DNA from: Prostheceraeus crozeri | Taxonomy: Eukaryota > Platyhelminthes > Polycladida > Euryleptidae | NCBI GenBank assembly: GCA_907163375.1 | Contig: CAJQUW010008924.1 | Span: 124,001 to 188,000, forward strand | DNA: 64,000 nt | Direction: 5' to 3' | Shown: positions 1 through 64,000 of the stretch, piece by piece | Layout of the letters: each line of letters begins with the position of its first letter | Numbering within the stretch: the first letter of the stretch is position 1 | Notes under the pieces: model-generated | Databases searched by the model: none | What the model saw: only the letters and a program-made list of their open reading frames with translations | What the model was told of the DNA's origin: nothing | Made by a program: the position numbers and the translations under genes

Positions 1-108
1 TCCCCTTCTCTATATTGATTGCCATTTCTACAGCTGAGACTTTGAGGTCGGCATCTACGAGGAGAACTGTTTTGATTGGATTATAAGTGATCAATGCAAA
101 GTCAAACC
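1..108 (-). CDS. Partial internal exon of an unidentified host gene
   Basis: On the minus strand a good acceptor (…cttatttcag) precedes a segment that is open in only one frame and stays open to the window edge. It needs one base from the previous exon and then reads …FDFALITYNP IKTVLLVDAD…, ending in a region like AVEMAINIEKG. I do not recognise the family; the composition is that of a soluble folded domain. It would be the last exon visible of a minus-strand gene whose other candidate exons are at 425-449, 3512-3608 and 19.6-21.4 kb. The phase fits the 25-nt exon at 425-449, which leaves one base. The exon continues outside the window, so its donor is unseen. Confidence 0.5.
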
Positions 109-424
109 CTGAAATAAGTTTTCAATTAAGGGTACTAGATCCTGTAGAGGTTGCATAAATTTCCTTTTCAGAAGCAGAAAATGTAAGATTTCTTACATAT
201 TTAACTTAAGTAGCACAATCATCCTCATAAAAGTGCCACATGACTTCTCAGAATAGCACTTTATTTATAAAATCTCGGAATTTCATGAATAAATTAGGGA
301 ATTTAAAAGCAGTAGTAACATGAAATTGACATACTTCTATTTACGATGCCATGATTCATCCATAGTTGGGACGGAGTAAGGAATCCTAATGCTTAGTACA
401 TCACACGACAAGGGGTTCACTTAC

Positions 425-449
425 GTGCACATATCATTGGCATTGGGCT
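425..449 (-). CDS. Candidate 25-nt microexon of the same host gene
   Basis: It lies between an acceptor (cattgcttctag) and a strong donor (GTAAGTG) on the minus strand. A stop codon lies directly upstream in the same frame, so the coding part must begin at this acceptor. It reads SPMPMICA plus one base. This fits in phase both with exon 3512-3608, which ends on a codon boundary, and with exon 1-108, which needs one base. The polypyrimidine tract is weak and the exon is very short, so this is an inference from phase continuity rather than from a recognised protein. Confidence 0.35.
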
Positions 450-540
450 CTAGAAGCAATGTCTCATGTTGGCCATTTATGATTTCAATACATCAAAATG
501 TGTATACATGAGGTGCGTTGAATTTGAGGATTTACACATT

Positions 541-735
541 GGTCTACTTGGCACACTGGTTAAGTGCTTGGCCTAGCGATCTTTTGATCCATAGGTCGAG
601 CCCCAAAAGTGTCATTGGGTATCGGCAGGAAGGGCATCCGGACTAAAAATATCATAACGCTCCAAGAAAAGTCAGACTATGTCAGCACCATCCAAGTCCC
701 CAGTATGGGAAAGTAGTGACGTTAAATATTCATTG
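541..735 (+). repeat. tRNA-derived SINE with RTE-like tail
   Basis: The head resembles a tRNA pol III promoter: an A-box-like tggcacactggttaagtg followed by a B-box-like aggtcgagcccc. The body then has gggtatcggcagg, aagggcatccgg and, near 708-725, a tatgggaaag…gacgtt stretch. The 'cggcaggaagggcatccgg' block is a hallmark tail shared by SINEs and RTE-type LINEs in many invertebrates (established knowledge recalled, not searched). The copy is diverged and I see no clear TSD. Confidence 0.65.
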
Positions 736-3511
736 ATTTACACAATATTCAATTTTTATGAACTTGAAACGGATAAAAGGAGACAAGCAAGGTGGACTAT
801 GTATGCACTAATTCAAACTTCACATTTTTTTCGATTTCAATATTTTGTATGCACTGGTATTTAAATGTACAATGCAAGTCCAATCAACATGCGGTCGTAT
901 AATATGTAGCATACCATATTGAGTCCTACCAATATAATATCATGCACATGCAAAAATTGAAATATTCATGAAGGTTGCAAATTACTTTAGCGAGATGCCT
1001 TTTTGCTTTGAAAAATAGAAACAAAAGAAAATGTTTCAAAATAAGTGCGAGTACATGAGGTATACCCTCAGTTCATCTCCCAGTTAGAAAATTTGTCCAC
1101 ACATAAAAACTCAGCATCTAATTCGCTTGCTTGGAGAGTTAGTGCATTTAAGTATAATAATGCGTGTACATGCTAGGATCTACAGCTGCTTTCCTATGAA
1201 TTGCGATTGTCCATGTTTGATCGACATCAAGTTGCCGCTGCAGTCCTATGTATGTCTATTCACGGCACGAACATTTATGAACTAACCAACAAGGACTTTG
1301 AAAGGAACAATCAAGATTGCTGAGACTTTGTAACAAAATAAATTCAAATGATTAACTACAATAAAAATGAATACTAATATTCAATAAAAAAATTGAATTG
1401 GTATTTTGGAAGCTGTTTTCGGAAGACCTTCGCATGGATTATCATTTGCTTAATAGTTTACAGTTGATTAATCGACGGGAAAACAAACCTCAAACACTGA
1501 GAAGCAAGGGAAGAATAAATGAGTCGACCATTCACCTTCATACAAAAAACATCAAATTCAGTGCAACACTAGATTCAAAGCAAAGTCCAGCATCCTCCAA
1601 GAGATGAGACAATTACATCGCTCAACAGATGTCTCGAGTGTCAAAAGAACGAGGCGAAATTTCTCTGCTTATCCGCGTCTGCGTCGCCCAGATGTGCAGG
1701 ATTTAGCCTCATTGATTCTCACAAGACGAAATCTGCGGGTTCTATAACTGAGCCAAGCGTGCAGTTGACGACACGCTTCGGTAATAGTGTCGATAGAAAT
1801 ACGCATTCAAACGCAAACAACTGCTCGATAGAAATTATCTGTTATCGAAAGACAGTGAAATTTAATATCGAATATCCCCAGGAAGCTGTGAGTAGATCTG
1901 CAGTGCTTGCAACATCAATAATGATTTCAAGATAGTTTTTAACGGCTATCATAAAGGCTGGCAAGCATGTCGTATTGATTACTTAAAAACAATGCATCTT
2001 ATGTTTGCGAATTGAAGGTGATGTGTTACATAAGTAACATTTCTGCGACTATCTTAAATAGGCCAGTTCGATTGAGAGGTTTCAGAGTGACAATACGGCT
2101 GGGCATGTGGCTAAGAAACAAGTCTACTGATTTGAAGAATTTTAGCATAAGATTTACTAAGTGCAGTTTGCGCACCCTGACGTACTGGCTTTCAGCGATA
2201 TCTTAGCTAGGAGCCTCATAGCTAAGCTAAGATAGTCAGCCTATTGTAAAATCAAATTGCTTTTTCTTATATTTTATGTAATAAAAGCTGGGTTAGGCTT
2301 CTAGTTATCGTCGGACGAAACGCGGAGATCACGGCGACCCAGGAGTGTTGTGCTAAACTGGTACAAGTCAGCGTGCGTTCTTCTAATCAACATATAACAA
2401 TTGGTTCATACAATTACCGGTATGTATTCGCGTTTTCGCTTCCGTATTCAAACTATAATGCATATCTGTTCATTAAAGCGCGACTATCATCCGACGATGA
2501 ACGCAAAAACGAGCAATTTCGCATTTATTTTGTATCTAGCAGCTGACTAAAAAATCCTGGAGAAATGCAAGCAAAATTTCAAATACTGATTGCAGTTTAA
2601 TGCGGCTGCATCATAAATGGATAGCCAAACTAATTAACTGCACAGTAGGCTGATTTGTACTCATTTATTCAACAACAACCATGCAGTTGAGACTTTCTGT
2701 AGTGCTGGATCGTCTGGGATTAAGTCCATTAGTACAACTCTTTTCTAAAAGTACACCAATGACCAAAATGTACGGAAAATTATCTCCTTATATCTACATG
2801 ATTCCATAATGTCACTATCATTATAACATAGGTTATGCAGCTACAAATCGTGAAAATAATGTCTACAAGTGTTCGTGTCATAGCAGTAAAAATAGATTCT
2901 AATTACTGACGTGTAGAATCAAATTACCGACTTAGTAAAATTGGTCTGACTTTGATATGATTTTTAGGACTAAAATCTCCTGAGGATTGCATTCTAAATT
3001 ATAAATACACATTAAATCTCTCTCACACGATTTTTTGCATATCAATTTCAGGAGAGAAAACATGTACTTTCTCCGCTTGTTCAAAATCCACGATGCAACT
3101 TTTCTCGATAGAGTAACGTTAGATATAAGTACGATGATAAAATGAAGGAATATTGAAAAAATACATTTATGTCGATAAGCCTTTAACGAATTATGAACTA
3201 ATCACAATGTATTTAGTACCCAACAATAGACATAAGCTTCTGAAGTGTCGAACTGATTTATTGTAAGTAAATCTATTTTCATATAAAATAAAATCGTGGA
3301 GCAAAACCGCATGATTGATCAACACAAAGACGTGGTAAAACGTCATCGTGAGGTGTCGGATATAAATTTTGTTGTATCTTCTACCAGTGTTCTATTTGTT
3401 CAAAACAAATTACTATGTAAATTTTTTGAAGATCATTGTTATTGGCATCCGTTATTTGTATTTAGCAGATATTCAAACACCTCTAGCAAGCCTTCAGAGT
3501 AAATTAAGTAC
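736..3511. other. Gene-free, AT-rich; probable intron
   Basis: Apart from the SINE on its left edge I see no coding segment, transposon end or tandem repeat here. If the minus-strand host gene is real, this lies within the intron between exons 3512-3608 and 425-449. Short open frames (for example 1398-1607 and 2012-2206) have no family resemblance or splice context. Confidence 0.5.
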
Positions 3512-3608
3512 CTGGTCATCTATATCCATGTCCGCTTTCGCTTGCTCAGCCACAAGCTGAAACAGCATGCCTTTTTTCACTAGACGCTTTTCATGCTCGG
3601 TAATTGGC
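3512..3608 (-). CDS. Internal exon of unidentified host gene
   Basis: This is one of the best exons in the window. The acceptor has a long pyrimidine tract (ttcgtttttcttttctgtgtag), the donor is CAG|GTACTT, and the 97-nt segment is open in only one frame. After one base completing a split codon it reads PITEHEKRLVKKG… and ends …QAKADMDIDDQ on a codon boundary. The sequence is polar and helix-prone, with no membrane segment. I cannot assign a family. It would follow the 21-nt candidate exon at 3841-3861 (leaves two bases) and precede the 25-nt exon at 425-449. The dense charged sequence with no stop makes it much more exon-like than surrounding DNA. Confidence 0.6.
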
Positions 3609-3840
3609 CTACACAGAAAAGAAAAACGAAAAGAACAGAAATTCACAAAAATTGAATGAAATATTAAGCATTTACAGTGCCCACAACAAAATATGTATCC
3701 TAAAACTGCACATTCAAGCTATTTCACGAAAGCAGTGAAAAAAAGTAACTCATCATCTCTCTCATATAATTACGACCATAATGATCAGATTTGCTCCGAT
3801 GAATCAATAGATTTGCACAATTTTGACACTAAGCACTCAC

Positions 3841-3861
3841 CACCAAATCATTAAGGGTCTA
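3841..3861 (-). CDS. Candidate 21-nt microexon
   Basis: On the minus strand a decent acceptor (gcctcatcttag) and a strong donor (GTGAGTGC) enclose 21 nt that can be read in only one phase (one base, RPLMIW, two bases). That phase matches exon 19662-19684 upstream, which leaves AG, and exon 3512-3608 downstream, which supplies one base. An alternative acceptor 3 nt further in (cttagtag) keeps the same phase. Its small size makes chance agreement a real possibility. Confidence 0.3.
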
Positions 3862-4668
3862 CTAAGATGAGGCAAAAGGGAAGTTTTGATTAATTGCTAA
3901 TGCTTGTCGCAATATTGCAGTATCATGTGATTCGATAACCGCGATGATACTTTTCTGCCGAAGAGCAAAGATGATCCACAACCTGACTGGCTTTCAGGTA
4001 ACAAACGACAAGAATAATTTCCTTAATCTGATGTTGCCTAAGTCGAAGACAGCAGATCAAACCGGCAGAAATAGGATTTCATCTGTTGGGCAAAGCATAA
4101 CACAATAGGCATTCTACGAAGCCAGAAGGGCAAGAAAATGTAGCAATCCGAGGCCACGAAGCGGACGAGGATTTCTATGATTTTCTTGGCCGCTGGTAGA
4201 TTAGAACAGTTTCTCCTTTAAATCTATGGCAAATGTCCAATAGCCAATGTGATTATACGAATATTTCTATGAAAATTTATCTTGCCAAGAATAAAAAATA
4301 TTGCCCTGCGACGTTTATATATCATGGCAGATTACCTTCACAGATTTAGAGGATAATTACACGTATGTCACCTTTGATCTTGTTCGCTGCAAAAAAGGCC
4401 TAAGATAGTTTCTGGCACACTGAATGGCTATGCCGCGAAATCTATGTATGAACTAATCCAGTGACTGTATCGATATCTTGGTAGTCTGACTAATCATAAC
4501 TTGTTTACAGACTTCTATGATTTCTCTACACTTGAGCTTACGCAAGAAAAGTGCGGGAGGAAAAGTTGGCTTTGTGATCCCGTGAGACTGAGAAGTTGAT
4601 CTTTCCTCCCGGCAGAAGAGATATCTTTTCACTCCCACACAAAATGAAAAAACGTTTGCCATAATTCA

Positions 4669-4786
4669 TTAATAAGCCGACATGAAAACGGTAACCTTCT
4701 GAAAGTTTTCCGAAGTCCCATAATGAGGTAATAAGTGTACGGAGATATCAGAAATCATCGTTGGAGGTTGGGCATAAATTACTTGA
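4669..4786 (-). other. Coding-like segment behind a strong splice acceptor
   Basis: The minus strand has a strong acceptor (tctatcatttcgaccataatttcag) followed by an open frame QVIYAQPPTMISDISVHLL… ending …FQKVTVFMSAY at a stop. It looks protein-like and could be a terminal exon or a relic. No convincing donor is present, and its phase does not join directly to the neighbouring candidate exon at 4958-5018. Function unknown. Confidence 0.25.
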
Positions 4787-4957
4787 CTGAAATTATGGTC
4801 GAAATGATAGAAAAAGAGATGAGGCTTCAACACAAAAAAGATCCAGGTCAAACAGTTGTCAAGAAAAGGATGGTCCATGCCGCGGAAGACATGCCTGTCG
4901 AATTAATGTCTATAAAAGCGCGGGCAAGTCCTAGGATATCTCTAATAATGTCGTTAC

Positions 4958-5018
4958 CCATTTCATGTAGGAAGCCACCGTGAACGGTGACGCTTCGTCT
5001 GCTACCGCTTCCGTCGAT
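4958..5018 (-). CDS. Candidate internal exon of host gene
   Basis: A very good acceptor (gtcaatgttgtctttcag) is followed by 61 nt. Read with one leading base these give STEAVADEASPFTVASYMKW and end at a moderate donor (TGG|GTAACG). The leading-base phase fits the two bases left by exon 19662-19684. The reading has no stop and a globular-protein composition. The same DNA is also open in frame 0 (IDGSGSRRSVTVHGG…), so the reading is not unique. It is phase-incompatible with 3841-3861 without a further exon, so at least one of the two is wrong or an exon is missing. Confidence 0.35.
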
Positions 5019-5099
5019 CTGAAAGACAACATTGACATGACAAGATCCACAACAAGTCATCAACTCCTTGACCAGCGCAATTGTAGAATGAGGTTACAT

Positions 5100-8000
5100 A
5101 ACGCGACATACATGACGACAACTTGATCTTCCCCACTCAGGATGTTTTTATTTCCCACACGAGGTGAAATAACGAACTCGCTTCAAGTTTTACGTCAATG
5201 GTATCGCTGCCATTTGGCAAACGTCAATTATATTTCTGAAGTTTAGCAAGGAATTCCGAATGGAACTCACGTAAAACACTGAACATTTACGTGATTACAT
5301 AAATGACTCGAAATTTAACATAAAAGGCATAAAAATTCATCATAGAGCAAGTTGCAGTTGAAACTGGAACATCAACTGTTTCAGTAACAATACTCACAAC
5401 ATAGCAATAACTAACGAAACAAAGTTATAGCAGTGTTTAAGTTGATGAGATGTCACCATGTAAGATTGACTCAATTTATGAAATTGAAATAAATAATTTT
5501 GACTCGACTTGAACATTCACTAAATTATAAAATAATAGTAAACTTGCACGTCATCAAAAGAGGAGAAAGAATTACTGACAGTAGTTAAGATTCAAAATAC
5601 ACAAATGCACAACGTTCAATAAAATATCCTAGTTTTTCATCATGGATCTCACACGAACATAGAAGTAGATTTTTGTTTTCCTGAAGTTGATTGGAATGGA
5701 AATTGATTCAATGTCGTGACACAGCTGGGAGAACTAAGTTGGGGCATGGATGACCAATGAAAAGCTTGGAATTACACATGTCACTACGATCCCACCCAAT
5801 GATACAGTTATTGACAAACATGAAAATGCGTGCGATTTCTTTGTCACTGTTTTGTATCACATGACGTTCAACTTCCATTCCGAATATTTTATTGATCATT
5901 GATTTCTATGCACTCGAGTACATTTAGGATCTATTCATCCCAGGCACACCACGGCACAGGATGCTCACACCTACAAAATTTCTGATCTGAGTCATATAGA
6001 GTCCAATGGGGCTGTCCATGTCATTCATGTGTTTTGAATAACATTTAACGCCGATAAACTATCCCGATACAATCAAGCATACTGCCAACATTGCCTTAAG
6101 ACGGTTTCATGAGATAACTTACCAAAACGTGTCATCTATTAAAGTCATCCATCATCAGTTTCCAACTTACATTCAAAGCATCAGTTTTTAAGTAGAATTC
6201 AAATTTTAAATTGCTATTTATAATAATAAGATGACCAAATCGGCAAAACCTGATACCATCATTCGAACGTGCATACGCCAATTATTCTTAGATAGAAGTA
6301 TTATGATGACGATTTAATCATATAGTGTTACAATCAAAGGGACCTGAGGTGTCCCTCGGGTTTTCGGAGCTCAAGATAACTCGGATAATACAGGTAGGGT
6401 CAAATTAAGGATATTTACAACAATAGGTAACAATTAATTTAACAAGTCAGGAGAGCGCTAGTCGCGTATAGGCTGATGCATGCAGTAGGAAGCACGACAC
6501 AATGCCGTTTACATAATAGAGTAGTTGGGATTTGAAAAAATTATCCAAACCAAATTTTTGATTCTGCTTCTTGTTGAGTGACCAGCTTTGAATTGTACGA
6601 TGTTGGATTGATTCAGATTTTCATAAAAATGATTATCCGATACAATCCGACTCTTCAAATCTAAAATACGACTCCGAAGAAAAGAGGATGATAGTCGGAT
6701 TCGCACACTCCAATTGCAAACTCCGGAATACGTATCCAAAACGCATCATTAACTGGATTGAGAATCAGGTGTTGATTAAACTGTCTCACTCACTGAAACG
6801 ACGACCAGTTCGCATTTCTTTCTGAGTCTTGATTTCTGTATTTTCCTATTATCGAATCATGGCAATCAGTCGAGATTCCAGTAAAGCTAAATTTGTTTTT
6901 TTAGTACACATAACTGAAGAAAGCGATTCTCTTGAAGAGTTAACTCACTGATTAGCAACTCACTTAGTAGTTGCGTAGCTTGAACATTGAGTATTTGAGA
7001 CATGACGAACGCAAGACCGCATAAACAAATTCAGAAATGGTCTGCACAACATCACGCTATTCATTCATTGAAGTCAATTCAAAATGTCAAATTCTTCATG
7101 TTCATTCGCCTCTTCGCTAAAAATCTTAACCACACTGTAGCACTGAATCGCTTAATCAATGCAAGGTTGGGCCAAAACTTGGGGTCAAAACCCAAGTCCA
7201 AGTTTAAATAAATGAATGAAATCAAGTAAACGAAGTGCATTCTTTGTATTTTGTGCTGACATAAAGATTCTTCTACACATCCAAAATTCTTATTGGGCCC
7301 ATGAGAAGTGTGGTATTACTGGGAAACGGTCTATTATTGCAATAATTGTAATTAGTGGCCTAAGTACATGTATTACGTCATAAAGTTTTCTTATAATTTA
7401 ATCTACACTGATATACTGACTGATTGAAGATCTTTGATATAATTATGATTGAGTTGCACATAGCTCATAGTAAAGCAATTTTTTTCATTTTATCATTCAG
7501 AAAACTTGATAAACATTATAGCTGCGCAGTAAGTGCATGGTTAAACATATTTAGAATACGAACTCGGAATGAATTTATTTTTGGATAAATGTCAGCTATA
7601 GCAGAAAGTTAAGTGTGCGAAGATATAAAATATACGGAATATATAAAAATTCAATATGCACAAATTTAACAAAATACATGTAAGCTTACAGTAGATACAA
7701 TATGTATGAACTTTCAATGCGCGGTATTGTTACGCCCAGAACAAAATAGCTAATAATCACAAATATTTCATTTTCAGGCCTGTGATTAGCCTATGAAAAA
7801 AATTGAGGATTTTTTTGTGAAAAATTTGAGGAATGGAAACGGAGCCTAATATGATAATTGCAAGAAAAACTACAAATTTTAGCACGGATTTTGGGCCAAA
7901 TTTCAAATCATGAAAGTTACAACGAAGAAGGTAACCCAAGGGTTGACCACACCCCACTTTTTGAAGTTGTGTATATTGCAAAGGAATACTGACTTGGTCA

Positions 8001-9890
8001 TAATCACTTCCCGCGTTGTTACGAAATTAATTTGTTGCCTCGAGTATTATCTGCTTAGAATGTGTCGAACAGAGGATGTCAGATCAAGCTGCTGATATCG
8101 CTCTGCTTCACGCTATCGTCTCCAATTCAATGATGCTTGTCAGATTTGTATACTGTAATTTTTTGGAATGTAGGATATATCCTAAACCCCATGCATCTGG
8201 GGCTTTGCAACGATTAATTTTTACGGACTTTAGACAAATTTGGGAGGAGAGTAACCCATAAGTGTAGAAAGCTTAAAATAGATGACGGAATGCTTGTGAC
8301 TTAAAAAAAAAGTCAGTAATTTATCATGAAGGATACGCCACATAACACACTAATTTATTAATTTTACTTTATGCTACATAAGTTTTGGTGGGTTTTGTTC
8401 ACTTGTTAGCGTTTGATCATATCGCTCCGATCTACATTCAAATGAACATGAATTCTCTCATACAACACAAAACAAGTGTCGGAACAGGCTTGACAGTTGA
8501 GTTGTTGGTCTCATACAGGCAAAGAGTGAAAGATTATCACCTCTATTCGCATGAAGTTGCGCCGAGATATTGACGTCCACATCTTGCAGTAGACCCAGGT
8601 TGAAAATCTACCAACCCAGTACTACATGTATGTGGTTTAATGTCTTAATTAATCTAAGTTCACATACAACGATAAGCAATGTGTGCACTAATTTCACACC
8701 AACCTGTGTTCAGCAAATTATGAAAACGATCTATACGTGAATAATTCATCCAGGATAAATGTCGGTGAATCCTGGAAAATGTAGCTGCAAGAGATAGCAG
8801 AGCTTCATACGCTTCCGCACGCTAGTGACCAGGAGGCATGTAGACACTAAATTTAGGGACCATCCGCTTTACGCCGTCGGATGTGTTCATGTTCAGCGGA
8901 AATAAAATGGAAGAGAGTGAGTGAAACAAACGCTTCAGTTGATAAGAGCACTGAAATCCAAGTGGGCTACATATATGTTATCATATAATGGATATGGAAG
9001 ATCGATATCCTTAAGTTCTTTAAGAAGTACAGGCATGCATTTAGCAGCCATATACTCGTAGTCGCAGAAACATATAAAGAAGGTTGTGACAAAGGTCAAG
9101 ATAATTAATGAAAATAATTGAATGTGCATTTTATTGTTGGAATTCAAAGCAATATTATAAAGTTAGAAGTAAAAAATTGCAGTGTTCAAATATACAATTT
9201 CTGTAGCTTGATCGCAGTGTTTCACTCATTAAATACGTGAAAGCATTTAATGAGTGAGTTCGACAGACAATAACTTCGGAAAACTTCTCTGCTTAGCAAA
9301 ATAAGTCCCGACGAACCGGAACATCTGCAGCCCTGTAGCTTGTAGAAATGAAAACGACATTCAACATATTCAACGTAACAAAGTGCGTCAAGGTAACAAA
9401 ATTAAAAAAAAAACAAGCTAACGACTGGTTATTTTTTTATGTGCTAAATATGACATGGCTAAAAGAAAATCATTATATCCTAAAATGTCTAGAAATTTAA
9501 AAATACTTACTAGAAGGACAAGCAACGGTTCTCCTCTCCTCATGTGGAATGAATTGGTGAGTAAGTCGCTCTTTTCAAAATTATGTTTATCACTTATATA
9601 TTGAAAAGATTCTATTTAACAGTCTGCCCATTCAGATGATAAAAGGACAGGTCTGTTTCCAATCAAAATATCAGATCTAGCTAGCACAGCGGGATTATGC
9701 TATCTAAAATCTACCAAGTGTGTGAGAGAAAAATCATTAAGTTATAAATCATGAGTGATTCATGATTAGCAGCATGGATGTAGGGTACATGTCACAGGAT
9801 TCAATCTTAGCTCCTTGTTTGGAAGTTTACATATCATCGCCATTCGCCAAAAAACAACACATTATCCGACATTTAGTCTGTAGTGTGTCG
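5100..9890. other. Gene-free AT-rich stretch
   Basis: I find no recognisable domain, transposon end or RNA gene here. Open frames are short and unsupported. One strong minus-strand donor (GTAAGTTATC near 6110-6116) has no convincing exon in front of it. A 12-bp hairpin at 9223-9256 is listed separately. If the left-hand host gene is real, this is intron. Confidence 0.5.
9223..9256. repeat. Perfect 12-bp inverted repeat (hairpin)
   Basis: The 12-bp arms cactcattaaat and atttaatgagtg are separated by a 10-nt loop. Seen directly; no associated gene or element ends were found. Confidence 0.6.
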
Positions 9891-9892
9891 TA

Positions 9893-9983
9893 TTTGAGGA
9901 ATTTCTCATAGTTAAGCTATATTTGAGGAATTTTTGAGGATCTGAGGAGTAATAAACAAATTTGAGGAATTTGAGGAGTAATC
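9893..9983 (+). repeat. Short GAGGAATTT-type minisatellite
   Basis: There are at least four imperfect copies of a TTTGAGGAATT-like unit, the last two directly adjacent (atttgaggaatttgagga). It has no coding potential and could be internal repeat of a decayed MITE. Confidence 0.5.
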
Positions 9984-10497
9984 ACAGGCCTGCATTTTTG
10001 AAATATTCTGTGAATCCAGTGGAAATTTGATAAAATATCAGAGCTTTATGCTCTTATCCTGTGGGTCTCCTAGGATTCAAATCAAAATATTAATTTTTGT
10101 AACTTGATCTGTATATATTCAGAATTAATAGAAAACCCAAGTTTTGTATCACTCACCCAATGTCGATCCAAAACTCAAGGTCCAACCTTGATCAATGGTA
10201 GACAACTGGTTGATAAACTCTCACTCGCTCAAATAAGTAATGATCCTGAACTTTATATACTAACCAAAGCTCCTGCCATTTTTTACCACGGTGAACAGTC
10301 TCAGACAACATTTGGGGTACTAGCGGTTGGAATTGAATATAATTACCTTTATCACTCACTCGCTCGTCATAAAAACAGTAAATCTTGAAAGTTTCATAAT
10401 CAAATGAGGAGTGGCACAACCGATCTGGTTTGCTTTTGTTACTTTCGTTATTGTAAAACGTTTTGCACGATCCAATCAATGGAGACATTTTGCAAAA

Positions 10498-10532
10498 CAT
10501 GAGATGTCTAATTTGAATTCAGACATCTCATG
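10498..10532. repeat. Perfect 12-bp inverted repeat (hairpin)
   Basis: The arms catgagatgtct and agacatctcatg flank an 11-nt loop. Seen directly. The stretch from here to 11.67 kb shows no gene. Confidence 0.6.
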
Positions 10533-11672
10533 CTGGATTAAGACAGCTCAAACACTCTATCTCCTTCCGCATCAGAGATGAATTCGAGATATTGGCTTTG
10601 CGGTTGGAAATATCAGGGATAAATTCTCAAATGATCAAACATGGAAAAGGCGAATATTTGGTCATAAATTCTCGTCAACTTAAGACGGAAAATTAGTTCC
10701 TCGAATTCCTGGCATCCCGTATTCTCGCTTGCTTTCGTGTTCACTCGTGATTACTACGACTTCCTATAGATTACTGTTGTATCCTTGAATCAAATAAAAG
10801 TGATTTCATAAATTCTTCAGACAGAGCTTCGTGAGGCAGTGAAATCAACATGCACACTCTCATTCGTCCCCTATTATCCTTGCAAATAATGCACAGAGAA
10901 GAAAAACGTCGATGTTTTAATGTTTGTGACATTGAGAATGAAGTTCTTTCATTGAAGAATTCAAAGAAAAAAACGGAGGCAACATTTTCCTGTACAGTAG
11001 TGAAAGCCAACCGAGGTTAGGCAATGAGTTAGTGCAAGCCGCAAGCACACAACTTTAACCACTTTTCTTCGTTTAGTGTGTTCATCAAATGATTTCAGAT
11101 TGTCTCGTGAATGCAATTTACATTGTGAATTATTTTAATTCCCACATCGATACATTGCGCTACTCCATAACATTATTAGTACATATATAGATAATAACAG
11201 TGGACAACATGGGGAGCACATCGGTTTGAGAAAAAGAAAATTAATCTAAAAACTTGGCATTCTAGAATCAATACCGGTGCATTGAAATGTCTGACCATGT
11301 ATTTTCAAATGGTTTCAGAATATCCGTAAGTGAATGGGGGAGGGGGGAGGCAGATGTAGCTATTGCATGTACAGAAGAATTCTATTACAATTTTTTTTGC
11401 AATCCACAATGTATCTTTCAATCGTTCCATCCGCACAACACTTTCAGTGCGACGAGAATTATATCCTACCAGCCGCACATCTTTTGCATGGCAATTTGAT
11501 CGATCGTTTATTTAATTTCGTTGTTGTTGCGCTCCACTGCTGACCCATGCCCATCATGCACACTACCCTTCTTATGGACTGGACTTTTCTGGATTCAACC
11601 TCATATGCACAAGATTGTAAGGGAAAGCCCTAGTCCCAGAAATCGTCTTACCAGTACAAGTACAAATTAATT

Positions 11673-11735
11673 CAGGGTTTCTACCAGATTTTTCCCCCCA
11701 AAATCAGGAGATATCCAGGATATCCAGGAGACACG
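11673..11735 (+). mobile_element. Left end of a MITE-like repeat (CAGGGTTTCTACCA end)
   Basis: The sequence starts CAGGGTTTCTACCAG and continues with a tandem atatccagg motif. The opposite end of the same family, reading TGGTAGAAACCCTG after several tatccagg units, is at 19268-19375. A CAGGG end is typical of hAT-type elements, but no partner end or clean TSD is visible here, so this copy is truncated. Confidence 0.5.
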
Positions 11736-12054
11736 AAATGGGGCTTTTCACATTAATACTTGAATATGAGCTCACTAACTGTAGTTATATGACTGATCCT
11801 CTAACGATGGGGCACTCCTTTTTGGCATATATCATGAGGACATATGTTAAGGTGGTCTGCCTCTCGACACGGGCCAGGAATGCTTTGACATCATAAGGAC
11901 AAAGTCCGCTTAAGTGCGAGTATGAACTGAACCTGTTGAAACACTAGTTGATAATGTACGTGTAAAATGAAGGAAGTACATGAATAGTTGTGAAAATATA
12001 ATTTTGATAGACTGATCCATGTATTTCTATAAGGATCTAAACGAGCAATAAAGA

Positions 12055-12388
12055 GCAGCATAAACTACCTTAGCTTATTCAACAATAACAAAAGACCTCA
12101 GAGACTCAAAAAACAATTCATGCCTAGCCTCGATCCAAAATACCGTACACATAAATTTTGCAAAGATCGATACAAGACAGCATAAAATACTCGCACTTTG
12201 TTAGCAGTAACAGAAGCACCTCAAGAAGGACTGTAAACAACAAAACATGTTCAACCTCTATCCAAATACATGTCTATGTAGACAGCATAAAATACTCGCA
12301 CTTTGTTAGCTAGCAATAACAGAAACACTCAAGAAGGACTGTAAACAACAAAACATGTTCAACCTCTGTCCAAATACATGTCGATGTA
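12055..12388 (+). repeat. Tandem repeat, two close units plus one diverged (~105-120 bp)
   Basis: Units 12176-12280 and 12281-12388 are nearly identical (gacagcataaaatactcgc…tcaagaaggactgtaaac…). A diverged older unit precedes them at about 12055-12175. Noncoding. Confidence 0.7.
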
Positions 12389-12984
12389 GACAACTGAGTG
12401 ATGCAGCACTGAGATGTAGTACAGGGGCTGGTAACACAAAAGTACAGTTAAACAACTAGATTAGTTTCATGGAGGTTTAGTCAAACTTTTAGTCGTCCCT
12501 AAGATAGGTCTATCGCATGACAGCCTACGTAATGAGTAGCTGCTAATAACTCTTACTTGTCTGAAAATATTTTTATTTGGGAAAATCCTTTCTGCAATAA
12601 ACTATGTATGAGCACATACGAACCATTCGAATTGCATGTATGCGCAAGTACATTCATACTGGACCTATGAAATTTCAGCTGATTCTAAATTCCTCATAAA
12701 CTTCACGAGCAGCGCATCCATCTTTTTTAGAGATCGCAAAACTCATTTGACTACCTGGAGGATGAGCGCATAATATCAAGGTGTTAAAAAAAGCTAGTGA
12801 CTTGAAAATAACCAATACATTGTTTTACCGGCCCCTGTTCACTTCCAGGTATTGTCTTAAGGAAGGAAATGCAACACCGTACTTAGGAAATACTAAATTT
12901 GAGTCGTTTGATGTTCTGAGCACGCTCATCCAATTCCTTTCTTTCCTCATCAAGCCTGCTCTTCTCTTTTTCAATCTGTCTCAG

Positions 12985-13995
12985 CTACTGCTCGTACTCA
13001 GCTGTGCGCTTCCTATTCAAATTGCTGGTTGCAATTTTCTCGCTTCGCACAGTCAGTGCCAGCTTCCTGCGCATCGATGCGGCTTTGACGGACTGCCTCA
13101 GCTTTTCCGAAATTGGGACTTTCAGCACCCCTCCGTAGAAATTGATGGCATTGGACACCACTCGCTGTCCCATGATTGAGTCCTCATGCAGATTCTCAAC
13201 CAAAATGTCTTTGTTGATTGAAAAACCGCTCTCAACAGCCGCCTGGCCGTGAAACATGATTAGAACTTTTCGTGTCACCGCCCATAGTTGAGTGTAGTTC
13301 GCATCATATTTCATCAATTTCGCGTAAAGCGAATCCAGGCGGTGGTCGTCCACATCAAAGTTTAGCAGATCGGTCTTTTTTTCGTTGTCTTTGAGGAAGT
13401 GACTGAACTGCTTTTTCGCTGAGTCCGCTTCCGAGACACTGACCTGCTCCGCCTTCAGCAGTTCCTCCAGCAGTACGTCAAATCGCTTGACGCAGGTGTT
13501 GGGTTTGCTCACCATCTCCTTGGGAGACAGGGACGAGGCACCTCTTATCGACCGGTAATTCAGTGGACTTCTCTCGAATAGCTTTTCAATCATCCCGATC
13601 AGGAATTTCTGGCATTGACTGAAGAACTCCAACTTTCTTTGAGGATGCAATTTCTTTGGCAAAGCCCGTTGTGCACCAAATCCGATATCAATTGAAGTTG
13701 AGTCCTTCAAATTGGATTCATTTCTCAGATCCAAGTCCTTCAATTTCGAAAAGGAGGAACCGCATTCTTCAATTGCAGATGCTTTGACTATCCGTTGAAG
13801 GCTATCCACAGACAGTGTCATGAGGAATTCATACAAGAAGGGGACCAAAGGTTTCTCGCTTTGAAATCGTCGCAAGAACGGTTCCATTTCTGATGCCATG
13901 AACTTGAAGAATTCCAGTTTTGCTTTGCACAGCTCATCCCGAGTGGCTTCCTTCACAATATCGAAAGACTGGATGTTGGGCTTCGGTTTGACTTC
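12985..13995 (-). pseudogene. hAT-transposase-like protein, C-terminal half (after frameshift)
   Basis: This frame continues the protein begun at 15308 but is shifted by one register. Its upstream-most meaningful residues (about 13995, KPKPNIQSF…) pick up where the other frame reads FDNLKS. It has the hAT landmarks that follow the catalytic core: a helical stretch (FFKFMASEMEPFLRRFQSEK) and, near the end, the region equivalent to the hAT C-terminal motif (HGQAAVESGFSINKDILVEN). The tail is basic (RRKLALTVRSEK…NRKR). The family is widespread in marine animals as uncharacterised, often partly domesticated, hAT-like proteins (family knowledge). A single small indel near 13990 separates the halves, so the gene is either broken or carries a sequencing error. 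Overlapping plus-strand frames are shadows. Confidence 0.75.
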
Positions 13996-15308
13996 AGATT
14001 GTCGAAGACGGAAATCGCACGTTGACAGCAACTCTGATTTTCCACCCAACGAGTTTTGCAGAACTTCTGAGGAAAATGATCGGAATCTGTGAGATTACTG
14101 TATTCCGCTCTACGAGCAGGCGAATCTTTCCACAACAGATACATGGCACGCAGGATGCTTTGCAGACCCCACTTTGTGTGCTGGTGCCCGTGTTGAAGTG
14201 CATTACTGACTACGTGTAACGAGCAAACTCCTGTGTCGATCAGCGATTTCTTGGTTTTGTCATGGAAGTCTTCGGAAAAAAGTTTGTAAAATAGAAGGTT
14301 CACATTTGGACCATCAAGGCTGATCTGAAGGAGCTTCTTGATATCCAATTGCGAACCACCCTTCTCAAGTCCTTCAATGACACTTTTCAGAAGATCTTGT
14401 GAACTGGCATGACCAAGGAATATTGACGTCAAGTAATCGGAGTGAACGATGTCCGAACTATTGTCATAATATCGCAGCCAAATGTCCATCTGGCCCTTAT
14501 GGACAGCTTTGTTGTGGGATTCATCAAAAGATACTGCAAATTGACCCGATTGTGCTACTCTGGCAATGGTTTCCTTCGAGAAATGTGGACTAAGGCCATA
14601 GATAGTCACATAGGCCAATTTGTCCTTTGCCATTTGGTAACGTTGAGCAATAGCGCTGTCAGGAAACATTGCACGAAAAATGTCTCCCTGATCGTTGCTT
14701 GAGTTATATGAACGGTGCTTCTTGACACAGTCGAGGGCCCAAATGATTTCAGCTGTCGTTGTCTCATGTTGAATAATAAATGAGGACGTCAACGTTGGAT
14801 TCTGTGATGAAACGGCTGAGACAGACTTGCAGGATTCAGCAGTTTCGGCGGACTTGGAGGATTCAGCGGTTACGGCGGACTTGGAGGATTCAGCGGTTTC
14901 GGTGGACTTGGAGGATTCAGCAGCAGTGGCGGACTTGGAAGATTCAGCGGTTGTAGCGGACTTGGAGGATTCAGCGGTTTCGGTTGACTTGGAGGATTCA
15001 GCAGCAGTGGAGGACTTGGAAGATTCAGCGGTTGTAGCGGACTTGGCTTTAGACGAATCTGCCTTTGAGTTAGAGGATGCTAGCCAGAAAGTGCCCTTCA
15101 CCGATTCACGATTTTTCTTATGAGTTGGCCGACTTGCATGAGAATCGATAGCCGACTTTCCCATGTTTGAAATGTCAAACGCTTTGTTGCAAGCTTTGCA
15201 AAATGCGCGATGTTGGTCGCTTGACACAGCTTGTAGCCACGCTTTCCACTGTGGATACAGAGTTGAATCTAACCACTCACGTTTGAATATGCATTTGTAT
15301 TTGCCCAT
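13953..15308 (-). CDS. hAT-transposase-like protein, N-terminal half with zinc finger and 9-residue repeats
   Basis: This 451-codon frame starts MGKYKCIFKREWL. The ATG is immediately preceded by a splice-acceptor-like tract (gattttcctttccag), so an upstream noncoding exon is possible. Residues ~37-63 form a BED/U1-like zinc finger (C37, C40, H57, H63). Residues ~91-163 are about eight copies of a 9-residue (A/T)xTAESSKS unit encoded by a 27-nt minisatellite, a likely flexible linker. From ~190 on it matches the hAT RNase-H-like core: FAVSFDES carries the first acidic residue, LQISLDGPNVN the second, and KTRWVEN precedes the insertion domain. Beyond the frameshift near 13990 this frame runs out at 13953 without meaning. 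I found no TIR or TSD around it, so it may be a host-captured gene or a decayed transposon. Predicted nuclear and DNA-binding. Confidence 0.8.
   Translation of the reverse strand: MGKYKCIFKREWLDSTLYPQWKAWLQAVSSDQHRAFCKACNKAFDISNMGKSAIDSHASRPTHKKNRESVKGTFWLASSNSKADSSKAKSATTAESSKSSTAAESSKSTETAESSKSATTAESSKSATAAESSKSTETAESSKSAVTAESSKSAETAESCKSVSAVSSQNPTLTSSFIIQHETTTAEIIWALDCVKKHRSYNSSNDQGDIFRAMFPDSAIAQRYQMAKDKLAYVTIYGLSPHFSKETIARVAQSGQFAVSFDESHNKAVHKGQMDIWLRYYDNSSDIVHSDYLTSIFLGHASSQDLLKSVIEGLEKGGSQLDIKKLLQISLDGPNVNLLFYKLFSEDFHDKTKKSLIDTGVCSLHVVSNALQHGHQHTKWGLQSILRAMYLLWKDSPARRAEYSNLTDSDHFPQKFCKTRWVENQSCCQRAISVFDNLKSNRSPTSSLSIL
14824..15050 (-). repeat. 27-nt coding minisatellite inside the hAT-like gene
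   Basis: Plus-strand units such as gcggacttggaggattcagc repeat about eight times with few substitutions and keep the reading frame. They encode ETAESSKSA-type repeats. Copy number is expected to vary between alleles. Confidence 0.85.
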
Positions 15309-15399
15309 CTGGAAAGGAAAATCAATGGAACATTTTAATCATTCCAAATCCATGCCATCTTTACACAATGGAATAATGAGAGACGTACGTAGGTAGACC

Positions 15400-16289
15400 T
15401 CATTAGACACTAATACACCTAGTGTACGTATGTACCTAGCTAGACACTATTATGACTACGGTAATAATGAAATATACCAGTTCCCCTGAGAAAATATGTG
15501 TTCGATTACGTTTGAACCGAAGAATTTCGGCGATCCTACTACCTAGCCCCATCCTTTGTTCTATATGCCTAACTTATCTCTGCTTGTCTTTCAAAATTCT
15601 AGTCGTATCGTTTCGACATCTTTCTCAATGTGTTCCGTGGATGTGATTTAAATGAAATACGTAATATCTGAACAAAATTATGGCAATGCGTCAGTCGATG
15701 CTTGCTTCACGTATTTTCATTTGTTTTATCTGATTGAAAAGCAAGATATACAGTGAACATGTAGTTTTTTTGGTTGAAATGTAGAACTATGCAAGTCAAG
15801 CATCAATTAGGCAGTTGAATAATTAATTTCATTTTATTGCGAATGATTCATGCTTGCAGTAATAAATTTGGAAATACAGAAATCGCTCGGGAAAAATATG
15901 TAAATTTGCAAGTCAACAGTATAGACCTTTCTTACAACCAACAGGGACCATTTCAACGTTTTGATCCCGGTATGGGCTCAGATCGAGTGCGTAATTCAAC
16001 TCAATGCGATACACAGGCTAAGTCTCTAGTCCCCTAGTCTCCCTTCACATATACATGTAAAAGTGAGAACAGCTATTCATTCACTTGTGGATAGGTGTGC
16101 TATAGTTTAGGATGATTATCTGAAGTATAGGGATGGATAATGATTCTCATTTTCTGCTGATTAAATGCACTACAAGAAACAAGTTTATCAGGTAAGACTA
16201 GGTAATATATCAGTACAGGTAGATCAGCATGACAAAACGTAAAACATTATTTCATAGGCTTCATGTAGAATTGTAGATCAATGTTATTC
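15400..16289. other. Gene-free stretch
   Basis: It has a small imperfect direct repeat around tagacacta at 15400-15450 and no coding region, transposon end or RNA gene that I can support. Confidence 0.5.
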
Positions 16290-16842
16290 CGACTAAATCC
16301 TAGTTCACGCTTGCACACGTGCATGCACATGCATGATAGGCCTACACTGCAGATACAATCCGCAGCTTTACAATGGGTAAGGTCAAATATTGAGTGTCGG
16401 AGTGCTAGTGTTTGCTTTTGGCACTGAAAACTCACACCATGCGTCAGGAAGTAAGTGTTGGTGCTCGACACAATTGCAGCCCTGCTCTTTTGTTTTAGTG
16501 TGGATTCCTAATCAATGCAATGTTCACTTTTGAGATTTTGTTGTTGACTGATGGTAGCATTAGTCAACGACTAAATCCTAGTTCACGCTTGCACACGTGC
16601 ATGCACATGCATGATAGGCCTACACTGCAGATACAATCCGCAGCTTTACAATGGGTAAGGTCAAATATTGAGTGTCGGAGTGCTAGTGTTTGCTTTTGGC
16701 ACTGAAAACTCACACCATGCGTCAGGAAGTAAGTGTTGGTGCTCGACACAATTGCAGCCCTGCTCTTTTGTTTTAGTGTGGATTCCTAATCAATGCAATG
16801 TTCACTTTTGAGATTTTGTTGTTGACTGATGGTAGCATTAGT
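16290..16842 (+). repeat. Recent 275-bp tandem duplication
   Basis: Copy 1 (16290-16564) and copy 2 (16568-16842) read as identical over about 275 bp, separated by 3 bp (caa). The unit begins cgactaaatcctagttc and ends gatggtagcattagt. It contains an alternating gcacacgtgcatgcacatgc tract that could form Z-DNA or hairpins. No protein family is visible. The near-perfect identity implies a very recent event or an assembly duplication. Confidence 0.85.
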
Positions 16843-18156
16843 GTTCAACAATAGTGTTGAATTGTTGGGTTCTTTTAAATGTGTTAGTATTGACGCGAAT
16901 TTGAGTGCAGATGTTACAATTCCAGTGTCGAACAATTCATTTGAGTATTGGTGTAAAGGTATTCAACACTTGAATCATTCATAAAAATCAGATTCATGAA
17001 CAACCAGGGTTGAGCGCTCAGATTAGGTCAAATTCTAAGTGTCGTGTTGACTAAGACGTCTTATGATATGAGTTGACGCCTTGATTAGTTTTTGCGGGTT
17101 ATCCGAATTCTTATTATTGGAAAAGTCTTGCTCTCTTATTAAAGGCTATGACAAATCGTAAATGTAGGCCTAACGAACGTGCATAAAGCAGCACTTGCAA
17201 CACCTGGTGCTCAACGCTCATTTTCAGCACTCGCTTTTCCACGGGTGCTGGGCGCTGCTGTCAACACTTACACTGGCGCTGAACCCTCGGAATTAACACT
17301 TTACGCCTACAACGGTTATAGCTTCAAGCAATTCGCTTCTTGCATAAGCTCACATGTTCTGCCAGCTTCTGTCTCTGTGTCTTACCAATGCACATCACTA
17401 AAATCTTTGGAGCTACATAAAATAGGTCCCGTGATACGACATCAGTATGCAACATCTAAAAAAGTAGTAGGTACATGCTCAAACAAAAAGGCTCTTTTCC
17501 ACTTCCCTGGTTTACTTACTTCCACTATCCATCATTGATGACGATAATGCTCTCCATGCTGATGTTTGATATATGTCTGAAATTGAATGTCAAGGTTGAT
17601 CCATGGGTCGATTTCTGTATTGAATGTTCGAGACGGCCAGGTAGAGGAAATCCAACTTCTTTTGAAGGATCGTGTGTGGGTTCGAAATGATGTTGTTGAG
17701 CAAGTTTTTCTCCAGCTTGAATCTTCGATCGCCTCAAACTTAACAATTTCTCTACGAAATCACTGCCGGTCAAGTTCGTCTGTTGAACACGGACAGGTGT
17801 CGGCATGGATATTACACAAATATTCATCACGTCTCAAATTATTAAGAACAGCGATGTTCAGGAAATCAACGCGAACCCGAACCAGTTTCCAGATCCCTAA
17901 ACGAGATCATGGGAAGAAGTTCATCTGCCACCTTCAGTTGGGTGAATAGGTTAATAGGGAAACTCGATAGAGCCGACGAATGCAGAACAATTAACGAATA
18001 TAACAAAAAACATAAGTAAAAATGAGAAAACTTCGATTGATCATTTATTGGCAATGAATTTCGGATACATAGGGTAAAAGACACAGTCACAAACAATATA
18101 GAAGTGACACAAGATTTAAAAGAGATAATACGAGATGTGGTCATTTCTAAGCCTAC
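16843..18156. other. No identifiable gene
   Basis: Open frames on both strands at 17179-17949 overlap one another and have no family resemblance. The sequence directly before the mariner scrap (17.6-18.15 kb) may be its decayed upstream part, but I cannot show it. Confidence 0.4.
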
Positions 18157-18231
18157 TGGGGGCATTCAACAGTTACCAGATCGTTGGAATCGTGTAATTG
18201 AGTCGGCAGGAGACTATTTTGAAGGATTTTA
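18157..18231 (+). pseudogene. mariner-like transposase C-terminal scrap
   Basis: A short frame reads GGIQQLPDRWNRVIESAGDY FEGF and then stops. The pattern LP-x-RW-xx-(V/C)I-xx-xGDYFEG is the usual C-terminus of mariner-family transposases (family knowledge). The upstream catalytic D,D34D region is not recognisable and no TIR is seen, so this is a dead fragment. Confidence 0.5.
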
Positions 18232-18267
18232 ATATAGAATACGTTGTTCTAATAGCTAGTTTTACTT

Positions 18268-18480
18268 TACACATCATCGGCACGGACTTTTGACATGACC
18301 TCGTAGGCTATTTCAATACCGATATCAACCGATATGAAGCACCGGAATATGGGTAAATAAGAGCACTATTGTCGGAGGAAGTTCGTAGATTCACATACAT
18401 CAGACGGCAGGGTTAACCAGATATTCTGGAACAAGGTCTGGTACACTTCATGAGACTTCCATAAGACGTATCATCGGCGA
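18268..18480 (-). other. Coding-like segment of unknown origin
   Basis: One minus-strand frame reads …FISVDIGIEIAYEVMSKVRA DDV and then a stop. With one interrupting stop upstream it extends through HEVYQTLFQNIWLTLP. It looks like the C-terminus of an old protein-coding sequence. I see no splice site or family. Confidence 0.25.
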
Positions 18481-19267
18481 CAGTTCTAATAGAATACACC
18501 CCAGCTGTATGTAATCAAAGCGCACAGCATCCACAGGCATCGTACATCTATGTCCATATAGGGAATGTTCCATGATATGCAAGCCACGCTGCTAAAATAT
18601 GGTCACATAGGGGAAGAATAAAACTTCATAATACCTATGGACACATTTCATATCACATATATAATGTTCTCCTTGGCCGAATATCATTCTGAAATACACA
18701 GGCAATGGTCTTCATTAGATAACGGTTTTTCTGATCATCATCGTCTGCAAAAATTATACTCGAATTGCTGGAAGTCAATGAAATAGCATTTATTTATTAA
18801 TTAAAACGTTTCAATCAAAATTGAATGATAATTACATGTATAGGCTACTATACTTAATTGCCAAAAGGGTCAGGTCTCATTACTCTCTGTGTATTATATG
18901 TGTCCGTATTTCATAGGTAGCAATATTATTATACAATCTCCAATGCAATATTTGTTATCTCTTTTCAGCGGTATTTGGAAGGCCTACACCACCTTAATAG
19001 TTATCAAGTATCTATATAAAACTGCACGGAGGTTGTGAAGTCAATTCTGAAGGCGTTCGTTTTCAAGGACCATATCCGAATGTGAGGCTCACCACGAATC
19101 GGTCCCAAATTTAGGATTGGAACATTCAATTTGTGAAGCTGAGTTTTTATTGCATTATTGGACGATTCACGAGACCAAAGAATATTCGTGTCCTCGTGGC
19201 GAAAAATCAGCAAAAATTTCATAAATGATTGAGTGATTGCTTGCTACTTACTACTTAAATTCTGCCA

Positions 19268-19375
19268 AAATCAGGAGGTATCCAGGATATCCAGGTTATC
19301 CAGGCTAAGGAATTTTATTCAGGAGATATCCAGGATATCCAGGTTATCCAGGCTTGGTAGAAACCCTGTAATTCT
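19268..19375 (+). mobile_element. Right end of the CAGGGTTTCTACCA repeat, with tatccagg array
   Basis: Two blocks of tatccagg units (tatccaggatatccagg…) are followed by cttggtagaaaccctg. This is the mirror image of the end at 11673. Only one end is present, so the copy is truncated on the left. Confidence 0.55.
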
Positions 19376-19661
19376 AAGCGTGATCGTGTTATGCGGGACA
19401 CTACTATCTGCTGAATTCTTGAACCATAGTGACAGTGAGTCCAACAACAGTGTTAGAGGAGGTAGGAGGAAATTTCCCGACCAAAACTAACCTGCGTTGA
19501 AACCCTCGTCGCCATTTAAACCAGTGACGCTTCGGTCTCCTGAAAATTTGATCTTGCTGTAAGGTCTTAGTAATGATTGTATAAGCGTCTTTACACAGCC
19601 TTTGCATTACTTGTGCCACACAGAGTACAACATCATACGTCCAATATCACACTACAAATAC

Positions 19662-19684
19662 CTGACTATCTCCTCCGGAACGTC
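19662..19684 (-). CDS. Candidate 23-nt exon of host gene
   Basis: Strong acceptor (ttttgtctcgtctttgcag); reads DVPEEIV plus two bases; donor GTATTTG is weak. It follows the 21-nt exon 19745-19765 in phase 0 across a 60-nt intron. Confidence 0.4.
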
Positions 19685-19744
19685 CTGCAAAGACGAGACA
19701 AAATGAAATTCACATTGCTTCAAATAAAGAAAGATCGAGCTTAC

Positions 19745-19765
19745 CTCTTCAACCAAATTCTCAAA
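19745..19765 (-). CDS. Candidate 21-nt microexon (FENLVEE)
   Basis: It is bounded by a strong acceptor (tattttacttaattttcag) and a strong donor (GTAAGC) and reads FENLVEE in the only frame compatible with both neighbours. The introns on either side are about 60 and 64 nt, unusually short for DNA this repeat-rich. Confidence 0.45.
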
Positions 19766-19829
19766 CTGAAAATTAAGTAAAATATATTAACTTTTTCATC
19801 TAATGAAATGAAAAGCAAAATCAACTCAC

Positions 19830-19878
19830 TTCGATTGAAAAATCTTTCGTCATTGTGTATTTCGCACGGATGAACTTC
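19830..19878 (-). CDS. Candidate 49-nt exon of host gene
   Basis: Strong acceptor (cattgtgatttttttctag) and strong donor (GTGAGT). Read with one leading base it gives KFIRAKYTMTKDFSIE and joins the next exon (FENLVEE) in phase. Frame 0 (EVHPCEIHNDERFFNR) is also open but hits a stop at the next junction. It needs two bases from the preceding exon, whereas 21352-21430 leaves one, so another small exon should lie in between; a possible 16-nt one is near 20.26 kb but is weak. Confidence 0.45.
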
Positions 19879-21351
19879 CTAGAAAAAAATCACAATGTAA
19901 ATTGTATTTAATTTCAATCATTTGAAAATATTCAGGGTAGGCCAGAAGTGCAAACCAATCGCTCATAGCTTCAAAAATCTACACTTTAGTTGAAATTTCA
20001 TTAGTTCATATCATGGTTCTTTTTGACGCTTCGATTGATTGTAATGTTTAAAACAACTTCACATATCTTAATGCCAAGATGCCCATGAATTTTGACAATC
20101 AAAACAATTTGATTTTAGACTGCATGTTTCAGTACAGATACCATATACAGGTGAACAGCACAATTTGACACAATCATTGAAATGTAGACTATACCGGAAA
20201 GATATCGGATAACGATCACGTTTCATACAGTTTCATACAGAATTAGTAGGTCGCCACCTCGCAGGAATAGTCTCTTCGCGTCATGTCAAACAATGCAAGC
20301 GGTGAAATAAATACAATAAAGCTATAGAAAAATATTTACAAATTCAGGCGCAAATTTATGGAGCTTCCACGTTCATTCATTAGGTTATCAATACAATACT
20401 TGATTTATTCATTAGAATTAATTCTGCCATTCTTGCATTGCACATATTAGAGACAATTTTGAAGTTGTCATTATGAGGATGAACATGCAGGCTGATTTCT
20501 GTGGACGTTGAAGAGCGTCTCCGATGTTCATTCATCCTTGTCACATGGCACGGAACTGAACTTCCCATGTAGCACTGTGATCCCTAATGCACTGGTAAAT
20601 AATTAAAGATTTGAGTTGGACGAAAACTTTGTTTTTATTAGAAAAGAACGCAATTATCTTCATAGTTTTGAAAACAGGACGAATTATGACATTGTGAGAG
20701 GAGGACTTTTTGCTGATATCTTTGATATGATGCTTTTCAGCAATGAAGCATCCATTGAGTATGAGGTTTAGAGGTCCTACTTTCGTGTCTCGTTTCAACA
20801 TATTTGTAAATTTGAGTGATTTCATTTTCAGTAGATCTATTTTTTTCAAAAAAAGTTTATTACAGAATTGCAATAAATTCTTAGTACCATCAATTCTAAA
20901 AAAATGAAGCTTTGATTTCAATACTCCTCCGTTGAACGGTGCTGACGTAGTCAGACTCATGAAGTGCTGTAATAGGGAGATAAATTTCCCTGTCTACCCA
21001 CAGACAGACGCAAGTGAGTTCATCTCTGTAAATCATTCAGCACGGATGCCTTTTCTGCAAACTTCCAATGACACTTTCAGGGCTCAGCCTATAGACCAAA
21101 GTATCGCAAGGTCGAGCATTTTTTGATCAACATTTTTGTAGAATCTCTTGCAACTGAAACACAACGTCGAGTCTCAATTTTCATAGCATTTTTACACAAA
21201 CCGGTAACATAAAAAGGACATCGTTCTTTGATAGAAGGAAGTATTTAAATTGCTCACTGGATGCTATTTACGATTGATGCCATTATTATCCTATGAGTAC
21301 ATGCACAGGGGATAACGAACTAACAATCAGCCATAGTTATTGACATCTTAC

Positions 21352-21430
21352 CGGGAGTCTCCGTGAATGCCAAAACATCTCTTGCATGTGTTGCCCATCT
21401 TAGGTCACATTGATAAAGAGTAAAAACATT
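21352..21430 (-). CDS. Internal exon of unidentified host gene
   Basis: A textbook acceptor (cattttttctcctttcag) and donor (CCG|GTAAGA) enclose 79 nt open in only one frame, reading NVFTLYQCDLRWATHARDVL and on to …FTETP plus one base. The residues are a balanced mix typical of a conserved globular protein. I do not recognise the family and see no signal or membrane segment. This is the most upstream exon I can support for the minus-strand gene. Exons further 5′ would lie to the right, where I found only a weak candidate (about 22.8-22.95 kb). Confidence 0.6.
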
Positions 21431-23380
21431 CTGAAAGGAGAAAAAATGATTCATAATAATTTCCTACCCTTGAAGCTACTAAATATCAATCATCAAATAT
21501 TATAACTGCAACTTTCTATTGATTTTTTATATTTCTGATCTTGAAACATTGAATCCTATCAAGCGGTACACCATGCCCGATCTGTAACCCCTTAGACTTG
21601 CACAATTTCTGCATAAAACAGTTCCTTTGTCCTTCATGGTATCAGCAATAAGCAGACATAGTCCCACTAAAAGTTACTGTGGTTTATTTAAAAGATTACG
21701 ACCTCAGTGAAAATAAGTGTGAATTTTGGATAGGGATGGGACATTACAAGTTTTCCTCAACCAGCTGGCACATTCATGAAATCGAAAGAGGCAGAAATCA
21801 CAATAGACCTAACATGCAAATCTGTATACATAACCTATCGACACCACAAACGTAGAAAACAAACATGATGCTAAATGGAGGACGGAAATATCCGAGCTAT
21901 TTTCGTTTACTGCAATATCAAATGCAAATAATTTGCAAAGCTTGATGCTAAATTTCGGGTAAGCCATTCAATTCCGATTTTCAACCATTCTTAGGCATCA
22001 CAAGAAATTATCCAAACCGAGGATGAGTATTTACAACGCACTTCGTAAGTTGAAAGACAAATGTAACACCGTCTAATTCCACTGTAGAATAATTGTATAT
22101 CATACAGTTGTGGTTGTCATAACGGTGTTGTCTAATATAGTCGTCAGTTTCATCGAGTCGTTATAGTTTTCGCCTAGTTTCATACACTAGCTGCTTCACC
22201 CTTTGAATAGAAGCGCCCATTACTTTTGAAAAATGGGCTCTAGAATTTCAACAGTTTCTGATAAACGAGAAATTACTATATACTTGGGCTGTACCGAACA
22301 ATATGCCGATTATTGACACGCTAGAGCGATAATCGGTAATCGGCCGATTATTAGCAGATTAGTGGACTTTTGGAGATTCTTGCTAATTTTCAATAAAAAG
22401 TGACTGATCGAAAGATAAAATTTCTAATTTTTTGAGGGAAATTTACAGATTTTTTACATCTGCGTGGTGCACTGGACTACTAACCTAAATTTAAGCGACT
22501 TCATCTTATAATTGCGATAGTTGAAAACAACTAAATTCTTCGAAAGACTCAATTTTCAGATAATGACAGCAACGGAGGGTGAGAACGTTATTTTCGCATA
22601 TTATGATATGATGTGTAAAAAACGGGGTGCAATACGTTATCAATCACATAGACGATTGCTTGGTTGCACATGAGACAAGAGATATGATGGCTTTTCTTTA
22701 AAAGATGGGAGCACAAAATTGTCAGGAACCATAATGTACTTATATGACGTATATGCAAAATAAATACATGATCATGTGTGATCAAAAGAAATCAATGGAC
22801 AATAAAAAATGACTAATTCCACATATCCCCAATGAATTTAGGTTGATTAAGGCTGATATACTGTTTGGAACAATACTAATGCACTTTGCTTCTCTGACCC
22901 TTTCCACTAAGGTGCGCACGGGAATCCACAAAACTGATTCTTGCAAGCCAAATAAAATATGTAGGTTCATTCATTTATTGGTTTGGATAATAAAATGTGC
23001 TTCCGACGGACAAAATTGCGGATGTGATTCGATACAGCATTGATGCAATTCACCTACGGATATACCAATGGCATCCATTTAAGTTATAAGTGAATATGAA
23101 GAAGTCAAGTTTCAATCAGTGTCACTTAATAAATCAAGCTTTATGTTATGTTCATTTTTTATATCAAAGCTTGAGGTAAGACGACGATCCTTTACACCAA
23201 AGGCGAAAAAGCAAAGGGAAGAATGATTAGTGGGAATGATAAAGGAATAACATATGATAATTAAGGAATTATGTGGCAGTATAGAAAAAAAGATGTGAAA
23301 CTCTTAACTGTATGGCTAAAATTAATAATCGCGACAGGCCTCCTCGAATTGACCAACCCTAGTAGAACCGAGTCATCATC
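21431..23380. other. Gene-free stretch with a possible transposon end
   Basis: Around 22310-22350 there is a compact inverted pattern (cgataatcggtaatcggccg) resembling the ends of decayed DNA transposons, with no partner found. A minus-strand frame at 22782-22954 behind a fair acceptor is the only exon-like candidate and lacks a clean donor. Confidence 0.35.
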
Positions 23381-23467
23381 TCCGACAGTATGATGTTCAA
23401 CAGATCCATCCAGTACCATGAAAGTTCAATATGCTCTGACGAAACTGAAGAGGAGTAAGGCTGCGGG

Positions 23468-24370
23468 CATAAGCGTACGGGCAAAATTTTCTAGGGGGGG
23501 CTGAGTCCTTGTGCCGAAAATTACATAGGTTGACGCCCGAAAAATTGGCATAATCACGAAGATCTAGTTTCTACACTTACCGCAGAACTCCGCGAAAGTA
23601 AAAACGCGACAATTTACATGTATACTATCAATGTAATAAAATTTTGCAAATGTTTTTATCAAAAATAGCACAATGCTGTCTACTTATCCGTGGACAAATT
23701 AGAAAATTTCAGAATTTCTAATGTAACTAGGTAAGTTTTAATTGTTCTCTAATATAACAGAAATATCGGGCGATATTATCAACAGAACTGACATCTCCGA
23801 TTTTTGCGACTGGCAAATGTATCAATTTATGAGTGCCAGGTGACTGAGCCGATCTTCTCCCATCGTGCTTCGAAGATAAGTCTTTATTCTTCTAAGGGCA
23901 CTAAAAGACCGCTCAGTGGAACAGGAGGTTGCTGGAATAGCACATAGTATTTTCACCACCTGTGCGAATTCCGGTACAAATTCAATTAAGTGGTGATCAT
24001 GTAAATTCCACAGTACGTCTGTGGCATTGGAGCACTGTATGTTATTGTTCGATTTGTAATTATTGTATATCTCATGTTCGGCAAAGAGTATGTCTTTATC
24101 CAATCCGTAGTATTTAGCGACTAAATCAAAGTTACTCAAAGCACTCCCTCTGTCCCTCAATTATGACCGGTGGACTGCCCAGATTTCGGGCACATCGTCT
24201 CGCCTAATCGGAATAAAATCGTATTTTTGTTTGCTTGGACCATAAAACGCGATTTTTTAAGTTTATTCGCCGCTGCCAATAATTTGGCAACTGCCCGAAT
24301 GTTTTTGCCCGAGTCCTTGTGGGGGGGGGGGCTGCAGCCCCACAGCCCCCTCCCGGCCCGTACGCCTATG
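23468..24370 (-). mobile_element. Internally deleted hAT transposon with 8-bp TSD
   Basis: The left end CATAAGCGTACGGG and the right end (reverse complement CATAGGCGTACGGG) are inverted repeats. They are flanked by perfect 8-bp duplications gctgcggg at 23460-23467 and 24371-24378, diagnostic of hAT insertion. Both ends are G-rich, with a run of about 12 Gs on the right. It holds only a C-terminal transposase scrap, so it is non-autonomous. Confidence 0.88.
23822..24160 (-). pseudogene. hAT transposase C-terminal dimerisation domain fragment
   Basis: The 112-codon frame contains LCAIPATSCSTERSFSALRR and then IKTYLRSTMGEDRLSHLALI. This is the classic hAT C-terminal dimerisation signature (established family), as in ZMYM/TTF-type hAT proteins. 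A stop follows the LALIN position. The N-terminal zinc finger and catalytic core are missing, leaving about one fifth of a normal transposase. Confidence 0.88.
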
Positions 24371-25270
24371 GCTGCGGGTGAAGATTGTGTACCCCCGAAT
24401 TTCGATCTATGGTCAGTCAATACTTATTGTACCTCTCCACCATCTTATTATACAGATTTAAAAAAAAGAATAAATTTCATATGACTGAACCATCACCAGT
24501 CATAACAGTTCACAAAAACGGGAGTAAAGCCATTTGTGCCGTTTATAGAGGCATACGTCTTCTGGACATAGCATCTAAAATATTGGAAACAAGCTGTAGT
24601 TGTCAGCCAGATAGAGACAATGCCGTGAAAGCAAGCAGGATTTAGACCAGGAAGAGATTGTGCAGATCAGCTGTTCAGCCTTCGCAAGATAATCGAAACC
24701 CAAAAAAGGCTTTCACTCCAGCTCTCATCGACTTACAAGCAGCTTTCGACACTGTCTCCACGGAGGCACTTTGGCAGACTGTTGAAGCAGAAGGAATGCC
24801 TTCAAGGTATAGCAGCGTTGCATCATCGGACGAATGCGCCGTGAAAAATTAAAGGCAAGTGTCATTTAAGTTCCCTGTGAATTCTGGTGTCAGGCAGGGT
24901 TCCCTGACATTACCCATACTCTTCACAGCAGCCATGGACTGGATCCTCCATTGGGTCATCAAATCGTGCGTGAGTCGCAAAACCCCCATCGGTCTTATCC
25001 TTCAGGTAATCGAATAGCCTGAAAGCAAAAGGCCGCCTCTTCACAGTATGCATCAGATCAGCTCTCACTTGCGGCTGTGAAACTGGGAGTTCTCACAAAC
25101 TCAGAAAGATGACTTTGGAGTTTTGAGTATCTCTGCCTCAAAATATTGTGGAAATTTCGTCCAACACCACATCACATTTTTCGTTAGCAGGATGCAATGA
25201 ATTCAAAACCCATCACTGAATTCACTCCATATGTACGACTCAAACTGCAGGAATATATATCACATTTAAA

Positions 25271-25733
25271 TATTTACAAAAGATTTTATAATTCCGCTTG
25301 AACAGCATGTTGTTTATAATTTAATCCAAAAAGCCTTGCTGTTGTTTATATGGCATTTATTGCCCAAATTTTCGCCTACTCAGGCCGCTTCAGGGGTGAA
25401 CAGGAGGATATTCTACAAACACTTAAAATTTGAAATCTATAAGATGTTATGTTGAAATGGTATATACAGTATTTAGATATAGAATTTATGTATAGATTTT
25501 TCAATAATTCTATGACATTGACTTTCTATGTATGAATCCTTTCCCAAAATAACCTTCTATATCTATATACTGTATATACCATTTCAACATAACATCTTAT
25601 AGATTTCAAATTTTAAGTGTTTGTAGAATATCCTCCTTTTCACCCCTGAAGCGGCCTGAGTAGGCGAAAATTTGGGCAATAAATGCCATATAAACAACAG
25701 CAAGGCTTTTTGGATTAAATTATTTACAAAAGA
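25271..25733. mobile_element. Foldback element: 167-bp inverted repeats, 13-bp flanking repeats
   Basis: Arm 25317-25483 and arm 25555-25721 are reverse complements with only about two mismatches, separated by 71 bp. Direct copies of TATTTACAAAAGA lie at 25271-25283 and 25721-25733 and look like a target-site duplication. About 33 bp between the left direct repeat and the left arm have no partner. No family protein is encoded. Transcribed, it would form a long hairpin RNA. Confidence 0.8.
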
Positions 25734-25833
25734 ATTTGGCATGCAACAATGATTCATGATGCAAGTAAGATTAAAAATTGCAGTGGGCGGACTCACCCCA
25801 CAATGGATAAACTCCCCCCCCCACGAAAACGAG

Positions 25834-26460
25834 ACCTTCACAGAATGATGTACACCCTATGCTTATTACGAATAAGTGTGTCTGCCGAGTTCCAGTGAGT
25901 TCCTCTTCTTGTCAGACAGGATAAAAAAAATATAAATCCAATGGGACGCAGATTGCAGTTTTTGGCTAAAATTAAATTTGATATTCTTTACATGATTAAA
26001 CGAAAAGTACGAAAAGTACTGTGCCCGGAGTCATAATTTTTGTCATTGAACGTCTTCCGGTCATTTCTTTTAATGTTCATGCACCCCTATCTATAAAGCT
26101 TAACACATTTAGATTTGGAGAGCTTTTTAATGTCGGCAAACACAAACATTTTGAGCAACTTAATCCATCTTTAACCACATTCTTACATACATTGTCCATC
26201 AGATGCATGATAAGAGCACATACACATCATAGGAAGTGACCTGAAGACATTCGATGTCGAAAATTATGACTCTACACTTAATACTTTTCAGCTGATAAGA
26301 GACAACGAAGAAAATTTCATTTTAACCAAAAACTTCAATCTGCGTCCCATTGGATTTACATTTTTTCTTTGATCCTGTCTGGCAGGAAGATGAACTCACT
26401 AGAGCTCGACAGACGTGCAGATTAGCAGTAGACATAGGATGTACATCATTCTGCTACAAT
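25834..26460. repeat. Head-to-head pair of the 'Z' dispersed repeat (large diverged palindrome)
   Basis: The minus-strand copy (25834-26064) and plus-strand copy (26238-26460) can be aligned over their length. Both contain caatctgcgtcccattggat, a cctgtc-x-g(c/a)caggaag-like block and gatgtacatcattctg (minus copy as reverse complement, with substitutions). The 26065-26237 spacer degenerates towards the centre. Confidence 0.7.
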
Positions 26461-26515
26461 TTTGATTTTCGGCCTCGTTCTCTGCAGAAACTCGTTCTGG
26501 CTGCCGGACTATTAT
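26251..26515 (+). repeat. Dispersed repeat Z, copy A
   Basis: Very similar to 63192-63465: both start attcgatgtcgaaaattatg, share actctacacttaatactttt, the tctgcgtcccattggattta core and cagaaactcgttctggctg, then diverge. Shorter diverged copies are at 55655-55812 and 58745-58835. Copy A abuts the truncated piggyBac gene. Copy C abuts a truncated RT. Confidence 0.85.
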
Positions 26516-27650
26516 TCGGGGTGTTACTACAGCATCGAAATTCGACATGGAAATGTTGTGAAACAAAAAGTGTGCCTTCCAATTCTGATGAACATTATTT
26601 CTCGGGACCGATTTCGTTCTATTATGCGATACTTGCGATTCGATGACAATGGACAAAGGAAGGACAGTGTGAAAAGAGATAGATTTAGACTCATCTCTCA
26701 GTTATGGGATCAATTATTTGAAAACAGTCAAGGCACTTATGTCCCACAATAGAATATCACAGTAGACGAGCAGCTCTTGCCATGTTAAGTTCGATGTCCA
26801 TTCATCATTTATATGCAGAACAAGCCCGACGAATTCGATATCAAGTTTTGGATTCTATGCGAGGAGGTAGGGAGTAACTTCGTTTTGAATGGATTCCTTT
26901 ATCTTGTCAAAGAGAGTACGAAGGTCAATTGCGTCAACACGTTGTGTTGAAGTTGATGTTGCCATATTTTCGGAAAGGAGACGTGACCACGGACAGTTTC
27001 TTCACACCAAGAACTTTGGCCGAGAACTTGTTGAAGGTTGACACCACCATTGTTAGTACAATAAGGCGAACAAGAAGAGAAATTCCAAGAGGAATACTTA
27101 CGATTGAGACTTCAATTGATCTGTACGGTTGTGATGCCTACATGCTCGTTGAAAACCAATCACGCCTGTTGCGTACAAGGGGAAAAGAAATAAAATGGTT
27201 GTTTTTCTGTCTTCCCCACATGATTCCTGCAAGATACAGGACAAGAACTAAAAGTTACCAGAGCCCATTGCATTCTACAATGCTACTAAAACCGAAGTAT
27301 TCTATAACGCCGAAGTAGGCCTATACCGCAAAGGCTCCTAGTCGGCGTTGGCCCATCACTATGTTTTACAACATTCTCGACATACCAATTATCAATTCAT
27401 GGATAGTTTATAAAAAATGTTTGAACATTCAATTACCGCGCCAGTCATTCATGCTGCAACTTGGTGAACAACTGTGTTCCTTTCACCACAGATCAATCCC
27501 GCCAACTTCTCGTGATTATTTTGCCTGTACAGAAACCTCATCAAAAAGGCGAAATTGTCAAGTTAGTGCTCACCACAACAAAACAAACTGGGAAGCTGTG
27601 TTGCAGTGTGTATGGCAAATAGACTTACGCTACCTGTACCTGTGTTGACT
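26516..27650 (+). pseudogene. piggyBac-like transposase, 5′-truncated and frameshifted
   Basis: Pieces in different frames make up the piggyBac (DDE_Tnp_1_7) domain: ISRDRFRSIMRYLRFDD, then ITVDEQLLP with the first catalytic Asp and MQNKPDEFDIKFWILCE, then HVVLKLMLPYFRKGDVTTDS with the second Asp. FYNATK follows, and a deletion removes the GVD-xx-D block with the last catalytic residues. The C-terminal frame (MFYNILDIPIINSWIVYKKC) leads into a decayed Cys-rich finger (CQVSAHH…C). Internal stops follow YVPQ and LLPC. No TTAA ends can be assigned. Dead copy. Confidence 0.85.
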
Positions 27651-28395
27651 GTTTGAGGTTGTTGGTCATCGTCATGATTGAAACAAATGACAAATGATCA
27701 TCAACAGACAGAACTTATTATTTCTGTTCGTGTGTATTGAGAGACGAGATCATATAAGCTGGTAAACAAAAAATTAGGAATAATGAATTTTTCAATTAAT
27801 TAATTAAAGGCGTCATTTTCCCGCGGTTAATGGCTACTTTCGTGAAGATCTAAGATGCTTAATATAAAGTAGCGGCTAATTGGCACTTCAGTCATCGTCT
27901 ACAAGAAGCAGAAAAAGTCAAATAATCTCATCATGATTAATGAAAAGGTAACAGTGGAGGATGGATTTTAAGTACAGAAGCGTCAAATTTGACGCTGCCG
28001 TGGTTCTACAGCGTAATGTTAAATGAGGTCATCAGCAGGAACTTTATCAGGACGACCGCGCTTCAACCGCTAAATCCTGGACGCTCAAACCCAACCAAGC
28101 TCGGTGCTGTACATACAAGATGCACAGCCTCAAACATGAAATTTATAGTAAAGAAAAAATAATATCAATTGAAAAAAATGAAGTTAGCTATCAATTGAAA
28201 TGTACCTCAGTCATTTGAAAGAAGGAGAGAATCTAGCCAATTGAGGTCGAGATGCGGGGACATGTTTAACCTTCAACTCAAACGTGCAGCAGAAACAATT
28301 AAACGCAACTAAGTGCGTCACGCTAGCTTAATTTTTTAAAAAAATATACAAGCGAAAGAGTGTAGAACTATAGCAGGTTACAGCTTTCATAGTAT
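27651..28395. other. Gene-free stretch
   Basis: I see no coding region, transposon end or RNA gene here; the piggyBac right end may be hidden in it. Confidence 0.45.
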
Positions 28396-28399
28396 TACG

Positions 28400-29415
28400 A
28401 CTAGAGCTTTCAGAAATGATTTAACTTCGAGTAATTGTTTATTGTTCGCAGATGACGTCAAAATTTTTAGGAAAATATCATGTGTCGCCGATTGTCTCGA
28501 GTTTCAGCTTGATATTCAATCCCTGGGTGTATGGTGCAAGAAATGGCTCATGAAATTGAATATCAAAAAGTGTTTTTTATGAATTTTTCGCTACGACGCA
28601 CTCGCAATATTATATATGATTACACTCTCGACGGTTTTACTCTACAGCAAGTATCGCAAGTAAAAGATCTCGGTGTATATTTTACCTCTAAATTGAATTT
28701 TTCTTTACATGTGAATACAGTTGTTAGGAAGGCTTTTCGCTTGTTAGGTTTCACTCGTAGGATTTTGAGACCTTTTTGCGATGTTGATACCATGAAAGCC
28801 GTTTATAATGCGCATGTTAAGTCTCATCTTGACTATTGTTCGAGTGTTTGGTCTCCTCAAGCCAAATACTTAATCCAGAAGATAGAGCGCGTGCAAAAGA
28901 AATTTGTCAAACAATTATGTTTTATTCGCAAGTTGAAGTATGATAATGATGACTATTTGCAGTTGTGTCAAACTTTTCATTTGACAACCCTAGAAGCCAG
29001 GCGCCAGAAAACTGACTTAAAGTATTTTCATAAGGTGTTACACAGTGAAATCAATTGTTCGTATCTAACTTATTCAATTTATTTACATGTTCCTATCAGA
29101 CGTACGAGACATTCTAAGGTTTTTTCCTTTGATAGTGACCGAGGTCTCACTTTAAGGAAAACCGATTTTATTCCGCGTACGACTGCCTTAGCGAATTCTC
29201 TGACCTTTCTGGATTTTTTCGATCCGAGAATTTTCTTTGATGAACATGCCAACCTGTGTTTTGACTTTTACTTAATATTTTCTGTTAAACTTGATCATAC
29301 GTTTTATCGATCTTTTATCACCTTTATCCTAATATTTGTCATATTTTTCGTCATAATGACTGTAATTGGCGCCAGCTGTAGTCATTTATTCAATAAATAC
29401 AAATAAAAAAAATAC
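28400..29415 (+). pseudogene. 5′-truncated non-LTR retrotransposon (RT C-terminal part)
   Basis: The frame from about 28420 reads SSNCLLFADDVKIFRKI, with the FADD catalytic motif of the RT palm, and VWCKKWLMKLNIKKC. A one-base slip in a T-run near 28570 shifts into the 291-codon frame (28531-29406). That frame carries the usual thumb and C-terminal features: VKDLGVYFTSKLNFS, then HLDYCSSVWSPQ and KIERVQKKFVKQL. It ends at a poly(A)-signal-like caataaatac and an A-rich tail (aaataaaaaaaa). The clade is Jockey/CR1-like. 5′ truncation is the normal outcome of incomplete reverse transcription. Confidence 0.82.
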
Positions 29416-30955
29416 AAATTTTGAAATAATTTTGGTGTTGTCAGTTCCAAGAAAATGCAGCGTTAATCAAGATAAGACCATCCGTTCACTGGCATACTTC
29501 AAACGTCCATTTTTCTCCATACTCAACTCAGCATCTTGCTGAGTCATATCTCCTCTCCATCAGTAGTATTTGAGGTCAGATTCAAATAAGCAGAATGCAG
29601 AAACACCACGCAGGTATACCTGCTTGCATCTGAAGACAAACAAAACAATAGCACAGCAGGAGTCAACGATGAAATGTCCGACAGACAAAATTTGGCAACT
29701 CTTCAGTCTTCCTTAGACGAGTGCCCACAGGATAAGGCATCAACAGCATGAAGCAACAGTCCAACCATAATCTACATAAAAAACCCTTTTTTAAATTTAT
29801 GGGCTGATCAAAAAGGTACACGTTTCAGAGAGAGAGAGAGAGAGAGAAGCCCTCGGGGTCCAGCCGCTTCAACGGTCGGATCGTCATCTCTCTTTCGGAA
29901 ATGTCGAACTATTTATTTTGTCACATCGGCCTATAAATTGAGGATAGCGGGGTTATTAGATTTTAAATTTTTTGACATTCTGAAAAATGGTTTCCTGTTA
30001 TTCGGTGAACTACATCCGCCTAGCCCTATATTACTTTCACTTGTTGCATCAACTCGGCAAAACAAATTCTAGCTCCTAAAACAAATGTTTAAGCAGATAA
30101 GACGAATAAACGACGAATAGGACAAAATAAATTTGAGCTAAAGATTATCATTTGAATAGGAAGATGAACTACTCTTTCTAACGATCGAGGAAAAGGATTT
30201 CTGGTTGACTATGAAAACATCAAAAATATCAATTGATCCACTGATTCTTGCAAAATATTTCCCACAATGGGAGGATAAAGGTTCATCGTAGTTCTATGCT
30301 TGGATAGAAAATTGTCTGCCAACCACGATTGGGGAACACAATGAATGTCTGCGACGGTTCAAGACAAATACTGACACCAGACCACACGAAATGACATCCA
30401 TAAAGTATGGTCTACCTCGAATTTTTCACTCAAGCGGAAAGCTACAATCCATTCTTGTCGTTCCTCACAAACTCTCCAATGAACCACACCGAAAGCACTC
30501 AAAACACACAATTTTCTGCAGTCAATCGATTTCCCGCACAGACCACAAAAATGTGATCTGTCAAGAGTGGTCCGCCGAGCATAGTGGGATTTTTGTGAGG
30601 AAATAAAATAACAGATTGCAATTGTTCAGTCGTGGTAAAAAAAATCGGATATACCACACTTCCAAGGCTCTCAATTCATGTGGTCTGGTTTCCTGATCTA
30701 CCGTCTGCTTTTACTATTGCCTATAATTCAACGTTGTGTCAAAGTGATAAACAGCTGACGAGTAAAATTTTGAAAAGGCATAAATTCCATAAAAGTAAAA
30801 TTTGATGTACATAAAGAAACAAATTACATTGGCCATTGACACTTGCCACATGACCAGCACTTGATGTTTATATGACTTTTGTCAGGGTTTTTTTAACGTG
30901 AAACTGAGTGCAACTTGTGAAGTTGTTTTTCCTGACTAGCTAAGCTGAAAAGTAG
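29416..30955. other. Gene-free stretch with (GA)n microsatellite
   Basis: A (GA)10 run lies at about 29827-29847. No protein family, transposon end or RNA gene is recognisable. Confidence 0.5.
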
Positions 30956-30964
30956 ACTCCTTGG

Positions 30965-32335
30965 GAAAGTAGACTCCTTGGGACCTTCTGGTGTACCTCT
31001 TCAATAAGATACTGACATCGGGAAGGATACCGGACGCGTGGCGGAAAAGTGTTATTACACCTATCTTCAAGGGTAAAGGAGACCATGAAGATGTTGGCAA
31101 CTATCGCGGTATCAAGCTTCTCAGTCAAACCATGAAGATTCTGGAGAAGATTTTGGAGAAGCGTCTTCGTGATCTTATTGAGGTGGATATGAATCAATTT
31201 GGCTTCAGACCAGGAGTTGGCACAACAGACCCACAATTTTGTCTGAGAATGGCGATGGAGCAAAGTTCGTTGATCTCGAAAAGGCCTACGATACAGTCCC
31301 AAGGAAGCTGATATTGAATTGTCTCCGCACACGGGAAGTACCGGAGTGCTACATCCGTTTTATACAGGACATGTACAGGGACAGCACAACTGTAGTGAGA
31401 TGTACATGTAGACAAGGTGAAAGTCGTTCCTTTCCTGTCTCGGTTGGGCTACATCAAGGCTCAGCTTTAAGCCCTTTTCTCTTCATCGTGTTAATGGATG
31501 AAATTTCCAAGGATTGCAGAAGAGGTGGTCTCTGGGATGCCGACGATCTCGTAATATTTAGAAGCAGTCATCAAGATGTAGAGCGAAGGTTGGAAGCATA
31601 GACATCCGATGTCTATGGTTGGAAGCATGGAGGAGAGCATTTGAGAGCAAGCCTGAGGGTAAGCCGTTCCAAGACCGAATACCTGTCGTCCGACCCAAGA
31701 AGAACAACTATGGAGATTCAGAGTCAGCCGGTGAAGAGTGTGGACTGCTTTAAATATCTGGGGTCCATGGTCAATACTGAGGTGACCAGTGCAGGCGATG
31801 TTGCACATCGAGTACGTTGCGGCTGGAACACATGGAAGAGACTGACTCCAGTGCTATGTGACAGAAGGATGCCATTGAAGATAAAGAGCAATGTATATCC
31901 TCTATGATCAGGCCAGCAATCCTTTATGGTTCTGAGTGCTGGGCCCCTCTCAAGACAGATGAGCAGAAGCTGCACGTGGCGGAGATGCGGATGCTAGGGT
32001 GGATGCAGAACTACACACGCTTGGACTGGAAGACCAATGAAGAAATAAGATCTAATGTGGAGATAGGCCCTATTCAAGAAGTGGCAAGAGCAAGAAGGCT
32101 GTCATGGTTTGGTCATGTGCAGCGTCGCGGAGAGAGTCATCCCCTTAAGAAAGCATCACGTCTGCAAGTGGAAGGAAGAAGAGGTAGAGGCCGCCCGAAG
32201 AAGACCTGGACAGCGACAGTAACCGCCGACATGAAGGCAAAAGGAGTGGATGCCTCCCTGGTCCACAACCGGAAGGAATGGAAAAAGAGGACTGGACCTA
32301 CCCTGCAATACGCGGGACAAGGGTCGACAAGGTGA
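30965..32335 (+). pseudogene. RTE-like non-LTR retrotransposon RT, 5′-truncated and broken
   Basis: Four frames carry successive RT blocks. 30970-31260 has RIPDAWRKSVITPIFKGKGD, NYRGIKLLSQ and NQFGFRPG. 31260-31600 has VDLEKAYDTVPR and VGLHQGSALSPFLFIVLMDE. 31641-31907 has RVSRSKTEYL and DCFKYLGSMV. 31904-32335 has the C-terminal MIRPAILYGSECW and ARARRLSWFGHVQRR. This block order is typical of RTE-type elements. The catalytic site reads DADD preceded by a short deletion, and a deletion removes sequence between the fingers and palm, so the copy is inactive. A 15-bp direct repeat (tagactccttggga) marks the truncated 5′ edge. Confidence 0.85.
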
Positions 32336-32910
32336 ACAAAGCTGAAAAGTCTGAATGGGAAAATAACTCAACAAACCAGAATGGGACAAAGCTGATATGG
32401 AGGTGTATCATCTTCATTAATTGTGTTGCCACCATACTCTATGGCTCTTACCAGTGGCAGGTTGCCTGCATAGATCAAGTATCTAATATAGAATGGCAAC
32501 TACGTATTAACTGACTTATTCACACAACTTCATCTGGCGCCGTAGCAGACCCACGCATTCATGTGTTGCTCGTTCAGGCTCCCAATACGAATCGGCAAAT
32601 TCCTGTTTGTTACAACCCTCTTGCGCATTTTATCTTCGATTTTTTACATCATCAGATCAGATTTTTGCTGCGCTTTCTTGTGACCCTCACTGCACGAATC
32701 ACTATGGACTTTTTGCCACAAAATTTGATTTTTTTGAGTTACTGCATCACCTGGTTTCTAAATCACCTGATCATGGCTCCAACACAATCTCCCCATGACG
32801 TCATCGCCGAGAATCTGTTACTCGCGGACCGCACTGCTGCAGCTGCGACATGACTATCCTCTTCCGCGTACACAAAGAAGACGCCTGTTTTTCCACCGCT
32901 TGCTGCTTCC

Positions 32911-35724
32911 TAGTGATGCAAATGGAAAATTTTCCAATTTTTTCAAAATTTTCCGTTGAAATTTTTTTTCGGTGATTGACGTTTTTGCCTTTGTTTTGGA
33001 GACTTGTTGCAGTCGTTTGAAAGGACTATGTAATATTCAAAGACCGAAAACTTCTCTATCATCCCTGCATGTTAACTTTTGGGACCAACTGCACCCTCCA
33101 TGTCTATTTCAGATCTTTCCAACTGAATATCAGACATTAAATGGATTTCAGATTTCTCTAATTGAATTTCAGATATCTGTGAGAAACTCAACTTCGAAAG
33201 GATCTTAGATTCAACTGGAGAATCTCCAATTCATCTGGAAAAGTTTGAAATTCATTTAAGTGGATCTGAAATCGATTGGGAACTATCTGAACCATCTGAA
33301 CCAGCTAGAAATGGAATGTGTAGTTTGTCCTCCACGAAGATATCGGACAATACGCCAGAAGTTAGAAGCTATCATATAGATATTCTTCTACTCATCACAG
33401 ATATATTTAGTTGCCAAATATCTCACGAGTTTACAGTCTTTATATATCGTCGTTGTCCGTGCAAAACTTCACATGTGTCTTAAAGTGCAGATGTTAAAAC
33501 CTCACATGTGCATTTTGGACAAAAATCATTTTTTTTGATAAATCAAATAAAGAGACCTTATGCCATCGTCATGCAACATATTTTTACCGAAGTCTACTGG
33601 GAAGCGTGTTTTCTTGCAATTCAAAAATATAACATGGACAATCAAAACCTCACATGTGCAGTTAATGTCAAAACCTCACATGTGCAATCTAATGTCAAAA
33701 CCTCACATGTGCAGTTCAATGTGTAAACGTCACATGTGTCGCTCATAAGTGTACTGAATATGGCCTTGGAATGAAACAAAAAAATAAAATCTAATTGAAC
33801 TGTATTGTGTATTTCTATTCGAATATGCAATGTTGAAATTATACGTTTTATTCATTTCTAGCAGAATATAAACAATCGGCATGCAGATAATATAGCGCGA
33901 CTTTAACCTTCGACCTTTTCCTTCTGTTCTTATGAGTCAAGTTATTCGGTAGCAATCATTTTGTCGTCACGCCATGATGAGTAATAAAAACTAATAATGT
34001 TCTTCGATTTCTATTGTCAGAATTATAGACTGCGTAACTTCACATCGATCAATAAGCTCAAAATTCAGCCAACACAGGCATGAATAGAAAGCTGTACCTA
34101 AATTCAGGTCAGTGATGCTTTGATGGATATCGAAGCACACAGCCGTCAGTTGATTTGTGTTTGTGAGTCTGTGAATACGTGTCTTTTACAAACGTCTTGG
34201 ATTTATTCTAAAAGCATTGCTGATTCAGTCTGTAAATGGATACTACAAATAGAGGATACAAAATGGTGGATACAAAAAGTACAAGCACCTACAAGAACTA
34301 AAGAAATTCGTGCTTCGTGATTGTCATTTGTTTTATGACAGCTTGCCGCACTAAACTTCATTGCATGGTACAGGCCTATTTGGTAAGAGAGGCTTGTTCT
34401 GTATGATGAAGCCTGCCATGATTCATGGAGTTTACTATCTAGCTCCTACTTTCATCTTTTGCAATTTTGGATGGAAATATATGTTTCTTCTTGTTCTATT
34501 TATGATCATTTTTCATCATATCCTAAGTTTATTTTAGTAAATTAAGCAATTTGCTAACAATATAATCTAGCGCTTTCTGTTATTATTTTCATCAAATAAA
34601 CGTTGCTATGATAGTCAGTTCAATTCTTCTGAAATTAGGTTGTAAGTAAGCCAGCGTTGTAACTTAGTTTTTGTAATATTGTTAAGAGTTAATTTTAGCA
34701 AATAGACAGCAATTGTTAGTTGAAATCAGAAAATTGACTTAGATTGGAACTTGCAAAATTGATGTACAAGTAAATCCTAAAATGGCAAACACCTCGTATG
34801 TAATGGACAAGCAGAACCTCACATGTGACAAATGGTAAAAACCTCACATGTGTAATGGACAAGAAAAACCTCACATGTGCATAATTTGACCAATGATACG
34901 GTATAGCTTCTATAGAATAACATGATATCATTTCTGAAAATCATAGAATTAGTTGAACTATGAACAGTAAGATCACCATGTAAAGTCCTGTTTCGATTCA
35001 ACAAGTACTCAACAAAATGAACAGTTTTTTTCGTCTACTGAAAAGTTGATAAAATGCACATGTGAGGTTTTGACAAATGCACTTTAAGACACATGTGAGA
35101 TTTTGCACGGACTACGACGCTTCCAATATATGGTCGCTCATGTATAATGTTGTGTTGGACTGTGTGCTTGTACTTCACATGTTCATCAACACATGGAGAA
35201 TTTGTATCATTGCAATCAAGGCTGCATAATAAAGCTTAACTTTCAAGCCATAAACAAACTCCAAAATAAAGTGCATTATTTCTGCTCCAGATCTTTCACA
35301 ATGCACCCCTATTGTAAAGGAAAAAATTCACGTTGTCCCAAAAGATGTCTGTGTTATAACATTAAAAATGGCAACAAATTGCCACAAGCCACTGGTGGCA
35401 AAGGGATGCTCAAAAATCCACGGACGGGATTCGTATTGCTACGATTGTTTTAATCGAAATGATATGATGAAATCAAGAGTTTTAGAACAATTCTATTGAT
35501 GTGTCTATGCCTCGGCTGTGATAGAAAACGTAAAAATTATATCACAAAAAAATTCAAATTTCTTCATTTTTCAAAATCGTTTTATTCAAAATAATGATCA
35601 AAATCACCAGTTTTATAGACCCATTCTATTGGTGTGTACCTCGGCTGTGGAAGCGGTCAAAGCATATAGGGTCTATCACAAAAAATCAGAACTTTCAAAA
35701 TTTTCCGGAAAATTTTCATCACTA
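32911..35724. mobile_element. hAT-type element Y, copy 1, with 8-bp TSD and a nested insertion
   Basis: The left end is TAGTGATGcaaATGGAAAAT and the right end reads ggaaaattttCATCACTA; these are inverted repeats. Perfect TSDs ctgcttcc flank it at 32903-32910 and 35725-35732. Without the nested 1672-bp element it is about 1.14 kb. It contains TTTCAGAT/ATCTGAAAT motif arrays (33100-33300) and a local duplication near its right end (about 35480-35560 and 35605-35700). No transposase is recognisable. An inverted paralogue lies at 43498-44484. Confidence 0.9.
33448..35119. mobile_element. 1.67-kb element with 69-bp TIRs and CACATGTG arrays
   Basis: The left TIR 33448-33516 (cgtcgttgtccgtgcaaaac…) and right TIR 35051-35119 match at 63 of 69 positions as reverse complements. 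AAACCTCACATGTG-type units repeat at about 33464, 33498, 33648, 33672, 33698, 33724 and again at 34812, 34836 and 34864 in direct orientation; the TIRs carry two more each. The paralogous copy of the host element at 43950-43985 has the unoccupied site (acagtctttcttccaatatgg), proving insertion. The flanks show at most a short TSD (atatat-like). It encodes no recognisable transposase, so it is non-autonomous or decayed. Confidence 0.85.
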
Positions 35725-38437
35725 CTGCTTCCCAAGCATCATACGTCACCTGTCCCTTCGCCTAATCAATCCCCATCATCTCCTGACCGGCCCGATCCTG
35801 CAGTGAAGCCGTCCTCATCATCTGTCAAGTTACGTAAGCCGAAGTCTCCTGTCTGTCCAGCTCCGTCAATTCTCCTCTTCAACGCCCGATCCCTCTTCAA
35901 CAAATTTGACGATGTACGTGTAAGAGTTGAGAAATATAACGCTGATGTAGTCGTGATTACGGAGTCCTGGCTTGACTCATCAACCTCTGATCTGTCAATC
36001 TCCCTACCCGGATATCAATTGGTAAGACAAGACCGAGACTCCAACGGAGGCGGCATAGTGTGTTTTTATAAATCAAACTTCAAACTTTCCATCATTAGTG
36101 ATTGATATGTCTCTGATATCAAGTCCAACTTTTTATGTTTTCGAATCGAGCAATTTGATGCCATATTTTTTGTTGTTTATCATCCCTACTTGGGTAAAGT
36201 ATCGTCTCATTCGATTGTTTTGGACTTTATTCAAAATCTAATTGATCACAGTCTCTCGAGCCATTTTATCCTTCTTGGTGACATTAATGACCTCAGACTG
36301 TACATTGGTGACTTTTTTGTGTTGAACAATATGCAACAGCTTGTGACTATGTCTAGTCAGGCAATAACATTCTGGACATCATTGCCTCTAATTTCTTCCG
36401 CATAAATTTGAATCCCCTCAGTCTATTTCTCCCTTAGGTTGCTCTGATCATAAAGGCATTTTTCTCAAGAGTTTCAATTCCCTAAAACATGTTACCACCA
36501 CCAAAGTCAAGGTCCGCTATTTCTCTCCCTCTTCCTTTGCTGTGTGCTATCGCTTCCTCGCTTCGATTGACTGGAATGAGTTCTTCATGCACGTGGTTGA
36601 TGTTAATGATGCTGTTGAACATTTCCAGATGTTTGTTCGTTACGTATACCTAACCTTCTCGAATGAGAGAACTGTTCGCATGAGGAATGTTGATGCTCCG
36701 TGGATGTCCCCATCTTTGAAAGTTCTTTCCGATTCCCGTGACCGTGCCCTCTCTAGGGGCAATTATGCCAAGTATGTTCGGCTCCGGGAGAGATTTCTTG
36801 CTGCGGTTGAAGTTGCCAAGAAGCGGTACTTTTCCCACTAGCACTCCTCCTCCATTTCTGATAGATGGAAATCCATTAATAAACAAATCAAAAGTGTTCG
36901 TAATGATGCTCTTGATCAGTTTCTGATAAATGACCTCAACGATTGCTTTCATTCTGCTTCCTCATCTCCTGACCTACATTTGTTCAACGATAAACGTCCA
37001 GTTCAGAAAACAACGTCTTTCTCTGTCTCTGAGTCGTTGATTGTCAAAATGATCAAACAATGTAAGGCTAATTCAGTTGGTCCTGATGAATTACCTGGGT
37101 TCTTCGTTCGTTCCTTCGTAGACGTTCTCGCCCTACCTCTCACGATCATTTAAATAAGTGCCTTGATAGTCGTGTTTTTCCCAATATTTGGAAGTCTGCC
37201 AACGTCATCCCCATTCCGAAAAACAAAACTGAGCACAGACCTATCTCGATTCTTCCATTCCTAAGTAAGGTACTTGAACGTCTTATCAGAGATCATATAT
37301 TCTCCTACCGTCTCTTCGACAGCCGTTCGACCCCCGGCAATTTGGCTTCATACCCAATGGTTATAGTAGTTGCACTAATGCCTTACTCTCGATTCGCCTC
37401 CCAATTCTTCCCAATTCTGCAGCACACCACACACTGTACAGACAATTACGCTTGAGTGCTCGCTGTAGATTTTCAAAAGGCATTTAATTCCGTTAGCCAC
37501 TCCACCCTTCTCTACTCACTGATAAACCACTTCGACTGTAAACCCTTCGTCATCAAGTTCATTCAAAGCTTCCTCTCGGATCGCTTCCAGCGTGCTTTTA
37601 ACAACGGCATCGCTGCCGAATGGAAGCAGGTTCACAGTGGGATGCCTCAAGGCTCAATTCTTGGCCCGATTCTCTTTGTGACCTTCATTAACGACCTTCC
37701 TAAATTCGAAGACACTAGAGTGGTGGCGTATGCTGATGATGTTACGTTGATTTATTTGGGTAGTGAGAAGTTTGTTGATAATTTCCAGAGTGATGTTGAT
37801 CAATTTAGTCAGTGGTCCAAAGAGAAAAAACTAACAATCAATTCCAACAAGACAAAAAGCCTTCTGATATCAAGGAAACTGTGTAACTCCCCCACTTCTG
37901 TGTCCACTCTTCTCCCTCTCATTGTTGATAATGTTGTAATTGAGGATGTTGACAGTTTGAAGATTTTGGGCGTCGTCTTCTCAGATGATGCGAGATGAGA
38001 AAAACAATTCACTTGTCTGTATGCAAAATGTTGTCGAGCCTTGTTAATAGTTAAGCGCCTGAAAAAAGAACGGCAACCCCGGTCACATTATTTGGCAAGC
38101 ATACATCAGTTTCGTGTTCTGCCACATTGTTTTTTGTTGGCCAGTTATTTGTGATGTAAATGGCAACCAATTTAAAAAGCATGTTCATTTTGATCGCATA
38201 GCCCGCTGGTGGGCATCTGTATCTGCAAATGTCCCCAGCCTGCAGAACATGTTAGACAAATCATGTGTGAAGCTTATATGTAAAATTGCAAGAGACAAAG
38301 AGACTCATCCGCTAGCAGATTTTTTCATCACACGCGACCAGAAGACCGGTATTAGACACACCAGGCAGCTTCTACCGCTCCGTCGACGCTCTGCCATGTA
38401 CAATTCCTCCTTTGTAAAGTATTCTGTACATTCATGA
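35725..38437 (+). pseudogene. CR1-like ORF2: AP-endonuclease and reverse transcriptase, disabled
   Basis: Endonuclease landmarks in order: SILLFNARSLFNK, VVVITESWLD (catalytic Glu), LLGDIND (GDxN) and CSDHKG (SDH). RT follows: ANVIPIPKNK, HRPISILPFLSKVLERLI, VDFQKAFNSVSHSTL, GMPQGSILGPILF, the catalytic VAYADDVTL (intact) and LTINSNKTKSLL. The C-terminal frame at 38114-38437 ends …QLLPLRRRSAMYNSS. Stops at 36105, 36405, 36841, about 37150 and 37453 break it into at least six frames. Codon choice is C-richer than the surroundings. Protein function when intact: target-primed reverse transcription. Confidence 0.88.
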
Positions 38438-38519
38438 ATTTGCCACTGTATTGAATTCCATCATGTCATTACCGCCATATGTTTTGACGAATAAAGATCT
38501 ATTATTATTATTATTATTG

Positions 38520-38934
38520 TAACAAGGCTGAAATACATCTTCAAGGCTGAAAAATATCTTCATCATAAAAGTCAAGCTGCGACGGGTGGAGAAGGAGACA
38601 GCCGAGACACACATCAAGAATAATGGGAATTCAGAATTACAGTACCTATATTAACCGAGATGATAAGTATTCCTCGTCACCGAACTGAGTCTTCTATTGT
38701 CGCTATCTGTACGCTGTTCATGCTTCTTCTTATCTCCCTCATAGGTAGAATAAACCGAGTATATCTGGACCATTGGTTTTATCTAAAATAAAAAAAAGCT
38801 TAGCAAGGAGATAACTACAGGGTAAGGTAGGCGAGAGCTCAGGGTTGCTGGATACGCAATACGGAGTTGGTAGAAAGCAATAGACTATCATAATTCAATA
38901 ACTATCATATATTAACTAAGTAGCCTGTTATCCA
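38520..38934. other. Gene-free spacer
   Basis: Nothing recognisable lies between the (ATT)n tail of the CR1-like element and the start of repeat X. Confidence 0.5.
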
Positions 38935-39354
38935 GAGTGCTAGAATATGCAGGTTACATTATTATTAAATCCCCAATGTGTAGACAATTTCGATTTTACT
39001 AAGTGAACTCGAGGGGATACAGTCGGAATTGTTTCCACATGTCAGATGTGTACATTTATGCAGTTTTGAAGAAATTACAACCAAAGATTACAACGGATTT
39101 GACTGATCATGATAGCATAATGCCAAAGGAAATGATATTTTTTTTACAGATCGTTTGTGTCATGACAGCCTTGGAGAGGTAATTTATATTTAACTAGCAA
39201 CTCGATGACCTGCTATTGCTTTCATGCTGAATCGCAGGAGAATCTTCTTAGGCGTGATCATATCATAAGCAACCTGCCACTGGTAGAGCATAATAATAGA
39301 ATCAAACATATAGTAGGGATATGTAGGTAGAGTGTCAACTCAAAAAAGTATCTG
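38935..39354 (+). repeat. Dispersed repeat X, copy 1, left half
   Basis: It aligns in inverted orientation with 44660-44995 and 48440-48835. Shared blocks include attaaatccccaatgtgtag, cagccttggagag, ttcttaggcgtgatcat and gagtgtcaactcaaaaaagt. It is cut at 39354 by the CCCGTAGCAA element and resumes at 43214. Confidence 0.8.
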
Positions 39355-39393
39355 CCCGTAGCAAGACAAATTGCATCTCATATGCATTGAGCG

Positions 39394-39490
39394 GGATGCA
39401 TTATTTTGGGCATGCATTGGAGGGGGATACATCCCAAGATGCTTTTTGAGATGCATCCCTCCTCCAATGCATGTCCAAAATAATGCATCC
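39394..39490. repeat. Subterminal palindrome of the CCCGTAGCAA element
   Basis: Arms of about 40 bp (ggatgcattattttgggcat… and its near complement …atgtccaaaataatgcatcc) flank a 16-nt loop. Further copies of ccaaaataatgcatccgg follow at about 39553 and 39609. Confidence 0.8.
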
Positions 39491-41948
39491 GGATGCATTC
39501 CAGGATTCATCCCTAGAGGCATTCTAGGATGCATCTATATGCCAGATGCATGCCCAAAATAATGCATCCGGATGCATTCTAGGATGCATCTACATTTCAG
39601 ATACAGGTCCAAAATAATGCATCCGGATGTAGTAATCGGGATGATAAGTTTAGTTATAATTCAACCTTACATACTACTGTTAGCCGGCCTACCAAATGTC
39701 GAAAAATCAAAATATCGATCACTTCGATCAGCAAGGCTATATTGATAGGAAATGTTAGAGATTTTGTTACAATGTTGCCATATATTTTTCGTGAAGAGTT
39801 CGCATCTTATCACAATCTTGCTCACGCTTGGCAACACGGTCGGAAATTTCACGGAACCCATTGCTGAAATAAAGAAATTGAACACAACAATAAAACACCC
39901 ACAGTGCGGATCGGAAAATGTATTCGGATATACATGTATGTGGTGATTAAATCTACCACGAATTCAGATAATGGAAATTTCGGTATAACAGGTCAACTTT
40001 GCAGGCCTGCTTTTTCTACATAATGGTTCTGATGGCATTATATTTATGGCTTAGACAGAAGCAATACAGTAGGCATCCAACAATATCAGTTAATTTTTCG
40101 AGGCAGGAATTGACAGTGTTCGAGGACAGTGATTTAATTCAAACCTTTCAGTATTTCAAAGGGAGACAAATTGTGTGTGAATATTTTTTTTTCAATTATG
40201 CATGTACGTTTTCAATAGTTGCTGACATGAAAAATCAGAAAATATTACAATTTAATTAAGATTTATGCAAAGTTAATACAGTAGGCTAATAGGATTATCC
40301 CAAGTTCTGGTGACATATCTTATTACAAGTACAAAATAGATTCATGAGTCTAAGCCAATTCTTGAAGTTCTATACAATTTGTCAGGCAGGCTATAGTGAA
40401 AAATTGAAATCAAAAGGAATAAACTTATTCGTTACTATCGAGAGAACAATCAAACCTGTTTCCTTGAAAACTTGTCGAGGATCTCATCAAAATCTGAATT
40501 TAAGTCCGGGTATTTTAAAACAAACATGTATGCACACATTCCCCAAGTCAGTTTAAGCCTAACCTAAACCTATCCTACAATCAATATTTGGTAGCCTTGG
40601 TGAAGCGATTCTTGTATCATTTAGTTTTCAGTCCAGTGTGATGGCTTCAGAATCGACGTAGAACAATTAGGGGTCTAATAAAAATGATTTTCTCATGAAT
40701 GTATTTGGAAAATGTATTTAATGAATTTTACAAGTGCGCATTAATTTTTGTCATGAAATCTTTAAGAATGAAATTTTATGGCTTTTTTATCAAAATTTAA
40801 AGCCTTTTATCATTTGTAGTTTAATTACGCATGGAAAGCACTTTGCTTCAATTTATTCGTAAGACTGAGGTTATAAAATCGCAAAAGATAAACCCGGAAT
40901 TCCTCAAAACAATAATTAGGAATCCAAGCAAGCATTTTGTAAAATCATAAGATATAGGTCTATGTGTCAACCAGCTTTTTGTTCAGTACTGCTGACAGAA
41001 GGAAGGATTCACAGGGGACATAATTCAACATTTATATTTATAGAAATAAATGCAAAATGATATTCTTACACAAATTAGCACAATGAAATTATCATTTTAT
41101 CATTACCGATCTTTGGAGAACAGTATTCGAATAGCAGAAGAAGTCCTATGAATTACAATTCCAGCATACCTGCACAGTGCACATTCTAAAGATCTAAAAT
41201 TCTAAAACTTGCAAAAATAAACATGCATGTATAATAAGCAGATAATAAATTCAGAGAATAAGCAGATAATTTCATATTCAAAGATTTTGCATTTGTGAAT
41301 ATCTCAATACTAATAGGAAGAATCCTTATGCAATCTCAACTTATTCCATCAAGAATTGATGCCACATGCATTCGAGGTAAATATATACCGAAATCATAGT
41401 TTTGCATTAAAACATGTTTTTCAAGTTCTACGTGCACATGAATGATTTTGTTGACACATCTTCGCTTTCGTTTGAAGAAGTTTCCTGCATGAATTAATGA
41501 ACAGATGCTTCGAGATATAAGCAGACATTGCTTTGAAATAAAATTGAAATAGTGTTTTAAATGTAATTCTTTGAGATTTATTCTTTTGATGAAATAGTGG
41601 AAGTCTTTGTGCCTGTAATTTAATTGGTTAAGGTTCATTTACTCCGAGCCTGATCTCACAAAAATAACATGACAAAATAACCTGATCATATTAGAATTAA
41701 ACGAATAATTCTTGCTGACGATGGCGAGAGAAGAGCCTCGCGTAGACACCAATTCATTATATGCACCAATTTAAAGTTTCTTCCTTTTATTTATTTTAGC
41801 TGTAATTATATTTTTGATTAATAATTTAATTGATTATTTAATGTTCAAAAGTCTTTCCCTATGTTCAATGTGATTGAAAGATTAGTTATTTAATGATATT
41901 AATCTGGGTCACAAGAGTTTCGTCGCAATGATGGACGCCGCATACAAT

Positions 41949-42040
41949 GAAAACTTACCTTTGAGGAGATGAATCCATGCAGCTATCTTCGGATTACTGC
42001 CGTGCACCGTTTCTTCTTCAAAGTTTCTTCAAGTTCAAGT
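41949..42040 (-). other. Possible exon inside the CCCGTAGCAA element
   Basis: A minus-strand frame reads …SNPKIAAWIHLLK and ends on an excellent donor (AAAG|GTAAGTTTTC). A second frame over the upstream part is strongly coiled-coil-like (FINDLKKKLELEETLKKK). The acceptor is not clear. It may be a remnant of the element's own gene. Confidence 0.3.
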
Positions 42041-43213
42041 TTCTTCTTCAGGTCGTTGATGAATTTTTCCGAGATTATAGGCAACATATTCAATCCTGAG
42101 ATTCATTTTTACAAAAATTCCTATGTATGGATGAGATTGAAGCTGCAAAAAAGTGGACAGATTGCAGTATACATGTGCATTGTGCTCGTACGTCATAAGA
42201 GAATGTGTTTTTTAAGTTAAATCGGGGTCCATTGTAACTTTTGGTTTTAGGCAAACGTGGACCTTATGTGCTATACGTAGTAGTGAAGATTACTGATCAC
42301 TCAAACCTTGATGAAATTAGCTTTTTGCAAATTAGAAGCGCCGTCAAATAGATTAGAAATTTAGAATAATTTCATTAGATATTTTAATTGAGCAGATCAT
42401 CTGCATATAGAAAATAGCAATCACAAAAGCAAATCTATAAACAAACTTTTTGGTTGGAGAGTATAGGAGGTATAGATGCAGAAATGGATTCGTCTTAAAA
42501 AATTCTTTCACTGTTATAGTATAGACATTTTGAAACTCGAATTATTCGGGGATAACGCCACTCTCGGAAATGAATCGAAGTGTCCCACAGACATTCTTCT
42601 GAATCGACTAGAAATGTTGGATCCGCTGGAACTACTATACTTATCACGACTTAATACTTGTACTTATCATATCAGGAGTTTCGGAATTCTTGAAGTGACT
42701 GCGATATATAATGAATCTAAGTAAAACCAGAGGTACTGCGACTTTTTACAAACTTACCTTAAGACTCAGTTGAATAAATGAAGCACTGTGCATGGAGCAA
42801 ATAAACATATCCATGACGCCATGTGCAACAGTTAATCAAACGCACATCGACGGAAGGAAACAAGATGTCTTCTAGCTCGGGATGTTTGAAAATTCAGCAG
42901 TGCATATGGCATTGGTCGTTTGGCTTGCGCTATTGATTGCAGATCTGTCACATTCAACAATGCACGGTGAGCGGGGATGCATGACTGCATTTACAGAGAC
43001 TCGGATGCATTCCACAAGCATTCGATTCTTCCACGACTCTCAGTGCAGCTGCAGTTGAGGCTCATGGTTGAAGGGTAACTGCATTGAATGCACATTGGAA
43101 TGCTTTAGGATTCATCGAGATGCATCCTGGTATGCATCTAAGTGCAGTCAGATGCATCCAGATGTATCCAGATGTATCCAGATACATCCGACTGCATTTA
43201 ATTTTGCTACGGG

Positions 43214-43395
43214 TGTATACAGTGAAAATTTTTGTATGAAGAGATTCAGTTTTTTGCGGGGATTACGTTCCCGTGGTCCAAAAAATTATTTGAGCAGTTT
43301 TAAAAAATGTCAAAATTTTGCCAATTTAAATACTACCAAGATGACTCCCCGTTGTAAGTAGTATAAAGCAAGTTGGATATCAAAGGAATGAATAT
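43214..43395 (+). repeat. Dispersed repeat X, copy 1, right half
   Basis: It continues the copy cut at 39354: tgtatacagtgaaaattttt… to caaaggaatgaat. It matches the inverted copy 48282-48450 through cagttttttgcgg, ccaaaaaattatttgagcag and tttaaatactacc. Confidence 0.85.
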
Positions 43396-43497
43396 TTGCT
43401 AATAATCATCCTACTAAGCTGAAATCAGGCTAATTATCAGGGGAATTTCATGTTCCGTATTGCAATGGAAGTCTTCATGAAAAAGTCGAGGTATTAT

Positions 43498-44484
43498 CAG
43501 TGATGAAAAATTTCCGTGGAAAATTATGGAAAAATGTAGAAAATTTTGATTTTTTTTATGGTCCCTACAATTTGAGCGCTTCCACTGCCGAGGCAGCTGC
43601 GTACCAATAAATTGGGTCTAAAACTCTTGATTTCATCATTATTTCGATTAAAGCTATCGTAGCAATACGATTTCCGTCCGAGGATTTTTGAACAGTCCTT
43701 TGCCAGCATCAGTGGCTTGTACTAAATTGCTAGTATTTTTAATTATCACACAGACACCGTTTGGGATAACGTGAATCTTGCTTTACAATAGGGGTATAGT
43801 TTCATACAATGTGAAAGATCTGGAGCAAAAAAATATACTTTATTTTAGAGTTTGTCAATTGCTAGCTTCAAAGTTAAGCTTTATTATGCAGCGTTGATCA
43901 TAGTGATCCAAATTGTCCATGTGTTGATGAACATGTGATGAAGTATAAGCTCACAGTCCACGCAGCATTCATGAGCGACCATATTGGAAGAAAGACTGTA
44001 AACTCGTGAGATGTTTGGAAACTAAAGATATCTGTGATGAGTAAAATAATATCTATGATAGCTTCAAACTTCTGGCGCATCGTCCGATATCTTCGTTGAG
44101 GATACACATCCTCCATTTCTAGTTAAGATGATTCAGACAGTCCCAAATCGATTTCAGATCTGCCCAAATGAATTTCAGATATGATCCAGATGAATTGGAG
44201 ATCTCCAGTTGAATTAAAGATCTTTTCAAAGTTGAGCTGGTGACAGATATCTGAAATTCATTCGGAAAGATCTGAAATAGACATGGAAAAGGTGTAGTTG
44301 GTACCAAAAGTTAACATACAGGGATGATAGAGAAGTTTTCGGACTTTAAATATTACATAGTCTTTTCAAACGACTATAATAAGTCTCCAAAACAAAGGCA
44401 AAAACGTCAATCACCAAAAAATAAATTTCAAAATTTTCCAGAATATTTTGAAAAAAATTGGAAAATTTTCCATTTGCATCACTA
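43498..44484. mobile_element. hAT-type element Y, copy 2 (inverted, unoccupied)
   Basis: This is the reverse complement of the outer parts of 32911-35724 without the inner insertion. Ends: CAGTGATGaaaaatttcc at left and …ttttccatttgCATCACTA at right. The flanking octamers ggtattat and gacattgt match at 5 of 8 positions, all differences being transitions, as expected for an old TSD. Short minus-strand frames (43524-43709, 43898-44116) have no family. Confidence 0.85.
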
Positions 44485-44659
44485 GACATTGTTCGTGCTT
44501 TCTTAGCTGAAAATTCAACATTTTAATTCAATTTTCACCGACTTGATTTTATGATTCACTAAATTCATGTTTCATTTCTTAAATCTGAAGAGTGATGTGG
44601 CCCCATTTGCATCTTTCAAAGTTAATTGAAATCATTGTCTGTGACTTTGCCATGCCAGT

Positions 44660-44995
44660 GGCATCTGTTGCCTGATCACGCTTAAGAAGATTCTCTTGAG
44701 GTTCAGCAGGAAAGCAATAGCGCAGGTCATCGAGTTGCCAGTTCATCAAACATTACCTCTCCAAGGCTGTCATGGCAAGGAGGATCTGTAAAATTATATC
44801 ATTTCCTTCTGCTTTAGGCCTATGCTATCATGATTAGTCAATTCCGTTGTAATTTCTTCAAAACCTACATAACTGTGCATATCTCACATTTGGAAACAAT
44901 TACGACTGTATCTCCTTTGGGTTCATTTAATAAATTCGAAAGTGCATACACATTGGGGATTTAATAAATGCGGAGTTACCACTCTACCTAATATA
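44660..44995 (-). repeat. Dispersed repeat X, copy 2 (partial, inverted)
   Basis: It matches the left half of copy 1 in reverse: gatcacgcttaagaagattc, cctctccaaggctgtcatg and cacattggggatttaataa. The right-half portion is missing. Confidence 0.8.
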
Positions 44996-44999
44996 TCTA

Positions 45000-45832
45000 C
45001 TCTATGGGCTAGATAGGAAATAGACGTGTTTTTACCTTGTGTGCAACGAAACCATTGAAAATCAGCTGATATCACATGAATTTGAAAATATTTGTAAGCG
45101 AGTAACAAATATTCCTTTCCATTGCCTCTTTTTTTAGTAATTGCAGAGCTAAAACGCATTTTGATAATAAATCAAAAAATCTTTATATGTCTAAAAGCAA
45201 CTTCTAAATTGCAACAAATAGGGCCTAAGAGTACCACATTCTACTTTTTCGGATGTCTTGCAAAAACGTCTTCAGATGTAAGAGCACTGCTGATGCAATT
45301 CTTTCAATTAGACTTTATTGCACTATTTTATGGGAGTTGATTCTTAAATCTGTAGAGCGCATGTTAGATAGGAATAATATACAAATGAAAACCAATTGTT
45401 TCATTTTTAGATTAAAGCAGAGTGAAGTTCACCTGCAATTCATCAGATACATGATTAAATGACTTCTCTGAGCAGAATAACGAACCACGTCGTTACTTCT
45501 GATCATGCAGCCAGATTGCTTCTTTGCAATGTGTCCGGTGCCTGGCTATGGTTGTACACGTCGTTGCTCTGCCCACGTGCATATATATAATCAGACGCGA
45601 TTGCCAAGCTTGGCAATAATATAGCGTGTATGTATAATTTTGTGACAAGAAATTGCATGATATAACAGAAAAAATAAATATGAACTATCAGAAAAATTGA
45701 TATAAAATTGTCTTAAGCAAATAAAACAAACAACATATACCAATATGTATGTTATACGATGCACATTGTCAATATCTTTGACATCGACAGACATGCGATG
45801 ATCGATTCCAGTTGGCCCTAAAACGCCCTCTG
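45000..45832. other. Gene-free stretch
   Basis: No coding region, repeat or RNA gene that I can support. Confidence 0.5.
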
Positions 45833-46249
45833 TTAACCCATTAGTGCCTGGGAATTAATTTTTGTAGAATTAATTATTTTTGAACATTATCAACCCCAAC
45901 AACATGAAAAACAACTATCATTTCCCTCAGAAGAGTTTTGATAAACAATCAGATCGATTTTTAGGATTGGGTCGTTTTCGACCCACTCGGAACAAATAAC
46001 CCTAAAAATGTTTATTATCAACATTCAACAAATAATCAAGAAAACAGTTTATCAAGAATACACAAACCAAAATAAACAATTTACAGCAGTTTCTGTGGCA
46101 AGAATATGCACAATTATCTATGTAGTTTGCTATAAAAGTTCCGGTACATACGTGCAAGTTGCGTACTTCGACTAATTTTGACTTATCTGACTGCAGATAA
46201 ATGAAACAATTACATACTGTAGATACTGTACATATAGAAAAATGGTTTA

Positions 46250-46715
46250 TAAAGTATGATAGCTTACGAAGCAATCCTCGTGAAGATTTACTTTACACTT
46301 CAAACAAGATTTCACCGTTTTGTTTCCACATACTCGACATCGAAGTCGAGATGAGGAGCAAATGAAATGTCCTTTGCCATCGTACCGAGGATTTGTATTC
46401 TCGGTCAGGCATGAAGGTCGATATCTCTTCGGTTTGCGATCCTTGCCATGTTTTTGTAAATATTCCAGCACAACGCGTCTCCTGAACTCCAGGAAATCCA
46501 TATTTGAACCTTTTGATTCCTTGAATAGAATTCAGGCATTGTTCAACGAGATGTCAATGTCCCATCGATACAAAGGGTTCCGCCATTTTCGACTCCGTAT
46601 ACGGACCTTGTATCTATTGATATTTTGGTTCATCCTATCGGACCCTCCCATGTACTTTTTATATTCCGAAACGGAATGAGGTATATCGACAGATATGCTT
46701 TTCTTCAAATTACCT
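46250..46715 (-). pseudogene. piggyBac transposase C-terminal part with one stop
   Basis: It reads SISVDIPHS, then EYKKYMGGSDRMNQN, the equivalent of the conserved G-G-V-D-x-x-D-Q block; the first Asp is kept and the second is Asn. RIRSRKWRNPLYRWDIDISL and NNA follow, then a TGA where the family has Trp, then ILFKESKGSNMDFLEFRRR. It finishes with the Cys-rich finger RCRVCGNKTVKSCLKCKVNL HEDCF. The lost catalytic Asp and the stop show it is inactive. Confidence 0.9.
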
Positions 46716-47166
46716 AAAATAGCAATATAGTTCAGTTACACACTACATGAACGTGTAGCGGTATAGCGGTCTGTACAGAGCATTTTACTGAGGAGGTATA
46801 AGTACCTGGGTTCAAGTTCGTACACTATCAAGAAAGTAGTTAAATTTTTATCTATGATATGGTCCAGTTTTTGTTTTGCATTTCCTATTTTCGTCATTAC
46901 GTGAGCTGAATTATTTTCAAGTGCAATACGTTATTGGTAAATTTAAAAAACATGAAATACTAACTAATAGGTCTTATTAAAAAACGCATGTTTCTACATG
47001 TATTTGTAGAGCTTTGGAAAGCTAGTTGGATAATTTGCATTATTGAATAGGTAAATTGAATAGTTGAATAGATAGCAGTCAAATGAATCAAAAAGTACTG
47101 ATTGAAATATGGTATTACAAATGATAAATTTACTCTATCGATATACAGAGTTAAGATAATTCCTAC

Positions 47167-47212
47167 CTTTACTTTGACATTGTCGCCATGTTGTATAATC
47201 AAAATCCTCCAT
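47167..47212 (-). other. Possible first coding exon of the piggyBac transposase
   Basis: From an ATG at 47212 it reads MEDFDYTTWRQCQSK and then a good donor (AAAG|GTAGGA). Its position just inside the right end of the piggyBac element, on the same strand as the transposase remnant, suggests an N-terminal exon. Inference only. Confidence 0.35.
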
Positions 47213-48281
47213 TTGAAAAAAAAGAACTATTAAAAATTTTGAAATATCAAAACAAAACCGCAACATGTAAAAGAAAAATGTTACATATAGCATGATTTTA
47301 TCAAAATTTTGTCTAATTATTCATCATAGATTTCATGAATCTTATGCGAAGTTTAGGGTTATTTGTTCCGAGTGGGTCGAAAACGACCCAACATCAGTTT
47401 TGCATAAAATAGTGTAAAAACTCATTAGGAAATGCATTATAGATGCATTTCTAGGTGAAGTTAATGTGACAACAAAATAGAAAATCCCCATAAATACTTT
47501 TGAAATATCGGGTAAAAATATCTCTGACATTTGCGAAAAAACCTCATCTTTTATAGATTTCAAAAATCGACAAAAAGAAGCAATTGATTCAGTTTGAGAG
47601 CACATATCTCTGATCACATTTCATAAGATCATCTTGAAATGTCTGTCATTACTCAGTAGACATGACATGTATATAGTATATGACAACAGGCACATGAATT
47701 AATTGATTAGCAGTTCAGAAACATAGCTTTAATAGAGTTGGGTCGTTTTCGACCCGCTCGGATGTAATGGGTTAATTATTTGCAATAGATCCATATTTTA
47801 TTTTTCAGCTTGGTAAGTAACTCGAAGTGCGTTGTTGACATGGGTGCCCTATTAATAGCCAATTCCTCAGTATATTCGGATTCTCACTGAAATTGTCAAT
47901 ATAGTCATGAATTCTACAGAGGGAGTTTAGTGCTTATCACGATATACCTCATCAGTCTTCATCTGAATATTGTTTCTTCCAAATTGATAGTACTGCATTA
48001 AATTGCTGTATTACCGCTCTCATCTTTAACAATTTTTTTCAGAGAAACTACTGAATGAATATTCTTGAAACTTATCATATAATATCAGTGGATTATGCTT
48101 CACATCTTGTGCCATTTCCAAGCCTTTTTATCGCATTGCACATCGTGCAGCCGACAAAACAGCAATTTCGCTCCATTGCCGCAATGCTTTTTTTGCCACG
48201 ATAAGAACCGTACTAAAATGGGTTCAAATTTAAGCATCTATTTCTCATCTAGTCCTTTTAAACAATTAAATATCTTTGATT

Positions 48282-48835
48282 CATTCCTTTGACATCCAAC
48301 TTGTTTCATTCTACTTATAACGGGGCGTCATGTCGGTAGTATTTAAATTGGCAAAAATTTAGCTTTTCAAAACTGCTCAAATAATTTTTTGGACCGCTGG
48401 AACGTAATCTCCGCAAAAAACTGAATCTCTTCATATAAAAATTTTCACTGTATACAGACACTTTTTTGAGTCGACACTCTACCTATACTTTACTCTATGG
48501 TTGTCTGTGATATGATCGCGCTTAAGAAAATACCCTTGAGGTTGAGCATGAAAGTAGGAACCCATCGAATTGCAAATTTAACAAACATTATCTCTCCAAG
48601 GCTGTCTGACACTAAGAATCTGTAATATACCATCATTCTCTCTGCATTACTATCATGACTATTCAATTCCGTGGTAATTTCCTCAAAACTGCAAAACTTT
48701 GCGTATCTCACATTTTGGTAACAATACCCAATTGAATTCACCTCGAGTTCATTTAATAGAATCGAAAGTGTATACATACTGGGGATTCAATAAATGCTGA
48801 GTTACACACTCTACCTAATACAAGTATACTTAACT
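48282..48835 (-). repeat. Dispersed repeat X, copy 3 (complete, inverted)
   Basis: This is the only unsplit copy that spans both halves of X: attcattcctttgacatcc at its left through gtatacagacacttttttg to cactctacctaatac at the right. It supplies the empty site for the 39355-43213 insertion. A 95-codon minus frame (48490-48777) overlaps it but has stops in the other copies and no family, so X is probably noncoding. Confidence 0.85.
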
Positions 48836-49847
48836 TACTCTATGTTCTATGCTAAAACAAGACACTGAGGAACCTAATTAAAATCAGTAAATTTCATGAA
48901 TTCAAAATTGCGTCCATCACTTTCTTTTGCCTTTATGTCTTATGATAATAATTCACTATCACATACTTTCTGAGTTATTCGAAAACTGACCATCGGAGCA
49001 AATATAAATCACCCATGCACAGAAATTGCACCCGAAAGATGCGTGGGTGTGCTTTGGAAAGTTCAAATTGGCCTACATCTGCTTCCATAAAAACAATCGC
49101 AAAAGTATCATCGGTATCCCTTGAACAGCAGAAAAATTTCGATCTACTAAATTTCTTTTTTTAAAAAATCTACATTTACAGTAAGTTAGAAAAATATTGC
49201 TAGAAAAATCGATTATGTCTACGATATAATTTCAAAAGCAGGTATAGTTAGCTTCGAAATTGAATTCATCGCATCAAACAAATTTTCTCCCGATTTAATT
49301 TGTTTATGTTGAGATTTGATCGATGACTTATCGAGATGACAAATTTCAGATATCATCATATCAGTCCAAATAATTATCATCATCTCAAAAAATTTAGTCG
49401 ATCAGATGCACAAAGAGTCCACCCTGATTGTCAGATAATTTTTAAGGAAATTTCACTGGGCAACATTATGCAATGCAAAATACATGTACATGTTAGTGCC
49501 GTATGACGGACTCTACTAGATTTGTTCTCTTTTTCCCAGCCTAAAGGCCTAGCAGCTGTATCCTGTCTGGTGTAAGCCTACATGAAATGCTATTAATTAA
49601 AACTGGTAAATAAAAATTTGATTTTTTCAATATCCTTTGTTGAAACACGCATATTATGTTGCATATCAATTCATTAGCAAAAATACTTTTCAGATGATGG
49701 CCTAGAGTTCTGACTGTCACACTCAAAAAAAACTCCCTAAAAATACGCGATTCATGTACAAGTCAGAAGTCTTCCGTTCCCGCGCTCTTTCTTCTGAAGG
49801 AATTTTGCCACCGCAAGTCGTGGATCAAAGGTTGCCGTTCCAAAATC
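48836..49847. other. Gene-free stretch
   Basis: Nothing recognisable; short open frames only. Confidence 0.5.
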
Positions 49848-49855
49848 ATTTATGG

Positions 49856-50594
49856 CAGGGGTGCGGAGTCGGAGTTACGTCGGCCTATAACTAGACCCGA
49901 CGTAAAAAACCAAAGTGAGTATGTAAAAAACAAACAAATGACCTATTCTCGTGCATACCTGTCACTGTCAACTTTCTCTGTTAGACAAAAGTACAGAGAC
50001 AGCAGCAAAGCTTATACAATGTAATAGTTGAGGGAATGAACCGTGAAAGTGAAAAAATGGATTGTCTTTTCACTCGGTGATTTAGTAGAGAAGACAGGCC
50101 TTCCTAGCCTCGATCACCCTTGCACACCAAAGGTCACATCGGAGACAAAAATGAGATATTATAGTTTGTTTGAGAAGATTGCCTTTTACCCTCACGTTAA
50201 TCGTGTGTGATGGCTCCTCTAAAGCGCATATTGAAATCGAAAGTGCAGTCATATTTTTGAAGAAGGGGGGTTTTGCCTGCCTGGTAGAGACTGAAGAAAA
50301 ACCGTGTGAAGCACACATAAGCACGATGGGAGGAGCCGAGTCGCATGCACCCAACTTAAAGCGACATTTGACAAATTTCATCGAAAATGATTGATAATTG
50401 ATACAGGAATGATTACTAAACATAAGCTCAGGTAAGCCTATAATGAACTATGCTGTAGGTTACCAGTTTCTTCAAAAAACTTAGGCTATATATGCTTGCC
50501 ACCCGGAGTCGGAGTCGGACTCCTATCAAAAGCCGAAGTCCTATCAACCTCCGGAGTCGGAGTCCTATCAAAATGATAGGACTCCGCATCCCTG
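49856..50594. mobile_element. 739-bp hAT MITE with perfect 8-bp TSD
   Basis: The ends are CAGGGGTGCGGAGTCGGAGT and (reverse complement of the right end) CAGGGATGCGGAGTCC. TSD atttatgg lies at 49848-49855 and 50595-50602. The right side carries a short array of cggagtcggagtcc and tcctatcaa units. No transposase is encoded; typical non-autonomous hAT. Confidence 0.92.
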
Positions 50595-50602
50595 ATTTAT
50601 GG

Positions 50603-51127
50603 CGATGGCATTTGCAGTTCAAGTTATCTCGCAGAAGTCGTGAATTGTTTATAAATTTTAAAGATTTTATGGCATCATGCAGCTCTCTCCGGTCCGCAGC
50701 AGTGTGGGCATAGTGCAATGTATGACTGCACTAGTTTGGAGAAGAAAGTGTCTTTTTTGGATATTTGCAGGAGGTAGTACAGTCTTGATGTACCATCGTA
50801 ATAACTTGAAGGTATCCACTGCTTGTGTATTTGCTGCAAACATGTCTTTTCCTCTGTTCTGTTTGATCAAGGCCACAAGGTGCTTCAAACGGAGGAGAGT
50901 CAAATATTTAATAAGACAAAAGTAAATGTATTCTCTCTATGCATGTCTCCAATTTCATAATTCCAGAAAATAGAGATTTGCAGCAGAATGCATTCATGCT
51001 CACTTATTCATTTTTTACTGTAGATTTGATTGTACATGTACTACAACATTGCGCATTTACACAATAAATTTCATTTGCCAATAGCCTACATGCACATAAC
51101 ACCATAAACCACAAATACATATATACC
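50603..51127. other. No gene identified
   Basis: Overlapping short frames at 50667-50925 on both strands have no family or splice context. Confidence 0.45.
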
Positions 51128-51349
51128 GGCGCTGTGGCCTTGTGGTAGAGTGTTCGCTCTGAGTCCGGGAGACCTTGGTTCAAATCTTGGTCGGGTCAAA
51201 CCTAAGACTTTCAAATAGGTACACTCTGCATTCTTGCTAAACACTCAGCACGAAAAAGAATGAGAGTGGTAAATGACAACTCTGCCACATGGAAGAAAGG
51301 CTCCGTGCCTAATGTGCTTCCGAGTATAAACAACGTTCATTTATTTATT
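51128..51349 (+). repeat. tRNA-derived SINE
   Basis: The 5′ part looks like a tRNA gene: A box tggccttgtggtagagtg, a stem-like gagtccgggagac and B box ggttcaaatct. An unrelated body (cactcagcacgaaaaagaat…) follows, and the 3′ end is a catttatttattt run. Acceptor-stem pairing and a CCA-compatible 3′ end are not maintained, so it is a SINE rather than a functional tRNA gene. Confidence 0.8.
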
Positions 51350-51668
51350 TACATGACAATATAACAAAAACATAAGCTTGAATTTACACATGCCTGCAAC
51401 ATGCAATGAGGATCCATGCATAATGTCTGTATATGTTGCATGCTTGGTGCTTTGTATACAATCTATGGTAAATCATAGAAGGAGCAGTGACCACGAAGAT
51501 CTACAATCATGATGTTCAATCCCCTAAAACCTTAAAAGAAATTGGGATTAACGGCAAACAGTTATCACTCTCGACATCATTTAAGCGACACTTTCGACAA
51601 CATTTCTTTTAATCGACACTTCCATTTAAGCAAGAATTCTGTTTGATAAGATAAGGAGCCCAAACTTT

Positions 51669-52303
51669 TTGTGCAGGAAAAGACGACCATGTTGTCAATC
51701 GATTTCGAGTTTATTAAAAACTCATCTTCAGGACAATACAATCAAAGGAAACAAAGGGTTATATACAAACTGCATGGTCACAACACAACTCACTTAAGAT
51801 AGTTGGAAAAAAAGCTAAAATTAGAACATGTGCAGCGGAATTGATGAACAGTTCTCATTAATTAGGTGGGCACTGGTTGATTTGATGCACAGTGTTTCAG
51901 CGATGCGAGTGTGAGCTGTTTTAAAGATGACCTTGAAGTCCATTAAGCTTGCCTCATGCGGGTGGTGGGTGATTTCAGTTGGCGTAGGCTTGCCTTTCAA
52001 ATGTTCTGTCACTCTCGTAGACAGATGTCTCCGTGTCTCACCTATATAACAGTTTGAGCACTGTCGACATTTAAACTCATAGACTATGTTCGATGATAAA
52101 CACGGAGAATGTTTGTTGGGAAAAATACTAGCGGTCTTAAATGTTTTAAATGCAACCTGCAATTTATAATCAGTTTTATCTAACATAGAATTAATAACTT
52201 GAACAGATCGAAATCGATTGACAACATGGTCGTCTTTTCCTGCACAAGAATTCTGTTGTGTCTGATTCTCCAACAAAATGATTTTTACCATCATTCTATT
52301 CAC
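51669..52303 (-). pseudogene. Penelope-like element, C-terminal GIY-YIG endonuclease remnant
   Basis: The 160-codon minus frame ends with IVYEFKCRQCSNCYIGETRR followed by HLSTRVTEHLK. This is the Penelope-type GIY-YIG nuclease with its CxxC insertion between the GIY (here VYEF) and YIG halves, the conserved Arg ~97, and a Glu ~136 in RIAETLC. Downstream on the same strand is a telltale stretch (cctgaagatgag…) of Penelope tails. A 40-bp exact inverted repeat joins 51669-51708 to 52208-52247, inside the coding part. The RT domain is absent; 5′-truncated. Confidence 0.88.
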
Positions 52304-52518
52304 GTTATTGAAATAGCAAGATTCTACAAAATCAGAGAATTTTGATTTAAAGGCAAACTATTGGAAAATCGAAGTTTTCAGACTATCGAATTCCATTTTC
52401 CCTTTACTCATATAACTACTCATTTGCGCTGAAAAACATTTATTGACACAATATCAATTGTTCAACATTAGGTCGATTCAATCCACTTCCTTCGCATAAT
52501 GTATTTCTGTCTGAAGAC

Positions 52519-53613
52519 ATGAGGACGCTCACAACAATTTACACTATTTTGGTCATCGTCGATCTTACTCAACGATCTTGCGCAAATCTTGCTTTGGAGA
52601 TGCCTAAAGAAGTTGGTGAACAGAATTCTGGTCGACGTGGGAAAATCGATTCTGAACAATCTTCAGATGATAAAGTGAGCCACGCTAAAGCCGCTGCAGG
52701 AGGTGGCATTCAAGAAGCAGAAACTGCGCTGTCAGAAGAAAAGCAAGTGTATACAAACGCCGAAACAAAGAATGAAGAAACTGAAGAAAAACAAGAGGAA
52801 GATGAGGAGTCAACTGAAGAGAAAGAAGAAGAAGAAGAAGGGGAAGAAGAAGACGAAGAAGAAGACGAAGAAGAGGAGGAGGAAGAAGAAGAAGAAAAAG
52901 AAGACGAAGAAGGAAAAGGTTTGGAGAAACAGTACAGGAATCAGCCGAAATACCTTTTAATTCAGAATCAAAGGAATGGCAGACAAGTGCATAATGGAGA
53001 GAAACCACGGAACCAGGAAGTTGATCAAGGCCAAGATCAGAATTTCAAGAACCCAGAAAAGGGAGAGGAAAGCGAACACGATCAAAATCGTCAAGAACAA
53101 GGTGACAAGGAGAATCGAAGAGAAAGTACTCAGGAATCTAGCCAAAAAGATTACAAGAAGCTAACGGGTCAGACTAAGGATGCAAGGACACCAGGCAATC
53201 AAAAGAAAATTAAAAGCCCTGATCAGGAAGTCAGAGATCAAGGCTCCAAGGGGAACAACGACCGTGTCAATCAAGAAACTGAAAGAAAAGACAACCTCCG
53301 GGAGGGTAATGAGGATGGTAACCAGGGTCCAGGATATCCAAGTGACCAGGAAAGTAAAAGGCTCCCAAATCAGGAAAGCAGTGATTCAGGAATTCACGAC
53401 AACAATGAATCTGTCAATCGAGAAACTGAAAGCAAGGATATTCTGGAGTATAATGAACACCGCAATCAAGAAACCAATGAACGTGGTATTCAGGAAAACA
53501 GTGGAGACCGTGAACAGGAAGAAAGAGATATTGTTTCAATTGCTGGCCAACCAGATAAACCTGAATCAGACAGAGATCAGTCTGTCAAGCCTCTTCTGAG
53601 CAGGAAAACATGA
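52519..53613 (+). CDS. Secreted, extremely acidic Glu-rich protein
   Basis: This is the longest open frame in the window: 364 codons, single exon, starting MRTLTTIYTILVIV. The N-terminus looks like a signal peptide with a likely cut after …QRSCA (Cys21 is the only cysteine). Residues ~85-131 are almost pure Glu/Asp with a few Lys. The remainder is Gln/Asn/Glu/Lys-rich with recurring NQE, NRE and DQE units and essentially no hydrophobic core, so it should be disordered and highly charged. Such proteins occur in invertebrate extracellular matrices and biomineral organic matrices (an analogy, not a homology). A poly(A) signal lies at 53976-53981. I see no domain family and no clear TATA box. It starts 216 bp from the end of the opposite-strand Penelope remnant. 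Confidence 0.75.
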   Translation: MRTLTTIYTILVIVDLTQRSCANLALEMPKEVGEQNSGRRGKIDSEQSSDDKVSHAKAAAGGGIQEAETALSEEKQVYTNAETKNEETEEKQEEDEESTEEKEEEEEGEEEDEEEDEEEEEEEEEEKEDEEGKGLEKQYRNQPKYLLIQNQRNGRQVHNGEKPRNQEVDQGQDQNFKNPEKGEESEHDQNRQEQGDKENRRESTQESSQKDYKKLTGQTKDARTPGNQKKIKSPDQEVRDQGSKGNNDRVNQETERKDNLREGNEDGNQGPGYPSDQESKRLPNQESSDSGIHDNNESVNRETESKDILEYNEHRNQETNERGIQENSGDREQEERDIVSIAGQPDKPESDRDQSVKPLLSRKT

Positions 53614-53975
53614 ATTTATGAACGGAAATCCTTCAGAGTTAGTTTTCAATGTGATATGAAAACATCTTTAGTGTGACAGATATTGAAAATAGTGAAAATG
53701 GACGATAAATTGTTTCTGATTATCTAGAATAGGAGCTGATCTTGATTTTAAGATGCTGATGCCTTGTGTTGATAAGGACAATGACATGTCTCATAATCTA
53801 CGTGATTTCAGAGTAATGCGGTGTAGGGGTGAGCATCTGCGTTCATTTTCTTTCAATTATCAATTATGCTTTTCATAATCTTGAAACTACATTGAAATGC
53901 CACAGTGAAATGCTTCTCACTTTGTGATTCGCTGTTTGGAATTTTGGTAGCACACTCTCGATCTCTGTGTTTTCA

Positions 53976-53981
53976 AATAAA
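53976..53981 (+). terminator. Putative poly(A) signal of the acidic-protein gene
   Basis: AATAAA inside ttttcaaataaataatacg, about 360 nt after the stop codon of the 52519-53613 gene, followed by a GT-rich stretch (ttgttttgcacttgtgtcg). Confidence 0.5.
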
Positions 53982-54291
53982 TAATACGTCTCATTATGAG
54001 AATGCTTTGTTTTGCACTTGTGTCGTAATGCGATTTGCAAAATAGACATGGAATATCTGAGGATAGAGAATATCAGTCAGTCACGCCTCTCTAGTCTGTA
54101 ATTCACATCTCTCTCAACATCGACGCAAATCTTCGCAAATCGTTGCAGCCATAACCGGGGAAATTTGAAATGCAGAATTGCCATATTAAGTGAAACTTCG
54201 GTGTATTTCATTAAATACTTCTCCTGACACACTGCTGACATGTCGTCTAAGTTAGTGGGCCTGTAATAGCAATGTAAATACAATAGGAAAA

Positions 54292-54334
54292 TGAATAATA
54301 ATAATAATAAATAATAAATAATAATAATAATAAA
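54292..54334 (+). repeat. (AAT)n microsatellite
   Basis: aataataataataataaata-type run. It could be the tail of an old minus-strand CR1-like insertion, as at 55149, but no RT is visible beside it. The rest of 53.98-55.14 kb shows no gene. Confidence 0.7.
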
Positions 54335-55148
54335 TGACATTCGCTCCGAGAACTAGATGAAATTGCACGATCTGATCAAGACTATGATGAAAGCAATGAA
54401 AATGCCACACTTTTGTTGCGAAGGTTTTAGTGATTATCGTAATCCAGACTTCCGAATGACGACAACAGCCGAAAAGCCGGTTGGAAATACGTGCTTCTTT
54501 AGCTTCATGAAATATCCATAATTTTTCTGATTTGGCAGCACAAAATACAATACTAATATACTACTGTCAAAATATGTTCAGCACAAAACTTGCATAAATT
54601 GTGATGCTAGAAATAAATCCTAGAATTATGGAGTCATAATTCTCTACACTTAAGTCGAAATTTATGTATTCTAAATTTAATGTAAACACTTATAAATATT
54701 CATTCATCATATAAGTTTCAATTCATTGTAAATGCTTATTTGACAATTTGAAAATTGATATTGCAAAAATGGCCAAGGTCAGCGTTAGCCAGCGTTCAAT
54801 TTTGGCCATCTGTCAGCACATGCAAGTCCAATGGGGAAGAAGAATTCAGTCTCCGGCAGAGGTGACAATTGTTTCTGGGTCTTCTCTGATTAAGTACCTA
54901 GTCAATAGCCAAAAAGATTTCGGCTTGGAATGTCATGCCCCTTCTATTAAGCTAAACAGATTTAAGTCTGGCTAGCTAATATTGATATCTCAATATTGAC
55001 AAATAGGCCCACAACATGCTAATAAATTCATCTCATAAGCCTACATAATCGATTAGCAGTGGTTGCTGGTCTGATGATAAGGCACATCATGCGCATGATT
55101 GGAAAAGACCTAAATTTCATATCAATATGCATGGAAGAAAATGTAATA

Positions 55149-55654
55149 ATAATAATAATAATAATAATGTAGCTTTATTCGTACTTCACAACCGGTGGTT
55201 ATTCAGAAGTAGCGTTACACAAATCATTTATAAAATACATCAGAAGTAGAATCAGATAGAAGTCAGGCAAAGCGAATAAAAGAATTTTGGAAGCGCATTG
55301 TTCTTGATCTGAGTTTCCTGTTCCGACTACCAAGTCTTTCACTATGTCGAGTTTCTTCGCTATCGTGAATAAGATGTAATGGGTGTTCCTCATCTTCTGC
55401 CTTTAATGCTAATTGCTCGGCCGTTCGCAAACAGAAGCTGGTAATATCCTCTGAACAGCTAAAACCGAACAACTTGCACAATCGCTTTTCAAGGCTAGCA
55501 ATAAGTCTGAATCTCGAGGCAGTGATGTTGCACCACGCGGGATAAGCATATGTCAGGATAGATCTTATCATGGTCACGTACACGGTTCGGAGCAATTGGT
55601 GGTTATTTGGCGAAATTTGCTTTAGGCAGTGTAGTAGATAAATTCGGTATGATC
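55149..55654 (-). pseudogene. CR1-like retrotransposon, 3′ end only
   Basis: Read on the minus strand it contains the RT C-terminal block SYRIYLLHCLKQISPNNHQL, then TVYVTMIRSILTYAYPAWCN and LEKRLCKLFGFS. It then has AATAAAGCTAC followed by an (ATT)n tail at 55149-55170. The tail layout equals that of the plus-strand element at 38.5 kb. It is 5′-truncated at about 55650, exactly where repeat Z copy C begins. Confidence 0.8.
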
Positions 55655-55812
55655 GGAGAACAATGAAAAATTCAATTTTTACCGAAAACATCAATCTGCT
55701 TCCCATTGGATTTAAATTGCGTTTTCCTTGACCCTGTTTGACTGTAAAAGGAACTGGCTACAAGTCGACAGACGCACAGATTCGTGATAGAGTGTACATC
55801 GTTAAGTGAAAA
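55655..55812 (+). repeat. Dispersed repeat Z, copy C (diverged)
   Basis: Shares caatctgc-t-cccattggat, a cctgt(t/c)tg block, tcgacagacg-c-cagattcg and gtgtacatcgtt with copies A and B; the 3′ third is missing. Confidence 0.6.
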
Positions 55813-56869
55813 CGGACGCAAATTGTTGATGCGACTGACGTTTCGTCTGCCTGGCTTTTTCGATGCCAAATGATAAGTAAAGAAATTGGTGCAGTCTATT
55901 CAACATGAACATCAGTTTACACAACATAATAATCGCAGTCGAAGTGATTGAAGGACACTAGATGACGATGAAATCAATGGAATGATTCATACAACAGAAC
56001 ATTTAATGTCTTTGACTGTAGGCCTACACAACAAAGGGATTAGTGAACTAAACAGCAATAGTTCTGTCGTAAAGAAATTTGAAATCATTGATTAAAAAAC
56101 TCAAATGATTGACATACTTGATATGCTATGAAAAAAAAATTTTGGAAACAAATAAAACAGAGCAGTGATAAATAATAAACATGCACATTGCACATAGGAA
56201 ATTAAACAAATGACCATGTCAATAAAAAGCCTAAAATTATATACAAAAATGTTGAAGGAAATTAATAATCAAATGGCAAATAAATAGAAAATCTATTTAT
56301 TTATTCTGGACATTTATATTGCGCTGTACCCAAGTGGCTCACAGCGCAGAGAACACTGCTAACAATAACAAACAACAGAAATTGAAAGTCACGTTAAGGC
56401 ATTTGACAAAAGGGAAATTTCTAACAGGCGTTCATGAGAATTGAGTGAGTGAGCACTATGAATTGTCTGAGTACAATTAGAATTACATGGGGAAAAGCAT
56501 AAACAACAAGGTGAATGAAAATAATTTATATGTTTAGCGGGACTTGCAGAAAAGCGAAAGAGTGATACGAATTAAAAGTAAATTTAAAGACAGAGCAAGC
56601 ATCACCAATATAAAAAAGACAATGCTAAAAAATTAACCAAACAGCTCTGGGAAAAATACATGAAAAATTCTCTTGACCATTACACTCCTTCATCAGTTGA
56701 CGATGAGCGATTTTGCTAGTGTAATTGGATTCTAAAAATCAATCATTTGTGATAAAAAAGCAAACCATCATGAAGAGCAAATCAGGTAAATGAAACATTT
56801 TGATTTGGAATATTTTCAAAATGCTGGACAACTGAGCTGGACTCATCATTATGCAGATTTGTATGTTTT
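55813..56869. other. Gene-free stretch
   Basis: Very A-rich in places; no coding region or element end recognised. Confidence 0.45.
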
Positions 56870-57545
56870 AGGAAAGGTGCGTCCATCACTGCTGCCCTTG
56901 GTTGATTGACTGACGCACTATTTCGTGCATTTGATGAAAAGCAAAATTTTGAGTGTGCTCTGTTAAATTTAATTTAACTTCAGCTTTCGATCGTGCAATA
57001 CACAGCGTTATTCTAGAAAAGCTTCACCGTTTGAAGTTTTCCGTTGAATATGTATTTTGGATGAAATGTGGTGTTCCTCAGGGATCCGTGTTAGGAACAT
57101 TACTTTCTTGTTTGTATGTTAACGACCCTTTTACATGTAAATGTAACATTATGACTACATAAGCATTTTTATTCCATTGCCAAACGATGATCATGATTCA
57201 AATGTGCAACTCTGGTACCCGAGCACCTCCTTTTTGGATTTGAACACTGGGAAATCAAAAGTCATGACTGATTCTCGACATCCTGTAGCTTTTGACACTG
57301 TACCTTCCATCATCCATGCTAGAGTGACAACATGCCTATCTTCGAACGTAGTCTAGTAGGCATTTACATTCGGCATTTGAAAAGTTTGCCTCTGGTGCCT
57401 ATGTTGCATGATGCATATTTAATAATTATTGACTCAGCTCTATAATGCATCTCCAATTTTTGCTGGTCTCCCTCAAAAGGACAATCATGTGCTTTACAAT
57501 ATGCAAAAGCGTGCACATCGGATGATGTATAATGGTGTGTCAGAA
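56870..57545 (+). pseudogene. Non-LTR RT remnant
   Basis: Broken frames read SITAALGWLIDALFRAFDE and then NLTSAFDRAIHSVILEKL (palm motif A with Asp) and GVPQGSVLGTLLSCLYVND, and further on FLDLNTGKSKVM and YNASPIFAGLPQK…MQKRAH (C-terminal block). The YADD region is lost. It is cut on the right by the MITE at 57548. Confidence 0.7.
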
Positions 57546-57547
57546 GG

Positions 57548-58332
57548 CCAGGTGAAACTTTCGATTAGATTTGACAAATCGGTTTCAACAAGCTCGTTCT
57601 GATAAAGCCGTTTTGTTAAATCGCAGCAATATTAAAGCGGATTACTGTAAGCTCATGCTTGACTGCATGTAGATTTAGATTAATTAAATCGATTTTAATA
57701 AAACGTCCGTTTTGTTAAACAAAACCATTTTTAAGCGGTCTCATGCAAATCCAAAGTTTGACCTCGACGTTTTAATAGCATAATCGGTTTTGTTAAAGCG
57801 ATCTTAGATCAATTAGTTTTATCAAAACCAAGAACTTCATCAAATCGATACAGATTTGTTAAACGATCACAAGTGAATGGCATTGACAACTTCACGTCAT
57901 ACAAAGCAATGTGAGATTTGTTAAACCACTAGGTGGTTAAATAGCGCAAATCGAAGAGAGAGGTCAGAAACCCGATTAAACATGTCTGCGAACTTATTAG
58001 CTGCAGCAGGAATTGTAAGGACTCATGGTCCAAGCAACAACGTGTAAAAGCCCTGTCTTCATTAGATACAGACTATTCGTTGACATACCGTCTATCGAAA
58101 GGAGACATAGACCTAGTCTTTGGATACTGTTAAATCCTATCTTTGACCTCAACAAGTTTTAGCTTTGACAAGGCCATTTATATGTACCAGACAGTTTCAT
58201 CAAGTCGTAATATCATGATCGAGTGTCGAAATTGCGGTTAAAACGCGATTAAATGCTTGGATGGTTTAATAAATAGAGTCGTTTTATTCAGACAAAACGG
58301 ATTTGTTTAATCTAATCGAAAGTTTGACCTGG
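57548..58332. mobile_element. 785-bp MITE with ~38-bp TIRs and TTTGTTAAA arrays
   Basis: The left end CCAGGTGAAACTTTCGATTA and the right end (reverse complement CCAGGTCAAACTTTCGATTA) match over about 38 bp with few differences. Inside, (g/c)tttTTTGTTAAA-type motifs recur at about 57605, 57707, 57787, 57852 and 57912. No reading frame of interest. TSD unresolved (possibly 2 bp). Confidence 0.8.
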
Positions 58333-58744
58333 CATAGAGTATGACAAATGTTCCAGCAAGCTGGAGGCCAGAAGGATAGTTTTATCTCTCAAGCTGTTCC
58401 AACAAATAGAAAGTGACATCATGATATCTACATTATTCTGATTTTGCTTATTTATTAGTTTTCATTCCTACCAACAAGCGCTTTCCTATCCTATGTTGTC
58501 TAATGCTGTTCAGAAGTTCTTTGTTTCATAAATCTAGAAGTCTCTCTGATGTAAATCTTTAAACACACATTACAGACAATTTGATAAATCATACTTTTTA
58601 AACTGGTATTCATGTTGTAAATATTCTGCACCAGATTCTTCACCTGTCATTTGACATCGCAAAGACCGACGAGTGCAACGATTGCCGCATCATGTAATGT
58701 AATCTGCAGTATCAGTTGAAGTATTTTTTCAGATGATATCCAGA

Positions 58745-58835
58745 AATGTGGAGAAAGCTCAACATCTTCATTCTGTGAAAGTCTCAGTTTCTGCCTCGTT
58801 CCTTGCAGAAAATCTCTTCTGGTAGCAGGACTAAT
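58745..58835 (+). repeat. Dispersed repeat Z, 3′ fragment (copy D)
   Basis: cattctgtgaaagtctcagt, then tgcctcgttccttgcagaaa and tcttctgg correspond to the last third of copies A and B. It may be the detached end of copy C. Confidence 0.45.
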
Positions 58836-59277
58836 CAAAATACAAAGCTTCATCAAAGTGTCAGATAATCAGTTGGATGTTTTTCACTGCTTTCCTCTAC
58901 CGATAAAGATATCCTTATGGCTAAATACCACAACGCTAGCGATGACCAAGAGTTGACGTGCTGAACTAAAACGGGCATACCTCAGGTAACAGCAACTCTT
59001 TACGGAGAACAGAAGAATGCTGTTTCTCTTGGTTTTGCACAATACATAAGGAAAAATGACTCTCATTGAAGGTCCACACCAGGGGTGCGCAACCTTTTAC
59101 ATTTTCCGGCCGTCATTTCGAAGGCCAAAAGAATCACGGCCGCACTTAATATGCGTGCAATCAACTTGGTCAATAGCCAATTCTTTTTATATTCCACCAC
59201 TGAAATTAGCTTTCCCTGATGAGTGACTCAATGAAAATTGCATAAAGGCCTACTTCGCAAAGAATGAGTTAGCAAGT

Positions 59278-59312
59278 TAACCCATATATGACCGACGGTC
59301 ATTTTTGACCCG
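59278..59312 (+). mobile_element. Isolated piggyBac-like end (TTAACCC)
   Basis: TTAACCCATATATGACCGAC followed by ggtcatttttgaccc resembles the TTAACCC plus palindrome layout of the piggyBac element at 45833. No matching right end was found. Confidence 0.45.
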
Positions 59313-59980
59313 AAAAGATTTTGAGCTTAAGGTGTTATTAGCACTTGAAAAGTTGAAAGCATGTTTTTGTAAGGGCAACCGAAGGAGAAAACACTTGACT
59401 AAGCTACTGTAATAATTCATAAAGTAATCCCTTAGCCAAACAAAATTATTCATTCATCCATCACAGAGCCGGTCTAATCTACGTATTTTCTAGAACGCCA
59501 ACGCATTTCTAGAACCTCGTAAATAAGCCTGCTTACCTTGCGTTATTATTGAAGTTAAAAGTATCTTATTATTACTAATCATACGCAACCCATCCTTACC
59601 CATCAATATATCTTTCGGAACCCAAAACGTGAGCTTTAAATTTAATGATAGATGTGAAATAAAAACACAACTCAAATTTTAGCATATTTAATTTATGAAA
59701 ATACACAGAATCTAAATAGGTAGAAATACAATATCTCGTAAAGAAATTCCAATGTCTTTCGATTCAATCCGTTGCTTCACACAAGCACGTAACACTACCG
59801 CTGCAGAAACTGATCTAGCAGGCATCCTTATTCAATATTCAGGTCATGGACTTGAAGCCAACGCGCACGAACAATTCGAGAAAACTACGATAGTCCCTTT
59901 TGCTGATGACTCTAGCCATGAATGCACATTGCACGTGAATGTAACTTCCATAAAATGTCCTATTCATGACAAAGGCCACG

Positions 59981-61722
59981 GTAACGCTCGTTACAGTTAA
60001 TGGTGTTTGATAAATTTTACATCCATAGTTATCGATGTTTTAAGTACTTCTGGAAAAAGATTTTTGGCTATTCAACTTTCATAGACACTGCAACTGCTGA
60101 TTTATAAACAAAAATATAATCTAACACCTAACAATTGATTTAATTTAGATTCACGGTAACGCTCGTTACATTGATTTCCCACTTATTTAGATATCTGACA
60201 GTCATTTATCATTTTATAAACTAATCGCTTGAAAAAGCTAACTCTCATCATGTAAGTTTATTAAAGTCATGGTTGCAATCCTACATTTAGAAAACAAAAA
60301 ATAAGAAATTTGCCAAGTTTTTAATAGCAAGAACATGCGGTAACGCTCGTTACGAGAAGTTTGTAACGTTCGTTACTTATCTCATGTTAGGAACAGTTAC
60401 TCACACTACATTGATGACACTTTTGATGTATTGATTTTCGTCGCTTGGAAATGCTGCTTGTGGATGATATTTCCATTACCGACTGATTTTACCCAATGGA
60501 TCGTCTGCGTTCCAACAGTACGTCTAGCTGAAGTGAAACAGGATTCTACTTCCTCTTTTCTGCACCAAGTCGTGTGGCACAAATTTGATGTTAATTGATG
60601 TTTTTAGTTGTAGAACATCACGGAATGTTGGTCCATCCTGAACCATGCCATTCTTCTTGCTTTCTGTGGCATCAAGCTTTTTGAGTGTACCTCCATCTCC
60701 ATCCACCGCACTTTTCCTGTGATAAGAGGCGAAGAAATTCCAAGCAATGTTTGGCATGGGCTTCTCCAAGGGTGATGTGCAAATGACGAAGCTGAAGACG
60801 AACTTTTTTGCCGTTGATTGCAAACAGACGATTATCTCTCACACCAGGTACTTGCCGAGAGATCCCATCAGATAAGAAAAATTGATAAACCTTTTCTTCT
60901 GTCAAATTTGAAAGTCCGCTGCTTCGCTGACGCTTTTGTATTGTATTTTGTACACCATGCATCTTTATGTCTAATCGATTGATAACTTCCTTCTTTTTAC
61001 GAGGTGAAGCTGGTAGTGCTCTCATCGTGCGTATCATGCTTCGGCTGAGACTCGATTTCTAGGAAAAACTCGACATCAGAGAGTTATCACAATTGTTTTC
61101 CGTCATTTTACTCTCACGAAATTTTTGAACTCTGTTGCGCGTAATCATTCTTACATGATTTGTTTGACCCGTCTTTGCTCTACACATACGATGACGACGT
61201 TATTCTTTCTCTCTGAACCCTTGCAAATCTTTTTTTCAATCGTTCACGGTAGCGCTTTTGTTTTTCAGCAGCTGTTAATGGCATGTTTGACAAATATTGA
61301 GTGAATTGACAATATACACTTGACTCTTGATGAACGCACCGTCGAAAAATACTAAGTCATCGACCTTGCATAGCGCAAGAATGCATCCTTTAGTTAGATA
61401 TCTATAATTTGAAAGTAGTCAATGACCTCTGTATCCTCTGTATCGATGGCATTAGCATTTGCATAGAAATCAATTGTACTTGCTGTCTGCTTGCTTTATG
61501 AATGACATTTGTATCAAAGTTCGTCGACTCATGGCATGGTAGCGCTCGTTACATCAATAAGTGTAGATTTTTTAGCGATGATGAGTCCGACGTGGATTGA
61601 GTTTTTGGTATTAGGTGCAAGTTACTTCCATCAATAGATGAACAGTAATAATAAATAAGCTCATCATCGAATTACATAGTGTCAATATTGAAAAGTAGTG
61701 TTTTCATGGTAACGCTCGTTAC
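59981..61722. promoter_or_regulatory. Six dispersed GTAACGCTCGTTAC-type palindromes
   Basis: Exact copies at 59981, 60156, 60340 and 61709; variants GTAACGTTCGTTAC at 60363 and GTAGCGCTCGTTAC at 61539. They flank the transposase-like gene on both sides, four to its left and two to its right, as transposase-binding sites do in several DNA transposons. That function is an inference. Confidence 0.6.
60524..61284 (-). pseudogene. Transposase-like protein of an unnamed family, broken
   Basis: From an ATG at 61284 the minus strand reads MPLTAAEKQKRYRERLKKRF, the basic N-terminus common in a set of uncharacterised transposon proteins of cnidarians and arthropods. After a stop come TRNRVQKFRESKM and then KVYQFFLSDGISRQVPGVRD (the xxDxISRxxPGxxD pattern) and LQLRHLHITLGEAH. 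A deletion and frame change then lead into WNFFASYHRKSAVDGDGGTL KK, equivalent to the family's WNFFATSHGKG…DGxGGTxKR block, and MVQDGPTFRDVL. The family pattern is recalled, not searched. Its presence inside hAT-type ends is unexpected. Dead internally deleted copy. Confidence 0.65.
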
Positions 61723-62348
61723 ATCATAATTGAGAACTTTCACAAGCATATTTTCTGAAATGAACGGCTTATGGATAAAATCGGTGATATTTTCCGAGAC
61801 AAGACACATAACTGTTTCAGAAAAGAAAGAAAACATGAATTAATCAAATCAAATTGTTATTGGAAACCCATCACGAATTATAGTGCATTGATTTACTTAC
61901 TGTTATAGCTTCAACCTTATCATTTGAATGAGGAAGAACTGCATTGTAGATTGTTATTTATCAATAAATTTTATCATAACCTGTACATTGAGTGAATCAC
62001 GTAGCTAGAAAACGTATAGAGACATACATTGACATTCTTTTGAATTTTTAAAAAATCCATGTTGTGCAACTTTTACGTGGCCTTGCTCTCCTGAGTTATC
62101 GAACTTCCTGAACGCCTTCATCGCGCCTGCGGACGCGCAATTTTTCAAGCAGCACGGGCATAAAGATGTTCGACAGTTACAAGCTGAATAGTATGCTACT
62201 ATAGTGACGATTGTTTTTCGATTGCCTTGAACTCCAGAAATATTTGCAATATACATGTATGTACAGCATTCTTTTTCATTTACTTTTCATTGTCATGGGC
62301 GCACTTTGCCTGTGCTACGGCCGCAGGTTGCGCACCCCTGGTCCACAC

Positions 62349-63191
62349 CATATAGGGACTCATGATGATGAAATTGACCTACAAACTTAAGGCGTCTTCG
62401 GGCAGTTTTGTCACTCTTTTGTTGCCTTCAAGACATTCCAGTAATTTGCTAACTGTTATCCTCAATATCAAAATATGCACGATCTGAACCCTATATGCTT
62501 TTCTATCAGTTCAGTTATCTAGGGAAACATTTTGCTGTCGGTGAAATGCACTCACAACACTACTTATAAAAATAATGCATCGACCAATTGTTCTATTTGT
62601 ATCTGTAATACATACCCATCTAGACCTAGGGCCAATTTATTGTTTTGGACCTTCATGCTTAGCATATCAAAACGGACCTTATTCAGAGGTCAGTTGAAAA
62701 CTGATCTTTTCAACAATGCTCTTCATATTAAACTTAATTACTAGTAAATTTTCTCTTGTTATATCTGGACAAATAATACTCGTATGTTTCTGATAATGCA
62801 TCCAATAAGTTTCAGACCCGTTCATACCCTGAATGCGGACTATTTTGCTAAAAAGTGTATTTCGTCTACCATTTTGCAAGTTAAAAGAATGAGCAGAGAC
62901 TTTACTATCATAAAATTGAAGTCTTCAAAGGAATTCTTGTTATTCTTTTTATTCTATTCACATGTACCTTATCAATAATGCTAGTGCTAATGCACTTGCT
63001 ATGTTGTGTTTGGATCAACTCTTCTTCATGTTTACCTTCTAGTAGCTATAACGTATGCTCATGTAATACTTGCATTTGCATATTATCACACTTAAATAGG
63101 CAAAAAGCACTCCCATTTCTAAAATACGAAACGCACTTTTTCCGAATCCCTGTACAATATACAAGTGTATTTTTGTCATTTTTAAAAATAT
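62349..63191. other. Gene-free stretch
   Basis: The short frame at 62532-62744 contains FRGQLKTDLFNNALH, vaguely like RT C-termini, but nothing else supports it. Confidence 0.4.
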
Positions 63192-63465
63192 GACATTCGA
63201 TGTCGAAAATTATGACTCTACACTTAATACTTTTCAGCTGATAAGAGAAAACGAAGAAAATTTAATTTTGACTAAAAACTTCAATCTGCGTCCCATTGGA
63301 TTTACATGTGTGTTTCTTTGATCCTGTCAGGCAGGAAGATGAAGTCACTAGAGCTCGGCAGACGTGCAGATTCGCAGTAGACATATGATGTACATCATTC
63401 TGTTACAATTTTGATTTTCGGCCTCGTTCCCTGCAGAAACTCGTTCTGGCTGTCCGACTATTTTT
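63192..63465 (+). repeat. Dispersed repeat Z, copy B
   Basis: Nearly the same as 26251-26515 from attcgatgtcgaaaattatg to ctcgttctggctg, with a small insertion after ggatttacat. It has no reading frame shared with copy A, so it is noncoding. The remaining 63.47-64.0 kb shows no gene. Confidence 0.85.
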
Positions 63466-64000
63466 CTTTTAGAAATGCGTCTAAAATCCATCAGTGGTAG
63501 GTGGCGAGTAAGTTTCTATAAGTGATTGATAGATATTTGCTTGCTAATTCGCCAACCGACGAAACAGTGAATATTGTGATATTGTGCAACTAATTAGCGG
63601 TAAGTAGGCCTAGTAGTGCTTGTACGAACTATATTGCCTTAATAAGAAAATACATTGTTTACTCAGCATCATCTGCTATAAAGGGATTTTTTAAATTCAT
63701 GAGAGTTTAAACTAAAAAAGTATTTCTCTTTCATAAATGTAGTAGTAAATGACATGAAAGATTAAAATATTTGTTATTGTTGTAAATTACTGAATGTCAA
63801 GAGATGTTATGCAAATTGATGTAAAGAGATTCTCTTTTTTCTCATCTTTATCAAAGTTAGTCAGCACATATTTGTTAGATGTATTAGCCATGTGTGCAAT
63901 AGTAAGAAGATGAGGGAGAAAATAAAGCCTAGCGGCAGTAGAGGCGTATTACTAGATAAATCAACAGTCAAACGTAAAAGGCGGTTTAAAGCCAAATTGT

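Follow-up and report, generated by a model that had tools for sequence, protein, structure and literature searches.

The 3859-bp element at positions 39355..43213 (plus strand) of the 64,000-nucleotide stretch of Prostheceraeus crozeri DNA analysed here (hereafter, the window) is a repeated non-autonomous transposon, an object of a well-supported and ordinary kind. Its extent was defined by alignment, terminal repeats and related copies elsewhere in the genome. We consider it probable that the element belongs to a family of cut-and-paste class II transposons with terminal inverted repeats (TIRs), which would be moved in trans by a transposase made elsewhere. The properties of a non-autonomous class II TIR transposon were all found, namely inverted ends, a target duplication of fixed length, dispersal through the genome and no recognisable transposase of its own, the last with a Pfam search of low sensitivity. 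The window corresponds to positions 124001-188000 of contig C7419 in the assembly that was searched (G000; 2.05 Gb in 14,165 contigs), and left and right refer to its plus strand.

Insertion site and terminal structure

The element starts with CCCGTAGCAA and ends with TTGCTACGGG. The left TIR (39355..39364, plus strand) pairs with the right one (43204..43213, minus strand) perfectly over 10 bp, and imperfect similarity continues for about 20 bp. A TG dinucleotide is present on either side of the element (39353..39354 and 43214..43215), as read directly and as seen in the alignment to an empty site. The latter is an unsplit copy of repeat X on the minus strand (48279..48793), which was aligned to the rejoined flanks of the element (38400-39354 joined to 43216-44200, with one TG dropped). 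The alignment spans 574 columns, of which 429 are identical and 62 contain gaps, and shows no break at the insertion site. The original prediction had described an exact insertion into repeat X of a 3.86-kb element with CCCGTAGCAA ends and a 2-bp target duplication. Since the rejoined flanks align to the unsplit copy without a break, these boundaries are exact, as are the perfect 10-bp TIRs and the TG/TG duplication.

Arrays of GATGCATC/ATGCATCC-type palindromic units occupy both subterminal regions (39379..39630 on the left and 42970..43192 on the right). With up to one mismatch allowed, we counted 12 occurrences of GATGCATC in the left 300 bp and nine in the right 359 bp; 500 shuffled versions of each stretch with the same mononucleotide content gave a mean of 0.13 and a maximum of 2. 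Two more occurrences are located in the intervening 3200 bp and 24 in the remaining 60,141 bp of the window. By analogy with CACTA transposons, whose description includes subterminal repeats in the part of the source that was compared (PMC8978399), these units are probably transposase binding sites. The left region also includes a hairpin (39394..39490) with 33-nt arms (39394-39426 and 39458-39490) that are 94% complementary. Both the arrays and a hairpin had been anticipated at the two ends; the arrays are indeed present in both subterminal regions, while the hairpin was found in the left one only. Of 15 copies, 13 contain patterns of both hairpin arms (6-8 mismatches allowed), the exceptions being the copy at L011, in which the second arm was not found, and the C130 mini-copy, in which the first arm was not found. 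The second arm of the C10888 copy is a poor match.

Copies across the genome

A genome search with the element produced at least 94 match rows from the best 40 of 2448 loose candidates. The left-end 25-mer, searched with up to three mismatches, has 92 genome-wide matches (53 and 39 on the two strands; control, 0+0), and the right-end 23-mer has 248 (119+129; control, 0+0), including 47 exact ones. The bare 10-mer CCCGTAGCAA shows no genome-wide enrichment (455+644 against 855+747 in the control), so that only the longer end patterns and convergent pairs of ends are informative. Searching with the ends, a check suggested in the original prediction, recovered the same boundaries at different flanks, and thus not the result named there as refuting (other copies of X with the internal sequence but other boundaries).

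The inexact right-end matches include a different repeat carrying CCCGTAACAA. We rejected these matches as element ends, as the two stretches that were read (L067 and L068) share their flanks on both sides, meaning that CCCGTAACAA is internal to another repeat there. Within its constant flanks this repeat (L067:710-732, L068:2495-2517) contains ACTGCATTTAATTTTGTTACGGG, identical to the right end of the family in 22 of 23 letters. Judging by this similarity, it is possibly a fossil family copy inside another repeat.

Identical 2-bp target duplications of varying sequence flank 17 of the 19 copies with both ends readable. The first layout consisted of 20 copies, with both ends in place in 16 of them; C7624, C1806 and C10973 were dropped, since one end was missing. 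Fourteen of the 16 have matching duplications (TG, AT, TT, AA, AA, TT, TA, AA, CA, TC, TT, AT, AA and TT). Three further matches come from C5403 (TA/TA, with the right end CCCATAGCAA), C2849 (AT/AT) and the approximately 103-bp mini-copy in C130 (CT/CT). The two mismatching cases are C478 (CG/TG), which could be a result of CpG decay, and C946 (CA/AG). For the set of 17 copies without C5403 and the C130 mini-copy, the chance of at least 15 matching duplications is 6e-16, with the sites taken as independent. Related copies thus share their ends at other flanks, with matching 2-bp duplications in 17 of 19, which identifies the element as mobile and these boundaries as its own.

Sister copies have near-identical ten letters at their ends. 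The ends that were read start with CCCG or differ from it by one letter (CCAG in C4242, TCCG in C2849 and CCCA at the right end of C5403), although the end searches themselves presuppose CCCG. Copies that keep both ends range in size from approximately 103 bp (read) to 14.6 kb (known from end coordinates only). Several divergent subfamilies (L009-B, L010, L011, L013+L014 and C2849) share blocks with the window copy at approximately 70-85% identity. At 60 of the 92 left ends we sampled the sequence from +300 to +1000. Some family sequence was present at 54 of them; the six without it are the L129/L130 pair, one mini-copy and three truncations or short forms.

The window copy itself has been shortened. 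Many match rows, 90-95% identical, break at query positions 1841/1850, which places a deletion scar at 41195..41204. Only 8 bp separate the two blocks here, in contrast to 747 bp in the fully read 4623-bp sister copy in C10888. Copy A has an equivalent stretch, parts of which recur in the copies at L010 and L013+L014. As these parts are common to all three, they are ancestral, and the window copy lost them. Judged from the alignments, it derives by shortening from a form of roughly 4.6 kb.

Another family copy is located just past the window end (C7419:192239-196897), approximately 25 kb from the window copy; it is 4659 bp long and flanked by AT/AT. The window also contains sequences resembling other mobile elements. 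Two overlapping minus-strand ORFs of 369 and 461 residues (12985-15338) look by eye like a frameshifted hAT-type transposase and have no Pfam match. Positions 26878-27318 match DDE_Tnp_1_7 (piggyBac-type), 31182-31601 match RVT_1, and 35500-38440 match RVT_1 and an endonuclease domain. A GIY-YIG match below its cut-off (51821-52357) marks what is presumably a Penelope-like element.

Coding content and the search for a transposase

The profile search of all six frames proposed in the original prediction returned only weak, sub-threshold Pfam matches. These were Sushi (E-value 0.026) in the window element and Tic22 (0.079) in the 7.8-kb copy at L010. In L013, which covers 9.5 kb of a copy 12 kb long, nothing exceeded the cut-off (DUF4808, 0.035). 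A separate scan of one ORF in L013, which overlaps a 1-kb repeat nested there, brought DUF4808 to an E-value of 0.0037 (18.3 bits, the cut-off being 27). The weight of these negatives is limited because a stop-free EnSpm-like ORF described below, a representative of the very class of interest, is itself nearly invisible to Pfam (DUF4218, E-value 0.12). By inspection, with no formal test, we saw no codon periodicity in the window copy, L010 or the joined L013+L014 copy (L1314). In their comparisons, mismatches occur at every codon position and gaps have many different lengths. No transposase was found inside any of the copies with matching ends that were read, nor did we see in them a DDE transposase bearing the C(2)C and H(3-4)H motifs.

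Several copies are lengthened by nested elements, recognised by eye as LTR-retrotransposon ORFs (C2849), LINE-like ORFs (L011) and a Penelope-like ORF (C4242). L013, too, is lengthened by other repeats nested inside. The interior of the 12-kb copy (L013+L014) was considered as the missing gene and rejected, as it consists largely of other repeats. One 2.1-kb part of it, E2, is also found at other places and, judging by contig, some copies of this subfamily contain it as well. A search with an 85-residue piece of E2, which scored 150 of 506 candidates, gave at least 144 matches, none of them with an open frame longer than 186 residues. A 1-kb repeat, 83% identical between L010:5388-6390 and L013:2434-3434, lies near the same internal junction in the two copies and runs in opposite directions along the element.

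One left end, at C3107:416867, leads into a stop-free ORF of 519 residues (L129, with a duplicate, L130). The ORF is EnSpm-like, as indicated by motifs recognised by eye together with the sub-threshold DUF4218 match. In C9389, C10814, C1944 and C1833, four other places, alignments to the element carrying this ORF begin at L129 297-300. It is thus a separate transposon nested approximately 171 bp inside a family copy. Accordingly, we rejected its transposase as the autonomous partner, since the other copies of its element start inside and not at the family end. The nested element (L129:300 onward, C3107:417039) begins with CCCAGCAAAA in both duplicates. Its first 27 letters (up to three mismatches) occur at one place genome-wide, the duplicate being two letters shorter in an A run. 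A resident EnSpm-like transposon that may also start with CCC is a weak pointer to a CMC partner, given one locus, its duplicate and four alignment starts.

An ORF 95% identical to that of the nested element is present at C10814:114136-115701 within an open frame of 686 residues. A search with the 519-residue ORF, in which 83 of 2186 candidates were scored, gave at least 83 matches, among them the ORF itself and close copies. When these were compared by eye with the lists of family ends, none of the matches listed was found between family ends except those in C3107. Likewise, with the resident EnSpm-like ORFs as queries, tblastn against the retrieved loci and the window detected only L129 and L130, all other E-values being at least 5.1. 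A PDB search with the nested ORF and a search of a phage collection returned no matches. Separately, a 237-bp segment in the region of the nested element (L129 ~8649-8885) has matches in a tandem array spaced at 298 bp (C10056:13709-18545) and in short arrays of many other contigs, a possible transposon-associated satellite.

Affinities of the family and alternative explanations

In our judgement, the likeliest mover of the family is a CMC-type (EnSpm/CACTA-like) enzyme, at slightly less than even chances. Non-autonomous CMC elements, as characterised in the excerpts compared, share with the family short terminal repeats, direct and inverted short subterminal units and a duplication within 2-5 bp. 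The last is the range given for the CMCT clade, in which the ends are in most cases 5'-CA..TG-3' (PMC12730594, likewise in the part compared). Here, the duplication is 2 bp long in 17 of 19 readable copies, the subterminal arrays comprise both direct and inverted short repeats, and the apparent CCC start of the resident EnSpm-like element is an additional point in favour. In contrast, the ends of the family are CCC..GGG and not the CAC..GTG or CA..TG found in these descriptions, and no end that was read begins with CA. In addition, the duplication is 2 bp as opposed to the 3 bp stated in the same excerpts for CACTA and TET-bearing EnSpm, and no transposase has been linked to the family. Because of the ends unlike the usual CA..TG, we did not file the family as EnSpm/CACTA, but it may work like one. 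A transposase supplied from elsewhere would bind the element ends and the subterminal GATGCATC units, excise the element and insert it at a target whose strands are cut 2 bp apart. Repair of this stagger would then produce the 2-bp target duplication.

The 4-bp target duplication of piggyBac transposons is TTAA. Their CC..GG ends resemble those of the family, but the duplication, 4 bp long in the excerpts compared (PMC4482050/PMC10045372), differs from the varied 2-bp duplications observed here. Plavaka, described from fungal families, has a similar duplication (2-bp or 2-3-bp), yet different ends, TGT..ACA or CATCA..TGATG, in the part of the source compared (PMC12730594). According to the same limited excerpts, Tc1/mariner elements in general duplicate TA and ISL2EU elements duplicate AT inside A/AT/T (PMC4482050/PMC10045372). 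Among the 17 matching duplications of the family, TA accounts for two and AT for three, the others being TG, TT, AA, CA, TC and CT. The target sequence is thus free, which argues against both of these groups. It had been suggested from the sequence that the ends fit no superfamily that could be named, and this holds against the literature descriptions compared, which are partial.

In view of these differences, it might be argued that the family represents an unrecognised superfamily or group with CCC..GGG ends, a sequence-free 2-bp duplication and a transposase of its own. None of the groups in the excerpts compared combines such ends with such a duplication, a text search for the end letters in open-licence full texts returned no transposon in any listed title, and we recognised no paper describing the family among the titles and abstract starts of the open-licence literature. 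On the other hand, termini are known to vary within superfamilies, the comparison involved descriptions from open-licence literature alone and not a transposon library such as Repbase, and the copies that were read contain no transposase that would define such a group. We therefore regard this explanation as unlikely.

An intron-containing gene on the minus strand had been proposed for the interior of the element. In its fullest form, a working spliced gene would comprise an exon at 42758-43213, an intron at 42143-42757, a second exon at 41959-42142 and a second intron from 41958. Both predicted donors are present on that strand, and the signals follow in the order donor, acceptor, donor. The first donor, GTAAGT (AAG/GTAAGT) at 42752..42757, is retained in 7/7 copies and 27/28 aligned rows. 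The acceptor-like TTTTTTGCAG at 42143..42152 reads CAG or TAG in 6/7 copies, and outside this count L1314 also has CAG. The second donor, GTAAGT (AAAG/GTAAGT) at 41953..41958, is retained in 5/6 copies with the site and in 24/27 complete rows, the rows in both counts being mostly close copies with the window copy included. Moreover, 0.12 MAG/GTRAGT sites are expected in 3.9 kb on both strands, whereas two AAG/GTAAGT sites were found. A binomial estimate with assumed rates made the conservation of these signals significant at most rates, and we considered it as proof of a gene. A local control removed this significance: 17 of 18 letters are conserved at each of the three signals, a level that 34% of 1070 local 9-mers also attain. 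When the shared ATG of exon 2 is taken as the start, a stop codon follows after 6 to 23 codons in each of the seven copies, and L010 has lost the ATG itself. Together with the sub-threshold Pfam matches and the lack of codon periodicity by inspection, this leaves the donor sequences standing but their membership in a gene weakly supported, so that a working spliced gene is very unlikely. A possible explanation of the signals is that they belong to the former untranslated 5' leader of a lost transposase gene.

Least probable of all, and in our view quite improbable, is the derivation of the family by deletion from a PHIS-type element (a relative of ISL2EU): ISL2EU duplications are 2 bp and those of PHIS elements 0-4 bp in the excerpts compared (PMC4482050, PMC10045372), but the predominance of targets other than AT, the usual start of PIF/Harbinger repeats with A or G, and the THAP and YqaJ proteins of most autonomous ISL2EU candidates, none of which were found here, all speak against it.

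A non-autonomous TIR family moved in trans therefore remains our preferred explanation. Whatever the mover, CCCGTAGCAA together with 2 bp of free sequence makes a clean and testable signature, absent from the superfamily descriptions in the excerpts compared. It is conceivable, if unlikely, that this signature (CCC..GGG ends and a 2-bp stagger without sequence preference) marks a group of animal DNA transposons yet to be described, of which the autonomous form, with its own transposase, is rare in this genome or already lost from it and several non-coding subfamilies persist. If an autonomous copy were found, it would either widen the range of ends known for EnSpm/CACTA or define another group.
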